From positions 62,001 through 126,000 of the forward strand of contig JAFIEZ010000007.1 of NCBI GenBank assembly GCA_020832235.1: a DNA stretch of 64,000 nucleotides. Reading direction: 5' to 3'. The notes below the pieces were generated by a model. The model saw only the letters and a list, made by a program, of their open reading frames with translations, made no database searches and had not been told where the DNA came from. Both the position numbers and the translations under genes were made by a program. Below are positions 1-64,000 of this stretch, piece after piece (position 1 is the stretch's first letter; each line of letters begins with the position of its first letter). Source of the stretch: Bacteroidota bacterium (lineage in GTDB: Bacteria > Bacteroidota > Rhodothermia > Balneolales > HLUCCA01).

Positions 1-54
1 GATGTGAAAGCGCATGGCGGCAGTGTTCGTAATCTGCAAACAGCTTGTAACTAG
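1..54 (+). CDS. C-terminal end of an unidentified protein (partial)
   Basis: Frame 1 is open from the window edge and ends with TAG at 52-54, giving the tail DVKAHGGSVRNLQTACN. A clear plus-strand intrinsic terminator follows 32 bp later, which supports a plus-strand gene ending here. Too little is present to recognise a family; the stretch could also be chance reading of intergenic DNA. Confidence 0.4.
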   Translation, partial: DVKAHGGSVRNLQTACN

Positions 55-86
55 CAGATACCTTATCTGCGTTTCGACTATAGTTC

Positions 87-123
87 AAAGGCCGGGCTCC
101 GAAAGGGGTTCCGGCCTTTTTTT
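87..123 (+). terminator. Intrinsic terminator
   Basis: A 9-bp perfect GC-rich stem (AAAGGCCGG at 87-95 with CCGGCCTTT at 111-119) has a GAAA-centred loop and runs into a tract of seven T. It ends whatever plus-strand transcript enters from the left edge, upstream of the hybrid kinase gene. Confidence 0.85.
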
Positions 124-231
124 ATGACTGGTACTTTCTAAGAAATTACCTCGGAAGTGCACATTTTTATTGATTTTATTTACTTATTATAACGTCAAAT
201 AAGCCCTGTGTTTTAAAAGTCTGCTTACCTG

Positions 232-3093
232 ATGCCGTTTTTACTAACGTTATTTCTACTGTTTCCGGAACTCGTCTTGAGTCTAGATATTTCGCGTGAA
301 TCTTTAAGTGAAGTTCAGGTTGAAACGTCTTTTGCGTCACCTTCAGGTTTGGCTGAATACGATATCGCGGTATCATCGCCTGATATCACGCCTGCTTCGA
401 TTACCGTTGCCGACACGAACGAATATGGGTTTATTATCTTGCATGCTTTTCAAGGGTGGCAGTTTACATCCAATCCACCTGAGAGGGTTATAAACGGCAG
501 AAATCTGCACAGTACCATTCCCGCCAATATCGGTGATATGACCAACCTCCGGGACCTGCCCAACTGGAATAACTACGGCTGGTTTGAAATCGAGCTGATC
601 GCCGACTCAACCATTGCAGGGCGACCCCGCATGATAACGTACAACGGTATGCAGGCGATGCGACTATGGCACAACGGTGTGGAGGTAATCACCGCCGGAA
701 ATCCATCCAAAAATCCACGCGAAGAAGTACTTTCCCGCTTCTGGCACGAGGCTTTCAATACCATAGCCTTCACAGAAGGTGTCAATTACTTCCTGATTGA
801 ATACTCCGGACATAACGTTTCCAGCCATTTTACCCGGTTTCAAATTTTGCCGGATGGACTTCTCGTGAGACTTTTTGAGCCTGTAGAACCAAGCTTACGC
901 CGGTATCGTGCATTTATCTTCGGAGGTGGCGCTACGTTGCTATTGCTGCTGGTAGTTATACACTCCTTTCTGGCATACAAATTCAGAAATGCCCACCATT
1001 TCTGGGTTACCTTAACCACTCTGTTCCTGCTCATCCATATTTTCGTGTCGATGAGCGACACCTTAATAAACTGGACCTTCGCCTACATCACGCTTTATGA
1101 GTACGTGAATGCCGTTGCATTCATTTTAGCCATGTACTTTTTCCTGATCGCCATCCGTGAGGTGCTGAAACTCGTCATACCCTGGAAAACATTAACCAGT
1201 ATCTTGGGTGTTTCCGTTGTTCTGGCCATCATTTTTATGTATGTGAGTCCGACCTGGTTGAGTTTACTGCACTCCATTTTAACCATTGCTATTATGGGGT
1301 ACGGAATATATACGCTCATTGAAGCCAAACGGAAGTCGCCCTCAACCACGATATGGATTATCGCTGCCGGACTGGTCCTCACTGTAAGTGGAGCTATGTT
1401 GTACGTACTTCCGTACCTCTTACTGGGTATTCATCACGATGGACTGTTTATAATTGCTATTATTCTGGCCTACACAGGAATTCCGGTGGCACTAACCTTT
1501 AACGTGGCTAATAATTATGCCGATCTGATTGACACGCTGGAGGCCAGGGTTAAGGAGCGTACAATAGAACTGGAGGCCGCCAACGAATATCAGAACCGGT
1601 TTTTTGCCAACATTTCTCACGAGTTCAGAACGCCGCTGACCATCGGGGAGGGGTTGGTCAACAAGTTGTTGCGCGTCAAGCAGTACGAGTCCCGAAACGT
1701 ACGCCATGACCTTTCGGTGGTGAAACGGAATATGAATCGCCTGCACGATATGGTGAATCAGATCATCGACCTCACGAAATCCGACGAAAACCACCTCACG
1801 CTGCGTCCGAGTTACTATCAGGCCGACAAACTCGCGTCCATTTCGGTGGAGTCATTCCGGTCCCTGGCCGAATATCATGGTCATCGTTTTGTATTTCAAC
1901 CGGGCGCGCCCGATGCCGTGCTGTATGCCGATCGTGCCAAAGTTGAAATCATGATCAACAACCTGATCTCCAATGCGATCAAATTTACACCGGAGGGAGG
2001 GAGAATTACGGTCAAGACCTTCCTGGAGGATGGAGCCTTTGCACTCACCGTGCTGGACACCGGTTCGGGCATTCCGCCCGGCCAAGAGGAGATCATTTTT
2101 GAGCGATTCCACCGCCTCAAGCGCGAAGACGATGAGTATGTAGAAGGAATGGGGGTCGGACTTGAGCTCAGCAGAACCCTGGCGCGGCTGCACGATGGCG
2201 AGATTGTAGCCTTGCCTGGTATCAAAACCGGAGCCCTGTTCAAGCTCACCCTCCCCACGGTAGAACCGGCTCACCCCGACGAAATTCTGCCGCTGGACAC
2301 CCTCGACGATGAACTGCTGTATGCGGATGCGGGTACAGCCGAAGATGTCGAGTCGGACGAGAAGCAGGAGTCCTTCCACATCCTCATTGTAGAAGACAAC
2401 GACGACATGATGGAGTATGTAAGCGGAATCGTGTCGGGACTGGGGACGGTACGGCAGGCCGCCAACGGCAAGCAAGCCCTGGAAATGCTCCGTAGCTACA
2501 CCCCCGACATCATCATCACCGACCTCATGATGCCCGTAATGGGTGGACTTGAACTCGTGGAAACCCTTAAAGGTCACGAAAAATGGAGTCTGATTCCGGT
2601 GGTGGTGCTCACGGCCAAAGCTCTGGAAGAAGACAAGCTGCATCTGCTGCGCATCGGGGTGGTCGACTACATCACCAAACCGTTCGTGCATGAACAACTG
2701 GTGCTGAAAATCCGCAATCTGCTTGCCTACTACCATCGCAGAAACGACATCCGTTTGGAGCTTTCGGCGGAGGATGTTCCCCCGGTGCCTGTACTCGCCG
2801 ACAAAGCGGCAGCCTTCGTGCGCGAACACCTCCGTAATACCCAGTTATCGGTAGATATGATGGCGGATGAATTCTCGCAAAGCAAGCGGTCCTTTTATCG
2901 CAATTTGCAGCTCGAAACCGGCATGACTCCCGCTGAGTTTATTCGGGAGGTGCGCCTGGTGACGGCCAGAAGCATTGCCGCTGCCAACAAAAATATGCTG
3001 CTCAAAGAGCTGGCGGATGCAGTCGGGTACAAGAGCGCCACCAGTTTCCGGAAAGTCTATGAAGAGCGCTTCGGAGAGCATCCTTTGGGATGA
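232..3093 (+). CDS. Membrane hybrid histidine kinase/response regulator with AraC output domain
   Basis: A one-protein signalling system of 953 residues. An N-terminal hydrophobic signal (about 1-18) leads into a periplasmic sensor domain (to about 220) and about seven membrane helices (224-425), the layout of 7TMR-DISM sensors. A coiled coil (430-456) precedes the HisKA domain (SHEFRTPL, phospho-acceptor His463). The HATPase follows with an N-box near 578 and glycine boxes near 608 and 639. The receiver has an acidic pocket EDNDD and phospho-acceptor Asp764 in TDLMMP. A C-terminal AraC double helix-turn-helix fills about 855-953. Phosphorelay to Asp764 should control DNA binding by the AraC part. 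It resembles the HTCS regulators of Bacteroidota but is not beside a polysaccharide locus, so its signal is unknown. The start was chosen because it gives a signal peptide. Confidence 0.9.
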   Translation: MPFLLTLFLLFPELVLSLDISRESLSEVQVETSFASPSGLAEYDIAVSSPDITPASITVADTNEYGFIILHAFQGWQFTSNPPERVINGRNLHSTIPANIGDMTNLRDLPNWNNYGWFEIELIADSTIAGRPRMITYNGMQAMRLWHNGVEVITAGNPSKNPREEVLSRFWHEAFNTIAFTEGVNYFLIEYSGHNVSSHFTRFQILPDGLLVRLFEPVEPSLRRYRAFIFGGGATLLLLLVVIHSFLAYKFRNAHHFWVTLTTLFLLIHIFVSMSDTLINWTFAYITLYEYVNAVAFILAMYFFLIAIREVLKLVIPWKTLTSILGVSVVLAIIFMYVSPTWLSLLHSILTIAIMGYGIYTLIEAKRKSPSTTIWIIAAGLVLTVSGAMLYVLPYLLLGIHHDGLFIIAIILAYTGIPVALTFNVANNYADLIDTLEARVKERTIELEAANEYQNRFFANISHEFRTPLTIGEGLVNKLLRVKQYESRNVRHDLSVVKRNMNRLHDMVNQIIDLTKSDENHLTLRPSYYQADKLASISVESFRSLAEYHGHRFVFQPGAPDAVLYADRAKVEIMINNLISNAIKFTPEGGRITVKTFLEDGAFALTVLDTGSGIPPGQEEIIFERFHRLKREDDEYVEGMGVGLELSRTLARLHDGEIVALPGIKTGALFKLTLPTVEPAHPDEILPLDTLDDELLYADAGTAEDVESDEKQESFHILIVEDNDDMMEYVSGIVSGLGTVRQAANGKQALEMLRSYTPDIIITDLMMPVMGGLELVETLKGHEKWSLIPVVVLTAKALEEDKLHLLRIGVVDYITKPFVHEQLVLKIRNLLAYYHRRNDIRLELSAEDVPPVPVLADKAAAFVREHLRNTQLSVDMMADEFSQSKRSFYRNLQLETGMTPAEFIREVRLVTARSIAAANKNMLLKELADAVGYKSATSFRKVYEERFGEHPLG

Positions 3094-3111
3094 TCAGGCA
3101 AAAACGCTGCC

Positions 3112-4215
3112 TCAATCCACATTCAGGTAATAACGGGTATAGCGTAGCTCCCCTGTTTTGACACATGCGCCCATTTCGACAAGATGTTGCAAATCACGAG
3201 TTGCTGTAGCTCTGGTTGCTCCCGTAATCCGGATGTAATTACTTGCACTTAAGCCGCCTTGAAACCCTGAAATCCCTTCCCTGAATATCCGGGCAATGGC
3301 CTTCGCCTGACGATCATTCAGCTGGCTGGCGAATCGCTGATAGAATTTTCCTTTTTCGATAATAAAATCGATGGTTCTTTGGGTACGCTTTTGCGCATCC
3401 AAAATCATGCTGCAAAAGTAATGCAGCCATTCGGTGATCTCCAGACTTTTTGACGCCTTGTGTAAAGCCCCGTAATAGGATTTTCTGTCGGCCTCAATAG
3501 CTGATGAAATAGCAATTAAGGTTGGTCGACGTAATTTTTGAGACAAGGCTTTTTCTGATATTGCCCTGCCAATACGACCGTTTCCGTCTTCGAAGGGATG
3601 GATGCTCTCAAAATACAGATGTGCCATACCAGAACGAAGCAAAGCGGGCAACTCCGATGCCTCCCCCGGACCGGTGCTGTTAAACCAGTCAATAAATCGA
3701 TCCATTTCTGTCGGAATATCATCAGATGGTGGAGCTTCAAAATGCACCGTCGGTCGGTCCATAGAGCCGGAAACCACCTGCATCGGATCGGAGTGTGTGC
3801 GGTAGGCTCCAATTTTTTGCACATCTCTTCGTCCATTCATAATCATCTTGTGCCAGTTAAACAGGATGTCGTGATGGAGTGGCGCTTGAAAGTTTTTATA
3901 TAGGTCCACTAGCATTTCTGCAATTCCGTGTTCAGCCGGGGGGATTTTACGATGGTCGGTCTGAAGTCCGAACTGTTTTCGGATGGATGATTGCAGGGAG
4001 TCCCGATTCAGAAGCTCCCCTTCGATTTCAGAAGTTTTGTAAGCCTCGTCGCCAATCAGATCAATCTTGAGCAGTTCCTGATCATCTGCCGGAATATGTT
4101 TCAAACTGCCAAGAATAACCCCGGATTGTTGGAGAAATTCATTCTCGTATTCGGCAAAATCCTCTTTGCTATAAAGAAATTCGGGCCAGTCTTTAAGTTG
4201 CCAGTTCCAGGTCAT
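3112..4215 (-). CDS. Fic family protein (AMPylase-like) with DUF4172-type N-terminus
   Basis: 367 residues. The Fic core motif HPFEDGNGRIGR is intact with catalytic His206, so it should transfer a nucleotide monophosphate, usually AMP, to a protein hydroxyl group. The N-terminal part begins MTWNWQLKDWPEF, as in Fic proteins with a DUF4172 domain, and contains TSEIEGE, which fits the (S/T)xxxE(G/N) inhibitory helix, so the enzyme is probably autoinhibited. The C-terminal third has a winged-helix-like stretch (NYIRITGATRATATRDLQHL) common in this subgroup. It is convergent with the kinase gene (18 bp gap). No antitoxin gene is next to it, which fits a self-inhibited class of Fic protein. The target cannot be told from sequence. 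Confidence 0.9.
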   Translation of the reverse strand: MTWNWQLKDWPEFLYSKEDFAEYENEFLQQSGVILGSLKHIPADDQELLKIDLIGDEAYKTSEIEGELLNRDSLQSSIRKQFGLQTDHRKIPPAEHGIAEMLVDLYKNFQAPLHHDILFNWHKMIMNGRRDVQKIGAYRTHSDPMQVVSGSMDRPTVHFEAPPSDDIPTEMDRFIDWFNSTGPGEASELPALLRSGMAHLYFESIHPFEDGNGRIGRAISEKALSQKLRRPTLIAISSAIEADRKSYYGALHKASKSLEITEWLHYFCSMILDAQKRTQRTIDFIIEKGKFYQRFASQLNDRQAKAIARIFREGISGFQGGLSASNYIRITGATRATATRDLQHLVEMGACVKTGELRYTRYYLNVD

Positions 4216-4310
4216 GACGTATGGGGTTTAATTCTATGCCTCAATATAGGCATTAAATATGAGTTATAGAAATGGGTTCTATTCCTCATATATCATTTAT
4301 AAGCGGATTT

Positions 4311-4346
4311 GGCACGTTTGCGCAGCTGATTGGCAAGCCTGCGCAG
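4311..4346. repeat. Paired 21-bp-period repeat, left flank of RCC1 gene
   Basis: GGCACGTTTGCGCAG at 4311-4325 is followed 21 bp later by the diverged copy GGCAAGCCTGCGCAG at 4332-4346. The same pair, with both copies perfect, lies just after the RCC1 gene at 9081-9116. Confidence 0.8.
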
Positions 4347-4398
4347 ATGACATCGGTGTATTTTTCTGTAACCCTCATTATTTCACCAAACTGCTACT

Positions 4399-7300
4399 AT
4401 GTTGTTTCAAAATACTATCCGGTCTATGTTCCTTGTCGTGCTGCTGTGTTCCACGGCCCCGGCCGTGCTTTTCGCACAAACTACCATTCAGCCCAGGGAC
4501 CAAATTGCTGTGGGCGCGTACCACAGTGTGGTACTCAACGATGCGGGGCAGGTCTTCACCTTTGGTACCGGTATAAATGGTGTGCTGGGTCAAGACCAGC
4601 AAGATAAGCGCATGGATCTGGCCAGACCGCTTGAGGTTCCCGTTTTAGACGGGAAAACCATCGTAGATGTGGCGTTTGCTGGAAACAACTCTGCGCTCAT
4701 TCTAAACTCTGCGCTCATTCTAACCGATGACGGGAAGGTCTATGGCTGGGGAGCGTCGAGTAATTATCAGTTTGGCTCCGCATTGCAGAGCGTGGGACCG
4801 CTACTTTCGCCAACGTTGATTACCCACCCGGCTCTTGATACGGTTAAGATTATTCAAATTGACTTAGTGATTGACGGCAATGTTGGCATTAATTCTGCAA
4901 TGCTCACTGAAAACGGTGATGTGCTGGTTATGGGCAGTAATGATCATGGATTCATTGGTACAACTAATTTTGCTCTAATAATTACCGACCCCACACCGAT
5001 CGACCGCACCAATCTCGGCGATGAAAAGGTGGTTCAGCTTGCAAGAAGCTTTAGTCACAGCTTGTTTCTGACCGAATCCAATAAGGTCTTTGCCCTAGGT
5101 TATAACAATTCCGGACAGTTAGGTATTAACTCAACAACGCTCCAAGAATACGTGGCCGTCCAAATCCCTCAGGAGTATTTTGCAGATAAAACAATTTCGA
5201 GTCTGTATGCAGCTGCGGAATTCAGTTACGCCCTGGCAACCGACGGCACGTTGTTTAGTTGGGGTGGCCAAAATAGAGCTTTAGGTCAAGGCGAGCTAAG
5301 CGGGAATGTACTCGTTCCCACACCGGTCACCCATACTAGCCTGGACGGGAAAGCGGTAGCGACGGTTTCCGTTTCAGATCAAAATACCGTGATGCTCACC
5401 ACTACCGACGGTTTGGTGTATGTGGCCGGAGCTAATCCTAGGGGCATTTTAGGAATCGGCACGTTGGATAATGCACCGGTCACCAGTTGGACCCAAATCC
5501 CGAATGCCTATTTTGATGACAAGGACATCGTGGAGGTCAGCCATAGCGCTACGTTTTCCTTGTTTCGCGCCAGTGACGGCGCCTTATTCGGGGCCGGATA
5601 CAACGCCGGGACCGGTTATGACGGTAATCTCACCCGCCCGTTTCCGCTAAACACCACCTTCATCGAAGGAAAAACCATTACCAGGATGATAACCAGCAAC
5701 GGTGACATGGGGTATGGTATACTATTAGACAGTGATGGTGTTGGTTACATGTTTCAGAATAATCAAATGCCAGAACGTATTTTAAGTAGATTATCTAACC
5801 CTCTTGTTGGACGAAATATCAACAGCATCATCGATACGCCCACGCTGCTGGAGCACCCCAATTTAGACGGACATCGCATTACCGCCGTAAAAGCCGGCGG
5901 GCGTAATACCTACCTGCTCACTGATGAAGGCAAGGTATTCAGTTTTGGCTCGGGTCTTGCCGGCACGCTGGGCACCGGTGACAGTCTGGATGTGTATGTG
6001 CCCGAACTTATCGATCACTCCAATCTGGACGGGAAAAAGATCGTGGATGTGGTGGTGAGCTATTCGACAGATGGAAACAGGTCATCCCACACCCTGCTCC
6101 TGGCTGATGACGGGAGCCTTTTTGCTATGGGTAGCAACGACTTTGGTCAATTGGGATTAGGCGATACCCAGCCCCGCTTTGTTCCCACGCCCGTCACTAC
6201 CAATCTGGAGGATAAAACCATTGTGAAAATAGCCGCAGCCATACAAAACAGCATGGCCATAACCTCGGATGGGAGTGTGTATCTTTGGGGCAGAGGTGGC
6301 AGCGGAGAGATGGGCTTTGGCAACACCGATGATTTGCATGTTCCCACACAGGCCGATCACACTAATGTTGACGGAAAGAAAGTGATAGATGGTGCTATTG
6401 GTTTTAATACCACATCTGATCCTCACTTCCTGATTCTCCTTGAGGACCATACCTTGTACAGCTTTGGGAATAACTCAAGAGGAGGGTTGGGTTTAGGCAA
6501 CCCAACGAATACGAACGTGCCTACCCAGGTAGACCCGGACAACACCATTTTTGCCGGCGAAACCATAGTTGCCATACAGGCCGGCTCCTTCAACACCAGT
6601 ATGGCCCGGACTGCCTCGGGTAAGCTCTTTGGCTGGGGGATAGGCCAATTGGTTGGAATTTCGCGTTTTCTCCCAGGCATTGGTGTAGCTTTACCTGAGC
6701 TGATTACAAGCCCCGACATCGACGGGCAACAGGTAAAGGTATTATCCCGACAGGTAAATCATAACCTGGCGCTATTGCAAGATGGTAACCTGCTGAGCTT
6801 TGGTAGTTTTGCTATCGGGACAAGTCCCTACGGCGCTTTTGGCACAGGCAATACAGGAACGGGGGAGTCATTAAGTGATTATCCCAACCAGCGTCCGCCC
6901 ACCCTTATTCCAGATTTTACCCTGCTTGCCCCACCCATCCCAACGACCAATCTTGCCTTGTACCTAGACGCGGGGCGTGGCGTGAATGCGACCGACAATG
7001 CGGTGAGCAGCTGGCGTAACCTGGCCTTTAACGGATTTAATGTTGCACAAGGTGTTGAGGCGAATCGACCGGTACAGGTGGAAGCGGCCATCAACGATAA
7101 CCCTGCCATTCGCTTTAACGGGTCCACCTCCTACCTGAATCTGCCAACCGCATCGCAGCTTGGCCTACAAAATGCCGACTACGAGCTGTTTATCGTGGTT
7201 CAATCCACGAGTCCCGAGATTCAGTTTTTACTGGGTGGAGAAACCTTCGAACAGCATGAACTGCATCTCAATGGCGATGCCGGCGCGCGGTTTATTCCCA

Positions 7301-9054
7301 CCTCCGATCCGGATAACTTTGTTGATGTGGGCGCTTCGGGCGATTTTACGAATGGTACCGCGAAACTCCTGAATGTGCAGGCCACAGATGCCTCCGGTAG
7401 ACTCAGCGTAAACCGGACCCTAACTACGCTTCAAAACACCAATTCGCATAGTGCGAACGGCGGCGTTCTGTACCTGGGTCGACGCACAGATGGCTCATAT
7501 ATCCTAGACGGCGACATCGCCGAAGTAATTATTTACCGGGGCATACTCTCCGATTCCGACCGCGGCCGTCTTGAGGATTACATGTTCGCCAAGTACGGCA
7601 TTGTGAATCAGGTGAACGAGTCGGTTACGCTCACCGGCACCGAAGGCTGGCGACTACTGGCTTCCCCGGTGATTGATTCGGGCTTTGGTCCGCTACTCTC
7701 AGGTCTCTGGACGCAGGGATTCCCTGGCGCGAATTCCCCGGATTTCGGCACACCCAATGTGTATTTGTGGGATACGAGTACCGGCGATAACGATTCCTCC
7801 AACTGGTCGCCCCTTACCGACATAGCCGCTGTACATCAACCCGGCACCGGCGCGCTGGTCTACGTGTTCAGCGACGATAACCACAACGAAGAAGGCGACG
7901 CCGGCTTCCCTAAAACCTTGTCGGTATCGGGCATTGAGCCACGGGGTACCCAAACGCTCACCGACAGGCTAAATCCCAACGTTTCGGGATGGACGCTGCT
8001 GGGTAATCCCTTCCGCTACGACATCAACTGGGATTCTTTTACCCGCGATAACCTGTCCGACGCAGTGTACGTGTGGGACCATAACACAACCCAATGGAAG
8101 ACCTGGAACGGAGGTGTGGGTGAGCTTAGCGACGGGCGCATCGGCGCATTTAATGCCTTTTTTGTGGAAACAACGGCCGCTGATCCGGCGCTGTCGATTC
8201 CCGACGAGGCACGTACCTACGAAACCGGGTCGTTTCTGGGCAAGCGCAACGGCGAAGAGCCCATTGCCTTCTCGGTGCAGGTGCACCACGAAGACGGACT
8301 AAGCAGTACAGCATGGATGCAGTTCTCCGAGCAGGGTGATTTTGGCATCGATGCAGCCGACGCGTATAAGCTCGTTCCGCTGAGTCCATCGTTTGTATCG
8401 CTGGGAAGTCAGTTGGAGGACGGCAGGGTGCTCGATATTAATCACCTGCCGCTGGGCGAAGCGCTGTACAACATTCCCTTGCAGCTGGATGCCAGTGTGG
8501 GCGGAGCCTTCACGTTCTCGCTGAAAGATGCCGGTCAGCTGCCCGAAGGCTGGGTGGTGAGCGTGCACGACAGCGAAACGGATGTTACCACGGTGCTGGA
8601 CGAGTCCTACCACGTTGTGCTGGATGGTCCGCGTGCGAAAACGGCAGTGGGAGGTCCTGCGCCTGACCAGCTCTTAGCTCCGGGTAAGCTGGCCACACCG
8701 ATGCAGGCCAGTCTGCAGGATGTTCGCTTTACCTTGATTGTTTCGTCATCACAAACCGTGAGTATCGATGGCGTATCGGACCTGCCCGCACACGTAGCGC
8801 TGGAGCAGAACTATCCGAATCCGTTTAACCCTGTCACAACTATACAGTATGCGCTGCCTGAAGTAACGAGTGTGCGACTGGATGTGTTTGATGTGATGGG
8901 CCGACGTGTGGCTACCCTGGTCAACAACGACCAGCACGCCGCGGGTTATCATACCGTGAGCTTTGATGGAAGTCGCCTTGCCTCGGGTGTGTATATCTAC
9001 CGCCTTCAGGCCGGAAACACCGTGATGACGCGCAAACTTACGTTGATTAAGTAA
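4399..9054 (+). CDS. Giant secreted RCC1-repeat protein with T9SS C-terminal sorting domain
   Basis: 1551 residues. A signal peptide (about 1-26, ending VLFAQ) is followed by many RCC1-type repeats up to about residue 830, with recurring patterns such as ALTxDGxVYxWGxNxxGQLG, which should fold into one or more seven-bladed propellers. A LamG/concanavalin-like domain follows (about 850-1070: LYLDAG...ISSW-type start, IRFNGSTSYLNL), then a region of beta-rich modules, and the last 80 or so residues are a type A sorting domain (LEQNYPNPFNPVTTIQYALP ... KLTLIK) that directs export by the type IX system and anchoring on the cell surface. A perfect 18-bp tandem duplication lies near the start. The gene is flanked by direct repeats and stands alone as a transcription unit. 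The ligand is unknown; a binding or adhesion role is inferred from the domains. Confidence 0.88.
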   Translation: MLFQNTIRSMFLVVLLCSTAPAVLFAQTTIQPRDQIAVGAYHSVVLNDAGQVFTFGTGINGVLGQDQQDKRMDLARPLEVPVLDGKTIVDVAFAGNNSALILNSALILTDDGKVYGWGASSNYQFGSALQSVGPLLSPTLITHPALDTVKIIQIDLVIDGNVGINSAMLTENGDVLVMGSNDHGFIGTTNFALIITDPTPIDRTNLGDEKVVQLARSFSHSLFLTESNKVFALGYNNSGQLGINSTTLQEYVAVQIPQEYFADKTISSLYAAAEFSYALATDGTLFSWGGQNRALGQGELSGNVLVPTPVTHTSLDGKAVATVSVSDQNTVMLTTTDGLVYVAGANPRGILGIGTLDNAPVTSWTQIPNAYFDDKDIVEVSHSATFSLFRASDGALFGAGYNAGTGYDGNLTRPFPLNTTFIEGKTITRMITSNGDMGYGILLDSDGVGYMFQNNQMPERILSRLSNPLVGRNINSIIDTPTLLEHPNLDGHRITAVKAGGRNTYLLTDEGKVFSFGSGLAGTLGTGDSLDVYVPELIDHSNLDGKKIVDVVVSYSTDGNRSSHTLLLADDGSLFAMGSNDFGQLGLGDTQPRFVPTPVTTNLEDKTIVKIAAAIQNSMAITSDGSVYLWGRGGSGEMGFGNTDDLHVPTQADHTNVDGKKVIDGAIGFNTTSDPHFLILLEDHTLYSFGNNSRGGLGLGNPTNTNVPTQVDPDNTIFAGETIVAIQAGSFNTSMARTASGKLFGWGIGQLVGISRFLPGIGVALPELITSPDIDGQQVKVLSRQVNHNLALLQDGNLLSFGSFAIGTSPYGAFGTGNTGTGESLSDYPNQRPPTLIPDFTLLAPPIPTTNLALYLDAGRGVNATDNAVSSWRNLAFNGFNVAQGVEANRPVQVEAAINDNPAIRFNGSTSYLNLPTASQLGLQNADYELFIVVQSTSPEIQFLLGGETFEQHELHLNGDAGARFIPTSDPDNFVDVGASGDFTNGTAKLLNVQATDASGRLSVNRTLTTLQNTNSHSANGGVLYLGRRTDGSYILDGDIAEVIIYRGILSDSDRGRLEDYMFAKYGIVNQVNESVTLTGTEGWRLLASPVIDSGFGPLLSGLWTQGFPGANSPDFGTPNVYLWDTSTGDNDSSNWSPLTDIAAVHQPGTGALVYVFSDDNHNEEGDAGFPKTLSVSGIEPRGTQTLTDRLNPNVSGWTLLGNPFRYDINWDSFTRDNLSDAVYVWDHNTTQWKTWNGGVGELSDGRIGAFNAFFVETTAADPALSIPDEARTYETGSFLGKRNGEEPIAFSVQVHHEDGLSSTAWMQFSEQGDFGIDAADAYKLVPLSPSFVSLGSQLEDGRVLDINHLPLGEALYNIPLQLDASVGGAFTFSLKDAGQLPEGWVVSVHDSETDVTTVLDESYHVVLDGPRAKTAVGGPAPDQLLAPGKLATPMQASLQDVRFTLIVSSSQTVSIDGVSDLPAHVALEQNYPNPFNPVTTIQYALPEVTSVRLDVFDVMGRRVATLVNNDQHAAGYHTVSFDGSRLASGVYIYRLQAGNTVMTRKLTLIK
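4687..4722 (+). repeat. Perfect 18-bp tandem duplication inside RCC1 gene
   Basis: AACTCTGCGCTCATTCTA occurs at 4687-4704 and again at 4705-4722 with no mismatch, adding six residues in frame (NSALIL twice) inside one RCC1 repeat. Perfect identity means it is recent; slippage is the likely source. Confidence 0.95.
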
Positions 9055-9080
9055 CTGAAATCATAGTTTAATACAATTTT

Positions 9081-9116
9081 GGCACGTTTGCGCAGATGAT
9101 TGGCACGTTTGCGCAG
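9081..9116. repeat. Paired 21-bp-period repeat, right flank of RCC1 gene
   Basis: GGCACGTTTGCGCAG at 9081-9095 and again at 9102-9116, both perfect, spaced ATGATT. The direct orientation matches the left-flank pair at 4311-4346. A further GGCACGTTTG lies on the minus strand at 11983-11992. Confidence 0.85.
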
Positions 9117-9272
9117 CTGCGCATTCTTATATTTGATGATGAGAGGTGTTTGTCATGTTTCTATTCTGATTTTAATAATGCGTTACTCAAGGCGCATTCT
9201 TAGCAAGACATTCTCCGAATCAAATTTGTATAACATGCTGTTTCCATACCAACTGCCTTATTTGCAACATCC

Positions 9273-9302
9273 TTTCGGTACCGTTGTCCTATTTTAAATT
9301 TG
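9273..9302 (+). promoter_or_regulatory. Candidate Bacteroidota-type promoter for the PID-CTERM-like gene
   Basis: TAAATTTG (9295-9302) fits the TAnnTTTG -7 box exactly. TTTC at 9273-9276, 18 bp upstream, is an imperfect -33 box (consensus TTTG with N19). The start codon lies 34 bp downstream. Confidence 0.5.
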
Positions 9303-9336
9303 TCAAATACATCCACTACTGCCTAAAGCTATACCC

Positions 9337-9525
9337 ATGAAATCAACGCTATTTATTCTTTCCGCCTTAACACTTGTACTCGTATTTACATCTGTGGTAC
9401 TTGGTCAACCGCCAAATTTCCCTCATGATCCGGATCAAGCCCCAATTAGCGGCGGACTCGGTCTGCTTGCTGCCGCCGGCGGTGCCTATGCCTGGAAGAA
9501 GCTGCGCAGCAAGAAAGCGGACTAA
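9337..9525 (+). CDS. Minimal PID-CTERM-like sorting-tail protein
   Basis: 62 residues: a signal peptide (about 1-23, ending VVLGQ), a short Pro/Asp-rich linker (PPNFPHDPDQ), then PISGGLGLLAAAGGAYAWKK and a basic tail. The arrangement of PIxGG, a short hydrophobic Gly/Ala helix and a Lys/Arg cluster matches small Bacteroidota proteins described as PID-CTERM sorting-domain proteins, with Ser in place of the Asp. There is no room for any other domain, so the processed product would be only a few residues of linker. Its job is unknown. It has its own promoter candidate and follows the RCC1 gene on the same strand. The family match is from memory of the motif, not a search. Confidence 0.75.
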   Translation: MKSTLFILSALTLVLVFTSVVLGQPPNFPHDPDQAPISGGLGLLAAAGGAYAWKKLRSKKAD

Positions 9526-9577
9526 ACTACACACGAATTAACCCCTCAAATAAGAAAGCGAATTAGTAAATTGGCCC

Positions 9578-9616
9578 GCAATGGCGTTATCCCCAGTTCA
9601 GAGATAGCGCCATTGC
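9578..9616. terminator. Strong hairpin between convergent genes
   Basis: GCAATGGCG (9578-9586) pairs perfectly with CGCCATTGC (9608-9616), extended inward to 14 bp including one G-T pair. It lies between the convergent PID-CTERM-like and GH3 genes. There is no T tract on either strand, so a terminator role is an inference from position. Confidence 0.55.
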
Positions 9617-9676
9617 AAGATCGTTGATGCTTAAGGCATTGTGGTGAGCCATGGAACTGTAACCCTTAGCCCTGTT

Positions 9677-11923
9677 CTACAGCTCTATAGCGGAGGTGAG
9701 GTGAATATCGCGGGAGGAGTTGCCTACCTGGATTTCATAGCTGCCCGATTCCATTACCCAGCGAAACTCCTCGGGATGAAAATACGAGAAAGCCGAGGCG
9801 TCCAGCTCAATGCTAACCCTGGCCGAAGCTCCGGGTTCCAGATGTACCTTGTCGAAGCCTTTGAGCTCGCGTACCGGTCGGTCAACCGAGGGATTCTTAT
9901 GATGCACATACACCTGCACCACCTCGGCTCCGGCCCGCGCTCCGGTGTTGGTCACCGTGCATTGCACCAGAACCTTGTCACCATCCTTGCTTAGCGTAAG
10001 ATCCGAAAAATCAAATGTGGTGTACGACAGTCCGAATCCGAAGGGGAACACCACCTCTTTATCATGGGTGTCGAAATATCGGTACCCTACGTAAATATCT
10101 TCGGTGTACGCAACGGTATTTCGTCCCGGGAACTCGCCGACCGAATGGGAGGGGTAGTCCAGATGCGAATTGGCGAAGGTCATGGGCAGCTTGCCCGACG
10201 GATTCACCTCACCAAACAGGATTTCAGCTATGGCTCGTCCGCCTTCCATACCCGGATACCAGGCATGAACGTAGGCCCGGGTGTCGGGCAGCCAGTTGTT
10301 CATTTCAACGTTGCTTCCACCCATCAACACGACCGCAGTGTTCGGATTCACCCGATTGATTTCGCGGATGAGCTCTTCCTGACCGAAAATCAGTTTCAGG
10401 TTCAGCTTGTCCCGGGCTTCGGCATCGTACGTGCCCTCGCCCCAGGGCATCCCTTCGTGACCATGAATCCATCCGCCCACAAAAATCACGGCATCGGCAC
10501 GTTCGGCCAGAGCAATAGCTTCCTGCTTGAGGGACTGATTGGCCGTCCTCGCCAGCTCCACATCCCGCCGGTTCTCGCGGGACTGCGACGCGGCGGCGCC
10601 GGAGATATCTGCGAACAGGCTCTGATCGTAGTACGGCTCATAACCCTCGGCATACACCACCTCGATATCGTTGCCTACCAGATTTTGGATGCCTTCCAGA
10701 GGCGTGATTTCGTACAGCGCCGGGACCTGCGAGCTGCCACCACGTTCGGCAAACAGCCGGGTTGCGTTATGTCCGATCACCGCCAGCGTTTGGATATTGG
10801 ATGTCTCCAGGGGTAGTAATCCGTCGTTTTTGAGCAGCACGATGCCTTCACGGGCTACATCGAGGGCAACCTGCTGATGCTCGGGCACATTGCGCTTGCC
10901 CGGACCATGGTCGTTCATCGCTGTAGTCCGCAACATCAATCGAAGCACACGACGTACCTTATCATCAACATAGCTTACGTCGATTTCCCCGCTTTCAATC
11001 ATCTCCCGTGCCGGACGCGCCAGATAAAACTCATCATATACCGGGTTGTTGAAATCCCGCACCAGCTCCGTTCCCATTTCAATATCGGTGCCGAACAAGA
11101 GCGCCTCACGGGTGTCTTTAACCGACGCCCAGTCGCTGACCACAACCCCGTCAAACTCCCAGTCACCTTTGAGCACCACGTTGTTCAGGTATTCGTGATG
11201 GGTGGTGTACTGACCGTTGATTTTATTGTAAGCCCCCATGATACTCCAGGCGCCGCCATCCTGCACAACGGCCCGAAATCCCGGGAAGTAAATTTCATGC
11301 AATGCGCGCCGGCTCACAATCACGTCAATATTATGGCGGTCTGTTTCCTGATTATTGGCAGCATAATGTTTCGGACAAGCCGCTATGCCCTGGTCCTGCA
11401 GACCCCGCACATACCCCACAGCCATGGCCCCGGTGAGAAACGGGTCCTCGCTGAGGTATTCGAAATTGCGACCGTTCAGCGGACTGCGGATGATATTAAT
11501 ACCAGGTCCGAGCAGCACATCTTTGCCTCGTTCTTTGGCCTCGTTACCGAGGACCTCCCCATAGATATATCCCAGATCTTTGTTCCATGTAGACGCCAGG
11601 CTGATGCCCACCGGCAAATAGGTCGACCGGTCATCAACACCATCCAGGGCAAACCAGCCTCGACCGTGTTCATGGCGAACTCCGTGCGGTCCGTCGGAAA
11701 AAACCAGCTCAGGAATACCCAACCGCTCAACGCCTCCGGAAGTAAACGAAGAACTCGCATGAATGAGGCTTATTTTCTCATCCAGCGTCATCAAGGCGAG
11801 TAAAGAATCAATCGTCACTTCCGAAACCTCCCCCAGATTAGATGTAGCGTTCTGCTGACCGGTATTACATGCTGTTAATGATATTCCAACAGCTAAAATG
11901 ACAAGGATAAATAGATTTTTCAT
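9677..11923 (-). CDS. Glycoside hydrolase family 3 beta-glucosidase-type lipoprotein
   Basis: 748 residues. The N-terminus MKNLFILVILAVGISLTAC is a lipoprotein signal with lipobox LTAC (Cys19), so the enzyme is exported and lipid-anchored. The GH3 N-terminal barrel (about 35-350) contains the substrate motif KHYAANNQE and the nucleophile motif VVSDW (Asp264). The alpha/beta sandwich domain (about 385-640) and a C-terminal fibronectin III-like domain (about 665-735, with PVRELKGF) complete the usual three-domain architecture of beta-glucosidases and beta-xylosidases. It should release terminal sugars from beta-linked oligosaccharides in the periplasm; the exact sugar is not decided by sequence. 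A 14-bp palindrome lies just upstream. No SusC/SusD pair is nearby. Confidence 0.93.
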   Translation of the reverse strand: MKNLFILVILAVGISLTACNTGQQNATSNLGEVSEVTIDSLLALMTLDEKISLIHASSSFTSGGVERLGIPELVFSDGPHGVRHEHGRGWFALDGVDDRSTYLPVGISLASTWNKDLGYIYGEVLGNEAKERGKDVLLGPGINIIRSPLNGRNFEYLSEDPFLTGAMAVGYVRGLQDQGIAACPKHYAANNQETDRHNIDVIVSRRALHEIYFPGFRAVVQDGGAWSIMGAYNKINGQYTTHHEYLNNVVLKGDWEFDGVVVSDWASVKDTREALLFGTDIEMGTELVRDFNNPVYDEFYLARPAREMIESGEIDVSYVDDKVRRVLRLMLRTTAMNDHGPGKRNVPEHQQVALDVAREGIVLLKNDGLLPLETSNIQTLAVIGHNATRLFAERGGSSQVPALYEITPLEGIQNLVGNDIEVVYAEGYEPYYDQSLFADISGAAASQSRENRRDVELARTANQSLKQEAIALAERADAVIFVGGWIHGHEGMPWGEGTYDAEARDKLNLKLIFGQEELIREINRVNPNTAVVLMGGSNVEMNNWLPDTRAYVHAWYPGMEGGRAIAEILFGEVNPSGKLPMTFANSHLDYPSHSVGEFPGRNTVAYTEDIYVGYRYFDTHDKEVVFPFGFGLSYTTFDFSDLTLSKDGDKVLVQCTVTNTGARAGAEVVQVYVHHKNPSVDRPVRELKGFDKVHLEPGASARVSIELDASAFSYFHPEEFRWVMESGSYEIQVGNSSRDIHLTSAIEL

Positions 11924-11951
11924 AATTTGCGTTTCGATACAAAATTGAATG

Positions 11952-11965
11952 ACTACCCAGGTAGT
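11952..11965. promoter_or_regulatory. Palindrome upstream of the GH3 gene (operator candidate)
   Basis: ACTACC-CA-GGTAGT is a two-fold symmetric 14-bp site 28 bp upstream of the GH3 start codon, in the position expected for a repressor or activator site. No adjacent regulator gene identifies the binding protein. Confidence 0.4.
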
Positions 11966-11997
11966 AATGTAACATTTTTAGTCCAAACGTGCCGAGC

Positions 11998-12149
11998 GGT
12001 AATCTACTTAATTAGGGTCATAGGTTGTACCGTACAGTAACTTACTTTATCAGGGTCATAGAGTTTGCCGAAAGGTAATCTACTTAATTAGGGTCATAGA
12101 GTTTGCCGAAAGGTAATCTACTTAATTAGGGTCATAGGTTGTACGGCCC
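11998..12149 (-). repeat. Four tandem 38-bp copies of the CARDB gene's 3' end
   Basis: Copies begin at 11998, 12036, 12074 and 12112, an exact 38-bp period. The copy at 12112-12149 contains the real end of the CARDB gene (codons for PMTLIK and the stop). Read on the minus strand, every copy still contains ATGACCCT... followed by codons for MTLIK and a stop; the 12036 copy uses ATGACCCTGATAAAGTAA, which differs only at third codon positions and in the stop codon. Copies 1 and 4 share one flank (GGTTGTAC) and copies 2 and 3 another (AGTTTGCCGAAA). Confidence 0.93.
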
Positions 12150-15100
12150 TCCATAACACGTTGTTTTCCGTATTAATCCGGATTTCGGCGAAATAGACTC
12201 CCGAAGCAAATCGCTGCATATTCAGTATTTGCTGATGTCGACCCGCCGGTAGAAGTCCGGGCGATATCGAAATGACCTGTCTTCCCAGAATATCGTACAC
12301 GGTTATGGTTACATCCCCAGCCGATGGCATGTCAAAGGGCAGGGTAGTAGAGGGATTAAACGGATTCGGATACATCGGTCGTACCGCGAATTCGGTTGGG
12401 AGTTGTGCCTCTGAAGGTGATAGCGAGGTACCAACGATGATGTCGGCTTCATTTTTCATGGGCTCCCGATTACCGGCATAATCATACGCCAGGCTGAAAA
12501 AGCGGTATACCGTCTCTTCGCTACTGCGTCGCACCAGATGCGGACCATCTCCATTCGACAGGCTCACACGCACGAACGCACCGTCATCCACAGCCATATA
12601 CACATCGGCGTGCGAGAAGCCGGCTCCCACATCACTGCCGTTCCAGTTCACCTCAATCACCTCAGCATCTACCAATACCTCAGCGGTACTTTCCGGTAAA
12701 TCGGCATCAATAGTATTGAAAATAGGAGGGGTGACGATGGGAGCGTTGTTGTCGAAGAAAATCGACGCCTCGGCATGAATTTTATCACCGGTTTTGGCTT
12801 CCGGATGAGCCCGGATGGAGTACGTCACGAAACCCTCCCCAACGCCGGTACTGTCGTTTACGGGCAGGTAACCGCCCATAGGATCGGTAATCAGGTCGCC
12901 GGTAGCCGGATCAATCGACCGTAGCAACCAGAACGCCTCTCGACGCTGCACGTCCAGTCCGGCCACGATGTCAACAAAGAGCCCGTGCGTGCTGCGTACA
13001 TCCAATCGGGCGCTGAACGTGGCCACATTATCAGGTACGCTGAACGTAGTGTCGGCAAAGCCGAAGCTACCGAGCCGGAACGCCCGAACATCGGTGTTTT
13101 CATCCAGCGGATGCACAATTCGAACTACCTGGGCAGGTGCACTGGCTAATTCGGGATCGTTTTCGTAGCGAATGCGGTATTCCAGTTGCTGCGTGACGCC
13201 TATCCAGCGCTCCTCTCCGTAGCCTTCCGGACCAATAATATCATTCGGATCCTTCGATTCCACGGCCTGGGTGGTGCTATGGCGATGGGCAATGTGGTAT
13301 CGGTCGATTGCAACGTCGTTCAGTCCACCTCGTATTAAAGGTGTAGCTTCATCAATTAATGCATCCTTCGTTTGCTTCGTCCCCCACATGGTAATCAGAG
13401 TGCCACCAACAAGGCTCCCGAGTCCGACACCGGTGGCCAGCAACGCAGTGGCAGGATTGGTGTACATTGCAGCTACCAATATATATCCGACTGCTCCACC
13501 ACCAACGCCGCCTGCCAGTCCAGCAGCACTAGGCATTCCCCCTTCGGCAAAGATGGTAACCATATCAACCAGTCCGTTATACCCGGCATCCCTCATCATG
13601 GTACGTTCTCCTGTAACTCGGATAAGTTCGTCAACAGACTGCTCATACATGTAGTTGAGCATACGGAACCCTACAGCTGATTCAATGTCGGATAGGGCAC
13701 CACTTCGTGTGAAGTCACTTTCCGGCATGGGGATGATATGGGGCATGTGGTAAATCGTTCCACCGGCTCCACCACGTGCAGGTGCACTTGCGCTGTGCTC
13801 AACTCGTACACGAAACCGAATAGAACCTTCGGGGGGGATTTCATAGAACCAGAACGGAATAGCATACGAGCTTTCCAATTTTACAGTATGATATCGTGAA
13901 TTATAAAAGCGAGGTGTGTTGCCGAGTTGCTCGGGGAACTGCTCTTCTATACTGAAAAAATAAACGGGTAAATAGTCGCCATCACGACCCCAAGTCTGAA
14001 TTCCGAACAACTCCACAAATACAAAATGATCGAGTGCGTTCGTGTCACCGGTATTCCGAATGTGGACCGTAAACTCATATTTCTCTTCACTGCGGATGTG
14101 AAGCGGAGAATATATAAACGTGCGAACATCTGGCCCCGAGCCTGTAATAATTTCAAAACCTCTATCCAGTCGGGTTTCGGTGCCGTCAGTATTCACCCCA
14201 ACCACATCGTACTCCCCAATGGCCACACCATTGAGCTGATACCGCGCCAGGATTTCATTACGGCTGCGGGTAAACGACTCAAATGCCTCCACCCGGTTTC
14301 CATTGCGGTCCTCTAAATACACCCGGGTGCTGTCGGTGAATCGAGAACCGTTGAAACGAACCGTTACCGGACCCACATTTCCGCCCATGGCTGGCTGCAA
14401 TCCGCTGATTTCAAAGCCGCGTACCTGCACATCAACCGTAACACCGGTCGTGTCGCTATCGCTGTTTTCCAACTGAACCATAGCGTAGTAGGTACCCTGT
14501 CGAGAATCCGGTATACGCAGCTGCTGTGGCGATGTAAACGGCTGGGTGGCAGAGCGATCATGTCGTGTTCGGGTAGGAGGCTGACCGTACCTTACATACA
14601 TATTCACCGTAGCGACCGACCCGTCGGTGGTTCGTGCGGTGAACAGAAGATCCTGTCCGGCCGGCGCATCGAAGGCGAAAAACTTCGCGTCTCCGGGCAG
14701 AAAGGCCGACATAACGGGAGTCGACGCTTGTATTTCCGGCAACGAAACCTGCAAGCTATCGTCGCTTAGCATAACATTATTACTGCGGTCCGACTCTGGT
14801 ATGGTTGACCGGATGTTGGTCTGCACGGCTACTTTGTAGAATCCGGGCTCTACTCCGGGCATAGAAACGGTCAGCTCGCCGTCCTCGCCCGTAATCCACG
14901 TGCGGGATGCATCCACATCGTGACGAAGGCGCAGTCGCTCCCCGGGAGCCAGATCAATATCCCGCTCTGCAACTCCCAGCAAAAATGCATTGCCCAAACG
15001 TACGGTTTCGGTGGCTGCAGGAAGGAGGTATACCCCGTCGCGTATACGTCCACGGGCGGTGTTGCTGCCGGTATTCTGTATTTCCCAGGTAACGGTGAAG

Positions 15101-18100
15101 GGCTCTCCGGCCAACGTTTGCTCGGGTATCTGGATGTCGGTGACAATAAGGTCGGTTTCCGGACTCAAACTCACATCCACCGGTACGATAAACCGATTGT
15201 TGTCGGACGCCTGATATTCGAATACCCGGTTGCGGGTATTGGTTACGATCACCCAATAATGCTCACCTTGTGTATTTACCGGGATTTCAACTTCGACTGT
15301 AGCCGTGTAGCTATCACCGGCGTTCAGTCCACCCGTATGGTCCCATCGGGCCATTGGACGACCCCGACCGGCTGTTTCCGGATCTTCAACCAGATAAATA
15401 GTATCGAACCAGTCCTGATCGCCGGTATTATCGGCACCCTGATTGGTCACCGTCCAGCTGAGCTGACGTATTTCTCCGGCGGCGGCTTCGCCGGGCGCAT
15501 CACTTTGCGTTATAACCAGATCTATCCTCGGACCCGGATCCATATTAATGGGTAACGCAGACCGAAATGTTTGTGTCTCTGCGCCTTCGGATTCCGGCGT
15601 TACATACGTTAAGGCTATGGCTGCGTAATGAGGATGGTCGAGTCCGTTAGGCAGTGTGTAACTTTGTACACGATTTCGGCTTGCTCCCGGTTCCAGCGGC
15701 GCAGAGCGACGAATTTCGTCCAGTTCAATGACCTCACCCAGCGTTGTATCGGCCGGAATCAGCAACACCCGCTCGGTCCACGGCTGGTTGAGCATGCTTC
15801 CTGAACCATCATTGCTCACCGTCCAGCCGATTTCTATAGAGGTTCCGGCAACGGCTTGTGCCGGCACCTGGATATTTGTTGCACTCAAGACGGCACCCTG
15901 ATACTCCGCCACTGCGAAAGGGGCACTTCCAAGTATGTTATTGTCGGATACGGGCCATTCGAAGATGGTGGTATCGGCGTTGGTCTGCACAAATACCCAG
16001 TATTCGCCGGCCGGCAAGCTGGCAGGAAGCCGAACGGCCTGGGTCATGGTTTCAACGTCATCAACGGCGAGATTCCGGTTCGACTGTGCAAAGCCCAGCT
16101 CCCGGACTTCCTCCACATTGAATTCACCCTCCGTAGTGATGAAAATTCGGTCAGTGCGCAGTCCCGCTGCCGCAGCTGCTCCAGTATTGGTCACGTCCCA
16201 GTCAATGCGAAGACGTTCCCCGGCTGTGGCTCCATCGGCAACGGCAACTCGAGTGACGGCCAGATCGGGATAATCACTTCGATTCACGCTGACAGGTCCT
16301 ATGGCACGGGTGTTGTTGTTATCAAAGGTGAACTCAAATACCTGCCCCGAAAAATTCGTGTACACATGCAGGTAGTATGAACCTTCCAATCCGTCGGGCA
16401 ATCGAAATGATACCTCTGCATCGTACGAGCTATCGGGCAGCAACGGGGAAGGTTGGTCGATGGTGGCCGCCCTCAGTTGCACAGCTTTTTCTGCATCAAA
16501 ATGCTCCGATTCCGATAAAAACACGACATCCTGCCAAAACGGTGTTCGTGTGCCACCCGGGCCTTGATTCTCAACCGTCCAGCTCAATGTGTACGAACCA
16601 CCCGACTGAAGTTGAGCCGGCACGGGCTCCCCGGATTGCCCGCTTCCCGGCTGCAATGGGGCATCGGGATTCGCCGCCGATGCCGGAAATCCTTCCAGGC
16701 TCGCCCCGGCTACCGTTAAATCGGGAGGAGGTGTGAGAATAATGTCCATCGGAGCCGACCTCCAGTTATTCGTTTCAAATAAAAACTCAAAAACATCACC
16801 TCCGCGGGCAGTAGTATTTCCATCCGGCTTATCGGTAAATACAAAGATGTGCCGCTCGCCAATTTCGCTGTCGGGCAGCTTGATACGACGTGTTACGGTG
16901 TATGATTCGCCGGGCTGAAGGGCTCCATCATGCTCAAAAGAGGTCACAAAAACATCGTTTACCTGCAGTAGCTGACCGCTCAGTCCAAAGAAGTTGAAAT
17001 CGAGTTCCTCGCTTTCTCCCAGATAAATGGCGTCTGTCCACTGCGAAGGCACGGTAGGACCGGTACCAAAGTTCTTAACTGTCCAACTCACATTAATGCT
17101 ATCGCCAGAGAAGGTTGTTGCCGGCGCCACAACGGAAGTTACCTGCAGATCGGGGTAGGGACTGGTGGTAATTGTAATGGGGATGGGTTCAGATACGTTG
17201 TTACTCGTAGTATATTCTGAAACTCGCTGTCGGGCATCCGCATCCACCATGATGTAGTATTGTCCCTGTATGGATTCCGGCAGGGTTACCGTCTGTCGTG
17301 AGGTATAAGACTCCTGCGGACCGAGCGCACTGATATATGCAAACTCTCGCAAATTATAACGAGTGCCCCTAACGGCGGAGGGTTCTGTTGAAAGAATGAC
17401 TCTATCGACCCATTGAGCTCCTGTTTCCGTTTCCCCTCGGTTTTCAACGGTCCATTCCAGCTCTATCTGTGCGCCCGAAAAACCACCGGCAGGTGCCTCA
17501 GCACGGGGTATATGCAGGTCGGGGGGAATCGTGTACGTATTGGGATGATTATCTGAAAGAAATTTCATTTCCAGATTGTCAGCAAGTCCGCCATTTGCCA
17601 TTATGAAACGAGTTTCAATGCCGCTTGCACCTTCGGGTATCACAATACTCCACTCATCGTAGAGCAGTTGCGTTTGATCGTTCCTGTCTGCACGGGTAAT
17701 ATTGCCAACGGTGCTGCGTGACAGAAGCCGACGGCCGCCATCGAGGATGTCTACTTCAATACGTACACTGTCGTCTCGTCCGGCAAATCCGCCGAACCAT
17801 CCCGATACGTGCAGGGTAATGGCGCCCTCTGCAAATTCATCAGCAAAATCGCGAACTAAAATATTCCGATTCAGCTGACTGTGCATGTCAAAGGCGCCCC
17901 AAAAGAACTGATTTCCAAAATTTACCGCTTCGTCGATTGGCCTATTAACCTGGTAGCCATTTACCGTGCTTCCCCACGCTGAAATTTTGATTTCTCCCCG
18001 GAGGCTCTGATTTTGTGGGAGTCCGCCTTCGTGCGGGGGGCGGTACCCAAAGGCGGGTACATCAATCGGTCCCAGCTCGGCGTCGCCATTAAGCAGGTAA

Positions 18101-18201
18101 TTTGCGCCAAAGAAGCGCTCTTCAAGTAGGGAGCCAGGGGCTTGTGAGAAGGCGGGGAGGGTAGAAAAACATAGTAAAACAAGCAGTAAAAAACGTTTCA
18201 T
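12118..18201 (-). CDS. Giant secreted CARDB-repeat protein with T9SS C-terminal sorting domain
   Basis: 2027 residues. A signal peptide (MKRFLLLVLLCFSTLPAFSQ) and an N-terminal jelly-roll-like region (about 25-220) precede seven CARDB domains starting near residues 225, 347, 490, 642, 769, 892 and 1017, each opening with PDLxV or similar and a WTVxNxG strand. A PPC-like domain (about 1140-1270) and an IPT/TIG-like domain (about 1270-1350) follow. Residues about 1547-1604 are very rich in Gly and Ala and strongly hydrophobic. Then comes the conserved SKDPNDIIGPEGYGEE module (about 1640-1790), a fibronectin-like stretch and the sorting domain (YPNPFNPSTTLPFDMP ... MTLIK). Such proteins act as surface adhesins or scaffolds; no catalytic site was seen. 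The 3' end is repeated in tandem downstream. Confidence 0.88.
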   Translation of the reverse strand: MKRFLLLVLLCFSTLPAFSQAPGSLLEERFFGANYLLNGDAELGPIDVPAFGYRPPHEGGLPQNQSLRGEIKISAWGSTVNGYQVNRPIDEAVNFGNQFFWGAFDMHSQLNRNILVRDFADEFAEGAITLHVSGWFGGFAGRDDSVRIEVDILDGGRRLLSRSTVGNITRADRNDQTQLLYDEWSIVIPEGASGIETRFIMANGGLADNLEMKFLSDNHPNTYTIPPDLHIPRAEAPAGGFSGAQIELEWTVENRGETETGAQWVDRVILSTEPSAVRGTRYNLREFAYISALGPQESYTSRQTVTLPESIQGQYYIMVDADARQRVSEYTTSNNVSEPIPITITTSPYPDLQVTSVVAPATTFSGDSINVSWTVKNFGTGPTVPSQWTDAIYLGESEELDFNFFGLSGQLLQVNDVFVTSFEHDGALQPGESYTVTRRIKLPDSEIGERHIFVFTDKPDGNTTARGGDVFEFLFETNNWRSAPMDIILTPPPDLTVAGASLEGFPASAANPDAPLQPGSGQSGEPVPAQLQSGGSYTLSWTVENQGPGGTRTPFWQDVVFLSESEHFDAEKAVQLRAATIDQPSPLLPDSSYDAEVSFRLPDGLEGSYYLHVYTNFSGQVFEFTFDNNNTRAIGPVSVNRSDYPDLAVTRVAVADGATAGERLRIDWDVTNTGAAAAAGLRTDRIFITTEGEFNVEEVRELGFAQSNRNLAVDDVETMTQAVRLPASLPAGEYWVFVQTNADTTIFEWPVSDNNILGSAPFAVAEYQGAVLSATNIQVPAQAVAGTSIEIGWTVSNDGSGSMLNQPWTERVLLIPADTTLGEVIELDEIRRSAPLEPGASRNRVQSYTLPNGLDHPHYAAIALTYVTPESEGAETQTFRSALPINMDPGPRIDLVITQSDAPGEAAAGEIRQLSWTVTNQGADNTGDQDWFDTIYLVEDPETAGRGRPMARWDHTGGLNAGDSYTATVEVEIPVNTQGEHYWVIVTNTRNRVFEYQASDNNRFIVPVDVSLSPETDLIVTDIQIPEQTLAGEPFTVTWEIQNTGSNTARGRIRDGVYLLPAATETVRLGNAFLLGVAERDIDLAPGERLRLRHDVDASRTWITGEDGELTVSMPGVEPGFYKVAVQTNIRSTIPESDRSNNVMLSDDSLQVSLPEIQASTPVMSAFLPGDAKFFAFDAPAGQDLLFTARTTDGSVATVNMYVRYGQPPTRTRHDRSATQPFTSPQQLRIPDSRQGTYYAMVQLENSDSDTTGVTVDVQVRGFEISGLQPAMGGNVGPVTVRFNGSRFTDSTRVYLEDRNGNRVEAFESFTRSRNEILARYQLNGVAIGEYDVVGVNTDGTETRLDRGFEIITGSGPDVRTFIYSPLHIRSEEKYEFTVHIRNTGDTNALDHFVFVELFGIQTWGRDGDYLPVYFFSIEEQFPEQLGNTPRFYNSRYHTVKLESSYAIPFWFYEIPPEGSIRFRVRVEHSASAPARGGAGGTIYHMPHIIPMPESDFTRSGALSDIESAVGFRMLNYMYEQSVDELIRVTGERTMMRDAGYNGLVDMVTIFAEGGMPSAAGLAGGVGGGAVGYILVAAMYTNPATALLATGVGLGSLVGGTLITMWGTKQTKDALIDEATPLIRGGLNDVAIDRYHIAHRHSTTQAVESKDPNDIIGPEGYGEERWIGVTQQLEYRIRYENDPELASAPAQVVRIVHPLDENTDVRAFRLGSFGFADTTFSVPDNVATFSARLDVRSTHGLFVDIVAGLDVQRREAFWLLRSIDPATGDLITDPMGGYLPVNDSTGVGEGFVTYSIRAHPEAKTGDKIHAEASIFFDNNAPIVTPPIFNTIDADLPESTAEVLVDAEVIEVNWNGSDVGAGFSHADVYMAVDDGAFVRVSLSNGDGPHLVRRSSEETVYRFFSLAYDYAGNREPMKNEADIIVGTSLSPSEAQLPTEFAVRPMYPNPFNPSTTLPFDMPSAGDVTITVYDILGRQVISISPGLLPAGRHQQILNMQRFASGVYFAEIRINTENNVLWRAVQPMTLIK

Positions 18202-18316
18202 ACATCAGATTTTGAAATAGCTGCGCGTTGGTATATACCTATAAGCGCTCAATCATTTCAAATTGCGACACCCCGCCACGATATAAATTTCCCTCTAACT
18301 CGCCGCAAGAAACGAC

Positions 18317-19381
18317 CTAGCTAAGGTTCCGCTGAACCCATCTCAAAAGTAACATAGCGGCCGCTATTCCACCCCGATCGTTTAAATGCATCCCGTCTAT
18401 GAGGGTATAATAGCCGTAATGATCGGCAATTGTATTCCACGACTGCATCATCACAAACCGCCTGTACGGAGCTATGTTAATCTCGCGTTCCACGCGCGTT
18501 ACATCGTAACCCTTTAATTTTTCAAATCGAGCAGGGCGTTCTGCAATAATCTGCGCCAGTTGATGCTCATCGGAGGGAAGCTCACCGTAATGTATGCCCC
18601 TGATCATCCGGCGCTGCGCTTCATGAAGCTCCAGAACCGTAACACCAAGCTCTGTACAGAGAGTAAGCAGCGCCAAATTGTAGGCTTCAACAGTTTGGTT
18701 GATGGCATCGGTATCTGTTTCGCCGATCATCGGGATGGTATATACTGCAATATGCTTAATTCCAGCCGACCTCAGCGATAGGATGATTTCTCGCATCGTA
18801 TGTATAAATCCATCCAAGGAAAGATTCACAGACACCGGAATGTGTTTACTCCTGCGATAGGAGGCTTCCATATTGGTCGATTGAGCGGCATTCACGTCGT
18901 TGGTCCCGGCCAGAATAGTCACGGCATCGGGTTTGCAGGCAATCACATCTTGTAGCCTCTGCAGCATATTCCATGCGGTGTCGCCATTGATACCGGCGTT
19001 AACGACCTCCCATCCCGATTCACGTATTTCATCACGTACCCGCTGCACATAGTCGTCGCTGCATCGACCGTGCGTAATAGAGTCGCCCAGGCAGACCAGC
19101 ACCTTCGCCGGATAATCGGCTGTTTTTTCGAGCGTTGCATCCACACGAGCAGCCGTATCGGTTAATTCGGCCGCCTCACTTTCCTTTATCCACTGCTGAA
19201 GCCGCTGAAACGGGGTGGATGCATGCGAATCGGCGCTTGTTCGGTAATACCGTTTGAGAAAAGCACCGGGGTGCATGATTGGCAGGGCGCCCCCTCTGGC
19301 ATATACCTGATGCCGGAGGAAGCGATATCCGCCATAGAAAATCAGACCGTAAACGGTGTATTGGATGAGTATGGCAATCAT
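18317..19381 (-). CDS. Membrane-anchored SGNH/GDSL-family hydrolase
   Basis: 354 residues. An N-terminal hydrophobic helix (about 2-20) probably anchors it to the inner membrane. The SGNH blocks are in order: CLGDSITHG (nucleophile Ser), NAGINGDT (oxyanion Gly), AGTNDVN (Asn) and, near the C-terminus, DGMHLND (Asp-x-x-His pair). It should hydrolyse an ester or acetyl group; candidates are carbohydrate acetyl esters or lipids, but the substrate is not told by sequence. It stands between the CARDB protein and the FAD oxidoreductase on the same strand with about 110 bp gaps on both sides, so co-transcription is possible but unproven. Confidence 0.85.
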   Translation of the reverse strand: MIAILIQYTVYGLIFYGGYRFLRHQVYARGGALPIMHPGAFLKRYYRTSADSHASTPFQRLQQWIKESEAAELTDTAARVDATLEKTADYPAKVLVCLGDSITHGRCSDDYVQRVRDEIRESGWEVVNAGINGDTAWNMLQRLQDVIACKPDAVTILAGTNDVNAAQSTNMEASYRRSKHIPVSVNLSLDGFIHTMREIILSLRSAGIKHIAVYTIPMIGETDTDAINQTVEAYNLALLTLCTELGVTVLELHEAQRRMIRGIHYGELPSDEHQLAQIIAERPARFEKLKGYDVTRVEREINIAPYRRFVMMQSWNTIADHYGYYTLIDGMHLNDRGGIAAAMLLLRWVQRNLS

Positions 19382-19491
19382 AGGTTGTTGCAGGTAACAG
19401 GCTGTGAGCGTAATGCTAACGTCGGCAACCTGCCGGATTGATTAATGTATGAAAACCGATGCCGCCATTGTACGATACCCATCCGGTTGAT

Positions 19492-21426
19492 TTAGTTGTT
19501 GTACAAGGAAAACGGATTCAGTGCAAGGTCCAGAAGCACCGCCATTTCCCTGCGCGTCACCGTCTGATTGCGAGTGTTGGCCGACCAGTGGGGCATGAAA
19601 CTTTGCGAGACGAACCAGGAGTTTGCCAGTGCGATAGCCTCTGTTCTACCTGTGCGGTCGGATTCGGCACCCGGCATACCCGACCACTCCCACAAGGCTC
19701 GTACGGCCAGCTGCTGATCTACCGGAAGATTAGATCGATCCATCGCACCCAGTCGATGAGGATGACCCTTACCAGCCAGGCGGTTGTCGATGGCGGCCAG
19801 TTCAACACGGTCTACATTGTTATCGGGATAAAACCAGGTACGGTTTGCCCAGGCCACAGGCTGACCGGTTCCACGCATGATTCCGGCCAACCCAACACGC
19901 TGTATCGACTGAAAATCAGCCTCATACGGCCGCGTATCCACAAAGGGCATTAGCCAGGTATCGGCATCCAATAAGGTTTGCTGCAAGAGGCGAAGATCTA
20001 ACTCGCGTGGTTCCACGCCTTCACGGAGACTTAATGCAGCGGCGGCACCAGCTGCCTGACCCAGCAGCATAACTACAGGTTGTAAACGCGTTGCTCCGTT
20101 CACAATATGCGTTACCGAAATGCTTTTTTCGGCAACAATCAGCCCGTCGATATGTTGCGGAATCATGGTGTAGTACGAAACATTGTAGGAGGGAATGGGA
20201 GGTTTGTCTTCGGTTCGGGCATCTACCTCAAAACCTTCCGGTTTACGCTCATGGTGCAAGTCCAGTGGATAATCACCCACTGCGATGCCCGACATAAATA
20301 GTCCACCCGCATCTTCGCTGTACGGACTTATCATATCTTGCGTGCGCATGGTTCTCATACCAACTACTCTCCGACTTTCACGGATGTAGGGAATAAGTGG
20401 AAAGTGGTCTTCCGTGGGGAAAACATCTTCGGCGATGCCCATATTTCGGTACCCGCCCGCGGTTTGAACGTGATAAATCCATTTGAGGGTAAACTGCTTG
20501 GCTTCTTCCAGGGCAATTTGACGCTCTTCGTGGCTCATACTAAGGATGTCGATGAAGAAGTCGTTACCCATGATAGGCCAGTTAATCATGAAATGATTAT
20601 TCGGAAGCTCACCGTAATTAAACATGTACAGTTCTTCTCCGCTTTCAGGTCCGCAAGGTACTACTTCCCGCTCCGGGTCGCTGCAAAGCTCCCGGCAGGT
20701 GCAGTCGAATACAGAAGGGTCGTACCCCTCCGGTCTGTCGATAGTCATATCGGCATCGGGACCAAAATCGCGTAAAATAGCTACATAGGTGAGGTCTTGA
20801 ATCAGGCGATTTCCAGTTTCCGGTGCAAATTCATCACCGAAGTCGGCTCTTGTCTCCCATCCGTACCGGTATTCGGCACCAGATAAAGCCAGCGCGTCGC
20901 CATATTCATCAGAAGCGATGGTAACCGTGGCCTTAACTTCCAGCTTCCTGCCGTCTTCGCCCACAAAAATAGCACCGGTTACCCGCTCGCCCTCACGCAG
21001 AACCTCGGTTATTCTGTACCCATGGATACGGGTAATATTCAGGTGTTCGTCAATCATTCCGGCCAGAAAGCGTTCGCCTACATGGGGTTCGAAAAGGGTA
21101 TTGCTAACCCATCCGGTTTCAACGGCATCAGGACCACCATAATGACCATAGAGTAGTTCACGGAATTCGCCCCATAGTCCGGAGGGCATCATGTGGTTAC
21201 CATCAATGGCGGCTACACCTGCAGCGGTGAGCATTCCGCCGACCCAGGGTGTTTCTTCAATTACAATAACATCGGCACCCAGGCGGGCCGCTTGAATGGA
21301 GGCCATGGTACCGCTGGCACCGGCCCCGATAACCAGTACATCTGTTTTTAGTTGCTGATGCGTAGGACTGCAGCCCCAGAACCCGACTGCCATCAGTAGC
21401 ATGAATGCTGAAAAAGATAACTTCAT
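19492..21426 (-). CDS. Exported FAD-dependent oxidoreductase lipoprotein
   Basis: 644 residues. The N-terminus ends in VGFWGC, a lipobox-like site (Cys19), so the protein is probably exported and lipid-anchored. The FAD-binding Rossmann motif DVLVIGAGASGTMASIQAAR lies at about 29-48, with ADVIVIEE at the end of its second strand. The overall pattern (GGMLTAAGV, then CTCRELC and PCGP cysteines near 235-255, and a C-terminal S-layer-like extension with WANRTWFYPDN) fits the PF12831 FAD_oxidored family. These enzymes oxidise unidentified substrates and often accompany polysaccharide degradation genes; the nearby GH3 fits that only loosely. The function remains unassigned. Confidence 0.82.
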   Translation of the reverse strand: MKLSFSAFMLLMAVGFWGCSPTHQQLKTDVLVIGAGASGTMASIQAARLGADVIVIEETPWVGGMLTAAGVAAIDGNHMMPSGLWGEFRELLYGHYGGPDAVETGWVSNTLFEPHVGERFLAGMIDEHLNITRIHGYRITEVLREGERVTGAIFVGEDGRKLEVKATVTIASDEYGDALALSGAEYRYGWETRADFGDEFAPETGNRLIQDLTYVAILRDFGPDADMTIDRPEGYDPSVFDCTCRELCSDPEREVVPCGPESGEELYMFNYGELPNNHFMINWPIMGNDFFIDILSMSHEERQIALEEAKQFTLKWIYHVQTAGGYRNMGIAEDVFPTEDHFPLIPYIRESRRVVGMRTMRTQDMISPYSEDAGGLFMSGIAVGDYPLDLHHERKPEGFEVDARTEDKPPIPSYNVSYYTMIPQHIDGLIVAEKSISVTHIVNGATRLQPVVMLLGQAAGAAAALSLREGVEPRELDLRLLQQTLLDADTWLMPFVDTRPYEADFQSIQRVGLAGIMRGTGQPVAWANRTWFYPDNNVDRVELAAIDNRLAGKGHPHRLGAMDRSNLPVDQQLAVRALWEWSGMPGAESDRTGRTEAIALANSWFVSQSFMPHWSANTRNQTVTRREMAVLLDLALNPFSLYNN

Positions 21427-21498
21427 GAATATAACTCGTGTAGTGTTTTGGTTGGATGAGCTGATAAAATACCAAAAACACGGTTAAAATCTGACACC

Positions 21499-21530
21499 AG
21501 TCGGCACGCGAGTCATAACGCGTGCCGACT
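21499..21530. terminator. Perfect 12-bp hairpin between dapA and the FAD oxidoreductase
   Basis: AGTCGGCACGCG (21499-21510) and CGCGTGCCGACT (21519-21530) form a perfect 12-bp stem with an 8-nt loop. It sits in the 5' leader of the oxidoreductase gene and downstream of dapA. It has no T tract; it may end or attenuate dapA transcription, or regulate the next gene. Confidence 0.5.
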
Positions 21531-21645
21531 TCCGGGTGGTGTCTGTGGAGCTCATTATAGGTCTCTCTCAACCACGAACCTATGAATAGATTTTTTTTCA
21601 AACCCGCATCGCTTTTCACACAATACGGGCCTTATCAGAATAACT

Positions 21646-21674
21646 GGACTCACCGGAGGTCAATCCGGTAGTCC
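21646..21674. terminator. Hairpin just downstream of dapA
   Basis: GGACT-ACCGGA pairs with TCCGGT-AGTCC with a one-base bulge and a 6-nt loop, 46 bp after the dapA stop codon. No T tract follows on the minus strand, so the terminator call is tentative. Confidence 0.45.
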
Positions 21675-21719
21675 TGATTAGTCATTAATCTTTCTTCGAC
21701 ACATAGCTAAATACATTCA

Positions 21720-22622
21720 TCATGCCACGTGGGCCACATCAACGCATTTATGATACCAGTCGTTGATGCGCTGCGAAGCACGTTTGAGGCGGTCGGTATG
21801 TTGCAAATCATCCGCATCCAGCGGGAGTCGAACATCTTTGCAGTCGATGTACCCTTCCATTTCGAGCAGTGCCTTTGCAGGAACCGGATTAGACGCAATA
21901 AATAGGGCATTGCTGGCATCCTGCCACATGGCTACTTCTTCGCAAGTAAGGGCACGTTCCAGCGCCATACGGGTGTAAAGTCGCGTGGCTTCGGGCCATA
22001 CGTTGGATGCAACCGAAACAACGCCGGAGCAACCCAAAGCAGCAAAATCCCACATCATGGCGTCGTCTCCACTAAAGACAGGAGCACCGAGTCCGGCACC
22101 GACGTATTTCGGGAAATCATTTACCGATCCGCTGGCTTCTTTAATTGACCAGAAATTCGGGTGATCTCGCAGCGCTGTTATAACTTCGGGCAAAAGCGGT
22201 GTTCCCGCCCTGGATGGAATGTTATAGAGCATACACGGACGTTCTACGGCATCCATCAAACGCTTGAACCAGCCAATCTGGCCTTGAACTCCGGGTTTTG
22301 CATAAATCGGAGTTACCATGAGATAGGCATCAACCCGACGGGTTTCCAGCCAGGCGAGCCATTCCAGCGTTTCATGAAGGCCATAGCCTCCAACCCCGAC
22401 CATAACCGGTACATCGAGGTTCAAATTACAGGTGAAATCAATGATTTCACGTCTCTCGGCAGCAGTAAGGTTCAAACTTTCTCCGGTACTGCCAAGAATT
22501 ACGATGCCGTTACCGGCACGCTCCTGCCTGCGAAGCAGGGTTTCCAGGTTGTCAAAGTGTATCGATCCGGAAGGCAGCATGGGGGTAACCATGGCCGTCC
22601 ATACGATGGTATTATCAATCAT
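21720..22622 (-). CDS. dapA: 4-hydroxy-tetrahydrodipicolinate synthase
   Basis: 300 residues, the normal length. It condenses pyruvate with aspartate semialdehyde in the first committed step of lysine and diaminopimelate synthesis. Family marks are GSTGES near residue 45 (the usual GTTGES with one Ser), YNIPSR, the Schiff-base lysine in SIKEASG (Lys161) and NPVPAKALL near the C-terminus. Related lyases of the same fold (N-acetylneuraminate lyase, KDG aldolase) share these motifs, but the lysine riboswitch in the leader settles the role. The start at 22622 has no Shine-Dalgarno sequence. The aspartate semialdehyde it needs is also on the thrA pathway at 43.5 kb. Confidence 0.95.
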   Translation of the reverse strand: MIDNTIVWTAMVTPMLPSGSIHFDNLETLLRRQERAGNGIVILGSTGESLNLTAAERREIIDFTCNLNLDVPVMVGVGGYGLHETLEWLAWLETRRVDAYLMVTPIYAKPGVQGQIGWFKRLMDAVERPCMLYNIPSRAGTPLLPEVITALRDHPNFWSIKEASGSVNDFPKYVGAGLGAPVFSGDDAMMWDFAALGCSGVVSVASNVWPEATRLYTRMALERALTCEEVAMWQDASNALFIASNPVPAKALLEMEGYIDCKDVRLPLDADDLQHTDRLKRASQRINDWYHKCVDVAHVA

Positions 22623-22662
22623 TATATCTGAGTCTAAGGGTGAATTACATTGCTGTCACCCG

Positions 22663-22781
22663 GATGCTGCATAGAAGGGCATTGCGTTATTACCGCATGA
22701 GGCCATCTCTGAAGTCCGGTTGTAAGCGGGAATCCACCTTCAGAGGATGTATGCGGTAAGTGAAACTACGCAAGCAGCATC
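22663..22781 (-). other. Large nested hairpin between lysine riboswitch and dapA
   Basis: Four arm pairs nest one inside another: 22774-22781 with 22663-22670 (8 bp), 22768-22773 with 22682-22687 (6 bp), 22751-22759 with 22690-22698 (9 bp) and 22738-22745 with 22707-22714 (8 bp), in total 31 perfect base pairs over 119 nt. It begins two bases after the riboswitch P1 helix. A small further hairpin (GGGTGA/TCACCC, 22638-22661) lies between it and the dapA start. No T tract is present, so it is not a classical terminator. It may be the expression platform or an inserted palindromic element. Confidence 0.8.
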
Positions 22782-22782
22782 A

Positions 22783-22960
22783 CCTGGAGCGCTCCACACA
22801 ACCCATTCCCATGGGTTATATGACAGTAGACGGGATTCAGCCCGGACTACCAACCACGTAGGCTTCCGACACCTAAGTGATTTCGGCAAAACGTCCCATC
22901 GGTTGTCGTTAGCGGTTTCGGTACCTTCTACAACTTACCTGACGTTTGCACCTCTTCAGG
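22783..22960 (-). promoter_or_regulatory. Lysine riboswitch (L box) controlling dapA
   Basis: Read on the minus strand, the conserved core elements occur in order: AGAGGTGC-type start (GAAGAGGTGC), P2 arms AAACGTC/GACGTTT, TGCCGAAAT junction, a P3 hairpin with TAGG/CCTA, a P4 hairpin with CGGG(CTGAAT)CCCG closing on CTACTGTC, a P5 hairpin AACCCA/TGGGTT and the final TGGAGCGCT. P1 is short (CCTG with CAGG). The element starts at the predicted transcription start and precedes dapA, the expected target. Lysine binding should lower dapA expression. Confidence 0.9.
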
Positions 22961-22966
22961 AATACG

Positions 22967-22997
22967 AAAATATACTAAACCAATTTTAAGTCACAAA
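22967..22997 (-). promoter_or_regulatory. Bacteroidota-type promoter of the riboswitch-dapA transcript
   Basis: On the minus strand TTTG (22994-22997) is followed by exactly 19 bp and then TATATTTT (22967-22974), one base from the TAnnTTTG consensus. The predicted start of transcription coincides with the first base of riboswitch helix P1 near 22960. Confidence 0.7.
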
Positions 22998-23091
22998 GTA
23001 AAAATCTTGCACCTGCGGGCAGATGGTATAAAAATCAGGCGGTTACGGCGAAATACATAACTGGAAATCACCCTGAAACCTAAGGTATTCA

Positions 23092-23994
23092 TCAGCTTCG
23101 GAAAGATATCCGGTATTGGCCCGGCGTAACGCCAAAAGTTTTTTTAAACGTCTGAGAAAAATGAGTCACGCTCTGGTACCCGAATTCATAGCAGGTTTGG
23201 GTAACACTGTCACCTTTGCGAAGCTGGATTGCTGCTTTATTCATGCGCTCTCGGGTGATGAACTCAACCGGTGAGCATCCCATCTCCTGCTGAAAGTACC
23301 GATAAAGGCTGGCTCTGCTGCAGCAGGCAATCTTTTCGAGTTGCTCAATGGCAATGCGGGTGTGCAAATTTGCGCGGATGAATTGGATAACCGCTTGCAG
23401 GCCGTTGGAAGCAGACGATTTCAGGGAGCTGTCGAGTAAAATTCGGCGTGCCTCCGACTGAAGCATATGAATGATCAGGCGGGAAGTGTTCAAATCAATA
23501 AGCACGTCCCTGTACGGCTGTTCATCGGTAAAGCAGTGAATAATATGATCGAGATTCTGATTCAGTCGGTTGGTGTTGCTGAAATGCGCGTAGTGTCTGT
23601 CGCTGAATTCCCATTCGCCCGAATCCTGCATCCTGGGGTACTGCTCATTGAGCCTGCCTACAATTTCCTGCACTTTGTCGCGGTCGATTTCAATCGTAAC
23701 ACATTGGGTGGGCTTGTTCATTTCGGCATCGGGGAAGTCGATGTGGATGGTCTTTCCAGACGGCACTACAAGCGACTCGTCGGGAACAAATTCGAAGACT
23801 GTACGCTCGTCCATGTGAATCACTTTTCGCCCTGTAATCATCCCGCAGTACAGCGGATTATTAGCCGTGAGTTCTACCAGCTGGCAGGTTTGAAAGGTAT
23901 CATAGATGGAGAACTCGACGTCTTTGCCTCCGTAAATGCGTCGATTTTCGATGAGTTTGTCGGGTTTCGAAGGAAAGGGTAAGGCGTTGATCAT
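23092..23994 (-). CDS. AraC family transcriptional regulator
   Basis: 300 residues. The N-terminal two thirds form a sensor-like domain of the type in AraC regulators that follow alcohol or aldehyde dehydrogenases; the last 100 residues carry two helix-turn-helix motifs (IEQLEKIACCSRASLYRYF and the AraC signature with FGYQSVTHFSQTFKKTFG). It is transcribed away from the aldehyde dehydrogenase gene, with 136 bp between the two starts, so it is probably the activator of that gene and of DUF779. The inducer is unknown. It runs tail-on towards the dapA leader without sharing its promoter. Confidence 0.9.
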   Translation of the reverse strand: MINALPFPSKPDKLIENRRIYGGKDVEFSIYDTFQTCQLVELTANNPLYCGMITGRKVIHMDERTVFEFVPDESLVVPSGKTIHIDFPDAEMNKPTQCVTIEIDRDKVQEIVGRLNEQYPRMQDSGEWEFSDRHYAHFSNTNRLNQNLDHIIHCFTDEQPYRDVLIDLNTSRLIIHMLQSEARRILLDSSLKSSASNGLQAVIQFIRANLHTRIAIEQLEKIACCSRASLYRYFQQEMGCSPVEFITRERMNKAAIQLRKGDSVTQTCYEFGYQSVTHFSQTFKKTFGVTPGQYRISFRS

Positions 23995-24092
23995 ACACGT
24001 TGACCTTGACTAAGATGGCTTGAGAAAGTTGATACGATACCGATAGGATTTGAGACAATACAGAAAGACTAACGGCACTTTATATGGTATCT

Positions 24093-24108
24093 ATAAAAGC
24101 GCTTTTTT
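24093..24108. promoter_or_regulatory. AAAAGCGCTTTT palindrome at aldehyde dehydrogenase promoter
   Basis: A perfect palindrome AAAAGCGCTTTT at 24095-24106, 24 bp before the start codon and just ahead of the Shine-Dalgarno sequence. It resembles LacI-family (cre-like) operators and recurs at the gdh and glpK promoters. Confidence 0.5.
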
Positions 24109-24130
24109 ATCACAATTACAAGGAGATCAT

Positions 24131-25633
24131 ATGTTACACGAAACACCTACATTTAAGGCCAGATACGATAACTTCATCGGGGGCAAGTTTATACCCCCGG
24201 TTGATGGTGAATATTTCGGTGCAAATTCCCCCATCGACGGCAAAGATTTTGCTCAGGTAGCCCGTTCCAATCACAAAGATATTGAACTGGCTCTGGATGC
24301 GGCTCATGCTGCAGCCGACTCCTGGGGACGAACATCGCCAACCCAGCGGGCTATCATTCTCAACAAGATTGCCGACGTTATGGAGGCTAATCTGGAGTAT
24401 CTTGCCCGTGTAGAGACCGTTGATAACGGCAAGGCTATACGCGAAACCATGGCGGCTGATCTGCCCCTGGCCATCGATCATTACCGCTATTTCGCCGGAG
24501 TCATCCGCGCTGAGGAGGGGAGTGTTGCCGAACTCGACGAACACACCGTTTCCATGCTGATTCCCGAGCCACTCGGCGTTGTCGGACAAATCATTCCCTG
24601 GAATTTTCCTATTCTGATGGCGACCTGGAAACTGGCACCCGCTCTTGCTGCCGGTAACTGTGTTGTTATGAAACCCGCAGAGCAAACTCCGGTGAGTATC
24701 ATGGTGCTGATGGAGCTCATTGGCGATCTGCTTCCACCTGGTGTGCTGAATGTGGTGAACGGATTCGGTCCGGAGGCGGGTAAGCCCCTGGCGCAGTCCC
24801 CTCGAATTGCCAAAGTTGCCTTCACCGGCGAAACAACTACCGGTCGACTCATCATGCAATATGCTTCTGAGAACATCATTCCGGTTACCCTTGAGCTCGG
24901 CGGCAAAAGCCCGAATATTTTCTTCAACAGCGTTATGGATGCCGATGATGCATTCTTCGACAAGTGCCTGGAAGGTGCTGCCCTATTCGCTCTGAATCAA
25001 GGCGAAGTGTGTACGTGTCCTTCCCGAATTCTGGTGCAAGAAGATATCGCCGACGCATTTATTGAGCGACTCATAGCCCGTGTGCAGCAAATAAAGCGTG
25101 GTCATCCGCTCGACACCAGTACTATGGTCGGAGCGCAGGCCTCGCGCGACCAGTACGAGAAAATCATGAGTTACATCGATATCGGCAAGCAGGAGAAGGC
25201 CGAAATTCTGGTTGGAGGCAATGCCTGGCAAAGCGCAGGATCCGATATTAACGAAGGCTTCTATGTAGAGCCCACCATTTTTAAAGGACATAACAAAATG
25301 CGCATTTTCCAGGAGGAAATCTTTGGTCCGGTTGCCTCACTCACCACCTTTAAAGACGAAGCAGAGGCTTTGGAAATTGCTAATGACACGCTGTACGGTT
25401 TAGGTGCAGGAGTGTTCACCCGCGACATGCATCAGGCATACACCGTGCCACGCCAAATAAAGGCCGGTAGAGTGTGGGTAAACTGCTATCACTTGTATCC
25501 GGCTCACGCTGCATTCGGGGGATATAAAAAGTCCGGTTTTGGCAGAGAAAATCACAAAATGATGCTTTCCCATTATCGTCAGACTAAAAACTTGCTCATA
25601 TCGTACAACAAAAATGCGTTGGGCTTCTTTTAA
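24131..25633 (+). CDS. NAD-dependent aldehyde dehydrogenase (AldB/ExaC type)
   Basis: 500 residues. It oxidises short aldehydes such as acetaldehyde to the acid with NAD. Motifs are [20 protein letters not shown], the cofactor region FTGETTTGR, the general base Glu in LELGGKSPN and the catalytic pair in [10 protein letters not shown] (Cys294, with Cys296 beside it). An upstream ATG at 24050 is in frame, but the start at 24131 is preferred because it follows AAGGAG at a good distance (a rare strong Shine-Dalgarno here) and gives the family N-terminus ending in DNFIGGKF. The AraC regulator is divergent, and DUF779 follows after 148 bp, the usual partner of this enzyme subgroup. A cre-like palindrome overlaps its leader. 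Confidence 0.95.
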
Positions 25634-25733
25634 GTCGATATACTAATAAAGTTTATCGATTAACTATGTCGATGGATTTTAAAATCGATACATCAATTAA
25701 GTGGATGTATCCAATTAAGTCGATACATCAATC

Positions 25734-25768
25734 AGCCCGTCCTGCCGGCCACTAACCCGGGACGGGCT
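25734..25768 (+). promoter_or_regulatory. 9-bp inverted repeat between aldehyde dehydrogenase and DUF779
   Basis: AGCCCGTCC (25734-25742) pairs with GGACGGGCT (25760-25768) 13 bp before the DUF779 start codon. No T tract follows. It may attenuate or separate the two genes' expression. Just upstream TCGATACATCAAT occurs twice, at 25685 and 25720. Confidence 0.45.
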
Positions 25769-25781
25769 TAACTTCTGCACT

Positions 25782-26150
25782 ATGGATACCCGAAAAGTGA
25801 TTATGACGGAGGCTGCTGAAAAAGTAGTAGCCGATCTTCGCCAACGATATGGACCGCTCATGTTTCATCAGAGTGGAGGGTGCTGCGATGGCTCGTCGCC
25901 CATGTGCTTCGAGCTGGGTGATTTCAAAACGGGCAGCTCCGATGTACTGGTAGACGAGGTTGAAGGCTGTCCTTTCTACATCGCACGCGACCAATATGAG
26001 TATTGGAAGTTCTCACAGCTTATTATCGATGTCTCACCCGGACGGGGTGCAAGCTTCTCGCTGGAAATCCCTATGGGAGTTCGCTTTATTGTGAAATCCC
26101 GCCTATTTACCGATGAGGAATGGGAAGCGATTTCCTCAGAATCCACGTAA
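25782..26150 (+). CDS. DUF779 family protein
   Basis: 122 residues. The family signature FHQSGGCCDGSSPMC is intact near residues 28-42, with paired cysteines that could bind a metal or act in redox chemistry, and a C-terminal half GRGASFSLEIPMGVRFIVKSRLF. DUF779 proteins are small, cytoplasmic and nearly always encoded next to an acetaldehyde-type dehydrogenase, as here; their biochemical role is not established. The gene is the second of a likely two-gene unit and is separated from it by an inverted repeat. Confidence 0.9.
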   Translation: MDTRKVIMTEAAEKVVADLRQRYGPLMFHQSGGCCDGSSPMCFELGDFKTGSSDVLVDEVEGCPFYIARDQYEYWKFSQLIIDVSPGRGASFSLEIPMGVRFIVKSRLFTDEEWEAISSEST

Positions 26151-26184
26151 CAGCTACCGGTATGTAGTCTGAGGTGGTCGAAGT

Positions 26185-26301
26185 AGCCTGATGCAGGTGG
26201 AGCAGTCTGCTTTGGAGGCTGAAGCCTGATGTACACGCAGGAGTAGTCTGCGTTGGAGGCTGTAGCCTTATGTAAACGCAGGAGTCTGATTTGGGCGGAC
26301 T
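26185..26301. repeat. Imperfect 38-41-bp tandem repeats in intergenic region
   Basis: Units opening with AGCCTGATG or AGCCTTATG begin at 26185, 26223 and 26264, with a further AGCCTAAAG at 26302. Each contains a variant of GTCTGCGTTGGAGGCTG and of ACGCAGGAG. They sit between DUF779 and the nagB terminator. No reading frame or palindrome explains them. Confidence 0.75.
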
Positions 26302-26343
26302 AGCCTAAAGACTAACACCAAGACCGGGACCCGCTGCCAACAT

Positions 26344-26376
26344 AAAAAAGCACCATCCTTTAAGGGAATGGTGCTT
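26344..26376 (-). terminator. Intrinsic terminator of nagB
   Basis: AAGCACCAT (26348-26356) pairs with ATGGTGCTT (26368-26376), with an inner CC/GG pair. On the minus strand the stem is followed by a run of T. It lies 91 bp beyond the nagB stop codon. Confidence 0.85.
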
Positions 26377-26466
26377 CGTAATTACGAGTCGGATAACCGA
26401 CGTTACGTGCAGTACATCTGCACTACATATGGCAGTGTACAGGCTTGTAAGCAGATTGTACGCCGA

Positions 26467-28386
26467 CTAAAAATGCCACCGCACGAAAGCTTCCATCGCC
26501 TCATACTCAGCTAAGCCGAGCTGATCGTAAAGGCGAGCCGTATTTCGGTTTCGGTCTTCAGCACGCTCCCAGAACTCCCGTTTATCGGTGCCCTGGAACA
26601 TCACATTGTCTTTCTGCGACTGATGCTTGAAAATAGCAGTACGCTTTCGAATCAGTTCTTCCGGACTGATCGGCACAGCCATTTCGATTTCCTCAATGTC
26701 CCACTCGTGCCACGCGCCACGATACAGCCACACCCAGCAATCTTTCATGAAATCCTCATGTTTGAGGTTCTCAACAGCTGCAAAAATGGCTTCAAGGCAT
26801 ACCTTATGGGTTCCGTGCGGATCGGCCAGATCGCCGGCTGCATAAATCTGATGGGGCTTCACTTTTCGGATGATGTCTTCTACAATTTTGATATCGGCCG
26901 GACCAACCGGATTTTTCTTCACCTTTCCGGTCTCGTAAAATGGCAAGTTCAAAAAATGAATCTGTTCATCCGGAATGCCCACACTGCGGCAACCCGCTTT
27001 GGCCTCGCCACGGCGAATTAGTCCTTTAATGGCACGAACAGCCTCACTGTCTACCCCGGCCTCCGATTTATCGTCAACAGCCGACTTAAACGTATCGTAA
27101 AGATTTTGCAGCTCCTCATCCTTCACATTAAATATTTCCGCATAATCACTGATGAAATCGGCAAAACGAAGTGCATCTTCGTCAAATACAGCGATATTAC
27201 CCGACGTCTGATAGGCTACATGAACTTCATGCCCCTGATCAACGAGTCGAATGAACGTTCCACCCATGGAAATTACATCGTCATCGGGGTGAGGGGAGAA
27301 AATAATGGCACGCTTCGGAAACGGCGCCTTCCGCTCCGGTCGATTGCTATCATCGGCGTTGGGTTTACCACCCGGCCACCCTGTAATGGTGTGCTGCAGC
27401 TGATTGAAAACTTTGATATTGATGTTATAAGCCGGACCGTGCTCGGTAACCAGCTCACCTAAACCGTTTTCGTTGTAATCCTCATCCGTTAGCTTTAAAA
27501 CAGCTTTGTTAACCTTCTGACACAGCCACACCACCGCTTTGCGCACGTTGAAATCATCCCAGTCGTGCGAACCTACCAGCCAGGGAAGTTTATTGCGGGT
27601 GAGGTAGGAAGCGGCTCCTTCATCCAAAATAAACAGCGTATTTTTGTGCTCCTGCAGGAAGGTAGCCGGAATCTGATCGTTGATCGGACCTTCAATCGTT
27701 TTTTGAATGATGGGTGCTTTGCTGTCGCCCCATGCCATGAGTAAAATGCGCCGCGCTCTCAGAATGGTTCCCACACCCATGGTTATGGCACGGCGAGGAA
27801 CGTTATTCAGACCAAAAAAGGTAGCGGAGGCATCTCTTCGAGTGACAATATCCAGGGTGACCATACGAGTAATGGAGTCGCGTATGGAACCCGGTTCGTT
27901 GAATCCGATATGACCTGTGCGACCAATTCCCAGAATCTGAATATCCAGCCCTCCGGCTTCATCAATCTTGCGCTCATAATCGGAGCAGAACTGAAATACC
28001 TCACTCTGGTCGAGGGTACCATCCGGAATGTGGATGTTTTCCGGCTTGATATCGATGTGCTTGAACAACTGCTCGTTCATGAACTGCACATAGCTATGCA
28101 CGGAATCGGCCGGCATAGGGAAGTATTCGTCCAGATTGAAGGTGACTACGTTTTGAAAGCTCAGACCTTCTTCGCGGTGCATACGGATGAGCTCGTCGTA
28201 CACTTTAATCGGGGATGAACCGGTGGCCAGTCCGAGTACGGCGTTTCGCCCTTCTTCCTGACGTTTTTTGATGATGTCTGCAATTTCATGTGCAACGGCA
28301 ATAGCCCCTTCTGATGGACTTCCCACCACTACGGATGGGATGCGTTCGTACATGGTTTTCTCTGACTGTGTAGCTTTAAGTGCCAT
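26467..28386 (-). CDS. nagB: Glucosamine-6-phosphate deaminase fused to a PIG-L-like deacetylase domain
   Basis: 639 residues, more than twice a simple NagB (about 265). Residues about 12-275 are the deaminase (GLATGSSPIKVYDELIR, FNLDEYFPMP, GIGRTGHIGFNEPGS), which converts glucosamine 6-phosphate to fructose 6-phosphate and ammonia. After a linker, residues about 365-639 resemble PIG-L/LmbE deacetylases, with the metal motif SPHPDDD and a later DPHGTH. Such two-domain NagB proteins are common in Bacteroidota. If the second domain is active, one protein could both deacetylate and deaminate an amino sugar phosphate, but that is inference. A later start at residue 12 (MYERIP) is also possible. 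Single-gene unit with its own terminator. Confidence 0.92.
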   Translation of the reverse strand: MALKATQSEKTMYERIPSVVVGSPSEGAIAVAHEIADIIKKRQEEGRNAVLGLATGSSPIKVYDELIRMHREEGLSFQNVVTFNLDEYFPMPADSVHSYVQFMNEQLFKHIDIKPENIHIPDGTLDQSEVFQFCSDYERKIDEAGGLDIQILGIGRTGHIGFNEPGSIRDSITRMVTLDIVTRRDASATFFGLNNVPRRAITMGVGTILRARRILLMAWGDSKAPIIQKTIEGPINDQIPATFLQEHKNTLFILDEGAASYLTRNKLPWLVGSHDWDDFNVRKAVVWLCQKVNKAVLKLTDEDYNENGLGELVTEHGPAYNINIKVFNQLQHTITGWPGGKPNADDSNRPERKAPFPKRAIIFSPHPDDDVISMGGTFIRLVDQGHEVHVAYQTSGNIAVFDEDALRFADFISDYAEIFNVKDEELQNLYDTFKSAVDDKSEAGVDSEAVRAIKGLIRRGEAKAGCRSVGIPDEQIHFLNLPFYETGKVKKNPVGPADIKIVEDIIRKVKPHQIYAAGDLADPHGTHKVCLEAIFAAVENLKHEDFMKDCWVWLYRGAWHEWDIEEIEMAVPISPEELIRKRTAIFKHQSQKDNVMFQGTDKREFWERAEDRNRNTARLYDQLGLAEYEAMEAFVRWHF

Positions 28387-28550
28387 AATACGTGAATCTT
28401 AGGTGTAGATGATAAAATCGGAGTCGCTCCGATATGATAATGATAAACTAGAAAAAAAGGTATTCGAAATGCAGGTAAGGTGCTTAATTCAGATGCGGTT
28501 TATGCTGCCAGCCTACCGGGGGTATCCGTGGAAAGATAAACCTCAGACGC

Positions 28551-28582
28551 AAAAAAAGGAGACCTGCCAAAGCAAGCCTCCT
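28551..28582 (-). terminator. Probable terminator of serA
   Basis: AGGAG (28557-28561) pairs with CTCCT (28578-28582) and an inner TGC/GCA extends the stem. On the minus strand seven T follow directly. It begins 12 bp after the serA stop codon. Confidence 0.65.
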
Positions 28583-28593
28583 GTCTAAATGTA

Positions 28594-30183
28594 CTAAGCC
28601 ATTTCAACGTAGTGTGCGAAATCTACACCGTCTACGTCGTCGATAGCTTTGAGTTCGTCTTTGTTCAGTTTCCGGTCTACACGAAATGCCGTGATGGCTT
28701 CCAGTCCTTTGGCCGACCGGCCCAGACTGAGCGCTGCAATATTCACATCCCGTTTCGACATTTCTGCACTTACTGCAGCCAGCATCCCGGGCTTATCGAT
28801 GTTCTTGTACAGAACGATAATCCCTTTAAGGGCCAGCTCAATGCCAAACCCGTCAATTTCCACAATTCGGTAATCGTTTTCACCAAACTGAGTGGCTGCA
28901 AAGTCCTTAAACTTTGACTTACCCTGAATTTTAACACGAATCAAATCAGAATAGGTCTTGGATGCCTTACTGGTTGTTTCCTTGAACTTGAGTCCACGGA
29001 AATCGGCCAGGTAACGGGCACTAATCAGGTTTACAGACTCCTCAGAGTAGTTGGTGAGATAGCCTTTCAGCAGGGAATCGGTTAACACTTCACCGTGCTG
29101 AGCACACTTTCCGTAATACTCGATTTCCAGGAAGTCGGTATTGTCGGGTACAACCTGAGCTACAAAATCACCCAGTTTCTCAGCCAGTTTCAGGAAGGGC
29201 TGTACTTCTTTGTTGGTGCTCAGTGCAATGGCCTTGCCGTTGAGCGTGCCTTTGAAATTCTTGAGCTCAAGGGTGTCGGCTATCTGATGAGCAATCTGTA
29301 CAGCCACTTTTTCCTGCGCTTCTTCTGTGCTGGCACCCAGGTGAGGGGTACAGACCACGTTCGGGTGCTTAAGCAATGCTTCGAAGGAAGCATCCGGCGG
29401 TTCCACGCTGTACACATCCAGGGCTACCCCGCCAACGGTTCCATCCTCAAGAAGACCCAGAAGATCGCCTTCGTCAAATATTCCGCCACGGGCGCAGTTT
29501 ACCAGGCGAACACCTTTTTTGAGTTTAGCAGCATTGGCCCGCGATACCAGTCCTTTGGTTTTCTCAGTAAGGGGGGTATGAACGGTAACAAAATCGCTCA
29601 CAGCCAGTAATTCTTCGATGTCAACCAGTTTTACACCCATTTCTTCGGCGCGTTCATGGGTGGTGAAGGGATCGTAAGCTACAACATTCATCCCAAATGC
29701 CAGCATACGCTCTGCAACGCCGGAACCAATTTTGCCCAAGCCTACAATACCCAATACTTTGTTTGAAAGCTCCGAACCGGTGTACTTTTTCCGGTCCCAG
29801 GCACCGTTTTTAAGCGAATTCACAGCGTTAGGAATGTTCCGTGCCAACGACATCAGCAGGCCGCAGGTATGCTCGGCGGTAGAGATGGTGTTACCATCGG
29901 GAGTATTCATGACCAACACACCCATTTTGGTAGCCATCGGGATGTCGATATTATCAACCCCAACGCCGGCACGACCAACAACTTTTAGGTTTGGCGCCGC
30001 TTTGAGCAGGGTCTCGTTCACCTTGGTAGCACTGCGTACCACAATACCATCGTAATCTTTGATTCTGGCCAGCAGCTCGTCGCCTGCCAGCTTGGGTTCC
30101 AGGTCTGCCTGTATACCGCGTGACTCCAGAATGTCTTTGCAATTCGGATCAATACCGTCTAATAATAATACTTTATATGCCAT
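28594..30183 (-). CDS. serA: D-3-phosphoglycerate dehydrogenase
   Basis: 529 residues, the long (type 1) form. It oxidises 3-phosphoglycerate with NAD in the first step of serine synthesis. The order is an N-terminal substrate domain, a Rossmann NAD domain (VGLGKIGSGVAERM near 150), catalytic residues in NCARGGIFDE, VEPP and TPHLGAST, an intervening ASB domain (about 320-450) and a C-terminal ACT domain (about 455-529: GIIVLYKNIDKPGMLAAV). The ACT domain normally gives allosteric inhibition by serine. It lies 18 bp downstream of engB on the same strand and may be the last gene of a purF-engB-serA operon. Confidence 0.97.
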   Translation of the reverse strand: MAYKVLLLDGIDPNCKDILESRGIQADLEPKLAGDELLARIKDYDGIVVRSATKVNETLLKAAPNLKVVGRAGVGVDNIDIPMATKMGVLVMNTPDGNTISTAEHTCGLLMSLARNIPNAVNSLKNGAWDRKKYTGSELSNKVLGIVGLGKIGSGVAERMLAFGMNVVAYDPFTTHERAEEMGVKLVDIEELLAVSDFVTVHTPLTEKTKGLVSRANAAKLKKGVRLVNCARGGIFDEGDLLGLLEDGTVGGVALDVYSVEPPDASFEALLKHPNVVCTPHLGASTEEAQEKVAVQIAHQIADTLELKNFKGTLNGKAIALSTNKEVQPFLKLAEKLGDFVAQVVPDNTDFLEIEYYGKCAQHGEVLTDSLLKGYLTNYSEESVNLISARYLADFRGLKFKETTSKASKTYSDLIRVKIQGKSKFKDFAATQFGENDYRIVEIDGFGIELALKGIIVLYKNIDKPGMLAAVSAEMSKRDVNIAALSLGRSAKGLEAITAFRVDRKLNKDELKAIDDVDGVDFAHYVEMA

Positions 30184-30201
30184 TTGATTCCTGTTCCAGT
30201 T

Positions 30202-30807
30202 TTAGTCTGTGTCGTAGTTGTTGTTAACGAAGTCCGATATTAATTCCCTAACCTGTTCGATGCCGTCTTTATCCTCTGATGAGGTAAGCAACACCGGGAC
30301 TTCCATGTTCATGTTTTTAAGCATTCGTCGGACCCTCGAAGTGGCCGTCTGTTTCTGATTTGCTGTTAGCTTATCTGATTTTGTGAGAACAATCGCAAAA
30401 GGGATTCCGTTGCTTCCCAGCCAAAAAACAAAGTCTTCATCCAGCTTTTGTGGTTCATGCCGGCTGTCTACACAGGAAATGACCAGCCGTAAGGCTCCCC
30501 GATTCTTAAAATAGGTTCGTGTTTCGGTATCCCAGCGCTCGCGTTCGCTCTTAGAAACCTTCGCATAGCCGTAACCGGGCAGGTCAACCAGAAACCATTG
30601 CTCGTCGATGCGGAAGTAATTCATCGCCCGTGTCTTCCCTGGCACGTTGGATGTTTTTACCAGCTTCTTCCTGCCAACTACGGCATTAATTAACGATGAC
30701 TTACCCACGTTAGATCGCCCCGCAAAGCACACTTCAGGCAAGGTCTCGGGTGGACAGTCTTTAAAAGCGGGGGCACTCAGTACAAATTCAGCGGTCTTGG
30801 CACTCAT
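30202..30807 (-). CDS. engB: Ribosome biogenesis GTPase EngB (YsxC/YihA)
   Basis: 201 residues. This essential GTPase helps assemble the large ribosomal subunit. G motifs: GRSNVGKSSLIN (G1), KTRAMNYF with the switch Thr (G2), VDLPGYGYA (G3) and LTKSDK (G4). Its start ATG overlaps the purF stop by four bases (ATGA), so the two are almost certainly co-translated, and serA follows after 18 bp. Confidence 0.96.
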   Translation of the reverse strand: MSAKTAEFVLSAPAFKDCPPETLPEVCFAGRSNVGKSSLINAVVGRKKLVKTSNVPGKTRAMNYFRIDEQWFLVDLPGYGYAKVSKSERERWDTETRTYFKNRGALRLVISCVDSRHEPQKLDEDFVFWLGSNGIPFAIVLTKSDKLTANQKQTATSRVRRMLKNMNMEVPVLLTSSEDKDGIEQVRELISDFVNNNYDTD

Positions 30808-32309
30808 GAATTTAAATCGTTTTCGTCTTTTTCGATGCCGTTTGTGACCGGAACCGGATAATTACCGGTAAAACAGGCCGTGCAGTAATCCATAGGCGAC
30901 TGATTGGCAAATTTCACAGCTTCAACAAGTCCTTGCGGCGATAAATAATGCAAACTATCAACGCCCAGACTCTCGGCAATTCGATTGATATCCCTGTCGT
31001 AAACATTAGCAATGAGTTCACTGGGCGATGGGAAGTCCATTCCGTAGTAACAGGGCTCAATTATGGGAGGGGAGCTGGCCAGAAAATGAACCTCTGAAGG
31101 ATTGGCTTTCCGAATCATATCAACCAGATGGCGGGAGGTCGTTCCACGCACGATACTGTCGTCTACGATGATTACGGGCCGACCTTCCAGCACACCCCGA
31201 ACGGTATTGAATTTGGTGCGTACTTTCAGTTCCCGCGATTCCTGTCCGGGAGAGATAAAGGTTCTTCCAACATAATGATTTCTGATGAGACCGATTTCGA
31301 AGCGACAATCTTCACCGAGTTTGTTACTTTCATTGGCATAGCCCAGGGCCGCCGTGTTAGAGGAATCGGGCACGGAAATAACCACTGGCTGCTTTTCAGG
31401 ACGGGCCTCCAGTAAGAAGCTGCTTATGGGATGCTCTTTAGCCAGTTGTCGACCGATGCGCCGGCGCACTTTATCAACGTTTTCACCGAAAATGCGGCTG
31501 TCGGGACGTGAGAAATACACAAACTCAAAAATGCATCCACTGGTAGGCGTTGCTTCCTGCCGCGGAATAAACAGCGACCGCATGTCCTGCTGGGTTGCAC
31601 TATGGCGATCAATAATGAGAATTTCACCGGGTTCTATATCGCGTTCATACTGTACATCATTGATGTCAAAGGCACAGGTTTCACTGGCCACAAACCAGGC
31701 GTCGTCTTTTTTGCCGAGTGCCAGCGGACGAAATCCGTTCGGGTCGCGCACAGCAATGAGCTTGTCGTCGGTTAATATCACCAGGCAATAGGCTCCTGTA
31801 ATTTGAGATACCGCATCCACTATTTGTTCAACCTGAGTAGACTTCTTACTGTGGGAAATCAGATGCAGGATGAGTTCAGTATCGGAAGTTGACTGAAACA
31901 GTACGCCTTCCTGAGTAAACCGTTCGCGCAGCTGCCGGGCGTTGGTCAGGTTTCCGTTATGTGCCAGAGCCAGGTTGCCGCCACGGTAATGCACGCGGAA
32001 AGGCTGGATGTTGGCCGGATTTTTAGATGAACCGGATGTGGAATAGCGGTTGTGCCCAATGGCCGAAGCGCCCATGAGCTTATCGGTAAAGATTTTTTTA
32101 TCATCAAAAACATTCAGAACCAGTCCGAAATCTTTATGCATGGGCATAACCGGACGTTGGTGGTTTTCATCGAATGTGGCGGTGACGATTCCTGCTGATT
32201 CCTGACCACGGTGTTGAAGGGCGTGAAGGCCGTAGTACGTGAAAACAGCTGCATCGGGATGATTGAAGGCACCGAAAATTCCACAATAATCGTGTGGCTT
32301 GTCTGGCAT
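30804..32309 (-). CDS. purF: Amidophosphoribosyltransferase
   Basis: 501 residues. It makes phosphoribosylamine from PRPP and glutamine, the first step of purine synthesis. The glutaminase nucleophile is Cys9 in DYCGIFGAF, which means an eight-residue propeptide (MPDKPHDY) must be cleaved, as in the Bacillus-type enzymes. The PRPP-binding loop is VIIVDDSIVRGTTSR. The CxxC at the end (YCTACF) and other cysteines could hold the iron-sulfur cluster of that class, though this was not traced fully. First gene of the purF-engB overlap pair. Confidence 0.96.
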   Translation of the reverse strand: MPDKPHDYCGIFGAFNHPDAAVFTYYGLHALQHRGQESAGIVTATFDENHQRPVMPMHKDFGLVLNVFDDKKIFTDKLMGASAIGHNRYSTSGSSKNPANIQPFRVHYRGGNLALAHNGNLTNARQLRERFTQEGVLFQSTSDTELILHLISHSKKSTQVEQIVDAVSQITGAYCLVILTDDKLIAVRDPNGFRPLALGKKDDAWFVASETCAFDINDVQYERDIEPGEILIIDRHSATQQDMRSLFIPRQEATPTSGCIFEFVYFSRPDSRIFGENVDKVRRRIGRQLAKEHPISSFLLEARPEKQPVVISVPDSSNTAALGYANESNKLGEDCRFEIGLIRNHYVGRTFISPGQESRELKVRTKFNTVRGVLEGRPVIIVDDSIVRGTTSRHLVDMIRKANPSEVHFLASSPPIIEPCYYGMDFPSPSELIANVYDRDINRIAESLGVDSLHYLSPQGLVEAVKFANQSPMDYCTACFTGNYPVPVTNGIEKDENDLNS

Positions 32310-32383
32310 GAAACGGATAAATGGGGGTGATTTTTCAGTGAAGCCCCAAATTACGATTTTACCTGCTCAATATGAACTGCTAA

Positions 32384-32893
32384 TTACATCATATATAGAT
32401 ACGGTTTCCAGGGCTCCTGAACACTGCCCATATACTCGCGTAAAAACATAATATGATTGGGACGAAAAGGTTCACGAAACAGGGGCATACCCGCTTCCCT
32501 GGGTGTTCGATTTCCTTTTTTGTGGTTACAGTTGCCGCATGCCGTCACCAGGTTTTCCCAGGAATCTCCTCCGCCACGGCTTCGTGGTACAACGTGGTCG
32601 ATGGTCAGATCGGATGTTTTACCGCAGTACTGGCACTTGTTTCCATCCCGTTTCAGAATATTCTTGCGCGTAAGCACAATATTTTTGAAAGGGATGCGGG
32701 CATATTTGCGCAACCGTATAACCGACGGGAAGGCAAACTCCGAGCGTACGGAACGAATTTTCCGCGCCGGATCGTCGTGAAGAAGTTCAGCCTTGTCCAG
32801 GAATATGAGCAACAATGACTTACGAACATCACAAACGCTCAGTGGCTGGTAATCCTGATTCAAAATCAACACATTACTATTAAGCATATCCAT
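32384..32893 (-). CDS. HNH endonuclease family protein
   Basis: 169 residues. The HNH motif appears in order: CQYCGKTSDLTIDHVVPRSRGG, NLVTACGNCNHKKGN. The two CxxC pairs should bind a structural zinc, and DHV plus N and H residues form the metal-binding active site. This is a widespread, chromosomally encoded short HNH family with the N-terminal motif VLILNQDYQPLSV; its cellular target is not established and there is no phage or restriction context here. It lies 74 bp upstream of purF on the same strand. Confidence 0.9.
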   Translation of the reverse strand: MDMLNSNVLILNQDYQPLSVCDVRKSLLLIFLDKAELLHDDPARKIRSVRSEFAFPSVIRLRKYARIPFKNIVLTRKNILKRDGNKCQYCGKTSDLTIDHVVPRSRGGGDSWENLVTACGNCNHKKGNRTPREAGMPLFREPFRPNHIMFLREYMGSVQEPWKPYLYMM

Positions 32894-32975
32894 GATTTTA
32901 TTGGACGTTAGTTCCGGTTAATCACGATGCTACCTACAATAATGTAATTTGAGAAGGATTACAAAAAAGGTATTG

Positions 32976-33830
32976 TTAAATAATTGCCTGCTGACGTGCG
33001 CTAATGGCCGCCGATTTCATATCGCTGTTGGTTTGAATACCGGCAATGGTAGATGCCAGCCGCTCATTGAACTCATACCGGCTTGCCTGCTTTCTGCGCT
33101 CATCAATAAGCTGAATCTGTACATTCCCGGAAGCATGAAGAAGCTTGCCTTCGCCCACGTAAAAACCGACATGGGTAATCAGCTTTTTGTCTTTGCCATG
33201 GAAATAGATAATATCGCCGTACTCCATGTCGTCAACGGTTATGCCCTCTTTGAGTGGAGCAAATTTGAATTGTTGGGATGCATCGCGGGGCAGGTGATAG
33301 CTGTGCAGGCTGTAAACCATCTGGATTAAACCGGAACAGTCTATACCCGAATCGGTTCGGCCACCCCAAAGGTAGGGGACTCCCAGAAACTGCATGGCGG
33401 TATCCATAATGGCATGCTCTTTGAGCTGGAGGGGGGTAATTTCAACGTCCCATCGGCCATCAGGCAATTCTGCATCAAAGCCGTTGAAAACAACCGGGGC
33501 CCCAACAGGAACAATCTGCTTGCTCTTGCCACGGGTAATACGATAGGTGAAAAACGGTGACCGAATGCGCTCTGGATTGGCTATCCAGGCCTCATAAGCC
33601 TCATTGGAGCTAAACCGCACCACCTGCCCCACACTAATCCAGCCCTCATAGCCGTCAAAGTCACAGGTGATTTTATGCCATCGCTCTACCGACTCGTGAA
33701 TGGTAACCGTTTCGCCAATCAGGGCCTGTGTTACCATCTCTGCGGTATCAGAAGCTTCTTTTCGTACAGGTGCTATGCCCGAATGGACATAGGCTTTTTT
33801 AGATAAAATTGATTTCGTAGTCATCTGCAT
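32976..33830 (-). CDS. SH3-NlpC/P60 family cell-wall peptidase
   Basis: 284 residues. Two SH3-like segments (about 10-75 and 90-140) precede an NlpC/P60 catalytic domain (about 155-270) with the Cys in GIDCSGLI, His in ITHVGFYV and the third polar residue in LLHASG. The family cleaves gamma-D-glutamyl-diaminopimelate bonds in muropeptides, like dipeptidyl peptidase VI. No signal peptide is evident from this start, so it may act in muropeptide recycling in the cytoplasm. Divergent from glutamate dehydrogenase, with 360 bp between. Confidence 0.9.
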   Translation of the reverse strand: MQMTTKSILSKKAYVHSGIAPVRKEASDTAEMVTQALIGETVTIHESVERWHKITCDFDGYEGWISVGQVVRFSSNEAYEAWIANPERIRSPFFTYRITRGKSKQIVPVGAPVVFNGFDAELPDGRWDVEITPLQLKEHAIMDTAMQFLGVPYLWGGRTDSGIDCSGLIQMVYSLHSYHLPRDASQQFKFAPLKEGITVDDMEYGDIIYFHGKDKKLITHVGFYVGEGKLLHASGNVQIQLIDERRKQASRYEFNERLASTIAGIQTNSDMKSAAISARQQAII

Positions 33831-33976
33831 AATATAGCGTAAATCGCACTTCTAATCTTGTTTTCGCTGTATAACTAACAGAAAAATAATATTGCCGTGG
33901 GTAACAACCATGTATTTCACGCATTTAAACCGCAATTTCATACCCTCACTGATCCAGCTTCAGTAACCGTAAAAGA

Positions 33977-33988
33977 AAAGCGCTTTTT
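33977..33988. promoter_or_regulatory. AAAAGCGCTTTT palindrome upstream of gdh
   Basis: The same 12-bp perfect palindrome as at the aldehyde dehydrogenase promoter, 49 bp upstream of a TAACTTTG box (34037-34044) that fits the Bacteroidota -7 consensus. A LacI-family site is the best guess. Confidence 0.45.
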
Positions 33989-34036
33989 TGATGTATATAA
34001 TATAACATTTTGATGCATACTTGTTTAAAATCTCCC

Positions 34037-34044
34037 TAACTTTG
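34037..34044 (+). promoter_or_regulatory. Candidate -7 box for gdh
   Basis: TAACTTTG is an exact TAnnTTTG match. No good TTTG lies 19 bp upstream, so the -33 half is weak. Transcription from here would begin just before the folded leader. Confidence 0.4.
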
Positions 34045-34064
34045 CACCGTTCCATCTTACTATG

Positions 34065-34147
34065 ATGCTTTCGGACTTTGATGCGAACATAGATGGGTAC
34101 CTGTGGTTTTCCGGACCATAACCTGTTTACTGCCAAACCGAAAGCAT
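34065..34147 (+). promoter_or_regulatory. Structured 5' leader of glutamate dehydrogenase
   Basis: ATGCTTTCGG (34065-34074) pairs perfectly with CCGAAAGCAT (34138-34147), extended by TTTG/CAAA after a 2-nt bulge to 14 bp, closing a 53-nt domain with at least one inner hairpin (TGGT/ACCA). It lies between a candidate promoter and the gdh start 43 bp away. It matches no riboswitch class I know. Confidence 0.6.
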
Positions 34148-34190
34148 TTCAACGAACCTATTAACTTTTACTTCAGTACACCTACCAATC

Positions 34191-35498
34191 ATGTCAAATC
34201 AAAAGGACTTGCTCAGTTCACCTTATTACAAAGAACCCGGCCCGAAACTCGATAAAGAGTCGCCCTTTGAAAGTATGATGGAGCGATTTCGCTTTGCTAC
34301 CGACCTTCTGGAAATAAAAGAAGGAATGTTCAAGTATCTGGCATCACCAGTTCAAACGGTCACCGTTTCTATTCCCATTATAATGGACAGCGGTGAAATC
34401 GAAGTATTTGAAGGCTATCGCGTAATTCATGATAACGTATTAGGTCCGTCGAAGGGAGGAATTCGCTACTCACCTGATGTTGACCTGGATGAAGTGAAAG
34501 CCCTGGCCGCATGGATGACCTGGAAGTGTGCTGTGGTAAACGTGCCGTTTGGAGGCGCAAAAGGTGCTGTGAAGTGTGATCCCCGCAAACTAAGTCAGCG
34601 CGAACTGGAACACATTACCCGGCGGTACACATCGGCCATGTTTGATGTATTTGGGCCAGACCAGGATATTCCCGCTCCCGACATGAATACCAATGAGCAG
34701 ACGATGGCCTGGATTATGGATACCTACAGCATGCATTCGCGCAGAACGGAGAATGCTGTAGTAACAGGTAAACCGGTACTTCTGGGAGGTTCACGTGGCA
34801 GAAAAGAAGCCACCGGTAGGGGTGTCGTTACGGTTACGTTGGCTGCGCTTAACAAACTCGGGATGGCTGCCAACCGCTGTACTGTAGCCGTACAGGGATT
34901 TGGTAACGTAGGCAGTGTTTCTGCGCTCCTCATGTACGAGCAGGGCGCCAAAATCGTCGCCATCAGTGACGTGAGCGGGGCTTATTACAACGCCAACGGG
35001 ATTGATATTTCACAGGCCATAAGCTACTCTGCCAACAACAAGGGTACCCTTGAAGGTTTTGAAGGCTGCGAGACCATAACCAATGCAGAATTGCTTGAGC
35101 TGGATGTAGATGTACTCATTCCTGCAGCCAAAGAAGACCAGATTAATCGCTACAACGCATCCAATATTAAAGCAAGAGTTATAGCGGAAGGTGCCAATGG
35201 ACCTATAACGGCTTCAGCCGATGCTATCCTTGATGAAAAAGGCATTTTGATAGTGCCCGATATTCTGGCCAATGCGGGTGGTGTAACCGTATCGTACTTC
35301 GAGTGGGTGCAAGACCGTCAGGGTTACTTCTGGACCGAAGAGCGTGTAAATCGCAGATTAAACCGAATGATGCGTGAAGCCTTTAACCTCATTTATAATG
35401 TTAAAGAGCAGTACAATATTACGCTGCGTCAGGCCGCCTATGTATATGCCATCGACAAGGTTGCCAAAGTCTTACGTCTTCGTGGCATATACGGTTAA
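34191..35498 (+). CDS. gdhA: Glutamate dehydrogenase
   Basis: 435 residues, a hexameric-type Glu/Leu/Phe/Val dehydrogenase. It interconverts glutamate with 2-oxoglutarate and ammonia. Substrate and catalytic lysines lie in PSKGGIRY and PFGGAKGAV; the Rossmann motif is VQGFGNVGS; ANAGGVTVSYFEW is the conserved C-terminal signature of glutamate dehydrogenases. The cofactor (NAD or NADP) was not decided. It is a single-gene unit with a long folded leader and its own terminator. The product links nitrogen assimilation to central carbon metabolism. Confidence 0.95.
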   Translation: MSNQKDLLSSPYYKEPGPKLDKESPFESMMERFRFATDLLEIKEGMFKYLASPVQTVTVSIPIIMDSGEIEVFEGYRVIHDNVLGPSKGGIRYSPDVDLDEVKALAAWMTWKCAVVNVPFGGAKGAVKCDPRKLSQRELEHITRRYTSAMFDVFGPDQDIPAPDMNTNEQTMAWIMDTYSMHSRRTENAVVTGKPVLLGGSRGRKEATGRGVVTVTLAALNKLGMAANRCTVAVQGFGNVGSVSALLMYEQGAKIVAISDVSGAYYNANGIDISQAISYSANNKGTLEGFEGCETITNAELLELDVDVLIPAAKEDQINRYNASNIKARVIAEGANGPITASADAILDEKGILIVPDILANAGGVTVSYFEWVQDRQGYFWTEERVNRRLNRMMREAFNLIYNVKEQYNITLRQAAYVYAIDKVAKVLRLRGIYG

Positions 35499-35518
35499 AA
35501 AAACCTAAATTTACTGTT

Positions 35519-35559
35519 CAGCTGCAGACAATCCATAAATTTGGACTTGTCTGTGGCTG
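35519..35559 (+). terminator. Terminator of gdhA
   Basis: A stem of CAGC, CAGACAA and TCCA pairs with TGGA, TTGTCTG and GCTG (15 bp with small bulges), then ATTTTAT. It begins 21 bp after the gdhA stop codon. Confidence 0.7.
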
Positions 35560-35602
35560 ATTTTATGTATATTCGAAAAATTCTCAATTCCGAAATGTAC
35601 TC

Positions 35603-36007
35603 ATGACGAAACAAAACCTTTACGAATTTACAAGCAGCTACGACAATCTGAGTAGGCTGGAAGGCATTGTTGATGAGGCAACCCGGGAGTCGGGGTTAAG
35701 CGAAGATCAGAAAGAAGCACTAATGCTCGTTGCTTCAGAGGCCATGACAAATGCGATAAAACATGGCAATAAATTAGATGAAGAAAAAAAGGTCACGATT
35801 TCCTGGCAAATAACAGATGGGGAATTGAGGTTCAGTATTCAGGACGAAGGCGAAGGGTTTGATGCCGACGCCCTTCCAGATCCGCTCAATCCGGAAAATC
35901 TGCTCAAAGACAGTGGTAGGGGGGTGTTTCTGATGAAAACCTACTGCGATGACGTTCAGTTTGAGCTGGAAGGGAGAAAGGTCATACTCGTTTTTAAAAT
36001 CTCCTGA
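35603..36007 (+). CDS. RsbW-like ATP-binding anti-sigma factor/serine kinase
   Basis: 134 residues, a single HATPase_c_2 domain. The N-box is EAMTNAIKHGNK, the G1 box DEGEGFD and the G2 box GRGVFLM. Members bind sigma or anti-anti-sigma factors or phosphorylate serine on STAS partners. No STAS protein or sigma factor gene is nearby. The next gene, a PAS hybrid kinase, follows after 81 bp on the same strand, so it may be a partner in one signalling route; this is inference. Confidence 0.88.
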   Translation: MTKQNLYEFTSSYDNLSRLEGIVDEATRESGLSEDQKEALMLVASEAMTNAIKHGNKLDEEKKVTISWQITDGELRFSIQDEGEGFDADALPDPLNPENLLKDSGRGVFLMKTYCDDVQFELEGRKVILVFKIS

Positions 36008-36088
36008 TTGAAATAATCTGCAGCTGGTCGATAACCACACTGTATCTACGCATGGCATGTAGTTGCCGTAAACCAATTTTTTAGCATT

Positions 36089-38857
36089 ATGGGGAATAGC
36101 TCAACCGGACTACACGGTTCGGACCAGAGTACCAATTTCGATAAGCTTGGTGCCAACATACCAGGTGTTTTGTATCAGTTTCAGCTCATGAAAGACGGCA
36201 CGTTCGTATTTCCTTATGTTTCGGAGGGTATACACGAAATGTTCGGAGCTACCACGGAGCAGGTACGTGAAAATGCTATGGAAGTGTTCAGTCTCATACA
36301 TCCCGATGACATTGCACATGTGAATGCGTTAATACAAAACTCTGTCCGAGATTTGTCGCTATGGGAATGTGATTTCAGAGTTAACCTGGAAGGCAAAGGA
36401 CTCCGATGGATAAGCGGGAAGGCCCGCCCGGAAGCCCTGGATGATGGAAGTATTCTGTGGCATGGTTACATCTACGATATAACCGATCGCAAAGAGGCCA
36501 GTGCTATTTTCCAGGCGGAACGTACCCGGTTAGATAACACCATAGAGGCGGCTAATCTGGGCACCTGGGAGCTCATTACCAAGACCAACGAGCTGGTTAT
36601 TAATGAAAACTGGGCTGCTATGCTCGGCTATCGGCTGGAAGAACTGGTTCCTTTTACCCTGGAAAAGTTCCTTGAATTGCTGCATCCCGACGACACACAA
36701 GCTTTTTTGGAAGCGGCCGAACAACACATGAAAGGGCACACAGATATCTACGAGATACAGTTTCGCCTTCGTTCTAAAGAAAATACCTGGACTTGGATAC
36801 AGTCACGAGGCAAAGTATTATCGCGTGATAAGGATGGCAACGCGATGTCGATGTACGGTACCCATATAGATATCACCGGGCAGAAAAAAGCTGAACTGGA
36901 GCTTGAGAAAAATAAAAACCTGATGGATTTGTTTTTTGCTCAGTCGCTTACCGGATTCTTTTTTATGATGCTGGATGAGCCTTTAGACTGGGCAAATAGC
37001 ACGGATAAACAAGCCCTTGTTGACTATGCAATTGAAAATCAGCGTATCACGCGTGTAAATCAGGCCATGCTGGATCAGTACGGTGCTACCGAAGAACAGC
37101 TGCTAAACGCGAAGATACTTGATCTGTTTAATAACAACCTTGAGCACGCCCGTAACGTCTGGTATGAGCTCTTTGATAAGGGCACGCTGCATATTGAAAC
37201 CAGAGAGAATAAACTGGATGGTACACCCATAACGATTGAGGGAGATTATATCTGTCTATATGACCAGAAAGGGCGTATAACGGGTCTTTTTGGTGTGCAG
37301 CACGACGTAACCCGGCAAAAAGAACTCCTCAGAAAAATCGAAGAAAGCGAGCACTATCACCGTTCGCTGAAAAACAGCATCCCCGACATGTTTTTAGTCA
37401 CGGATTATGATGGGAAATATCTGGATTTCAAGGCGGATGGTGTCAATTTATACGCTAACCCTAAAGAATTCTTGGGGAAAAGCTACCGCGAAATTATGCC
37501 TCCTGAGTTGGTTAAACAATTCGATAAAACGTTTGCCCGGGCCATAGAAACAGGAGAAGTGCAGGAGCTGGAATATGATTTGGAGGTAGCCGGTGAACGC
37601 AAGTATTATCAGGCACGAGCTGTTACCTTTGGCGGTAACAAAATTATAAACTTCGTGCGTGATATTACTCCATTGAAACGCTACGAGGCCGAACTCAAGG
37701 AGGAGCGGGCACGCGCCGAACAGGCGAATCAGGCGAAATCCCGTTTTCTGGCAAACATGAGTCATGAAATACGTACCCCGCTGAACGGTGTTATTGGTTT
37801 TACAGATTTGCTGCGCAGAACAAAACTGGATGGTACCCAGCAACGATATGTTGAAAATGCGAATACCGCCGGGGTAGCGTTGCTTGAGATTATTAACAAC
37901 ATTCTGGATGTATCCAAAATAGAAGCCGGAAAGCTTGAGCTTGAACTGGGCATGCACGATTTGGTGAAAATTTGCGAGCAGGCCGTTGAAATCGTTAATT
38001 ATCAGGCCACCGAGAAAGGACTTTCTCTGAATCTTAGTATTCATCCCGATGTACCCCGTTTTGCCGAAATAGATGCTGCGCGAATTCGCCAGATTTTGCT
38101 CAATCTGCTTGGTAATGCCATTAAATTCACCGAAAAAGGTGAGGTAAAGCTGCATGTAACCTTTCAGCAAGGTACATCACCCGACACAGGCCTGTTTCAA
38201 ATTTCAGTTAACGATACCGGCATTGGTATTAGTGAAGATCAACGGACCCGGCTGTTCAAAGCATTTTCACAGGCCGATGCGTCCATCAGCAGGCGTTATG
38301 GTGGAACGGGTTTAGGACTGCTTATTTCGGATATGCTTGTGCGTAAAATGGGTTCAGCCATTGAGTTGGACAGCAAGGTTGGAGAGGGAAGTACGTTCTC
38401 TTTCAGTCTCCAGACACGCATTGAACGTGGGGAAGCGGTATCGTCTGATCAGTCCGATACACAAACAACGACGCTTAATGACGGCTCGGCTGTTGTACTC
38501 ATAGCCGAAGACATTGAAATGAATATGCTCTTGACCAAAACCTTGGTTAAGCAGATACTGGCTGGTGTAGAGACCATTGAAGCGCGTAACGGAATGGAGG
38601 TGCTCGATATTCTGAGAACACGCGAAGTTGATCTCATCCTCATGGACGTACAGATGCCGGGCATGGATGGACTGCTGGCAACACGCGGCGTTCGTGAAAT
38701 GGAGCAGGGCAGTGGCAGGAGGGTTCCCATTGTTGCGCTCACTGCCGGAGCCCTAAATGAAGAGCGTGAACGTTGTATCGATGCGGGCATGGACGATTTC
38801 CTGTCTAAACCGATTGAGCTAAAGTCGCTGTCGGCCAAGCTGAAAAAGTATTTGTAG
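36089..38857 (+). CDS. Multi-PAS hybrid histidine kinase (soluble)
   Basis: 922 residues with no membrane helix. About four PAS domains fill residues 20-530, several followed by PAC-like sequence (DITDRK, DITGQKK, DVTRQKE, DITPLKR). The HisKA domain has [11 protein letters not shown] with phospho-acceptor His559. The HATPase follows ([29 protein letters not shown]), and the C-terminal receiver has phospho-acceptor Asp853 in [11 protein letters not shown] with Lys in LSKPIE. It senses an intracellular cue, possibly redox or a small ligand, and passes phosphate onward to an Hpt or response regulator not in this window. It lies 81 bp downstream of the RsbW-like gene. Confidence 0.92.
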
Positions 38858-38902
38858 TATATCCCCGTGGCTTTTTGAGGCGATGGTAACTTTTTGGCGT
38901 GT

Positions 38903-39706
38903 TTAAGCTTCCAGAGAAGCTTCCCGTTGAGACATTTCCTGCAAAAATCGAAGCGAGAGTCGGTTAAATTCCTCCGGTTTTTCGATGTTCACCACGTGTC
39001 CGCAATTCTCTACTATTTCCAGGGTCTGGTCTTTGAATCGTTTCACCATGTTCAGAATAGGCTGCAGGAACATATGGTCCTGGTCGCCCATGACGTATAG
39101 GGTTGGGATGCCGGGATCTACTTCTTCGAAGAGCTTGAGCTTTTCGCCGACGTGTCGGGTGAGGTTGAACCAGCGAATGAACTCTTTCTGAGCCAGTTTT
39201 CGGGCTTCGCGTACGAATAAACTGCGCGATTCTTCATGTCCGTCGAGGGGCATGATAACGAAGGCGAACAGGCGGTACAGCCACATGTAGGGGATGAAGG
39301 ACTTGAACATGCGTCCCATCCGTACAAGGAAGCGGCTTTTCAGGGAGAGGCGGGTGATGGCGCCTACAAACACGATAGATTTTACGTAGGAGGGGGCGAT
39401 GTCTACCAGCTGACGGATGATGATGGTGCCCAGAGACACGCCTACGAAGTGGGCTTTGGGGATGTTGAGATGGTTGAGTACATCGATGACGTCGGAGGCG
39501 ATAGACTCGAAGGAGTAGTCGTGCTTGCCGAAGGCTGGTCCGTCGGCCGAGCGACCGTGCCCGCGAAGGTCGATGAGCAGGAGATTGAAATGGGTTTTGT
39601 AGTCTTTAATTTGCTTGAACCATACCGCGGAACTTCCTCCGGCGCCGTGAATAAACACGACCCAGTCGGCATCCTTCGAGTGTTCTATAGTGCGGTGGTA
39701 GAGCAT
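38903..39706 (-). CDS. Alpha/beta hydrolase fold protein
   Basis: 267 residues. The oxyanion motif HGAGGSS, nucleophile elbow GVSLGT (Ser), acid in MGDQDHMF (Asp) and catalytic His in CGHVVNIEKPEEF are all present and in order, with a helical lid between about 130 and 190. The family includes esterases, lactonases and C-C hydrolases; sequence alone does not choose among them. It is convergent with the hybrid kinase (45 bp gap) and has no signal peptide. Confidence 0.9.
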   Translation of the reverse strand: MLYHRTIEHSKDADWVVFIHGAGGSSAVWFKQIKDYKTHFNLLLIDLRGHGRSADGPAFGKHDYSFESIASDVIDVLNHLNIPKAHFVGVSLGTIIIRQLVDIAPSYVKSIVFVGAITRLSLKSRFLVRMGRMFKSFIPYMWLYRLFAFVIMPLDGHEESRSLFVREARKLAQKEFIRWFNLTRHVGEKLKLFEEVDPGIPTLYVMGDQDHMFLQPILNMVKRFKDQTLEIVENCGHVVNIEKPEEFNRLSLRFLQEMSQREASLEA

Positions 39707-39924
39707 GACATACGAAACCGTAACGGCGTTAATAATCGTTTCCTTGTGCGGCTAATGATAGGGAATTTGATGCGATATTGAAACGGGAAAGGGCTAATCA
39801 GATGGATTGTTTCGCTCAGAACACTACATTTATAGAATGGGTTTGTGATAGTAGTAGCATCCATTTGGTGTAGTTATCGCATGTTGAAGGTTTAATTAAA
39901 CTACGAATCAAACGCTAAAATTGA

Positions 39925-40043
39925 TTTTGACGTCAGCCGGCCTCAGCTTTTGGGGAGACTGAGACCGGCTTGGTCGTCAAAAATAAAAGGCATGTCATCC
40001 TTGGGGGGTGGATGCTGGGGAGATAAGCTTACATGCCTTTTTT
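39925..40043 (+). ncRNA. Candidate small RNA with two hairpins and terminal T tract
   Basis: Hairpin 1 (39925-39982) has arms TTTTGACG/CGTCAAAA, AGCCGG/CCGGCT and CTCAG/CTGAG, 19 bp in all. Hairpin 2 (39985-40041) closes with AAAAGGCATGT/ACATGCCTTTT (11 bp) around an inner CATCC/GGATG loop and runs into six T, an intrinsic terminator for the plus strand. No plus-strand gene lies within 1 kb upstream, so the terminator would end an unannotated transcript. Four runs of four to six G occur between 39952 and 40049. The remaining sequence of this 760-bp gap (39707-39924 and 40058-40467) shows no gene. No known RNA family was recognised. Confidence 0.5.
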
Positions 40044-40467
40044 GGGGGGTATATGCTTAATAGAGTGTTTCATCGACCATTTGTGACAAACTTTTTTTGA
40101 AATAATTTCCTCATATTTGGTAAGTAATTGATATTATTACACATATAACGAAAAAAAAAGTTGAAATATAGCCTTCTGTACGTTATCGCAAATCGCTGTA
40201 TTCGGAAAATCGGATTGTTTTTCCCATTTTGATGTCGGATTTAGTCGTCACTTTTCGCTTACCATTTTAGTAATCACAACGTCTAACGGATGTAATGTTT
40301 GCCCAATCATAAATGTATGTCTAGGCTTTGTTGTATTCTGACAAGTGGCGATTACAACACCTTGTTTTCTATCACACGCTCAATACGGTCATCATGCCCC
40401 CTCTGGTCATGCTGTAATCAGTCAACCGGGCAACAACCAATCAGCTATTAACACAACCATAAGTACG

Positions 40468-42252
40468 ATGCCTTCCATGAAATACAACGGTCTTATACTC
40501 CTCATCGCTCTCCTCGCTGCGGGATGTGCTTCCTCCAGGCTTCCATCCGTAGAAACCACAGCCGAACAAGCCTGGACACACGAGTTTCGTTATGCCACCA
40601 CAGGGGAAAGCAGCTGGCTGAATCAGGCCTACCTTTCCGACGACGGTCAGGCCATTGCACTAATTTCCCCGCTTGGATTTGAGTCCATTGATGCCGATGG
40701 TGGCCGTGCAAGCATCTCCGCCAACCGTAATTCCATGTGGGCCGTATATACCGAAACGGCCCGCGGCATGGAGCGCATTAACGAGCAGAAGGTGAATTTT
40801 ATCTACGTTCCGCATCTACACGCGGTACTGGAGTTTAATTACGGCAGAAGAGATGAGTCGGTTGCGCTTATCAACCTGGAGAATGGTGCGCCTTTGTGGA
40901 TTAATACCGACATCCAGTGGAGTATGGAGCGTCATCAGGTAATGGCACGATCGCTGGCGCATGGTTTTGGGTTAACCAACTCTGTGGGCGGTGCTATTGG
41001 ATCGGAAGCGGCTTCCCAAATTCTTTTCCCGGAGGTATACATCAATCAGATAACCAGCATTATCTACGAAATCAACAGCCTGCTCATCAAAACCCTGGAT
41101 GGAATGGCGCTCATCAGTCTGGACACCGGTGAAACCTTGTGGGAAACCAGCGAACTGAAGGGGAGTCCGGCCGCTCTGCTCTACCACGAGCCTACCCATA
41201 GTATCATTTTTGTGAACGACGATACCGGTCTGCTGCAGGTAGAGGGATTTCAGTTTAATAAAGAGCTGGCGCGGGTGGATGCATCCACCGGTGAGGTGCT
41301 GTGGAAAAGCCGCTACAACGGCGATATCCGCTCTAAAGTGAACGGATTCGGCGACTGGGACGACCGGGAGCTGGATATTCGTCTGATGGGCGATTTCATT
41401 ATGCTGAATTTCCTGAATGTAGAGGTGTATGCTGTAGAAGATGGGAGTCAGGTATTTCGGTCAACGACCGGGGCCGACCGCATGCTAGATCTGATTGCTC
41501 CAGAAGGGCAGGTGATGAACTTTTTTGCCTTTCCTGTTAGTGATGGCGACAGGTTATTCCGTGTGAAACATGGCAATATTCGTCTCAGTGGTATTGATGT
41601 AGAGATGGAAGCTTACGACATGCACAGTGGGGAGCGTATCTGGGAAACAGGTAGGCTAAGCAGTAATAACAATATCATCGATTTGTTGTTGTCGGGTGAT
41701 ATTCTGGTTGCGGGGTTTGATGGCAATGGCTCTCGTGAAGGACTTATAGCTATGGATGCCCGCAGCGGCGAGAAATTGTGGCAGGTTGATCTGGGCAGAA
41801 GCGGTCTTACAGAACCCTTTATGTGGCACGATGGTAAGATCTGGGTGTTTTCAGACCGAAGAATGCGTGTGGTGGATGTCGTTACCGGAGAGGTTACCAG
41901 CGAGTTTACTGTTTCCGAGTCGATTGGTCGACTCCAGGACGTGAAACAGATAGACGATAAGATATTCATGCTGGGCAGAAGTGGTCTGGCAGTGCTGAAT
42001 ATGAACGATGGAACAGTACTTTCTGAAACGTCAGCGCCCCGAACAAGACAACTTCTGGATCATGGGGATATCATTATTGCAATGAATCATCTGGATTTCG
42101 GTCGCTCTACGGTACATGCCTTTGATCGCAATGGCGAGCTGTTATCATCTATTGAGGGATCACGTAATCGAAATACCATTCTGATTGCTCCCGATGGCAG
42201 CGCCGTATACAGTTTGCGTAACAATAGGGTAACGCGGTATAATATGCGATAA
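40468..42252 (+). CDS. PQQ-like beta-propeller lipoprotein
   Basis: 594 residues from this start. The frame is open from 40345, but the first 41 codons there do not look like a signal, while MPSMKYNGLILLIALLAAGC is a lipoprotein signal with lipobox LAAGC; the ATG at 40477 is the other good choice. The rest is a string of PQQ-type blades (SLDTGETLWETSEL, DASTGEVLWKSRY, DMHSGERIWETG, DARSGEKLWQVDL, DVVTGEVTSEF), about eight in number, as in BamB-like scaffold proteins. It lacks clear quinone-dehydrogenase residues, so binding or scaffolding at the outer membrane is more likely than catalysis. A TTTG-N20-TAGGCTTTG promoter-like sequence ends near 40330. Confidence 0.85.
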   Translation: MPSMKYNGLILLIALLAAGCASSRLPSVETTAEQAWTHEFRYATTGESSWLNQAYLSDDGQAIALISPLGFESIDADGGRASISANRNSMWAVYTETARGMERINEQKVNFIYVPHLHAVLEFNYGRRDESVALINLENGAPLWINTDIQWSMERHQVMARSLAHGFGLTNSVGGAIGSEAASQILFPEVYINQITSIIYEINSLLIKTLDGMALISLDTGETLWETSELKGSPAALLYHEPTHSIIFVNDDTGLLQVEGFQFNKELARVDASTGEVLWKSRYNGDIRSKVNGFGDWDDRELDIRLMGDFIMLNFLNVEVYAVEDGSQVFRSTTGADRMLDLIAPEGQVMNFFAFPVSDGDRLFRVKHGNIRLSGIDVEMEAYDMHSGERIWETGRLSSNNNIIDLLLSGDILVAGFDGNGSREGLIAMDARSGEKLWQVDLGRSGLTEPFMWHDGKIWVFSDRRMRVVDVVTGEVTSEFTVSESIGRLQDVKQIDDKIFMLGRSGLAVLNMNDGTVLSETSAPRTRQLLDHGDIIIAMNHLDFGRSTVHAFDRNGELLSSIEGSRNRNTILIAPDGSAVYSLRNNRVTRYNMR

Positions 42253-42331
42253 AACAGGGCTGCTGCGAAGCCGGTATAATAAAAACTGCAGGTCATGTAT
42301 TCCTTTTTTGAGGAGTTTGCTTAAATACACC

Positions 42332-42360
42332 TTGACAACCGCAACGATACATCCTTATAT
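42332..42360 (+). promoter_or_regulatory. Sigma-70-like promoter of tRNA-Gly
   Basis: TTGACA (42332-42337), 17 bp, then TTATAT (42355-42360), 14 bp before the tRNA. It is a near-consensus -35/-10 promoter, unlike the TTTG/TAnnTTTG type seen at dapA. Confidence 0.7.
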
Positions 42361-42373
42361 TTAAGGCTCTCAA

Positions 42374-42449
42374 GCGAGAATAGCTCAGCTGGTAGAGCAC
42401 AACCTTGCCAAGGTTGGGGTCGCGGGTTCGAGTCCCGTTTCTCGCTCCA
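42374..42449 (+). tRNA. tRNA-Gly (GCC)
   Basis: 76 nt including an encoded CCA. Acceptor arms are GCGAGAA and TTCTCGC with discriminator T; D arm GCTC/GAGC; anticodon loop TTGCCAA in stem CAACC/GGTTG with anticodon GCC at 42407-42409; T arm GCGGG-TTCGAGT-CCCGT. It reads GGC and GGU glycine codons. Confidence 0.98.
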
Positions 42450-42469
42450 ATTGCCTCTCATTTGCTAAG

Positions 42470-42503
42470 GCGACTTTGTACTATTCAAAGTCGCTTTTTT
42501 TTT
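42470..42503 (+). terminator. Terminator of tRNA-Gly
   Basis: GCGACTTTG (42470-42478) pairs perfectly with CAAAGTCGC (42486-42494) around TACTATT and is followed by nine T. It separates the tRNA from the DUF481 gene. Confidence 0.92.
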
Positions 42504-42541
42504 GCCCGTTGTTATTGTTCACTTAAAATATTTCAACTGTT

Positions 42542-43324
42542 TTGCTGTTACGTTTTTTGTATTTGTTGATTGTTCTATTGCTCGTTCCTGTTGTCGTCAA
42601 CGCTCAGGTTAACACCGAGGCTATGCGCGTAGCCACCGACCAGACCGGATTTAAGGGATCGGTTTCACTCACCGGTAACGTGAGTGCGGGTAATACATCC
42701 ATCTACGAAGTAAATACAACCGGTCGACTCGATTACATCCTTCCCAGCAATCGCAGCTTCATTGTATATAATTATGTGTACGGCTACAAAAACGGAGAAC
42801 CTTTCAAAAATGCCTTCTTCGTAGCGCTGCGGAACACCTGGCAGTGGCAGCCACGCGTGGCTGTAGAAGGGTTCATGCAGCAACAACAGAATGAATTTAT
42901 CCGCCTCAAAGATCGTAAGCTTGTAGGTGGAGGCGTACGCCTTACAGCTGTGGATCTGGAAAATGAGCAAACGGGCTGGCGATTTCGCACCTTTGTTGGT
43001 CTGGCAGCCATGGGGGAGCGCGAAGTGATTGATGCGAGCGGTGATTTTGATCGCTTTAGCACAAATCTGGTACGCAGCACCAATTACCTAAGTCTGACCC
43101 TGGGCAGGAGCGACGATTTTTATATATCCGCGGTGCAGTATCTGCAGTTTGTACCCGATGCCCTGTCAGATTATCGCTATACTGCAGACGTGAACCTCGA
43201 CGCACGGCTGTACGGAAACCTCTCTCTTCTGTTTACCCTTAGCTACCGCCTCGATAATCAGCCTCCTGCCAACGTGCGCCCATTCGATCTGAGTTACAGT
43301 ACGGGGCTTCGATTCCGCTTTTAG
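42542..43324 (+). CDS. DUF481 family outer-membrane beta-barrel protein
   Basis: 260 residues from a TTG start; no ATG lies close by and the TTG gives a clean signal peptide (about 1-21, ending VVNAQ). The mature part shows alternating beta strands with SVSLTGNVSAGNTSIYEVNTTGRLDY near its start, as in DUF481 (YdiY-like) proteins, and ends in RFRF with a terminal Phe, the usual mark for outer-membrane insertion. These proteins are predicted barrels of unclear function. It follows the tRNA terminator and has no clear partner. Confidence 0.82.
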   Translation: MLLRFLYLLIVLLLVPVVVNAQVNTEAMRVATDQTGFKGSVSLTGNVSAGNTSIYEVNTTGRLDYILPSNRSFIVYNYVYGYKNGEPFKNAFFVALRNTWQWQPRVAVEGFMQQQQNEFIRLKDRKLVGGGVRLTAVDLENEQTGWRFRTFVGLAAMGEREVIDASGDFDRFSTNLVRSTNYLSLTLGRSDDFYISAVQYLQFVPDALSDYRYTADVNLDARLYGNLSLLFTLSYRLDNQPPANVRPFDLSYSTGLRFRF

Positions 43325-43395
43325 AGCGTCCTCCGTCATTATACCTACGTTATATTCCGCTGTACCTTTAACGGAGTTTCGTTATCTTGCATCCG

Positions 43396-43510
43396 TATTG
43401 GTGGGAAGTGCTTAGGGTGCACCACCGTGTCGGGTCCGAACGGCTGATTTCAAAAAGGTTGAGCCCGATTAGAAATATAAAACCACGAATTTAAACGGGC
43501 CAGTGCCCGC
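43396..43510 (+). promoter_or_regulatory. Folded leader of the thr operon (tentative)
   Basis: Three hairpins can be drawn: GGTG/CACC enclosing GTGC/GCAC near 43400-43426, TCGGG/CCCGA spanning about 43434-43474, and CGGGC-CAGT-GCCCG near 43494-43508. TTATCTTG just upstream resembles a -7 box. No Thr- or Ile-rich leader peptide and no T tract were found, so an attenuator is not demonstrated. Confidence 0.35.
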
Positions 43511-43536
43511 AAAACGGTTAGGGAACAGATAACGGT

Positions 43537-45981
43537 ATGAAGGTATATAAATTTGGCGGCTCCTCGGTCGGAACACCCGATCGCATTACATCTATCATCC
43601 AGCTTATTGCTGCACAAGCTCAGCGCGAAGATGTTCGCGCCGTCGTATTCTCGGCATTTCAGGGGGTAACCGATCAGCTTATTGAAACCGCAAACCTTGC
43701 CGCCGCGGGTCGACCCGACTATACCGACAATCTCAAAAGCATTGAAAATCGTCATCTCGATGCGGTACGTGCCCTCATCGACATCCACCATCAAAGCAAC
43801 ACGATGGCCGTGATTAAAATGATGCTCAACGATCTGGATGACATTCTGCAAGGGGTTCATCTCATAAAAGAGCTTTCCCCGCGGTCAAAAGATTTTGTTC
43901 TGAGCTTCGGCGAGCGGTTATCGAACCTGATTATCTCCCGTGCCCTGGTAAGCGCCGGACATGACTGCGAGTTTCTGGATGCCCGTAAGCTTATTAAGAC
44001 CGACGATTCCTTTGGTAACGCACTGGTGCTGCAGGATGAAACCCATGAAAATATCAGACGTCATTTCAGCGAGCATCCCTTGCTGCAGGTGGTTACCGGA
44101 TTTATTGCAAGCACGGCCAAAGATGAAACCACAACCCTGGGGCGGGGCGGATCTGACTACACGGCTTCTATTCTCGGCGCGGCGCTGGACGTTGATGAAG
44201 TTCAGATCTGGACCGATGTAGACGGTGTGCTCACGGCCGATCCCCGAAAGGTATCCCGCGCGTTCCCCGTACCGGTTATTACCTATGAAGAGGCTATGGA
44301 AATGTCGCACTTCGGTGCCAAGGTGATTTATCCGCCTACCATACAGCCCCTGATGTCCAGAGGAATCCCCATCCGCATTAAGAATACCTTTAATGCGGCC
44401 GGGCATGGAACCCTCATTACGGCCAACGCCGATCCGGGTACCTACTCTATTCGTGGCATTTCCTCCATTAACGATGTATCGCTCGTGCGCCTGCAGGGTA
44501 CGGGTATGGTGGGCGTGGCTGGTGTAGCGCAGCGTATTTTCGCAACCATGGCCCGCAATAGTATCAACGTAATTCTCATTTCCCAGGCCTCATCGGAGTA
44601 TTCGGTATGTTTTGCTGTGAAGCCGGAGGATGCTCCACGTGCCAGAATATTGCTGATGGAAGAATTTGAGCAGGAAATGGAGCGGCGGCGCATTAACGAA
44701 GTGAGCATAGAGTCGGGGCAGTGTATCATTGCCGTTGTAGGTGAGAATATGCGCGCAACGCCCGGTATAGCCGGGAAGGTGTTTCAGGCGTTGGGAGAAA
44801 ATGGCGTGAATATATCGGCTATTGCTCAGGGGTCATCGGAGCTCAATATATCTATGGTGATTGCTCAGGATGATGAGAAGAAAGCCCTGAGCGCCATTCA
44901 TGATGCCTTTTTCCTGGCCGGCCTTAAGACCTTGCATCTGTTTGTAATCGGAGCCGGACTCATTGGAAAAACCCTTATTGACATGATTGGGCGACAGCGC
45001 CGTCAGCTGGGAGATGACCGTCATCTGGATATACGGGTAATCGGACTGGCCAATTCCCGTAAAATGTACTTCGATCTGAACGGGATTCCGGAGTCGAATT
45101 GTATAGAAAAACTTGAACAAAGCGGCGGGAAAATGGAACTGGATGCGTTCCTAGAGCATATGTTGTCGCTTAATTTACCCAATAGCGTATTGGTAGACTG
45201 TACGAGCAATGAGCAGGTGAGCAGCCGGTATCTGGAGGTGTTGGACCGCAGTATTTCAGTGGTAACTCCGAATAAAAAAGCCGCTTCAGGGCGATATGTG
45301 TATTACCAAGAGCTTCACGCCGCCGCTCAGCGCAGCAACGTGCGGTATCTTTATGAAACCAACGTAGGAGCAGGATTGCCGGTTATTCGTACCGTGCGTG
45401 ATTTTGTAGGTGCCGGAGACCGAATTCAACGTATTGAAGGGGTGCTTTCGGGTACCATCAGCTATCTGCTGAACACCTTCCAGCCCGGGATGAAATTCAG
45501 CGAAATCGTGTCCAAAGCACGTGGAATGGGCTACACCGAGCCCGATCCACGCGACGACCTGAACGGAATGGACGTGGCACGCAAGATTTTAATCCTTGCC
45601 CGCGAGGCCGGACTGCAGCTGGAGCTTAGTGATGTGCAGGTAGATGCTGTACTGCCCGATACATACTTTGATTCAGGCACTGTAGACGAGTTCATGACCA
45701 GACTGCCCGAGGTGGATGCGCACATGGATGAACTGGCTGCAAAAGCCGCCGCTGATGGTAAAAAATTACGCTATATTGCCAGAGTAGAAGGGGGCAAGGC
45801 TGAGGTAAGGCTTATGGCCGTAGGATCGGAGCATCCGGCCTATGCTCTCACAGCCAGCGACAATCTGGTGATGGTTAACTCCGATTGCTACCACGACCGG
45901 CCTTTGGTGGTCATGGGTCCTGGTGCCGGTCCGGAAGTAACGGCCAGCGGCGTTCTTGCCGACATCATCAAGGTGTCGTAA
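43537..45981 (+). CDS. thrA: Bifunctional aspartokinase/homoserine dehydrogenase
   Basis: 814 residues, the usual length of the fused enzyme. The aspartokinase part (about 1-290) has KFGGSSVG, SFGERLSN and GRGGSDYTA. Two ACT domains follow (about 310-460), where threonine would bind for feedback control. The homoserine dehydrogenase part (about 465-814) has VIGAGLIGKTL for NAD(P), TPNKKAA and GVLSGTISYLL. It phosphorylates aspartate and later reduces aspartate semialdehyde to homoserine. First gene of a thrABC operon; thrB follows after 21 bp. The aspartate semialdehyde made in between also feeds dapA. Confidence 0.97.
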   Translation: MKVYKFGGSSVGTPDRITSIIQLIAAQAQREDVRAVVFSAFQGVTDQLIETANLAAAGRPDYTDNLKSIENRHLDAVRALIDIHHQSNTMAVIKMMLNDLDDILQGVHLIKELSPRSKDFVLSFGERLSNLIISRALVSAGHDCEFLDARKLIKTDDSFGNALVLQDETHENIRRHFSEHPLLQVVTGFIASTAKDETTTLGRGGSDYTASILGAALDVDEVQIWTDVDGVLTADPRKVSRAFPVPVITYEEAMEMSHFGAKVIYPPTIQPLMSRGIPIRIKNTFNAAGHGTLITANADPGTYSIRGISSINDVSLVRLQGTGMVGVAGVAQRIFATMARNSINVILISQASSEYSVCFAVKPEDAPRARILLMEEFEQEMERRRINEVSIESGQCIIAVVGENMRATPGIAGKVFQALGENGVNISAIAQGSSELNISMVIAQDDEKKALSAIHDAFFLAGLKTLHLFVIGAGLIGKTLIDMIGRQRRQLGDDRHLDIRVIGLANSRKMYFDLNGIPESNCIEKLEQSGGKMELDAFLEHMLSLNLPNSVLVDCTSNEQVSSRYLEVLDRSISVVTPNKKAASGRYVYYQELHAAAQRSNVRYLYETNVGAGLPVIRTVRDFVGAGDRIQRIEGVLSGTISYLLNTFQPGMKFSEIVSKARGMGYTEPDPRDDLNGMDVARKILILAREAGLQLELSDVQVDAVLPDTYFDSGTVDEFMTRLPEVDAHMDELAAKAAADGKKLRYIARVEGGKAEVRLMAVGSEHPAYALTASDNLVMVNSDCYHDRPLVVMGPGAGPEVTASGVLADIIKVS

Positions 45982-46002
45982 TTAAATCAGTTCAATACAC
46001 GA

Positions 46003-46953
46003 ATGAAAACCACTGAAATTACTGTTTTTGCATCAGCAACGGTGGCGAATGTAGCCTGTGGATTCGATTCCCTCGGTTTTGCGATCAATCAGCCGGGCGA
46101 TGAAGTCACGATGCAGCGTACCGACTCGGGCGAAGTACGCGTTACAGCTATCACCGGCGATAACGGCCGGCTTCCTCTGGAAGCCCGTAAAAATACAGCC
46201 AGTGTTGCCGTGCTCACAATGATGGAAGAGTTGCGAAGAAGAGGGCACGAGCACGCCCACGCCGGTTTCGACATGCAGGTAAAAAAGATGATGCCCCTGG
46301 GTAGCGGACTTGGTTCTTCTGCCGCAAGTTCGGTCGCTGCAATCGTTGCCGCCAATACGCTGCTGGGTGAACCCTTTACTCGCGAAGAACTGCTTCCTTT
46401 TGTAATGGAATCGGAGAAGATCGCCTGCGGTGCGGCACATGCCGATAACGTAGCTCCTGCACTGCTGGGCGGTTTTGTGCTGGTGAGGTCTTACGATCCG
46501 CTGGATGTGGTTCAGCTGCACGTGCCTTCCGACCTGTGGTGTGCCGTGGTACATCCGCATATTGAGCTGCTCACCGAAGATGCCCGAAAAGTACTTAAAA
46601 AGAACATTCGCCTGGATGATGCTGTTGTGCAGTGGAGCAATCTGGCCGGACTCATTACCGGCTTGATGAAGGAAGATTATGAGCTCATTGGCCGCTCATT
46701 GGATGATATTATTTTTGAGCCGGTACGTTCGCTGTTAATCCCCGGCTTTGATGCCGTTAAGGGCGAGGCCCTGGCTTCCGGGGCGCTGGGTTGCAGCATA
46801 TCGGGATCAGGTCCATCTATTTTTGCTTTATGCCGTGGCGAAGACAAAGCCCGGGAAGTTGGCCGCGCGATGGTCGCTGCATTTGAACCATATCAGCTGG
46901 GAACCGACTTGTTCGTCTCTCAGGTAAATCATCAGGGTCCGGAAATACGTTAA
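46003..46953 (+). CDS. thrB: Homoserine kinase
   Basis: 316 residues, GHMP kinase family. It phosphorylates homoserine. The ATP-binding GHMP motif is PLGSGLGSSAASSVAA (about 97-112); the N-terminus SATVANVACGFDSLGFA and C-terminal SISGSGPSIFAL are typical. Its stop codon shares one base with the thrC start (TAATG), so translation is coupled. Confidence 0.97.
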   Translation: MKTTEITVFASATVANVACGFDSLGFAINQPGDEVTMQRTDSGEVRVTAITGDNGRLPLEARKNTASVAVLTMMEELRRRGHEHAHAGFDMQVKKMMPLGSGLGSSAASSVAAIVAANTLLGEPFTREELLPFVMESEKIACGAAHADNVAPALLGGFVLVRSYDPLDVVQLHVPSDLWCAVVHPHIELLTEDARKVLKKNIRLDDAVVQWSNLAGLITGLMKEDYELIGRSLDDIIFEPVRSLLIPGFDAVKGEALASGALGCSISGSGPSIFALCRGEDKAREVGRAMVAAFEPYQLGTDLFVSQVNHQGPEIR

Positions 46954-48257
46954 TGAAATTAGTCAGTACGCGCGAAAGCGCACCCCTCTCCTCATTTAAA
47001 CAAGCTGTATCCCGCGGAATGGCACCCGATGGTGGACTTTACATGCCGGTGCGCGTGCCTCAGCTCAAACCCGACTTTTGGTCGGGACTGCGAGAGCAGT
47101 CGATTCCTGCCATAGCGGAGGCCCTCTTTAACGAACTCATTGGTGATGAATTTGAGGAGGGGTACTTCGGTGAACTCGCCCGTGAAGCCTTCAATTTTGA
47201 TGCTCCGGTTGTCCCGCTCGACGATCGAACGGGCGTGCTGGAGCTGTTTCATGGTCCAACCCTTGCGTTTAAAGATTTCGGGGCACGGTTCATGGCCCGC
47301 GTGATGCCGTTATGCAAAGTTTCTACGAACGGAGAACCCCTCACCGTACTTACGGCCACCTCCGGCGATACCGGCGCGGCTGTAGCACAGGGTTTTTATA
47401 AAGTAGATGGGGTTCGTGCTTTTATTCTTTATCCGAAAGGCAAGGTAAGCCCTCTTCAGGAGCGTCAATTTGCTACACTGGGACATAACATCACTGCTGT
47501 AGAGGTAGACGGGACTTTTGATGACTGTCAGCGAATAGTTAAAGAGGTATTCGCTCAGGATAACCTGAACAAACGGTTTAACCTTACATCCGCTAACTCC
47601 ATTAATATTGCCCGACTTATTCCTCAGATGGTGTATTATGTGGCGGCCTGGGCGGAGCTCACACGGGATGATATCTACCGTAAACTGACTTTTATAGTGC
47701 CCAGTGGGAATTTTGGGAATGTCACGGCTGGTGTTATGGCTGCCCACATGGGGATGCCGAATGTTCAGTATGTTACGGCAACCAACGCCAATGATGTGGT
47801 TCCGGAGTTTCTTGAAGGTAACGCGTACACACCACGACCGTCTGTTGCCACAATATCGAATGCGATGGATGTAGGTAGCCCAAGTAATTTTGAGCGCCTG
47901 GAAGCGCTGTACGGAGGAAATCATGCCGCTCTGCGCAATTTCCTAAAAGGCGACCGTGTGAGTGATGCTCGAACGCGGGAGGTCATTCGCGAGGTCTATG
48001 AGCAGTTCAACTACGCAGCTTGTCCTCATACTGCTACAGGAATCGAGGTTTGGAATCGATTTAAGTCATTACAGCGGTATGAGTCGGACTATGGTGTGGT
48101 GCTGGCCACCGCGCACCCAGCTAAGTTTATCGAAGTGATGGAGCAGGAGTTGCCGGGCGCGGTGGCTATACCGGAGCGTCTGGCCATATTGCGCGATAAG
48201 GAGCTCAAGTCTATCCCTATCGCTGCTGCTGCGGATGAGCTTATCGCTCTGCTTTGA
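46953..48257 (+). CDS. thrC: Threonine synthase
   Basis: 434 residues. A PLP enzyme that turns O-phosphohomoserine into threonine. The cofactor lysine is in GPTLAFKDFGARF; the phosphate-binding loop is TATSGDTGAAV; SGNFGNVTAG is also conserved. The N-terminus SRGMAPDGGLYMP is the family signature of the type without a long extension. Last gene of the thrABC operon; its start overlaps thrB by one base. Confidence 0.97.
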   Translation: MKLVSTRESAPLSSFKQAVSRGMAPDGGLYMPVRVPQLKPDFWSGLREQSIPAIAEALFNELIGDEFEEGYFGELAREAFNFDAPVVPLDDRTGVLELFHGPTLAFKDFGARFMARVMPLCKVSTNGEPLTVLTATSGDTGAAVAQGFYKVDGVRAFILYPKGKVSPLQERQFATLGHNITAVEVDGTFDDCQRIVKEVFAQDNLNKRFNLTSANSINIARLIPQMVYYVAAWAELTRDDIYRKLTFIVPSGNFGNVTAGVMAAHMGMPNVQYVTATNANDVVPEFLEGNAYTPRPSVATISNAMDVGSPSNFERLEALYGGNHAALRNFLKGDRVSDARTREVIREVYEQFNYAACPHTATGIEVWNRFKSLQRYESDYGVVLATAHPAKFIEVMEQELPGAVAIPERLAILRDKELKSIPIAAAADELIALL

Positions 48258-48407
48258 TCCCCTCCGAGTGTAGTCGCTAATTGGTTATCCTGTATAGGTT
48301 TAATGCAGCACCATCGCAGAAGGGTATGGCATGTTTTCTATGCTGGCTGCCCCGTACATATCGCTGCGTTGGAACCGGAGCGCACATTTGCATGTGATAA
48401 GGGGAAC

Positions 48408-48419
48408 TTTTGCGCAAAA
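48408..48419. promoter_or_regulatory. TTTTGCGCAAAA palindrome upstream of mnmA
   Basis: A perfect 12-bp palindrome 45 bp before the mnmA start, in the promoter region. It is an operator candidate only; no regulator is adjacent. The rest of 48258-48464 shows nothing else. Confidence 0.3.
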
Positions 48420-48464
48420 AGTCGTATTTTTACAGGCTAATGTAAACTCAATCCAGATAACACT

Positions 48465-49583
48465 ATGAGCACGAAGGGCCGCGTATTGGTTGCAATGAGC
48501 GGGGGCGTTGATTCGTCCGTTGCCGCTGTGATGTTGCGCGAACAAGGGTATGAAGTCATCGGTATTACGATGAAAACGTGGGACTATAGCTCCAGCGGCG
48601 GGAAATCCAATAAGGAGACCGGTTGCTGTACGCTCGAGTCGATGAACGACGCACGTCAGATTGCCCTGAAATTCGGTTTTACGCATTTCATCGTGGATAT
48701 ACGTGAAGAATTTGGCGACTGGGTAATTGATCGGTTTGTAGATGAGTACATGGCCGGACGTACGCCGAATCCTTGTGTGCTTTGCAATACCCACATCAAG
48801 TGGGCGGCGCTGATGCGTCGGGCCGATGATTTGGGATGTGATTTCATCGCCACCGGACATTACGCCAATCTTCGTGAAGAAAACGGTCGTTTTGTAATCT
48901 CCCGTGGGAAAGACCACAACAAAGATCAGTCTTACGCGCTCTGGGGTGTTGAACAAAAGCATCTTACACGTACTAAATTCCCCCTCGGACAGTTTCATAA
49001 GTCCGAAATCCGCCAGTTTGCCGCCGATTACAATCTGCTGAATGTGGCCAACAAGAAAGATTCCTACGAGATCTGCTTCGTGCCCGATAACGATTACCGC
49101 CGTTTTCTGCGCGACCGGGTGCCCGGCCTGCAGGAAAAAGTGGATGGCGGACTCTTTGTTGATAAAGAAGGCAACGTGGTCGGAAAGCATAAGGGCTACC
49201 CGTTTTATACCATTGGTCAGCGCCGCGGACTTCATCTGCCCATGGGCAAACCGGTGTACGTAACCGATATTAATCCCGAGACCAATACCATCACTATTGG
49301 CGGGGAGGAAGATCTTATTAACACCACCTGTATCGCCAAGGATGTGAATTTCGGCAAGTATGCCTCGGTGCCCGAAGACGACATGCGTTGCATCGGTGCC
49401 ATTCGCTACAACGACGACGGGGAGGAGGGTTTTCTTACCCAAACCGGCGATAATGAGGTTGCGATGCGCTTTCCGCAAGGTCGAGCGGCCATCACGCCCG
49501 GTCAGGCCCTGGTCTGCTACGAAGGCGAGGATGTGTTGCTGGGTGGATGGATTAAAAAAGTGACGGAACAAGTCCCGCAGTAA
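48465..49583 (+). CDS. mnmA: tRNA-specific 2-thiouridylase MnmA
   Basis: 372 residues. It thiolates U34 in tRNAs for Lys, Glu and Gln. The PP-loop is AMSGGVDSSVA, and the two catalytic cysteines are Cys104 in NPCVLCN and Cys204 in YEICFVPD. The central and C-terminal beta domains (GYPFYTIGQRRGL) are present and full length. Single-gene unit downstream of thrC, with a 207-bp gap, so probably separately transcribed. Confidence 0.97.
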   Translation: MSTKGRVLVAMSGGVDSSVAAVMLREQGYEVIGITMKTWDYSSSGGKSNKETGCCTLESMNDARQIALKFGFTHFIVDIREEFGDWVIDRFVDEYMAGRTPNPCVLCNTHIKWAALMRRADDLGCDFIATGHYANLREENGRFVISRGKDHNKDQSYALWGVEQKHLTRTKFPLGQFHKSEIRQFAADYNLLNVANKKDSYEICFVPDNDYRRFLRDRVPGLQEKVDGGLFVDKEGNVVGKHKGYPFYTIGQRRGLHLPMGKPVYVTDINPETNTITIGGEEDLINTTCIAKDVNFGKYASVPEDDMRCIGAIRYNDDGEEGFLTQTGDNEVAMRFPQGRAAITPGQALVCYEGEDVLLGGWIKKVTEQVPQ

Positions 49584-49852
49584 CCCGTACAGGTAGTTCG
49601 AACCGGAGCGTTACTTCACCATAAGCTCATATTTCTGGTTCGCATACCGAGCTGCGGTTCGGATGCGTTATGCAACTGTGTTGTTATATTGCAGCAACCA
49701 CCCTGCATGCCGGTATCATGAACGGTGCCGGGTAGTGCGGTGGCAGTTGACGTTTAACAACCGCAAGACGACGAAATGAAACGAATGTCTGGAAGCCGGG
49801 CGCGTGAGCGGGGCCTTCCGGAGTCACCCTTATACACCAATCGATCTACTTT

Positions 49853-50599
49853 ATGTTACGTTCTCTTAGTTTTTTTGTTCTCATGATGGCTGTGGCGATG
49901 CCGCTATCAGCACAGTCTTATTTTACCGGGAGTTTTAATGCGGTGTATAGCGCTCCCGACAGCGATGAAGCGACTACAGTTCGTGTGATTACTTCGCCGG
50001 AGCGGATGCTGATTGCCGGTCTGGCCGATGTGATGCCTTCGGCACCGGCTTCTATGCCGGGAATGAGTGCAGAGCGGCTGTTACTGCGAATGGATCAGCA
50101 GGATATCGTTTTTTTGTCGGATCAGCCCACAGCGCTTCGCATGCAGACGCAAGAGATTAATGCGGCTATGAATTTGATGGCGGGGATGCAGCGTCAGGTG
50201 GCTAATGCGCAGCAAACGGCGGTAGATATTCGTGAAACTAGCGAAACGCGCCGTATCAACGGGTACGCGGCACGAAAGTGGGAGGTGCGCTCGCCGGATA
50301 ATGATGGGCTTATGCACGTTTGGATCAGTGAGGATTTCCGCGTGAACTGGGGGATGTTTGCATCGATTTGGCGAATGATGACCAGTAATGGCAGCCTTTC
50401 GGGTATGGCCGACTTGCTGCAGGGCGGACAAACCCCGTTGCTGGCCGAGGCGTTTGATGAGGAGGGAGCACTGATTTTCAGGGCAGAGCTCACGGATATT
50501 CGTCAGGGTGCAGCGTCGGGTGCGCTGGATGTTCCCTCTGGTGTACGCCTGGTAAGTTTGCAGGACATGATTCTGGAGCAGATGCGCAACCAGCGATAG
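49853..50599 (+). CDS. Secreted protein, DUF4412-like
   Basis: 248 residues. A signal peptide (about 1-21, ending PLSAQ) precedes a domain beginning SYFTGSFNAVYSA, with an internal RRINGYAARKWEVRS and AFDEEGALIFRAEL. This pattern is seen in periplasmic or surface DUF4412-type proteins, which have a LolA-like fold, but the match is weak and made by eye. No catalytic residues are apparent. It stands before the split 5'-nucleotidase genes on the same strand, 92 bp away. Confidence 0.7.
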   Translation: MLRSLSFFVLMMAVAMPLSAQSYFTGSFNAVYSAPDSDEATTVRVITSPERMLIAGLADVMPSAPASMPGMSAERLLLRMDQQDIVFLSDQPTALRMQTQEINAAMNLMAGMQRQVANAQQTAVDIRETSETRRINGYAARKWEVRSPDNDGLMHVWISEDFRVNWGMFASIWRMMTSNGSLSGMADLLQGGQTPLLAEAFDEEGALIFRAELTDIRQGAASGALDVPSGVRLVSLQDMILEQMRNQR

Positions 50600-50691
50600 T
50601 AACAGGATTTTACGGGGCGTTTTGCATGAGAACTGCTATATTGCAAGCTTCAGAAACGGATTTGTACGCTCATTAAAGTTTACCTTATTTT

Positions 50692-51465
50692 ATGTCTCAA
50701 TCCAGTTATCGTCTGTTGATGCCCGCCCGTTTTGCCGGTTTCGTTCTGGCAGTATTGTTTTTGTCTGCCGCATGTAGTACTCCGGAATATGCCCTGCAGC
50801 TTGAGTCGGCCACCGATGAGTATCTCCAGATAGACGGCTCGCTGCCCGATGATCCTGAAATGGCTCGTCTAATTGCACCTTTTGTTACGGAGATGGGTGC
50901 CCGTATGAATACGGTAATTGCTCATTCAGAAACCCCCATTACCCGTGGTCGACCCGAGGGTACCCTGAACAACCTTTCTGCTGATATTTTACGCTCAAGG
51001 GCTGTGCGAGAACTCCGGCACCCGGTTGATATCGGAGTGGCCAATTTTGGCGGTCTGCGCGCGCCACTGCCTCAGGGCGACATCACCGTTGGTAATATCT
51101 ATGAGCTGATGCCTTTTGAAAATACCATTGCCGTGCTCCGACTTACCGGCGAGCAGGTTCAGATTATGGCCAATCAGATTGCCGTACGCAGGGGGGAGCC
51201 CGTGAGCGGAATCCGGTTTCGCATTGAAGATGGTCGCGCGGTGGATATTCTGGTAGGACCGGAGCCCTTACGCAGGGATCGTTATTACTGGGTGGCAACG
51301 AACAGTTTTGTGGCCGATGGTGGCGACGGAATCGGGGTGTTTCTGGAGGCTCAGGAACGTATTGACCTTCCGGTGCTTATTCGCGACGCGATGATTGAGT
51401 ACATCCGTCATCGCCGTCATCTCAACTACGAGCTGGAAGGGCGCATCAGGTTTACGGAAGATTAA
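50692..51465 (+). CDS. 5'-nucleotidase C-terminal (substrate-binding) domain lipoprotein
   Basis: 257 residues. The signal ends in LSAAC, a lipobox, so the protein is lipid-anchored. The rest is a 5_nucleotid_C domain: NNLSADILR, ANFGGLRAPLPQGDITVGNIYELMPFEN and VADGGDGIGVFLEAQ, which in the full enzyme holds the nucleotide base. It lacks the metal-binding phosphoesterase half, which is encoded by the next gene 39 bp downstream; together they correspond to one 5'-nucleotidase (UshA/NT5E type) with the domains in reverse order. Confidence 0.9.
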   Translation: MSQSSYRLLMPARFAGFVLAVLFLSAACSTPEYALQLESATDEYLQIDGSLPDDPEMARLIAPFVTEMGARMNTVIAHSETPITRGRPEGTLNNLSADILRSRAVRELRHPVDIGVANFGGLRAPLPQGDITVGNIYELMPFENTIAVLRLTGEQVQIMANQIAVRRGEPVSGIRFRIEDGRAVDILVGPEPLRRDRYYWVATNSFVADGGDGIGVFLEAQERIDLPVLIRDAMIEYIRHRRHLNYELEGRIRFTED

Positions 51466-51504
51466 CCCCGCAAAAGCAATTTTCACCGAAACGATTTCAG
51501 TACC

Positions 51505-52425
51505 ATGGATAGAAAAACATTTTTAAAGCGTATGTCGGCAGCCGGACTGGGTCTGGGATTAACTTCCATGACGCCATTGTTGAGTTATGCCGGTACCGGA
51601 AATCGTCAGCTTACCATTCTGCACACCAACGATACCCATTCGCGCATTGAACCGTTTCCGGAGAATGCTTCTCGTTTTGCTGGTCTTGGCGGGGTATCAC
51701 GCAGGGCTACGTTGGTGAATCGCATCCGAAATGAAAATCCGAATGTGTTGCTGCTCGACGCCGGTGATGTGTTTCAGGGAACTCCGTATTTCAATTATTT
51801 CAACGGCGAGCTGGATTTCAAAGTGATGTCGCAAATGGGCTATGACGCATCTACGATCGGGAATCACGAGTTTGATAATGGTGTACAAGGATTTGTGGAT
51901 GTGGCGGATAAGGCCGATTTCCCTTTCGTGAATGCGAATTATCATTTTGGGGACTCTCCCATGGCCGACTATGTGAAGGAGAATATTGTTAAGGAAGTAG
52001 ATGGTATTCGTGTGGGTATTTTTGGTCTGGGAATCGATTTTGCCGGACTTGTGCTAGGTCCGCTGCATGAGGGCGTTACCTACCGACATCCGGTGCGTCT
52101 GGCGCAGTACCAGGTGAATCGGCTCCGTAACGACTTTAAGTGCGATCTGGTGGTGTGCTTGAGTCACCTGGGATATAACTATAACAATCCTGCCCGGGTA
52201 GATGATGTTACTATTGCGCGGGAAACACGTGGTATCGACCTGATTATCGGGGGGCACACGCATACCTTCATGGACGCACCGGAACGCATTCGTAAGGATG
52301 ACGGCAGTGTAACGATTATTTCGCAGGTTGGTTTTGCGGGAATCGTGTTAGGACGTATTGATTTCGAGTTTAATCGAAGCCGGGAAGTGATTCGTGCAAC
52401 CGCTGCCAATCACACGGTATCGTAG
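51505..52425 (+). CDS. 5'-nucleotidase N-terminal metallophosphatase domain protein
   Basis: 306 residues. The N-terminus MDRKTFLKRMSAAGLGLGLT looks like a twin-arginine-type or Sec signal, although it has KR rather than RR. Dinuclear metal ligands appear in ILHTNDTHSR, LDAGDVFQGT, IGNHEFDNG and GGHTHTF, in the order of the calcineurin-like phosphoesterase fold. It should remove phosphate from nucleotides outside the cytoplasm, probably with the base-binding subunit encoded just upstream. The split of this enzyme into two genes is known in Bacteroidota. Confidence 0.92.
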   Translation: MDRKTFLKRMSAAGLGLGLTSMTPLLSYAGTGNRQLTILHTNDTHSRIEPFPENASRFAGLGGVSRRATLVNRIRNENPNVLLLDAGDVFQGTPYFNYFNGELDFKVMSQMGYDASTIGNHEFDNGVQGFVDVADKADFPFVNANYHFGDSPMADYVKENIVKEVDGIRVGIFGLGIDFAGLVLGPLHEGVTYRHPVRLAQYQVNRLRNDFKCDLVVCLSHLGYNYNNPARVDDVTIARETRGIDLIIGGHTHTFMDAPERIRKDDGSVTIISQVGFAGIVLGRIDFEFNRSREVIRATAANHTVS

Positions 52426-52432
52426 GTATTGG

Positions 52433-52489
52433 CGCGATACACGTAACAATACGCGATACACGTAACAATATCCGATACAGGTAACAATA
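52433..52489. repeat. Three 19-bp tandem repeats between convergent genes
   Basis: CGCGATACACGTAACAATA at 52433-52451 and 52452-52470 are identical; a third copy at 52471-52489 (TCCGATACAGGTAACAATA) has three changes. They lie between the 5'-nucleotidase stop and the convergent ptsI stop. Confidence 0.9.
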
Positions 52490-52542
52490 CATGAGGTTGA
52501 TCTCAACCGGATGCCGGAATTTGTCTTGGTGGGCAACTTGTC

Positions 52543-54357
52543 CTACGCATCGTCGCCTAGAAGGTGCAGTTTAAAGGCCGGAATTCCGCTGGCACTCATG
52601 CTGAAACTCCGAAGCCCCATTTCCAGCAACCTTTCGGTAACTTCGGTATCCCGCGCCATCTCCCCGCACATAGAAACCGGTACATCTTTTTGGATGCAGG
52701 CCTTGATAACCATTTCAATGAGGTCGAGCACCGCAGGCTGATGGTAGGAGGCGAGCGCGGCCACCCGTGTATTCATCCGGTCGGCAGCCATGATATACTG
52801 CGTCAGGTCATTGGTACCAATGCTCACAAAATCAACCTCCTCAAGGAAATCCTGAATTCGAATAGCGGCAGAGGGAACTTCTACCATTATGCCAAGCTGG
52901 ATGTTTTCGTCGAATGGAATGTTTTCGCGCTGCAAATCTCTTTTCACTTGCTCAACGATGGACACTGATTTTCTCCACTCTTCGGGGATGGCAATCATCG
53001 GAAACATAATGTGGAGCGGACCGTGAGCGGAGGCGCGCAGCAATGCCCGAAGCTGGGTTGTGAAAACTTCAGTCTGTTCGAGGGAAAATCGTATTCCGCG
53101 CCAACCCAGAAAGGGGTTCTCTTCTTTTTGAATGCTAAGGTATCCGACGGGCTTGTCGCCGCCAATGTCGATGGTACGGAAGGTCACCGTCTTGCCATTC
53201 ATCAGCTCTACAGCCTGACGATACACCTCATATTGCTCCTGTTCGTCTGGTGCCTGACTTCTTCCCATATACAAAAACTCGGTACGGTACAGGCCGATGC
53301 CTTCGGCGCCTCGACCCAGTGCCTGTTCTACGTGTTTGGGTTCAGATACATTAGCCAGCACATGAATGCGCTCACCTGTTTTGGTAAAAACAGTACTATT
53401 TTTTCCTGCATCCGCCATTTTTTGTGATTTGAGCCAGTTATCCCGTCTGCGCTGCATCAGTTCTAGTTGGTCGGAATCGGGATTTATGTACAGCATTCCG
53501 TTATCCCCATCCAGTATGCATGCGTCTGTGTTGTTGACGGAGCCGAGAATATCATTAACGCCAAATACGGCGGGTATGCCTAAGGATTTTATGAGAATAC
53601 CGCTGTGTGATGTCTCGCTGCCCTTTTCACAGATGAGCCCAACGATATGGTCGGGGTTGAGGATTGCTGTATCACTGGGACTCAGTTCATCGGTAATTAG
53701 AACGACGGGTTTGTCTGAATCAGGTCGATCTATCGGGATACCGGTGAGATGTGATAATACCCGCATCCCGGCATCCAGCACATCCGCTGCGCGTTCTGCC
53801 ATTAGTTTTCCAGGAGCATTTTTATAAAGGGCTATGTACCTTGAAATGGTTTCGCGCCAGACAAATGCGGCGGACATGTGTTGTGATGCAATTGCTGATC
53901 GGACTTCTTTAACTAACTCAGGATCGCTGATAATGAGTTTATGTGCCTCGAAAATGGCGGCTTCTTCTTTGCTTATCGAGGTGTTTCTGGCGTTGATCAG
54001 CTCGTCGAGTTCATCAATAACCCGTGCAATGGCATTGCTGAGTTTTCGAAATTCTTCATCGGTGTCGGAGATTTCATCGGGGGAGACATTCGGCAGCGTT
54101 TTTTGGAATACATAGGCATCTCCAATGGCTACACCGCCGTTAATTCGGGTACCTTTGAAAGTCTGTTTAATGCGTTTTTTTTGTTCACCACCAGCCGGTA
54201 TATCTTCGGTGTACTCTGTTTTGAGTGTTTCAGACCGGTTTGCATCACCCAGGTTTTTTACGGTATTATCCTGATTTCGTTTGTTTGGAGATGCCGTATT
54301 TCCGCCGGAATTTTCTTTAGGGCTAAAATGGATATGGAACCGGTTGGTAATCAGCAT
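52543..54357 (-). CDS. ptsI: Phosphoenolpyruvate-protein phosphotransferase (PTS enzyme I)
   Basis: 604 residues. It takes phosphate from PEP onto a histidine and passes it to HPr. The phospho-acceptor is His251 in GSETSHSGILIKSLGIPA; the PEP-binding barrel has FRTIDIGGDKPV, FPMIAIPEEW, SIGTNDLTQY and the Cys in SMCGEMA. The conserved start of EI (KGTRINGGVAIG) comes only at about residue 68, so there is an N-terminal extension of some 67 polar residues with no recognisable domain; a later start was looked for but no internal Met precedes that point. No ptsH lies beside it. It follows the outer-membrane protein on the same strand after a terminator. Confidence 0.94.
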   Translation of the reverse strand: MLITNRFHIHFSPKENSGGNTASPNKRNQDNTVKNLGDANRSETLKTEYTEDIPAGGEQKKRIKQTFKGTRINGGVAIGDAYVFQKTLPNVSPDEISDTDEEFRKLSNAIARVIDELDELINARNTSISKEEAAIFEAHKLIISDPELVKEVRSAIASQHMSAAFVWRETISRYIALYKNAPGKLMAERAADVLDAGMRVLSHLTGIPIDRPDSDKPVVLITDELSPSDTAILNPDHIVGLICEKGSETSHSGILIKSLGIPAVFGVNDILGSVNNTDACILDGDNGMLYINPDSDQLELMQRRRDNWLKSQKMADAGKNSTVFTKTGERIHVLANVSEPKHVEQALGRGAEGIGLYRTEFLYMGRSQAPDEQEQYEVYRQAVELMNGKTVTFRTIDIGGDKPVGYLSIQKEENPFLGWRGIRFSLEQTEVFTTQLRALLRASAHGPLHIMFPMIAIPEEWRKSVSIVEQVKRDLQRENIPFDENIQLGIMVEVPSAAIRIQDFLEEVDFVSIGTNDLTQYIMAADRMNTRVAALASYHQPAVLDLIEMVIKACIQKDVPVSMCGEMARDTEVTERLLEMGLRSFSMSASGIPAFKLHLLGDDA

Positions 54358-54461
54358 GGTATTAGGATGTGAATTGGAACCTGATACAGCGGTAAGCGTG
54401 TGTATTTGCCTTCAGTGTATCTACGTTAGCTGATAAAGTACGAAAAGAACCTGTAAGGATT

Positions 54462-54513
54462 AAAAAAAGCCTGAGCTCCTCAAAGATTAACATTGAAAAG
54501 ACACAGGCTTTTT
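54462..54513. terminator. Bidirectional-type terminator between OM protein gene and ptsI
   Basis: An AAAAAGCCTG arm at 54464-54473 pairs with CAGGCTTTTT (54504-54513) around a 30-nt loop; on the minus strand the stem runs into T. It should end the outer-membrane protein transcript, so ptsI probably has its own promoter. The rest of 54358-54697 shows nothing. Confidence 0.65.
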
Positions 54514-54697
54514 GGATTCCGAGTATGAGGCCGACTTGTTGAGTTAACCGATGCCGGAAGTTTGGGCAAAGGTCACCCGCCAGTAGTCACGGAATGTTTA
54601 GCGGTTTTAATCTGGTCGCAACTATCATCGAATACCTTATGGTCGTAATGTGAAATGTTGTGACCTGATGGCCGTTCAACCGTAGTCAGATTCGCTT

Positions 54698-55414
54698 TTA
54701 AAAGCTGATACTGGCAGCAGTAAAGATGCGCTCTGTTCTGGGGTTTACCACAAGCGATATACCCAGAGGTACTGAAAATGAATCGGTTATTCGCAGCGTA
54801 CGGCTTGCTGAAACCCCTATCTGATTTACCACAAATTTGTCGTTATAACCCAGATCAACGAAACCGGGACCATCAGAATACTGGCTGGACAGAAACGCGC
54901 GTAGCCCATAGTCCCCTGATGTGAAGCTGTATCCGGCCTCAACATAAACAGTTACCTCTACTGGCGGGCCAAATGCATATCCAATGAACAAGTCGGGTGC
55001 TGCATCGCCTTTACCAGCCAGTCTGGCCGATGCTTGAAACACGTGGGTTGAGGTATTTTCATCCAGATCGAACAGATCGGAGAATGCATCAAAGTGATTC
55101 TCAATCTGAGGTGTTAACGTGAAATCGCCTAAATCGAGCGTGTAATTTGCCCAGAATTTCACCTCTTTGTAGGCCCCGTCGTCCTGGCCAAGGCTGTGTG
55201 AGCCCCAACCGTAAAACGAGAAGGCTCCTGTATTTACACCTATCATGGCTTGTACATTGGGGGAATTTCCCAATTCTATTCCGCGATATATAAACCGGCT
55301 TGTGAGTGTCATTCCGGCATCAACGGATACCTCCTGAGCCGATGCTGTTTGTGCGGGAATCGCAAGCATGGCGGCCATAAGGAAAGAAGCTGAAGTTAGA
55401 AGAAGTTTCTTCAT
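54698..55414 (-). CDS. Outer-membrane beta-barrel protein, TorF/gcw_chp-like
   Basis: 238 residues. Signal peptide about 1-26, ending ASAQ. The mature start DAGMTLTSRFIYRGIELGNSPNVQ resembles the TIGR02001/TorF family of putative porins, which begin with a TSDYVFRGI-like strand. Strands alternate through the sequence and it ends in Phe. It lies downstream of glpF in the same direction, so it may be the outer-membrane entry for glycerol or a related solute; that is an inference from position only. Confidence 0.75.
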   Translation of the reverse strand: MKKLLLTSASFLMAAMLAIPAQTASAQEVSVDAGMTLTSRFIYRGIELGNSPNVQAMIGVNTGAFSFYGWGSHSLGQDDGAYKEVKFWANYTLDLGDFTLTPQIENHFDAFSDLFDLDENTSTHVFQASARLAGKGDAAPDLFIGYAFGPPVEVTVYVEAGYSFTSGDYGLRAFLSSQYSDGPGFVDLGYNDKFVVNQIGVSASRTLRITDSFSVPLGISLVVNPRTERIFTAASISF

Positions 55415-55447
55415 TAAAAAGTCTCCAATTTTTCAAATTTGTGATTT

Positions 55448-55501
55448 ACCCTAAATTAGGGTTTAAAAGTGCAGGGGGATATATGTTAACCGATCCCCCT
55501 G
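55448..55501 (-). terminator. Hairpin after glpF plus upstream palindrome of the OM gene
   Basis: CAGGGGGAT (55472-55480) pairs with ATCCCCCTG (55493-55501), followed on the minus strand by CACTTTTAA, a weak T tract; it probably ends glpF transcripts. ACCCTAAATTAGGGT (55448-55462) is a separate perfect palindrome 34 bp before the OM protein start and may be an operator. Confidence 0.5.
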
Positions 55502-55563
55502 GCGTGATTTTGGGATGTTCGTAGTAATCAGTGATTACACTGTCACTGTAGCGTGATTATTCA

Positions 55564-56331
55564 CTATGAAAATGCCATGAATAAGAAAGCTGCCAAAAAA
55601 GCGCCGATAACAGGACCAACGATGGGTATCCAGGCGTAGCCCCAATCACTGCTGCCTTTGTTTGGAATCGGCAAAATAGCGTGCATAACACGTGGTCCGA
55701 GGTCACGGGCAGGATTAATGGCATAGCCGGTCGGTCCACCCAGACTTAAACCAATTGCAAGTACCAGAAGACCCACAGGAAGTGCAGAAAGAGAGCCCAG
55801 ACCAAATCCTACTTCCTGACCGTTAATAACAATAGCTTCCAGAAACTGCCCTTCGGCCGAAGTAAAGCCTGGGCTTGCCAGATAGAACACGCCAAATACC
55901 AGCATTACGGTTCCAATAATCTCGGTTGTGAGATTAGACCCGGTATTGCGAATGGCAGGACCGGTGGAATGACAGGCTAGTTTAGCGGGTCCGTCTTCCG
56001 TTGCGGCAAAATGATCTTTATAGGTTAACCAAACCAGCAGGGAACCGAAGGCTGCACCCAACATTTGAGCCCCGATGTACATGGGAGTCATTGCCCAGTC
56101 GAACAGTCCGGCAGTGGCCAGAGCTATGGTAACAGCGGGATTAATATGGGCACCACTGAATTGTCCAACCACGAAAACAGCTGTAAAAACAGCCATTCCC
56201 CACCCAAAGGTTATGACTATCCAGCCACTGTTGTTTCCTTTGGTTTTGTTTAACACAACGTTTGCAACTACGCCATTACCTAGTAAAATGAGGATGGCGG
56301 TTCCAATAAATTCACCTAAAAATGGACTCAT
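55564..56331 (-). CDS. glpF: Glycerol uptake facilitator (aquaglyceroporin)
   Basis: 255 residues with six membrane helices. The two half-helix motifs are SGAHINPAVT and GYAINPARDLGPR; the Asp after the second NPAR is the mark of glycerol-conducting rather than water-only channels. It lets glycerol cross the inner membrane. It follows glpK by 152 bp on the same strand, with a GC-rich hairpin between, so the two are probably one operon with separate levels. Confidence 0.94.
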   Translation of the reverse strand: MSPFLGEFIGTAILILLGNGVVANVVLNKTKGNNSGWIVITFGWGMAVFTAVFVVGQFSGAHINPAVTIALATAGLFDWAMTPMYIGAQMLGAAFGSLLVWLTYKDHFAATEDGPAKLACHSTGPAIRNTGSNLTTEIIGTVMLVFGVFYLASPGFTSAEGQFLEAIVINGQEVGFGLGSLSALPVGLLVLAIGLSLGGPTGYAINPARDLGPRVMHAILPIPNKGSSDWGYAWIPIVGPVIGAFLAAFLFMAFS

Positions 56332-56436
56332 GTCATGAATCTCCTAATTGATTATTTGTTAAGGTATGTCTTGCTTTTTTAGACATAGAATGCCCCTATA
56401 TGATGTATGTATCATTTTTCGGGGACCGGTTTTATA

Positions 56437-56468
56437 CCCCGGGCGATTGAGGTGAGTGCTGCCCGGGG
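56437..56468 (-). other. GC-only hairpin between glpK and glpF
   Basis: CCCCGGGC (56437-56444) pairs perfectly with GCCCGGGG (56461-56468), a 16-nt loop between. There is no T tract on the minus strand. It could be a processing or partial-termination site that sets the glpK to glpF ratio. Confidence 0.45.
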
Positions 56469-56483
56469 AGTTCACATACAAGG

Positions 56484-57980
56484 TTATTTATCGTCTGCCC
56501 AGACCTGTGCGGCTTTAACAGCTCGCTTCCAGCCCTTGGTTAGATCGGCTACTTTATCAGCATCCATTTCTGGCGAGAACTTGCGCTCTTCCTGCCACTG
56601 CTTACGGATTTCGTCTACATCTTTCCAGTAACCCACAGCTAGTCCGGCCAGATATGCTGCACCAAGTGCCGTTGTTTCGGTTACTTTAGGTCTGCAAACA
56701 GGAACCTGTAGAATATCGCTCTGAAACTGCATGAGGGTGTCGTTGACGGTAGCACCACCATCCACACGTAATTCAGCGATATCAATTCCGGAGTCTGCTT
56801 TCATAGCGCCGAGTACATCCAGTGTCTGGTAGGCAATAGCATCCATAGCCGCACGGGCAAGGTGAGCGGCTGTAGTTCCGCGAGTGATTCCAACCATAGT
56901 TCCGCGAGCATACTGGTTCCAGTATGGAGCACCCAGTCCGGCAAATGCTGGAACCAGATATACACCATCACTATCTTCAACTTTATTTGCGAAGTACTCA
57001 ACGTCGCGCGACTCGCGTATAACACCCAGGCCATCGCGTAGCCACTGTACTACCGCACCGGCAATAAAGATGGAGCCTTCCAGCGCGTACTCAGTTTTGC
57101 CGTTTATTTTCCAGGCAACCGTTGTGAGCAGGTTGTTTTTGGATGGAACAGGCTTCTCACCGATATTCATCAGCATAAAACATCCTGTACCATAGGTGTT
57201 TTTGACCATACCGGGGGAGGTACACATCTGACCAAATAGAGCGGCTTGCTGATCACCGGCTATACCTGCTATGGGCACTTTACTGGCGAAGATGGTTGTT
57301 TTGGTGTTACCGTACACTTCACTGCTCTGCTTTACCTCAGGCAGCAATTCGCGGGGGATGTCCATAATTTCAAGAATATCATCATCCCAATCCATTGTGT
57401 TGATGTTGAACAACATCGTTCGGGATGCGTTGGTTACATCGGTTATATGCAGTTCGCCCCGAGTCAGATTCCAAACCAACCAGGAGTCGATGGTACCGAA
57501 AGCCAGTTCGCCTTTTTGGGCTCGCTCGCGGGCTCCTTCAACATTGTCGAGAATCCATTTGACTTTAGTACCGGAGAAATAAGCATCTACTACCAGACCT
57601 GTTTTCTGCTGAATTTTTTCCGCTAGACCTTTGGCTTTTAATTCATCACAGTATGCTGCTGTTCTTCTATCTTGCCATACAATAGCGTTATGAATGGGTT
57701 TCCCTGTTTCTCTCTCCCATACAACGGTTGTCTCACGCTGATTGGTGATGCCTATTGCGGCCAGGTTCTGACCATTTCCACCAATGGCGGCTACGGCTTC
57801 TGCCGCTACACCCGCCTGCGACGACCAAATTTCCTGTGCATCGTGTTCAACCCATCCGGCTTTTGGATAAATTTGGCGAAATTCCTTTTGTGCTACCGAA
57901 ACTATTTCGCCACTGTTATTAAACAGTATGGCTCGTGAACTTGTGGTTCCCTGATCCAGGGCAAGAATGTATTTTTCCAT
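56484..57980 (-). CDS. glpK: Glycerol kinase
   Basis: 498 residues, full length. It phosphorylates glycerol to glycerol 3-phosphate, trapping it in the cell. The FGGY-family phosphate loop is [22 protein letters not shown] and [20 protein letters not shown] are further signatures. In enterococcal enzymes a histidine in the loop before VPI(S/A)G is phosphorylated by the PTS; here that stretch reads [14 protein letters not shown] and has no histidine, so that control is probably absent although ptsI is nearby. First gene of the glpK-glpF unit; GntR and cre-like sites lie upstream. Confidence 0.97.
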
Positions 57981-58072
57981 GTCTAATCCTTCAGTTATAA
58001 GTTTTATCGTAAATCAACAATCGTATGACAACTCTGTGACAATCAGAAGATAATTTGAAATACAGCGCTTAG

Positions 58073-58133
58073 AAAAGCGGTTTCAGTTGTATAGACAATT
58101 AAACAATTTGACAACTAAAATAAAAGCGCTTTC
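58073..58133. promoter_or_regulatory. glpK promoter operators: GntR-type site and two cre-like sites
   Basis: TTGTATAGACAA at 58087-58098 is a two-fold symmetric site shared with glpD and gntR. AAAAGCGGTTTCA (58073-58085) and AAAAGCGCTTTC (58122-58133) flank it; both are near matches to the cre consensus on the minus strand. All lie 93-153 bp upstream of the glpK start. Confidence 0.65.
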
Positions 58134-58288
58134 ATCAAATAATTTCCGATTTTACATTTCCGGTCGGCCCCAATAATGATCGGTTTCAAAAAAACAGTGC
58201 TCTGCACGAAAAAAACGCCGTATTTTTCTGTCATTAGTTGCGGAAGCCGTGTGAAAAAAATTTTCAAACACCCATAAAAAGTCATCTT

Positions 58289-58594
58289 TTGAACACCAAA
58301 TATCTCGATCTTGACCATAAACTAGTAGACAAGTTATTGGCTAACCGTCTGCGTCTGGCAATACTTGCGGCTATGTACCACAGCGATGAAACCGACTTTA
58401 CGTCTCTTCGCAATGCGGTTAAAGCTACCGACGGAAACTTAAGTGTGCAGCTCAGGCATTTGAGGGAGGCGGGATTCATCATCGTGAATAAAACCAGTGT
58501 TGATGGTCGGGAACAGACGTACATGGCTTTGTCTGACAAAGGGCGCATGGCGCTGCTCAACTGGAAGCGTCTAATGCAGCAGTGGTTCGACTAA
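58289..58594 (+). CDS. Winged-helix transcriptional regulator (HTH_34-like)
   Basis: 101 residues from a TTG at 58289 (MNTKYLDLDHKLVDK). The frame is also open from a TTG at 58238, which would add 17 residues without family similarity; neither start has a clear Shine-Dalgarno. The pattern NRLRLAILAAMYHSDETDFTSLRNAVKATDGNLSVQLRHLREAGFI then DGREQTYMALSDKGRMAL is that of small ArsR-like HTH_34 regulators. The target is unknown. It is divergent from glpK, so it may act there, but the shared GntR site points to another regulator. Confidence 0.82.
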   Translation: MNTKYLDLDHKLVDKLLANRLRLAILAAMYHSDETDFTSLRNAVKATDGNLSVQLRHLREAGFIIVNKTSVDGREQTYMALSDKGRMALLNWKRLMQQWFD

Positions 58595-58806
58595 AACCAA
58601 CATCGGTTAAGGCAGAAAGACACATTTGTCGGCTCATAGGTGTTGTATTTGCTTACCTTTCAAATCCAAATCAGGTACATACAGCCCTTATGCATCATCT
58701 TTAATACTGCATTTCGGAATTATACTGTGTATTTTTAATTCATAAATAAGCAGCCTGGTCATTCATTCACTGCTGCACTCATTTTTACCCTAATCCATTA
58801 TTTTTT

Positions 58807-59724
58807 ATGAGCATTCTTATTGTTGGATCCGTTGCTTACGACGGAATCGAAACCCCCTTCGGGAAACGTGATCGTATTCTGGGTGGCTCGGCTACGTACC
58901 TTTCCATAACCTCTTCGTATTTCACAGGGGATGTAAATCTGGTTGGTGTGGTAGGACATGATTTTGAAGCATCTGATATCGAAATCCTACGCAATCGCGG
59001 TGTAAATCTAGACGGACTCAAAATCGATAAGTCTGGCAAGACCTTTTTCTGGGCCGGTCGCTATCACTACGACTTAAACTCTCGCGATACGCTAGACACC
59101 CAGTTAAACGTCTTTGAGACGTTCAAACCTGAGATTCCAGAGAACCTGCGTAATGTAGAGTACCTCTGTCTGGGCAATATCGCGCCATCGTTGCAGTCGC
59201 TGGTGCTCGACCAGGTGAAAAGCCCGAAGCTCGTGATCTGCGATACCATGAACTTTTGGATAGAGGGTGCACGTGAAGACCTGCTGAAAACACTGAGTCG
59301 GGTTGATGTACTTATAATCAACGATTCTGAAGCACGAGAGCTTTCCGGAGAACCCAATCTGGTAAAAGCTGCGGCTCTGATTCACGATATGGGTCCGAAA
59401 ACGTTGATCATCAAGAAGGGCGAACATGGTGCCTTGTTATTCACCGGTAATGAAATATTTTCAGCTCCCGCTTTCCCTGTGCTCGATATATTTGACCCTA
59501 CCGGCGCCGGCGACACGTTTATGGGAGGTTTTGCGGGATGGTTGGCAAAAACGGGTGATCACAGTCCTGAAAACCTGCGTCGCGCTGTAATTTATGGATC
59601 GGTAATGGCCAGTTTCTGTGTAGAGAAATTTGGTCCTGAGCGCCTTCTGGAAATCAGCGAAGATGCTATTAAAGTTCGCTACAATGCATTTAAAGAGCTA
59701 AGCGAAGTTCCTGCACATGACTAG
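58807..59724 (+). CDS. PfkB family carbohydrate/nucleoside kinase
   Basis: 305 residues, ribokinase fold. GGSATYLSITSSYF and the signature DPTGAGDTFMGGFAGW with the catalytic Asp are present. It starts with VGSVAYDGIETPFGKRDRILGG, a subgroup seen across Bacteroidota and other phyla whose substrate is a sugar or nucleoside but is not fixed. Its 3' end overlaps the rdgB start by eight bases, so they are co-expressed; a nucleoside-related role would fit the neighbour, but this is inference. Confidence 0.92.
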   Translation: MSILIVGSVAYDGIETPFGKRDRILGGSATYLSITSSYFTGDVNLVGVVGHDFEASDIEILRNRGVNLDGLKIDKSGKTFFWAGRYHYDLNSRDTLDTQLNVFETFKPEIPENLRNVEYLCLGNIAPSLQSLVLDQVKSPKLVICDTMNFWIEGAREDLLKTLSRVDVLIINDSEARELSGEPNLVKAAALIHDMGPKTLIIKKGEHGALLFTGNEIFSAPAFPVLDIFDPTGAGDTFMGGFAGWLAKTGDHSPENLRRAVIYGSVMASFCVEKFGPERLLEISEDAIKVRYNAFKELSEVPAHD

Positions 59725-60331
59725 TTCCCGTAAGGTCGTACTGGCTACCCGTAACAGGGACAAACTCTCCGAAATGCAGGCGGTGCTGGCTGATGCCGGC
59801 ATCGAACTGCACGCTGCCTTTGATTTTCCAGGGCTTGAGGAAGTGGTGGAGGATGGCGACTCTCTGGAAGCAAATGCCTTGAAAAAAGCGCGTTATACTT
59901 TCGAAATAACGGGTTTGCCCAGTCTGGCGGATGATACTGGTCTTGAAGTTGAAGCGTTGGGTGGTGCACCGGGCGTGTACTCGGCGAGGTATGCGGGCGA
60001 GTCGGCAACCTATGCTGAAAATGTAGAAAGACTTCTCTATGACCTGGACCGCCATGAGCGTAGACAGTTTCAGACGGTTTCGCGCAGGGCACAGTTTCGT
60101 ACCGTTATTGCTTATGTATCCGCTGAGGAAGAGCTTACCTTTGAGGGTGTATGTGTAGGACAAATTACCCGTGAAATTAGAGGAGAAGGCGGATTTGGCT
60201 ACGACCCCGTTTTTCTGCCACTGGGTTACCAGCAGACCTTCGCTGAAATGGACGCCGTTGAGAAAAATAAGATTTCTCACAGAGGACGGGCCATTCGTTC
60301 GCTCTTAGCATATTTCAATAAAAAAGAGTGA
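59717..60331 (+). CDS. rdgB: XTP/dITP diphosphatase (RdgB/HAM1)
   Basis: 204 residues. It hydrolyses non-canonical purine nucleotides such as dITP and XTP to keep them out of DNA and RNA. The N-terminal ATRNRDK, the metal-site DDTGLEVEALGGAPGVYSAR and GEGGFGYDPVF are all present. It begins inside the last codons of the PfkB gene. Confidence 0.96.
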   Translation: MTSSRKVVLATRNRDKLSEMQAVLADAGIELHAAFDFPGLEEVVEDGDSLEANALKKARYTFEITGLPSLADDTGLEVEALGGAPGVYSARYAGESATYAENVERLLYDLDRHERRQFQTVSRRAQFRTVIAYVSAEEELTFEGVCVGQITREIRGEGGFGYDPVFLPLGYQQTFAEMDAVEKNKISHRGRAIRSLLAYFNKKE

Positions 60332-60368
60332 CGGCGAGCCGCAGCATTACACCGCAGCCAACCGTCAC
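60328..60368 (+). terminator. Hairpin at the rdgB end
   Basis: GTGACGG (60328-60334, containing the rdgB stop) pairs with CCGTCAC (60362-60368). There is no T tract after it, so it is a weak terminator call between convergent rdgB and glpD. Confidence 0.4.
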
Positions 60369-60472
60369 CTCAATTCATGGGTCTGATTAATCTGCAAATC
60401 CCAGTATAATGTGGAATGTTAAATCAGTTTCAGGCCTGTGAGTGTTCACCAGGTCAATTTTGCGATTCTGAT

Positions 60473-62032
60473 TTAGTCCAGCACATAATGTTTGGTTACC
60501 TCATGATAAGCCTCAACCTGGGCTTTCTTCCAGGCCTCATCCTTACCGAGTTCCCCGGCCATCAGTTCTGCAACAGTTTCGGCCATTTCAAGACTAGCCC
60601 GTGCATCTAGCAACTGAGCCCGCGTTCTACGTGCCAGAACATCCTCAACCGTTCTGGCCATCTCGTTTCGCGTAGACCAGATAACTTCAGCTTTGATATA
60701 CGGCAGGTCCTGATGCAGCTGCTCTGCCATCGAAGGATCTTTACTGATGATGTGTTTTACTCCCACAATATCAGATCCGTACACATGAAGATGGTCGTCG
60801 CGGTCAACATTTTTTAACCAACCGTGAATACGCATACGCTCTGTGGCACATTTTTTCTCCTCCAGGCCAGCTACAATCAACGCCTGGTCTACGGTATCTT
60901 CTGCCATTTTACGATAGGTTGTCCACTTACCGCCGGTTATGGTTACGAGTCCGGTGGCAGAAACCTGCAAGTGATGACTTCGTGAAATCTGTGATGTATT
61001 CTTATTCTCCGGAGGTTTAACCAGCGGTCTTAATCCGGCAAATACACTTTTAACATCGCTGCGTTTCGGATCTTTACTCATGTATTTTGCAGCATGTCGA
61101 AGAATAAATTCAATTTCCTCTTCCAGTGGCTTGGGCTCCAGTTCGGCTTTGGGTACCGGGGTATCTGTTGTACCTACAATTACCTTGTTGTGCCATGGAA
61201 CGGCAAATAAAACCCGGCCATCGTCAGTATGTGGAACCATGATTGCAGTGCTGCCCGGAAGGAATTCTTTGTCCAATACAACGTGCACTCCCTGAGAGAA
61301 TGCAATCATCGGTTTGGAGTCTTCCTCATCCATTGCAACAACGTCGTCGGCGAAGATACCGGTGGCATTGATCACTACATGACCATTTATTTCGTACTTC
61401 GTGCCCGTTTCTTCATCCGTTGCATTCACCCCTATTACGTAGCCTTTGGGAGATTTCAGCAGACTGTTTACTTTCATGTAATTGAGGGGAACACCGCCAT
61501 TGTCGTGTACCGTCTGAGCGAGGTTTACGGCAAGTCGTGCGTCATCGAACTGCCCATCGTAGTAAACAACACCCCCACGTAAGCCTTTGCGCTCAATAGT
61601 TGGAATTTTTTCGAGGGTATTTTCCAATGAGAGCAGCTTGGATGGACCCAGTCCCAGTTTTCCGGCTAATAAGTCATATACTTTCATACCTACACCGTAA
61701 AACGGTCCGTTCCACCAATCGTAACTTGGAACGATGAATGCCTGATTAGTAACCAGGTGGGGTGCATTTTGGATGAGTAGTCCTCGCTCTTTCAAGGCTT
61801 CAATAACCAGCGATACATCGCCTTGCTGTAAATAACGTACGCCTCCGTGAACCAGTTTGGTACTACGGCTGGATGTTGCCTTGGCAAAATCATGCATTTC
61901 CAGCAGGAGTGTTTTGTAGCCACGAGAAGCTGCGTCAACCGCAACGCCCAGCCCGGTAGCACCACCGCCTACAACGATGACGTCCCAGTATTCTGAGGTG
62001 TCGAGGTGTTTAATTAATTCTTGTCTGTTCAT
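60473..62032 (-). CDS. glpD: Aerobic glycerol-3-phosphate dehydrogenase
   Basis: 519 residues. This FAD enzyme oxidises glycerol 3-phosphate to dihydroxyacetone phosphate and feeds electrons to the quinone pool at the inner membrane. The Rossmann motif is VIVVGGGATGLGVA; SSRSTKLVHGGVRYL is the family signature, and a C-terminal domain (about 390-519) is complete. The start is preceded by a hairpin and, further up, by the GntR-type and cre-like sites. It is next to gntR, its likely regulator. Confidence 0.96.
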   Translation of the reverse strand: MNRQELIKHLDTSEYWDVIVVGGGATGLGVAVDAASRGYKTLLLEMHDFAKATSSRSTKLVHGGVRYLQQGDVSLVIEALKERGLLIQNAPHLVTNQAFIVPSYDWWNGPFYGVGMKVYDLLAGKLGLGPSKLLSLENTLEKIPTIERKGLRGGVVYYDGQFDDARLAVNLAQTVHDNGGVPLNYMKVNSLLKSPKGYVIGVNATDEETGTKYEINGHVVINATGIFADDVVAMDEEDSKPMIAFSQGVHVVLDKEFLPGSTAIMVPHTDDGRVLFAVPWHNKVIVGTTDTPVPKAELEPKPLEEEIEFILRHAAKYMSKDPKRSDVKSVFAGLRPLVKPPENKNTSQISRSHHLQVSATGLVTITGGKWTTYRKMAEDTVDQALIVAGLEEKKCATERMRIHGWLKNVDRDDHLHVYGSDIVGVKHIISKDPSMAEQLHQDLPYIKAEVIWSTRNEMARTVEDVLARRTRAQLLDARASLEMAETVAELMAGELGKDEAWKKAQVEAYHEVTKHYVLD

Positions 62033-62056
62033 GTCGAGATAATTTTGAGGTGATAC

Positions 62057-62077
62057 GTTGGGAGAGTATTTCCCAAC
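62057..62077 (-). promoter_or_regulatory. Hairpin in the glpD leader
   Basis: GTTGGGA (62057-62063) pairs with TCCCAAC (62071-62077), 24 bp upstream of the glpD start. It may affect mRNA stability or ribosome access. Confidence 0.4.
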
Positions 62078-62108
62078 ACAAGTAGTGTGCTCTGTTCCGA
62101 TTGTTTGG

Positions 62109-62152
62109 TTGTCTATACAAGTTGATAGATGTAATATGTGAAACCGCTTCCA
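62109..62152. promoter_or_regulatory. glpD promoter operators: GntR-type and cre-like sites
   Basis: TTGTCTATACAA (62109-62120) is the reverse complement of the glpK site, and the shared block extends over 22 bp with three changes. TGAAACCGCTTCCA (62139-62152) fits the cre consensus TGNAANCGNWWNCA at every fixed position. Confidence 0.7.
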
Positions 62153-62299
62153 TTAAGTCAACTTTTATTTTATGAAATTTGATAATGTCGATGGGGTGGT
62201 AGCATTACCTTCGAATTTCTCTTATGTGCAAGATGGTTAAATCATCACAAATCCCTTGCGCTCATCACCGCTAACACAGTCCAGCTACTAGGAATGATG

Positions 62300-62343
62300 C
62301 GTTACACTATGCATACATCTACGTTACACCATGCATACATCCA
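62300..62343. repeat. Two 22-bp tandem repeats with ATGCAT cores
   Basis: CGTTACACTATGCATACATCTA (62300-62321) and a copy with two changes (62322-62343) lie between the gntR stop and the glpD promoter. Each has an ATGCAT palindrome at its centre. A binding site or a slippage product; not assigned. Confidence 0.8.
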
Positions 62344-62436
62344 AGCATGGTTCTCGCATAGAAACCCACCGCAGTTACGATTGGCGTTTGTAACAGGCGC
62401 CGGTGTGCATTTTAAGTAGCTAGCTGAAATGTATCG

Positions 62437-63216
62437 TTACTCGTTTTTCATAAGATCCAGCGGGAGGCCATGCGAGTCGTGCTGGTCTTCATAGGGGAGT
62501 GTACGGGTGGTAAAGGTGATGCGGTCGCTACGGTACACATCCTCCGAGTACTGAAAATAGGTGCCGTCTTTGGCCTGAATAAAGCGTTTCATGAGCAACA
62601 GGGGAGTGCCCAGGTCTACGTTGAGTAATTTGTGTTCCGACTGACCGGCGGCCATGGCCTCAATACGTTGCATCGCATAACCGAGCCTGGTGGTGGTGTG
62701 GCGATATAACAACTCGAAGATGGAGTTTTTCTCAAGGTCCATATCGTAAATGGGTCGAAACAGTTTGTACCGAAAAAAAGACCGTTCAATAATCAGAGGC
62801 TCCTTATCTCCATATCGCAGACGAATAATCCGAACTACTTTTTCATCATCTGTAAGCTGCATGACCTGTTTGATGTTCGGTGCCGGATCAATAATTTTTT
62901 TTTCGATAATCTTGGCGCTGGCCTTGATACCGTGCTGTGACATGACCTCCGTAAAACCAATCAACTTATACGAGTCTTGTGTGATTTTTTGATAGGTGAT
63001 GAACGTACCTTTGCCTTGCTCTCTTACCAAAAATCCTTGCTGAATGAGTAGTTTAACAGCCTCTCGAATCGTACCTCTGCTAACATTGAATGACTTTACG
63101 AGCTCCGTATCGCTGGGAAAACGATCTCCTTCGCCGAATTCTCCTTGTCGAATCATAGCAAGCAAGTCTTCGTAAATTTGATAATACTTTGGTATCAGGG
63201 GAGGCTGGTAATTCAT
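62437..63216 (-). CDS. GntR family (HutC subfamily) regulator, probable glycerol regulator
   Basis: 259 residues. The winged helix has YYQIYEDLLAMIRQGEF, then FPSDTELVKSFNVSRGTIREAVKLL, the classic GntR DNA-binding sequence. The C-terminal UTRA domain (about 85-250) binds a small effector, most often a phosphorylated sugar or amino acid derivative. A symmetric site matching those at glpK and glpD lies six bases before its start codon, so it probably represses itself and both glp units, with glycerol 3-phosphate as a likely but unproven effector. It stands downstream of the epimerase gene but with its own operator. Confidence 0.92.
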   Translation of the reverse strand: MNYQPPLIPKYYQIYEDLLAMIRQGEFGEGDRFPSDTELVKSFNVSRGTIREAVKLLIQQGFLVREQGKGTFITYQKITQDSYKLIGFTEVMSQHGIKASAKIIEKKIIDPAPNIKQVMQLTDDEKVVRIIRLRYGDKEPLIIERSFFRYKLFRPIYDMDLEKNSIFELLYRHTTTRLGYAMQRIEAMAAGQSEHKLLNVDLGTPLLLMKRFIQAKDGTYFQYSEDVYRSDRITFTTRTLPYEDQHDSHGLPLDLMKNE

Positions 63217-63221
63217 AATAC

Positions 63222-63233
63222 TTGTATAGTCAA
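63222..63233. promoter_or_regulatory. GntR-type operator at gntR itself
   Basis: TTGTATAGTCAA, one base different from the glpK site (TTGTATAGACAA), lies six bp upstream of the gntR start codon. Binding there would block the gene's own expression. Confidence 0.6.
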
Positions 63234-63311
63234 TTGGTTGTTTAGCAAATTACGGACGTTTATTGTTGTGCGCAAGTAAACAACGCATTATTGCATGATG
63301 TTACCCATCTG

Positions 63312-64000
63312 TCATCCCAGTTCCTCCAGCTTCTTCCACACCAGCCATAGCGCTCTTGGAACATGAAAACAACCTTTGTACGGTCCACCCTTAAACCGAT
63401 GGGTTACTTCACCACGTCGGTTAAGGTATCCAAACCATTCCCCATGGTACGGATCACTGAATTTGCTGAAAGCGTATTCATGCACCTGTAAAAAAGCCGC
63501 TTTGTCTGCCTCATCGCCTGTTATACTGTAATTCAACAAGTGTGCATAGAGCGCCTCACAATGTGGCCACCACAATTTCATATCCCACTCCAGCAGGGAT
63601 GGACTATATCCTTTGGAGTCGAGGAAGTAAAAAATTCCTCCGAATTCCTGATCCCAGCCACGGTCATAACTCCACCGCACCATATCAACAGCGGTTTTGC
63701 TGAGGTCGTCGCGTTTCAAGTATTGAGCCCAGTGTTGTAAAAACCATCCGGCTTCAATAGCATGACCCGGATTCAGCAATCTCCCTTCCAAACTATCGAT
63801 AGGGTCACCATCCGGTGTTACCAGCTCGTAGACGGTTTTGGTTTCGGGATGTACATGCAGCAACATCCGGTTTATGCACGATTCCGCTTCTACCCGGTAG
63901 GTTTCTTTATCATCACCGGCGACCTCTTCAATAAGATTGAGCAAAATCATGGGGATGGCGAGCGACTGGGAGGGCACTTCTCCATCAAAAGAGGGGCGAC
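63312..64000 (-). CDS. N-acylglucosamine 2-epimerase (AGE) family protein, partial
   Basis: The frame is open through the right edge, so the N-terminal part (the start) is missing; about 229 C-terminal residues are seen, of roughly 400 in the family. Visible motifs of the alpha/alpha barrel are SQSLAIPMILLNLI, NPGHAIEAGWFLQ (with a catalytic-site His) and WWPHCEALYA (second His). The family includes N-acetylglucosamine, cellobiose and mannose 2-epimerases and sugar ketoisomerases; the substrate is not decided. It precedes gntR on the same strand (95 bp gap). Confidence 0.9.
   Translation of the reverse strand, partial: RPSFDGEVPSQSLAIPMILLNLIEEVAGDDKETYRVEAESCINRMLLHVHPETKTVYELVTPDGDPIDSLEGRLLNPGHAIEAGWFLQHWAQYLKRDDLSKTAVDMVRWSYDRGWDQEFGGIFYFLDSKGYSPSLLEWDMKLWWPHCEALYAHLLNYSITGDEADKAAFLQVHEYAFSKFSDPYHGEWFGYLNRRGEVTHRFKGGPYKGCFHVPRALWLVWKKLEELG

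Follow-up and report, generated by a model that had tools for sequence, protein, structure and literature searches.

A lysine riboswitch behind a predicted Bacteroidota-type promoter upstream of dapA in a member of the Balneolales

A survey of 2785 genomes in 2017 found the lysine riboswitch mainly in Firmicutes and Gammaproteobacteria, with a few species in other phyla (PMC5584792). A first-pass annotation placed such an element on the minus strand of a Balneolales genome, directly upstream of a dapA-family gene, which raises the questions of whether this RNA is a true member of the class, where its transcript starts, and how it could govern the gene that follows. The stretch of DNA analysed, 64,000 nucleotides at full length, is referred to here as the window. 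Its host belongs on the Bacteroidota side and may be a member of the Cyclonatronaceae.

A comparison of the whole 64-kb window with Rfam returned two matches, one a tRNA and the other RF00168, the lysine riboswitch (L box or LYS element). The latter lies at 22779-22964 on the minus strand and covers model positions 1-182 of 182 with 82.1 bits (E 6.1e-20), so that it is full length and exceeds the gathering score of 30 bits; it is also the only RF00168 match in the genome. In the alignment, the window sequence follows the conserved Rfam consensus blocks with few exceptions. The aptamer and the strand of its closing helix that matters below are as follows.

22779-22964, minus strand: lysine riboswitch aptamer with helices P1-P5 (RF00168 match and covariation in 19 aptamers)
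22783-22787, minus strand: CCAGG, the 3' strand of P1, whose last three bases, AGG, are common to the anti-P1 hairpin (RF00168 alignment and folds)

Nineteen aptamers from the same order were also aligned and folded with RNAalifold, without the Rfam model. The helices of the lysine aptamer were recovered, with two-sided compensated changes in 31 of 49 pairs, a count matched in none of 500 shuffles, and 95.5% of cells paired, compared to 80.1% in shuffles and 34–51% when one strand was slid. The loop-loop kissing contact that joins P2 to P3 (L2-L3), formed by CCGA with UCGG in the window, covaries across genomes, and its total of 83 Watson-Crick pairs was attained in none of 1000 re-pairings between genomes. 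The window RNA is a genuine lysine riboswitch of the RF00168 class, and its sequence predicts that it binds lysine. The aptamer proposed on the minus strand in the first-pass annotation is thus supported by both a significant model match and independent covariation, and the span given for it, 22783-22997, is essentially right, covering the aptamer plus the promoter. A search of 22600-22800 against Rfam gave no match up to E 10, and hence no second known riboswitch in the leader. The leader was also considered as a mobile repeat, a reading ruled out by its single copy in the genome.

Directly upstream of the aptamer is a sequence resembling the Bacteroidota-type promoter TTTG-N19-TAnnTTTG.

22994-22997, minus strand: TTTG, predicted -33 element (sequence and conserved position in relatives)
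22967-22974, minus strand: TATATTTT, predicted -7 element, 19 nt past TTTG, consensus TAnnTTTG (sequence and conserved position in relatives)

The site agrees with the consensus at nine of ten specified positions, the mismatch lying in TATATTTT, so the earlier description of the promoter as exact was overstated; the exact consensus, ten of ten, occurs in a congeneric genome (G394, below). The motif alone was rejected as evidence for a promoter, since one-mismatch sites are not enriched in the window (seven seen, 5.4 expected). Because the lone match is non-significant, support for the promoter comes from its conserved position in relatives: the best-scoring site lies 8–10 nt before the P1 core GAAGAGG in all 14 aptamers of the order that are single or the first of a pair, which bears out the claim of a Bacteroidota-type promoter directly before the aptamer. 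Among second aptamers of tandem pairs, a promoter occurs at that distance in only one of six, as expected if both tandem aptamers share one RNA. As the -7 box has been mapped at -12 to -5 in Flavobacterium (PMC9723704), transcription is predicted to start at approximately 22962, two bases ahead of the first P1 base at 22960.

The gene that follows, with its start 156 nt downstream of the aptamer, is well defined.

21720-22622, minus strand: dapA, 4-hydroxy-tetrahydrodipicolinate synthase (DHDPS), 300 aa (TIGR00674 and PDB DHDPS matches)

DapA scores 257 bits against TIGR00674, above the equivalog cut-off of 206.15, and its scores with other models of the family, including that for N-acetylneuraminate lyase, fall far short of their cut-offs. 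In the PDB it aligns best to DHDPS structures (E 2.9e-39), with the active-site Tyr, Arg, and Lys aligned (YNIPSRAG and IKEASG, compared to YNVPGRTG and IKDATG of solved DHDPS). TIGR00674 and PF00701 each match this gene alone, making it the only DHDPS-family gene in the genome. The protein family and the spacing therefore confirm an aptamer in front of dapA. The riboswitch had been said to fix the role of the gene as lysine synthesis; it supports that role rather than fixing it, because DapA also supplies diaminopimelate for the cell wall, and stronger arguments are the TIGR00674 score, the status as sole DHDPS-family gene, and the riboswitch-dapB-dapA order in relatives. Searches by peptide pattern confirmed no relatives of this dapA in the contig collection, and the plasmid collection held only distant homologues with less than 60% identity.

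RF00168 matches occur in 12 of 394 genomes sampled across the phylum, including other families, and in 15 of 245 genomes of the class, all of them within this order, where they amount to 15 of 129 genomes; none of the matches listed comes from the large family f3. The first-pass annotation considered an L box beside a Bacteroidota promoter noteworthy. The combination is real, but given these counts it is not unusual within the order, and other families of the phylum carry the aptamer too. In the open-licence papers searched, we found no report of a Balneolales lysine riboswitch. In most relatives whose loci were read, the aptamer is followed by dapB and then dapA, while in the genus of the window (the window's own genome, G000, and Balneolales bacterium PBR18_bin42, G394) dapA alone follows. 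The dapB of G000 is unlinked, on another contig (G000:C2:140253-141026; L060 10253-11026), and differs in type from the dapB genes in the riboswitch operons of relatives; no dapB was detectable in G223, G394, or G395. An additional insert is common in the terminal part of P2 in relatives and is lacking in this genus.

Two families showed further arrangements. Tandem lysine aptamers are found in five relatives (G452, G454, G460, G462, and G470). In family f56 they precede dapB-dapA (L053 1501-2353, L055 878-1707, L052 887-1707, L054 1200-1703, and L056 1177-2000) and have a Bacteroidota-type promoter before the first aptamer only; G463 seems to contain a cut-off first copy as well. Between the tandem aptamers is a nested stem element with an invariant GCUUUGAGGGGAGCU, seen in five genomes (sites include L053 2022-2036, L055 1183-1197, L052 1197-1211, and L051 1204-1218), which had no Rfam match at E 5 in two loci and none in viral contigs. 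In family f39 (L005-L008) the riboswitch also precedes dapB-dapA, and a hairpin followed by a T run stands before the gene, so transcription attenuation looks likely there.

How the aptamer could communicate with dapA was examined in the leaders of three congeneric species: G000, G394, and Bacteroidetes bacterium HLUCCA01 (G223). Approximately 45 nt past P1 are nearly invariant among them and cover a hairpin whose first three bases, in all three, are the AGG that ends the P1 3' strand. The structures predicted downstream of the aptamer are listed here.

22758-22785, minus strand: anti-P1 hairpin, AGGUGA-U-GCUGC-UUGC-GUAGU-U-UCACUU (variable only in its loop among three congeneric species)
22663-22781, minus strand: alternative long rod (folds)
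22781-22774 with 22670-22663, minus strand: rod outer stem, GAUGCUGC with GCAGCAUC (folds; in G000 and G223)
22759-22751 with 22698-22690, minus strand: rod stem, UUACCGCAU with AUGCGGUAA (folds)
22745-22738 with 22714-22707, minus strand: rod stem, CUCUGAAG with CUUCAGAG (folds)
22638-22661, minus strand: small hairpin GGGUGA...UCACCC directly before the start codon (in G000 and G394)

When P1 is imposed in the folds, the base of the anti-P1 hairpin falls from 0.36 to 0.04 in G000, from 0.93 to 0.21 in G223, and from 0.77 to 0.21 in G394, and the rod of G000, in which GAUGCUGC pairs with GCAGCAUC, increases from 0.48 to 0.81. The UUACCGC/GCGGUAA and inner hairpin sequences of the rod occur in all three leaders. 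As a comparison of leader sequences did not find the outer strand of the rod in G394, we propose the hairpin alone as a general anti-P1 element. Simple masking of the start codon was considered and rejected, as the openness of the start region in G000 hardly moves between the forced states (0.68 and 0.64). A Rho site deduced from an excess of C over G gave a weak signal, uneven across the leaders, and was not used.

Based on these observations, the best explanation of the locus, which we hold with high confidence, is that an RF00168-class lysine riboswitch exerts OFF control of dapA in cis. Transcription would begin near 22962 from the Bacteroidota-type sigma-A promoter, and the RNA would fold into the five-helix lysine aptamer. 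Plentiful lysine would stabilise P1, which would take CAGG (22786-22783) from the conserved anti-P1 hairpin just downstream, and dapA expression would then fall. A terminator scan found no intrinsic terminator between the aptamer and dapA, its sole match lying upstream of the promoter, and no Shine-Dalgarno sequence precedes dapA, an absence that is usual here, as an SD-like motif occurs in only six of 33 long ORFs of the window. OFF polarity is the expected response, and in a leader of this kind the output is more likely to run through Rho-dependent termination, RNA decay, or translation start than through intrinsic attenuation.

In the sister genome G223, which is 98% complete in 20 contigs, the promoter, the leader, and an 86.2-bit aptamer are retained between syntenic flanking genes. 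The locus (L021 9780-10140, G223:C7) is syntenic to 22660-23006 of the window. However, dapA is absent from it, no DHDPS-family gene was found genome-wide with TIGR00674 or PF00701, dapB was not found with either of two queries, and pairwise alignment gave no convincing dapA remnant, whereas lysA is present. Only four of 84 good genomes of the order are missing dapA. An assembly error may lie behind the absence of both genes. Loss of the lysine pathway is plausible in this ecology, given that an isolate of the Balneolota, Cyclonatronum proteinivorum, is a predicted lysine auxotroph (PMC6243061). Private changes per 184 nt of aptamer number seven in G223, eight in G000, and 18 in G394. In G223 the flanking genes have 166 private changes in 1918 nt and 175 in 1911 nt, and the aptamers of G000 and G223 have both changed proportionally less than the flanking genes (101–224 changes per ~1915 nt). 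The G223 aptamer, with its conserved core intact and no excess of changes, thus has no sign of decay, indicating either that the gene was lost recently or that the RNA retains some function, in which case control of dapA is not the sole factor preserving the switch. The next gene in the same direction in G223 encodes an FAD oxidoreductase, ~475 nt past the aptamer. It is conceivable, if unlikely, that the G223 RNA has outlived its gene under selection and acts either on this FAD-oxidoreductase gene or as a free-standing regulatory RNA.

The same genome provides the argument for reading the aptamer of the whole genus as a relic that folds but no longer governs a gene, with G223 as the end stage, since there the aptamer and leader have been kept where neither a DHDPS-family gene nor a detectable dapB is left. 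We regard this as very improbable, as the slower change of the G000 and G223 aptamers relative to the flanking genes and their intact core speak against it, and as the leader past P1 is conserved, whereas drift would be expected in one no longer used. Intrinsic attenuation of transcription on the model of lysC in Firmicutes, in which lysine favours a terminator hairpin before dapA, has a precedent in several f39 loci (for example L005-L008), where a hairpin and T run lie between aptamer and gene. It is nevertheless quite unlikely for the window: in addition to the empty terminator scan, no hairpin with a U run occurs between aptamer and gene in the leaders of G000, G223, and G394.

Some riboswitch classes include variants with changed ligands, and a covariance score alone cannot give ligand specificity, so an altered pocket within an RF00168-like fold could in principle sense a ligand other than lysine. 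This is scarcely credible here, as the RNA departs from the conserved Rfam blocks in only a few places and the targets of regulation are dapA or dapB-dapA. The riboswitch exerting OFF control of dapA in response to lysine thus remains the preferred reading of the locus.

A separate element was observed on the other side of dapA. A conserved stem at 21493-21542 on the minus strand, ~70 nt upstream of the gene for the FAD oxidoreductase (19492-21426), has the form GACACCA-(CCCGGAA)-GTCGGCACGCG...CGCGTGCCGAC-TGGTGTC. Compensatory changes are seen in both G223 and G394, and the fold z-scores are -4.7, -3.5, and -3.4. The stem had no meaningful Rfam match and is a candidate cis-regulatory RNA.

The window element shares with other RF00168 members the five-helix aptamer with its conserved junction and L2-L3 contact, its position in the 5' leader of a lysine-synthesis gene, and a P1 strand common to an alternative hairpin. 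It differs in its Balneolales host and Bacteroidota-type promoter, as well as in a platform that contains neither an intrinsic terminator nor a Shine-Dalgarno sequence. The lysC lysine riboswitch of Escherichia coli, which acts on translation and through RNase E (PMC5584792), likewise uses no intrinsic terminator and may serve as a candidate model for the output step; however, the window gene is dapA rather than lysC, and, as noted, lacks a Shine-Dalgarno sequence. A survey of double lysine riboswitches described 14 pairs, which seem to rely on terminator stems (PMC9481103). The tandem aptamers of the five relatives named above resemble these, but the related pairs stand behind one Bacteroidota-type promoter, and the window aptamer is single.

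The locus therefore adds a familiar device, a lysine riboswitch served by its own type of promoter, to the Balneolales, a group that is poorly documented. The clade as a whole offers a series comprising riboswitch-dapB-dapA, riboswitch-dapA, a riboswitch with neither gene, and tandem aptamers. With it one can study for how long a riboswitch outlasts its gene, and by what means a lysine switch operates when intrinsic terminator and Shine-Dalgarno sequence are both absent.
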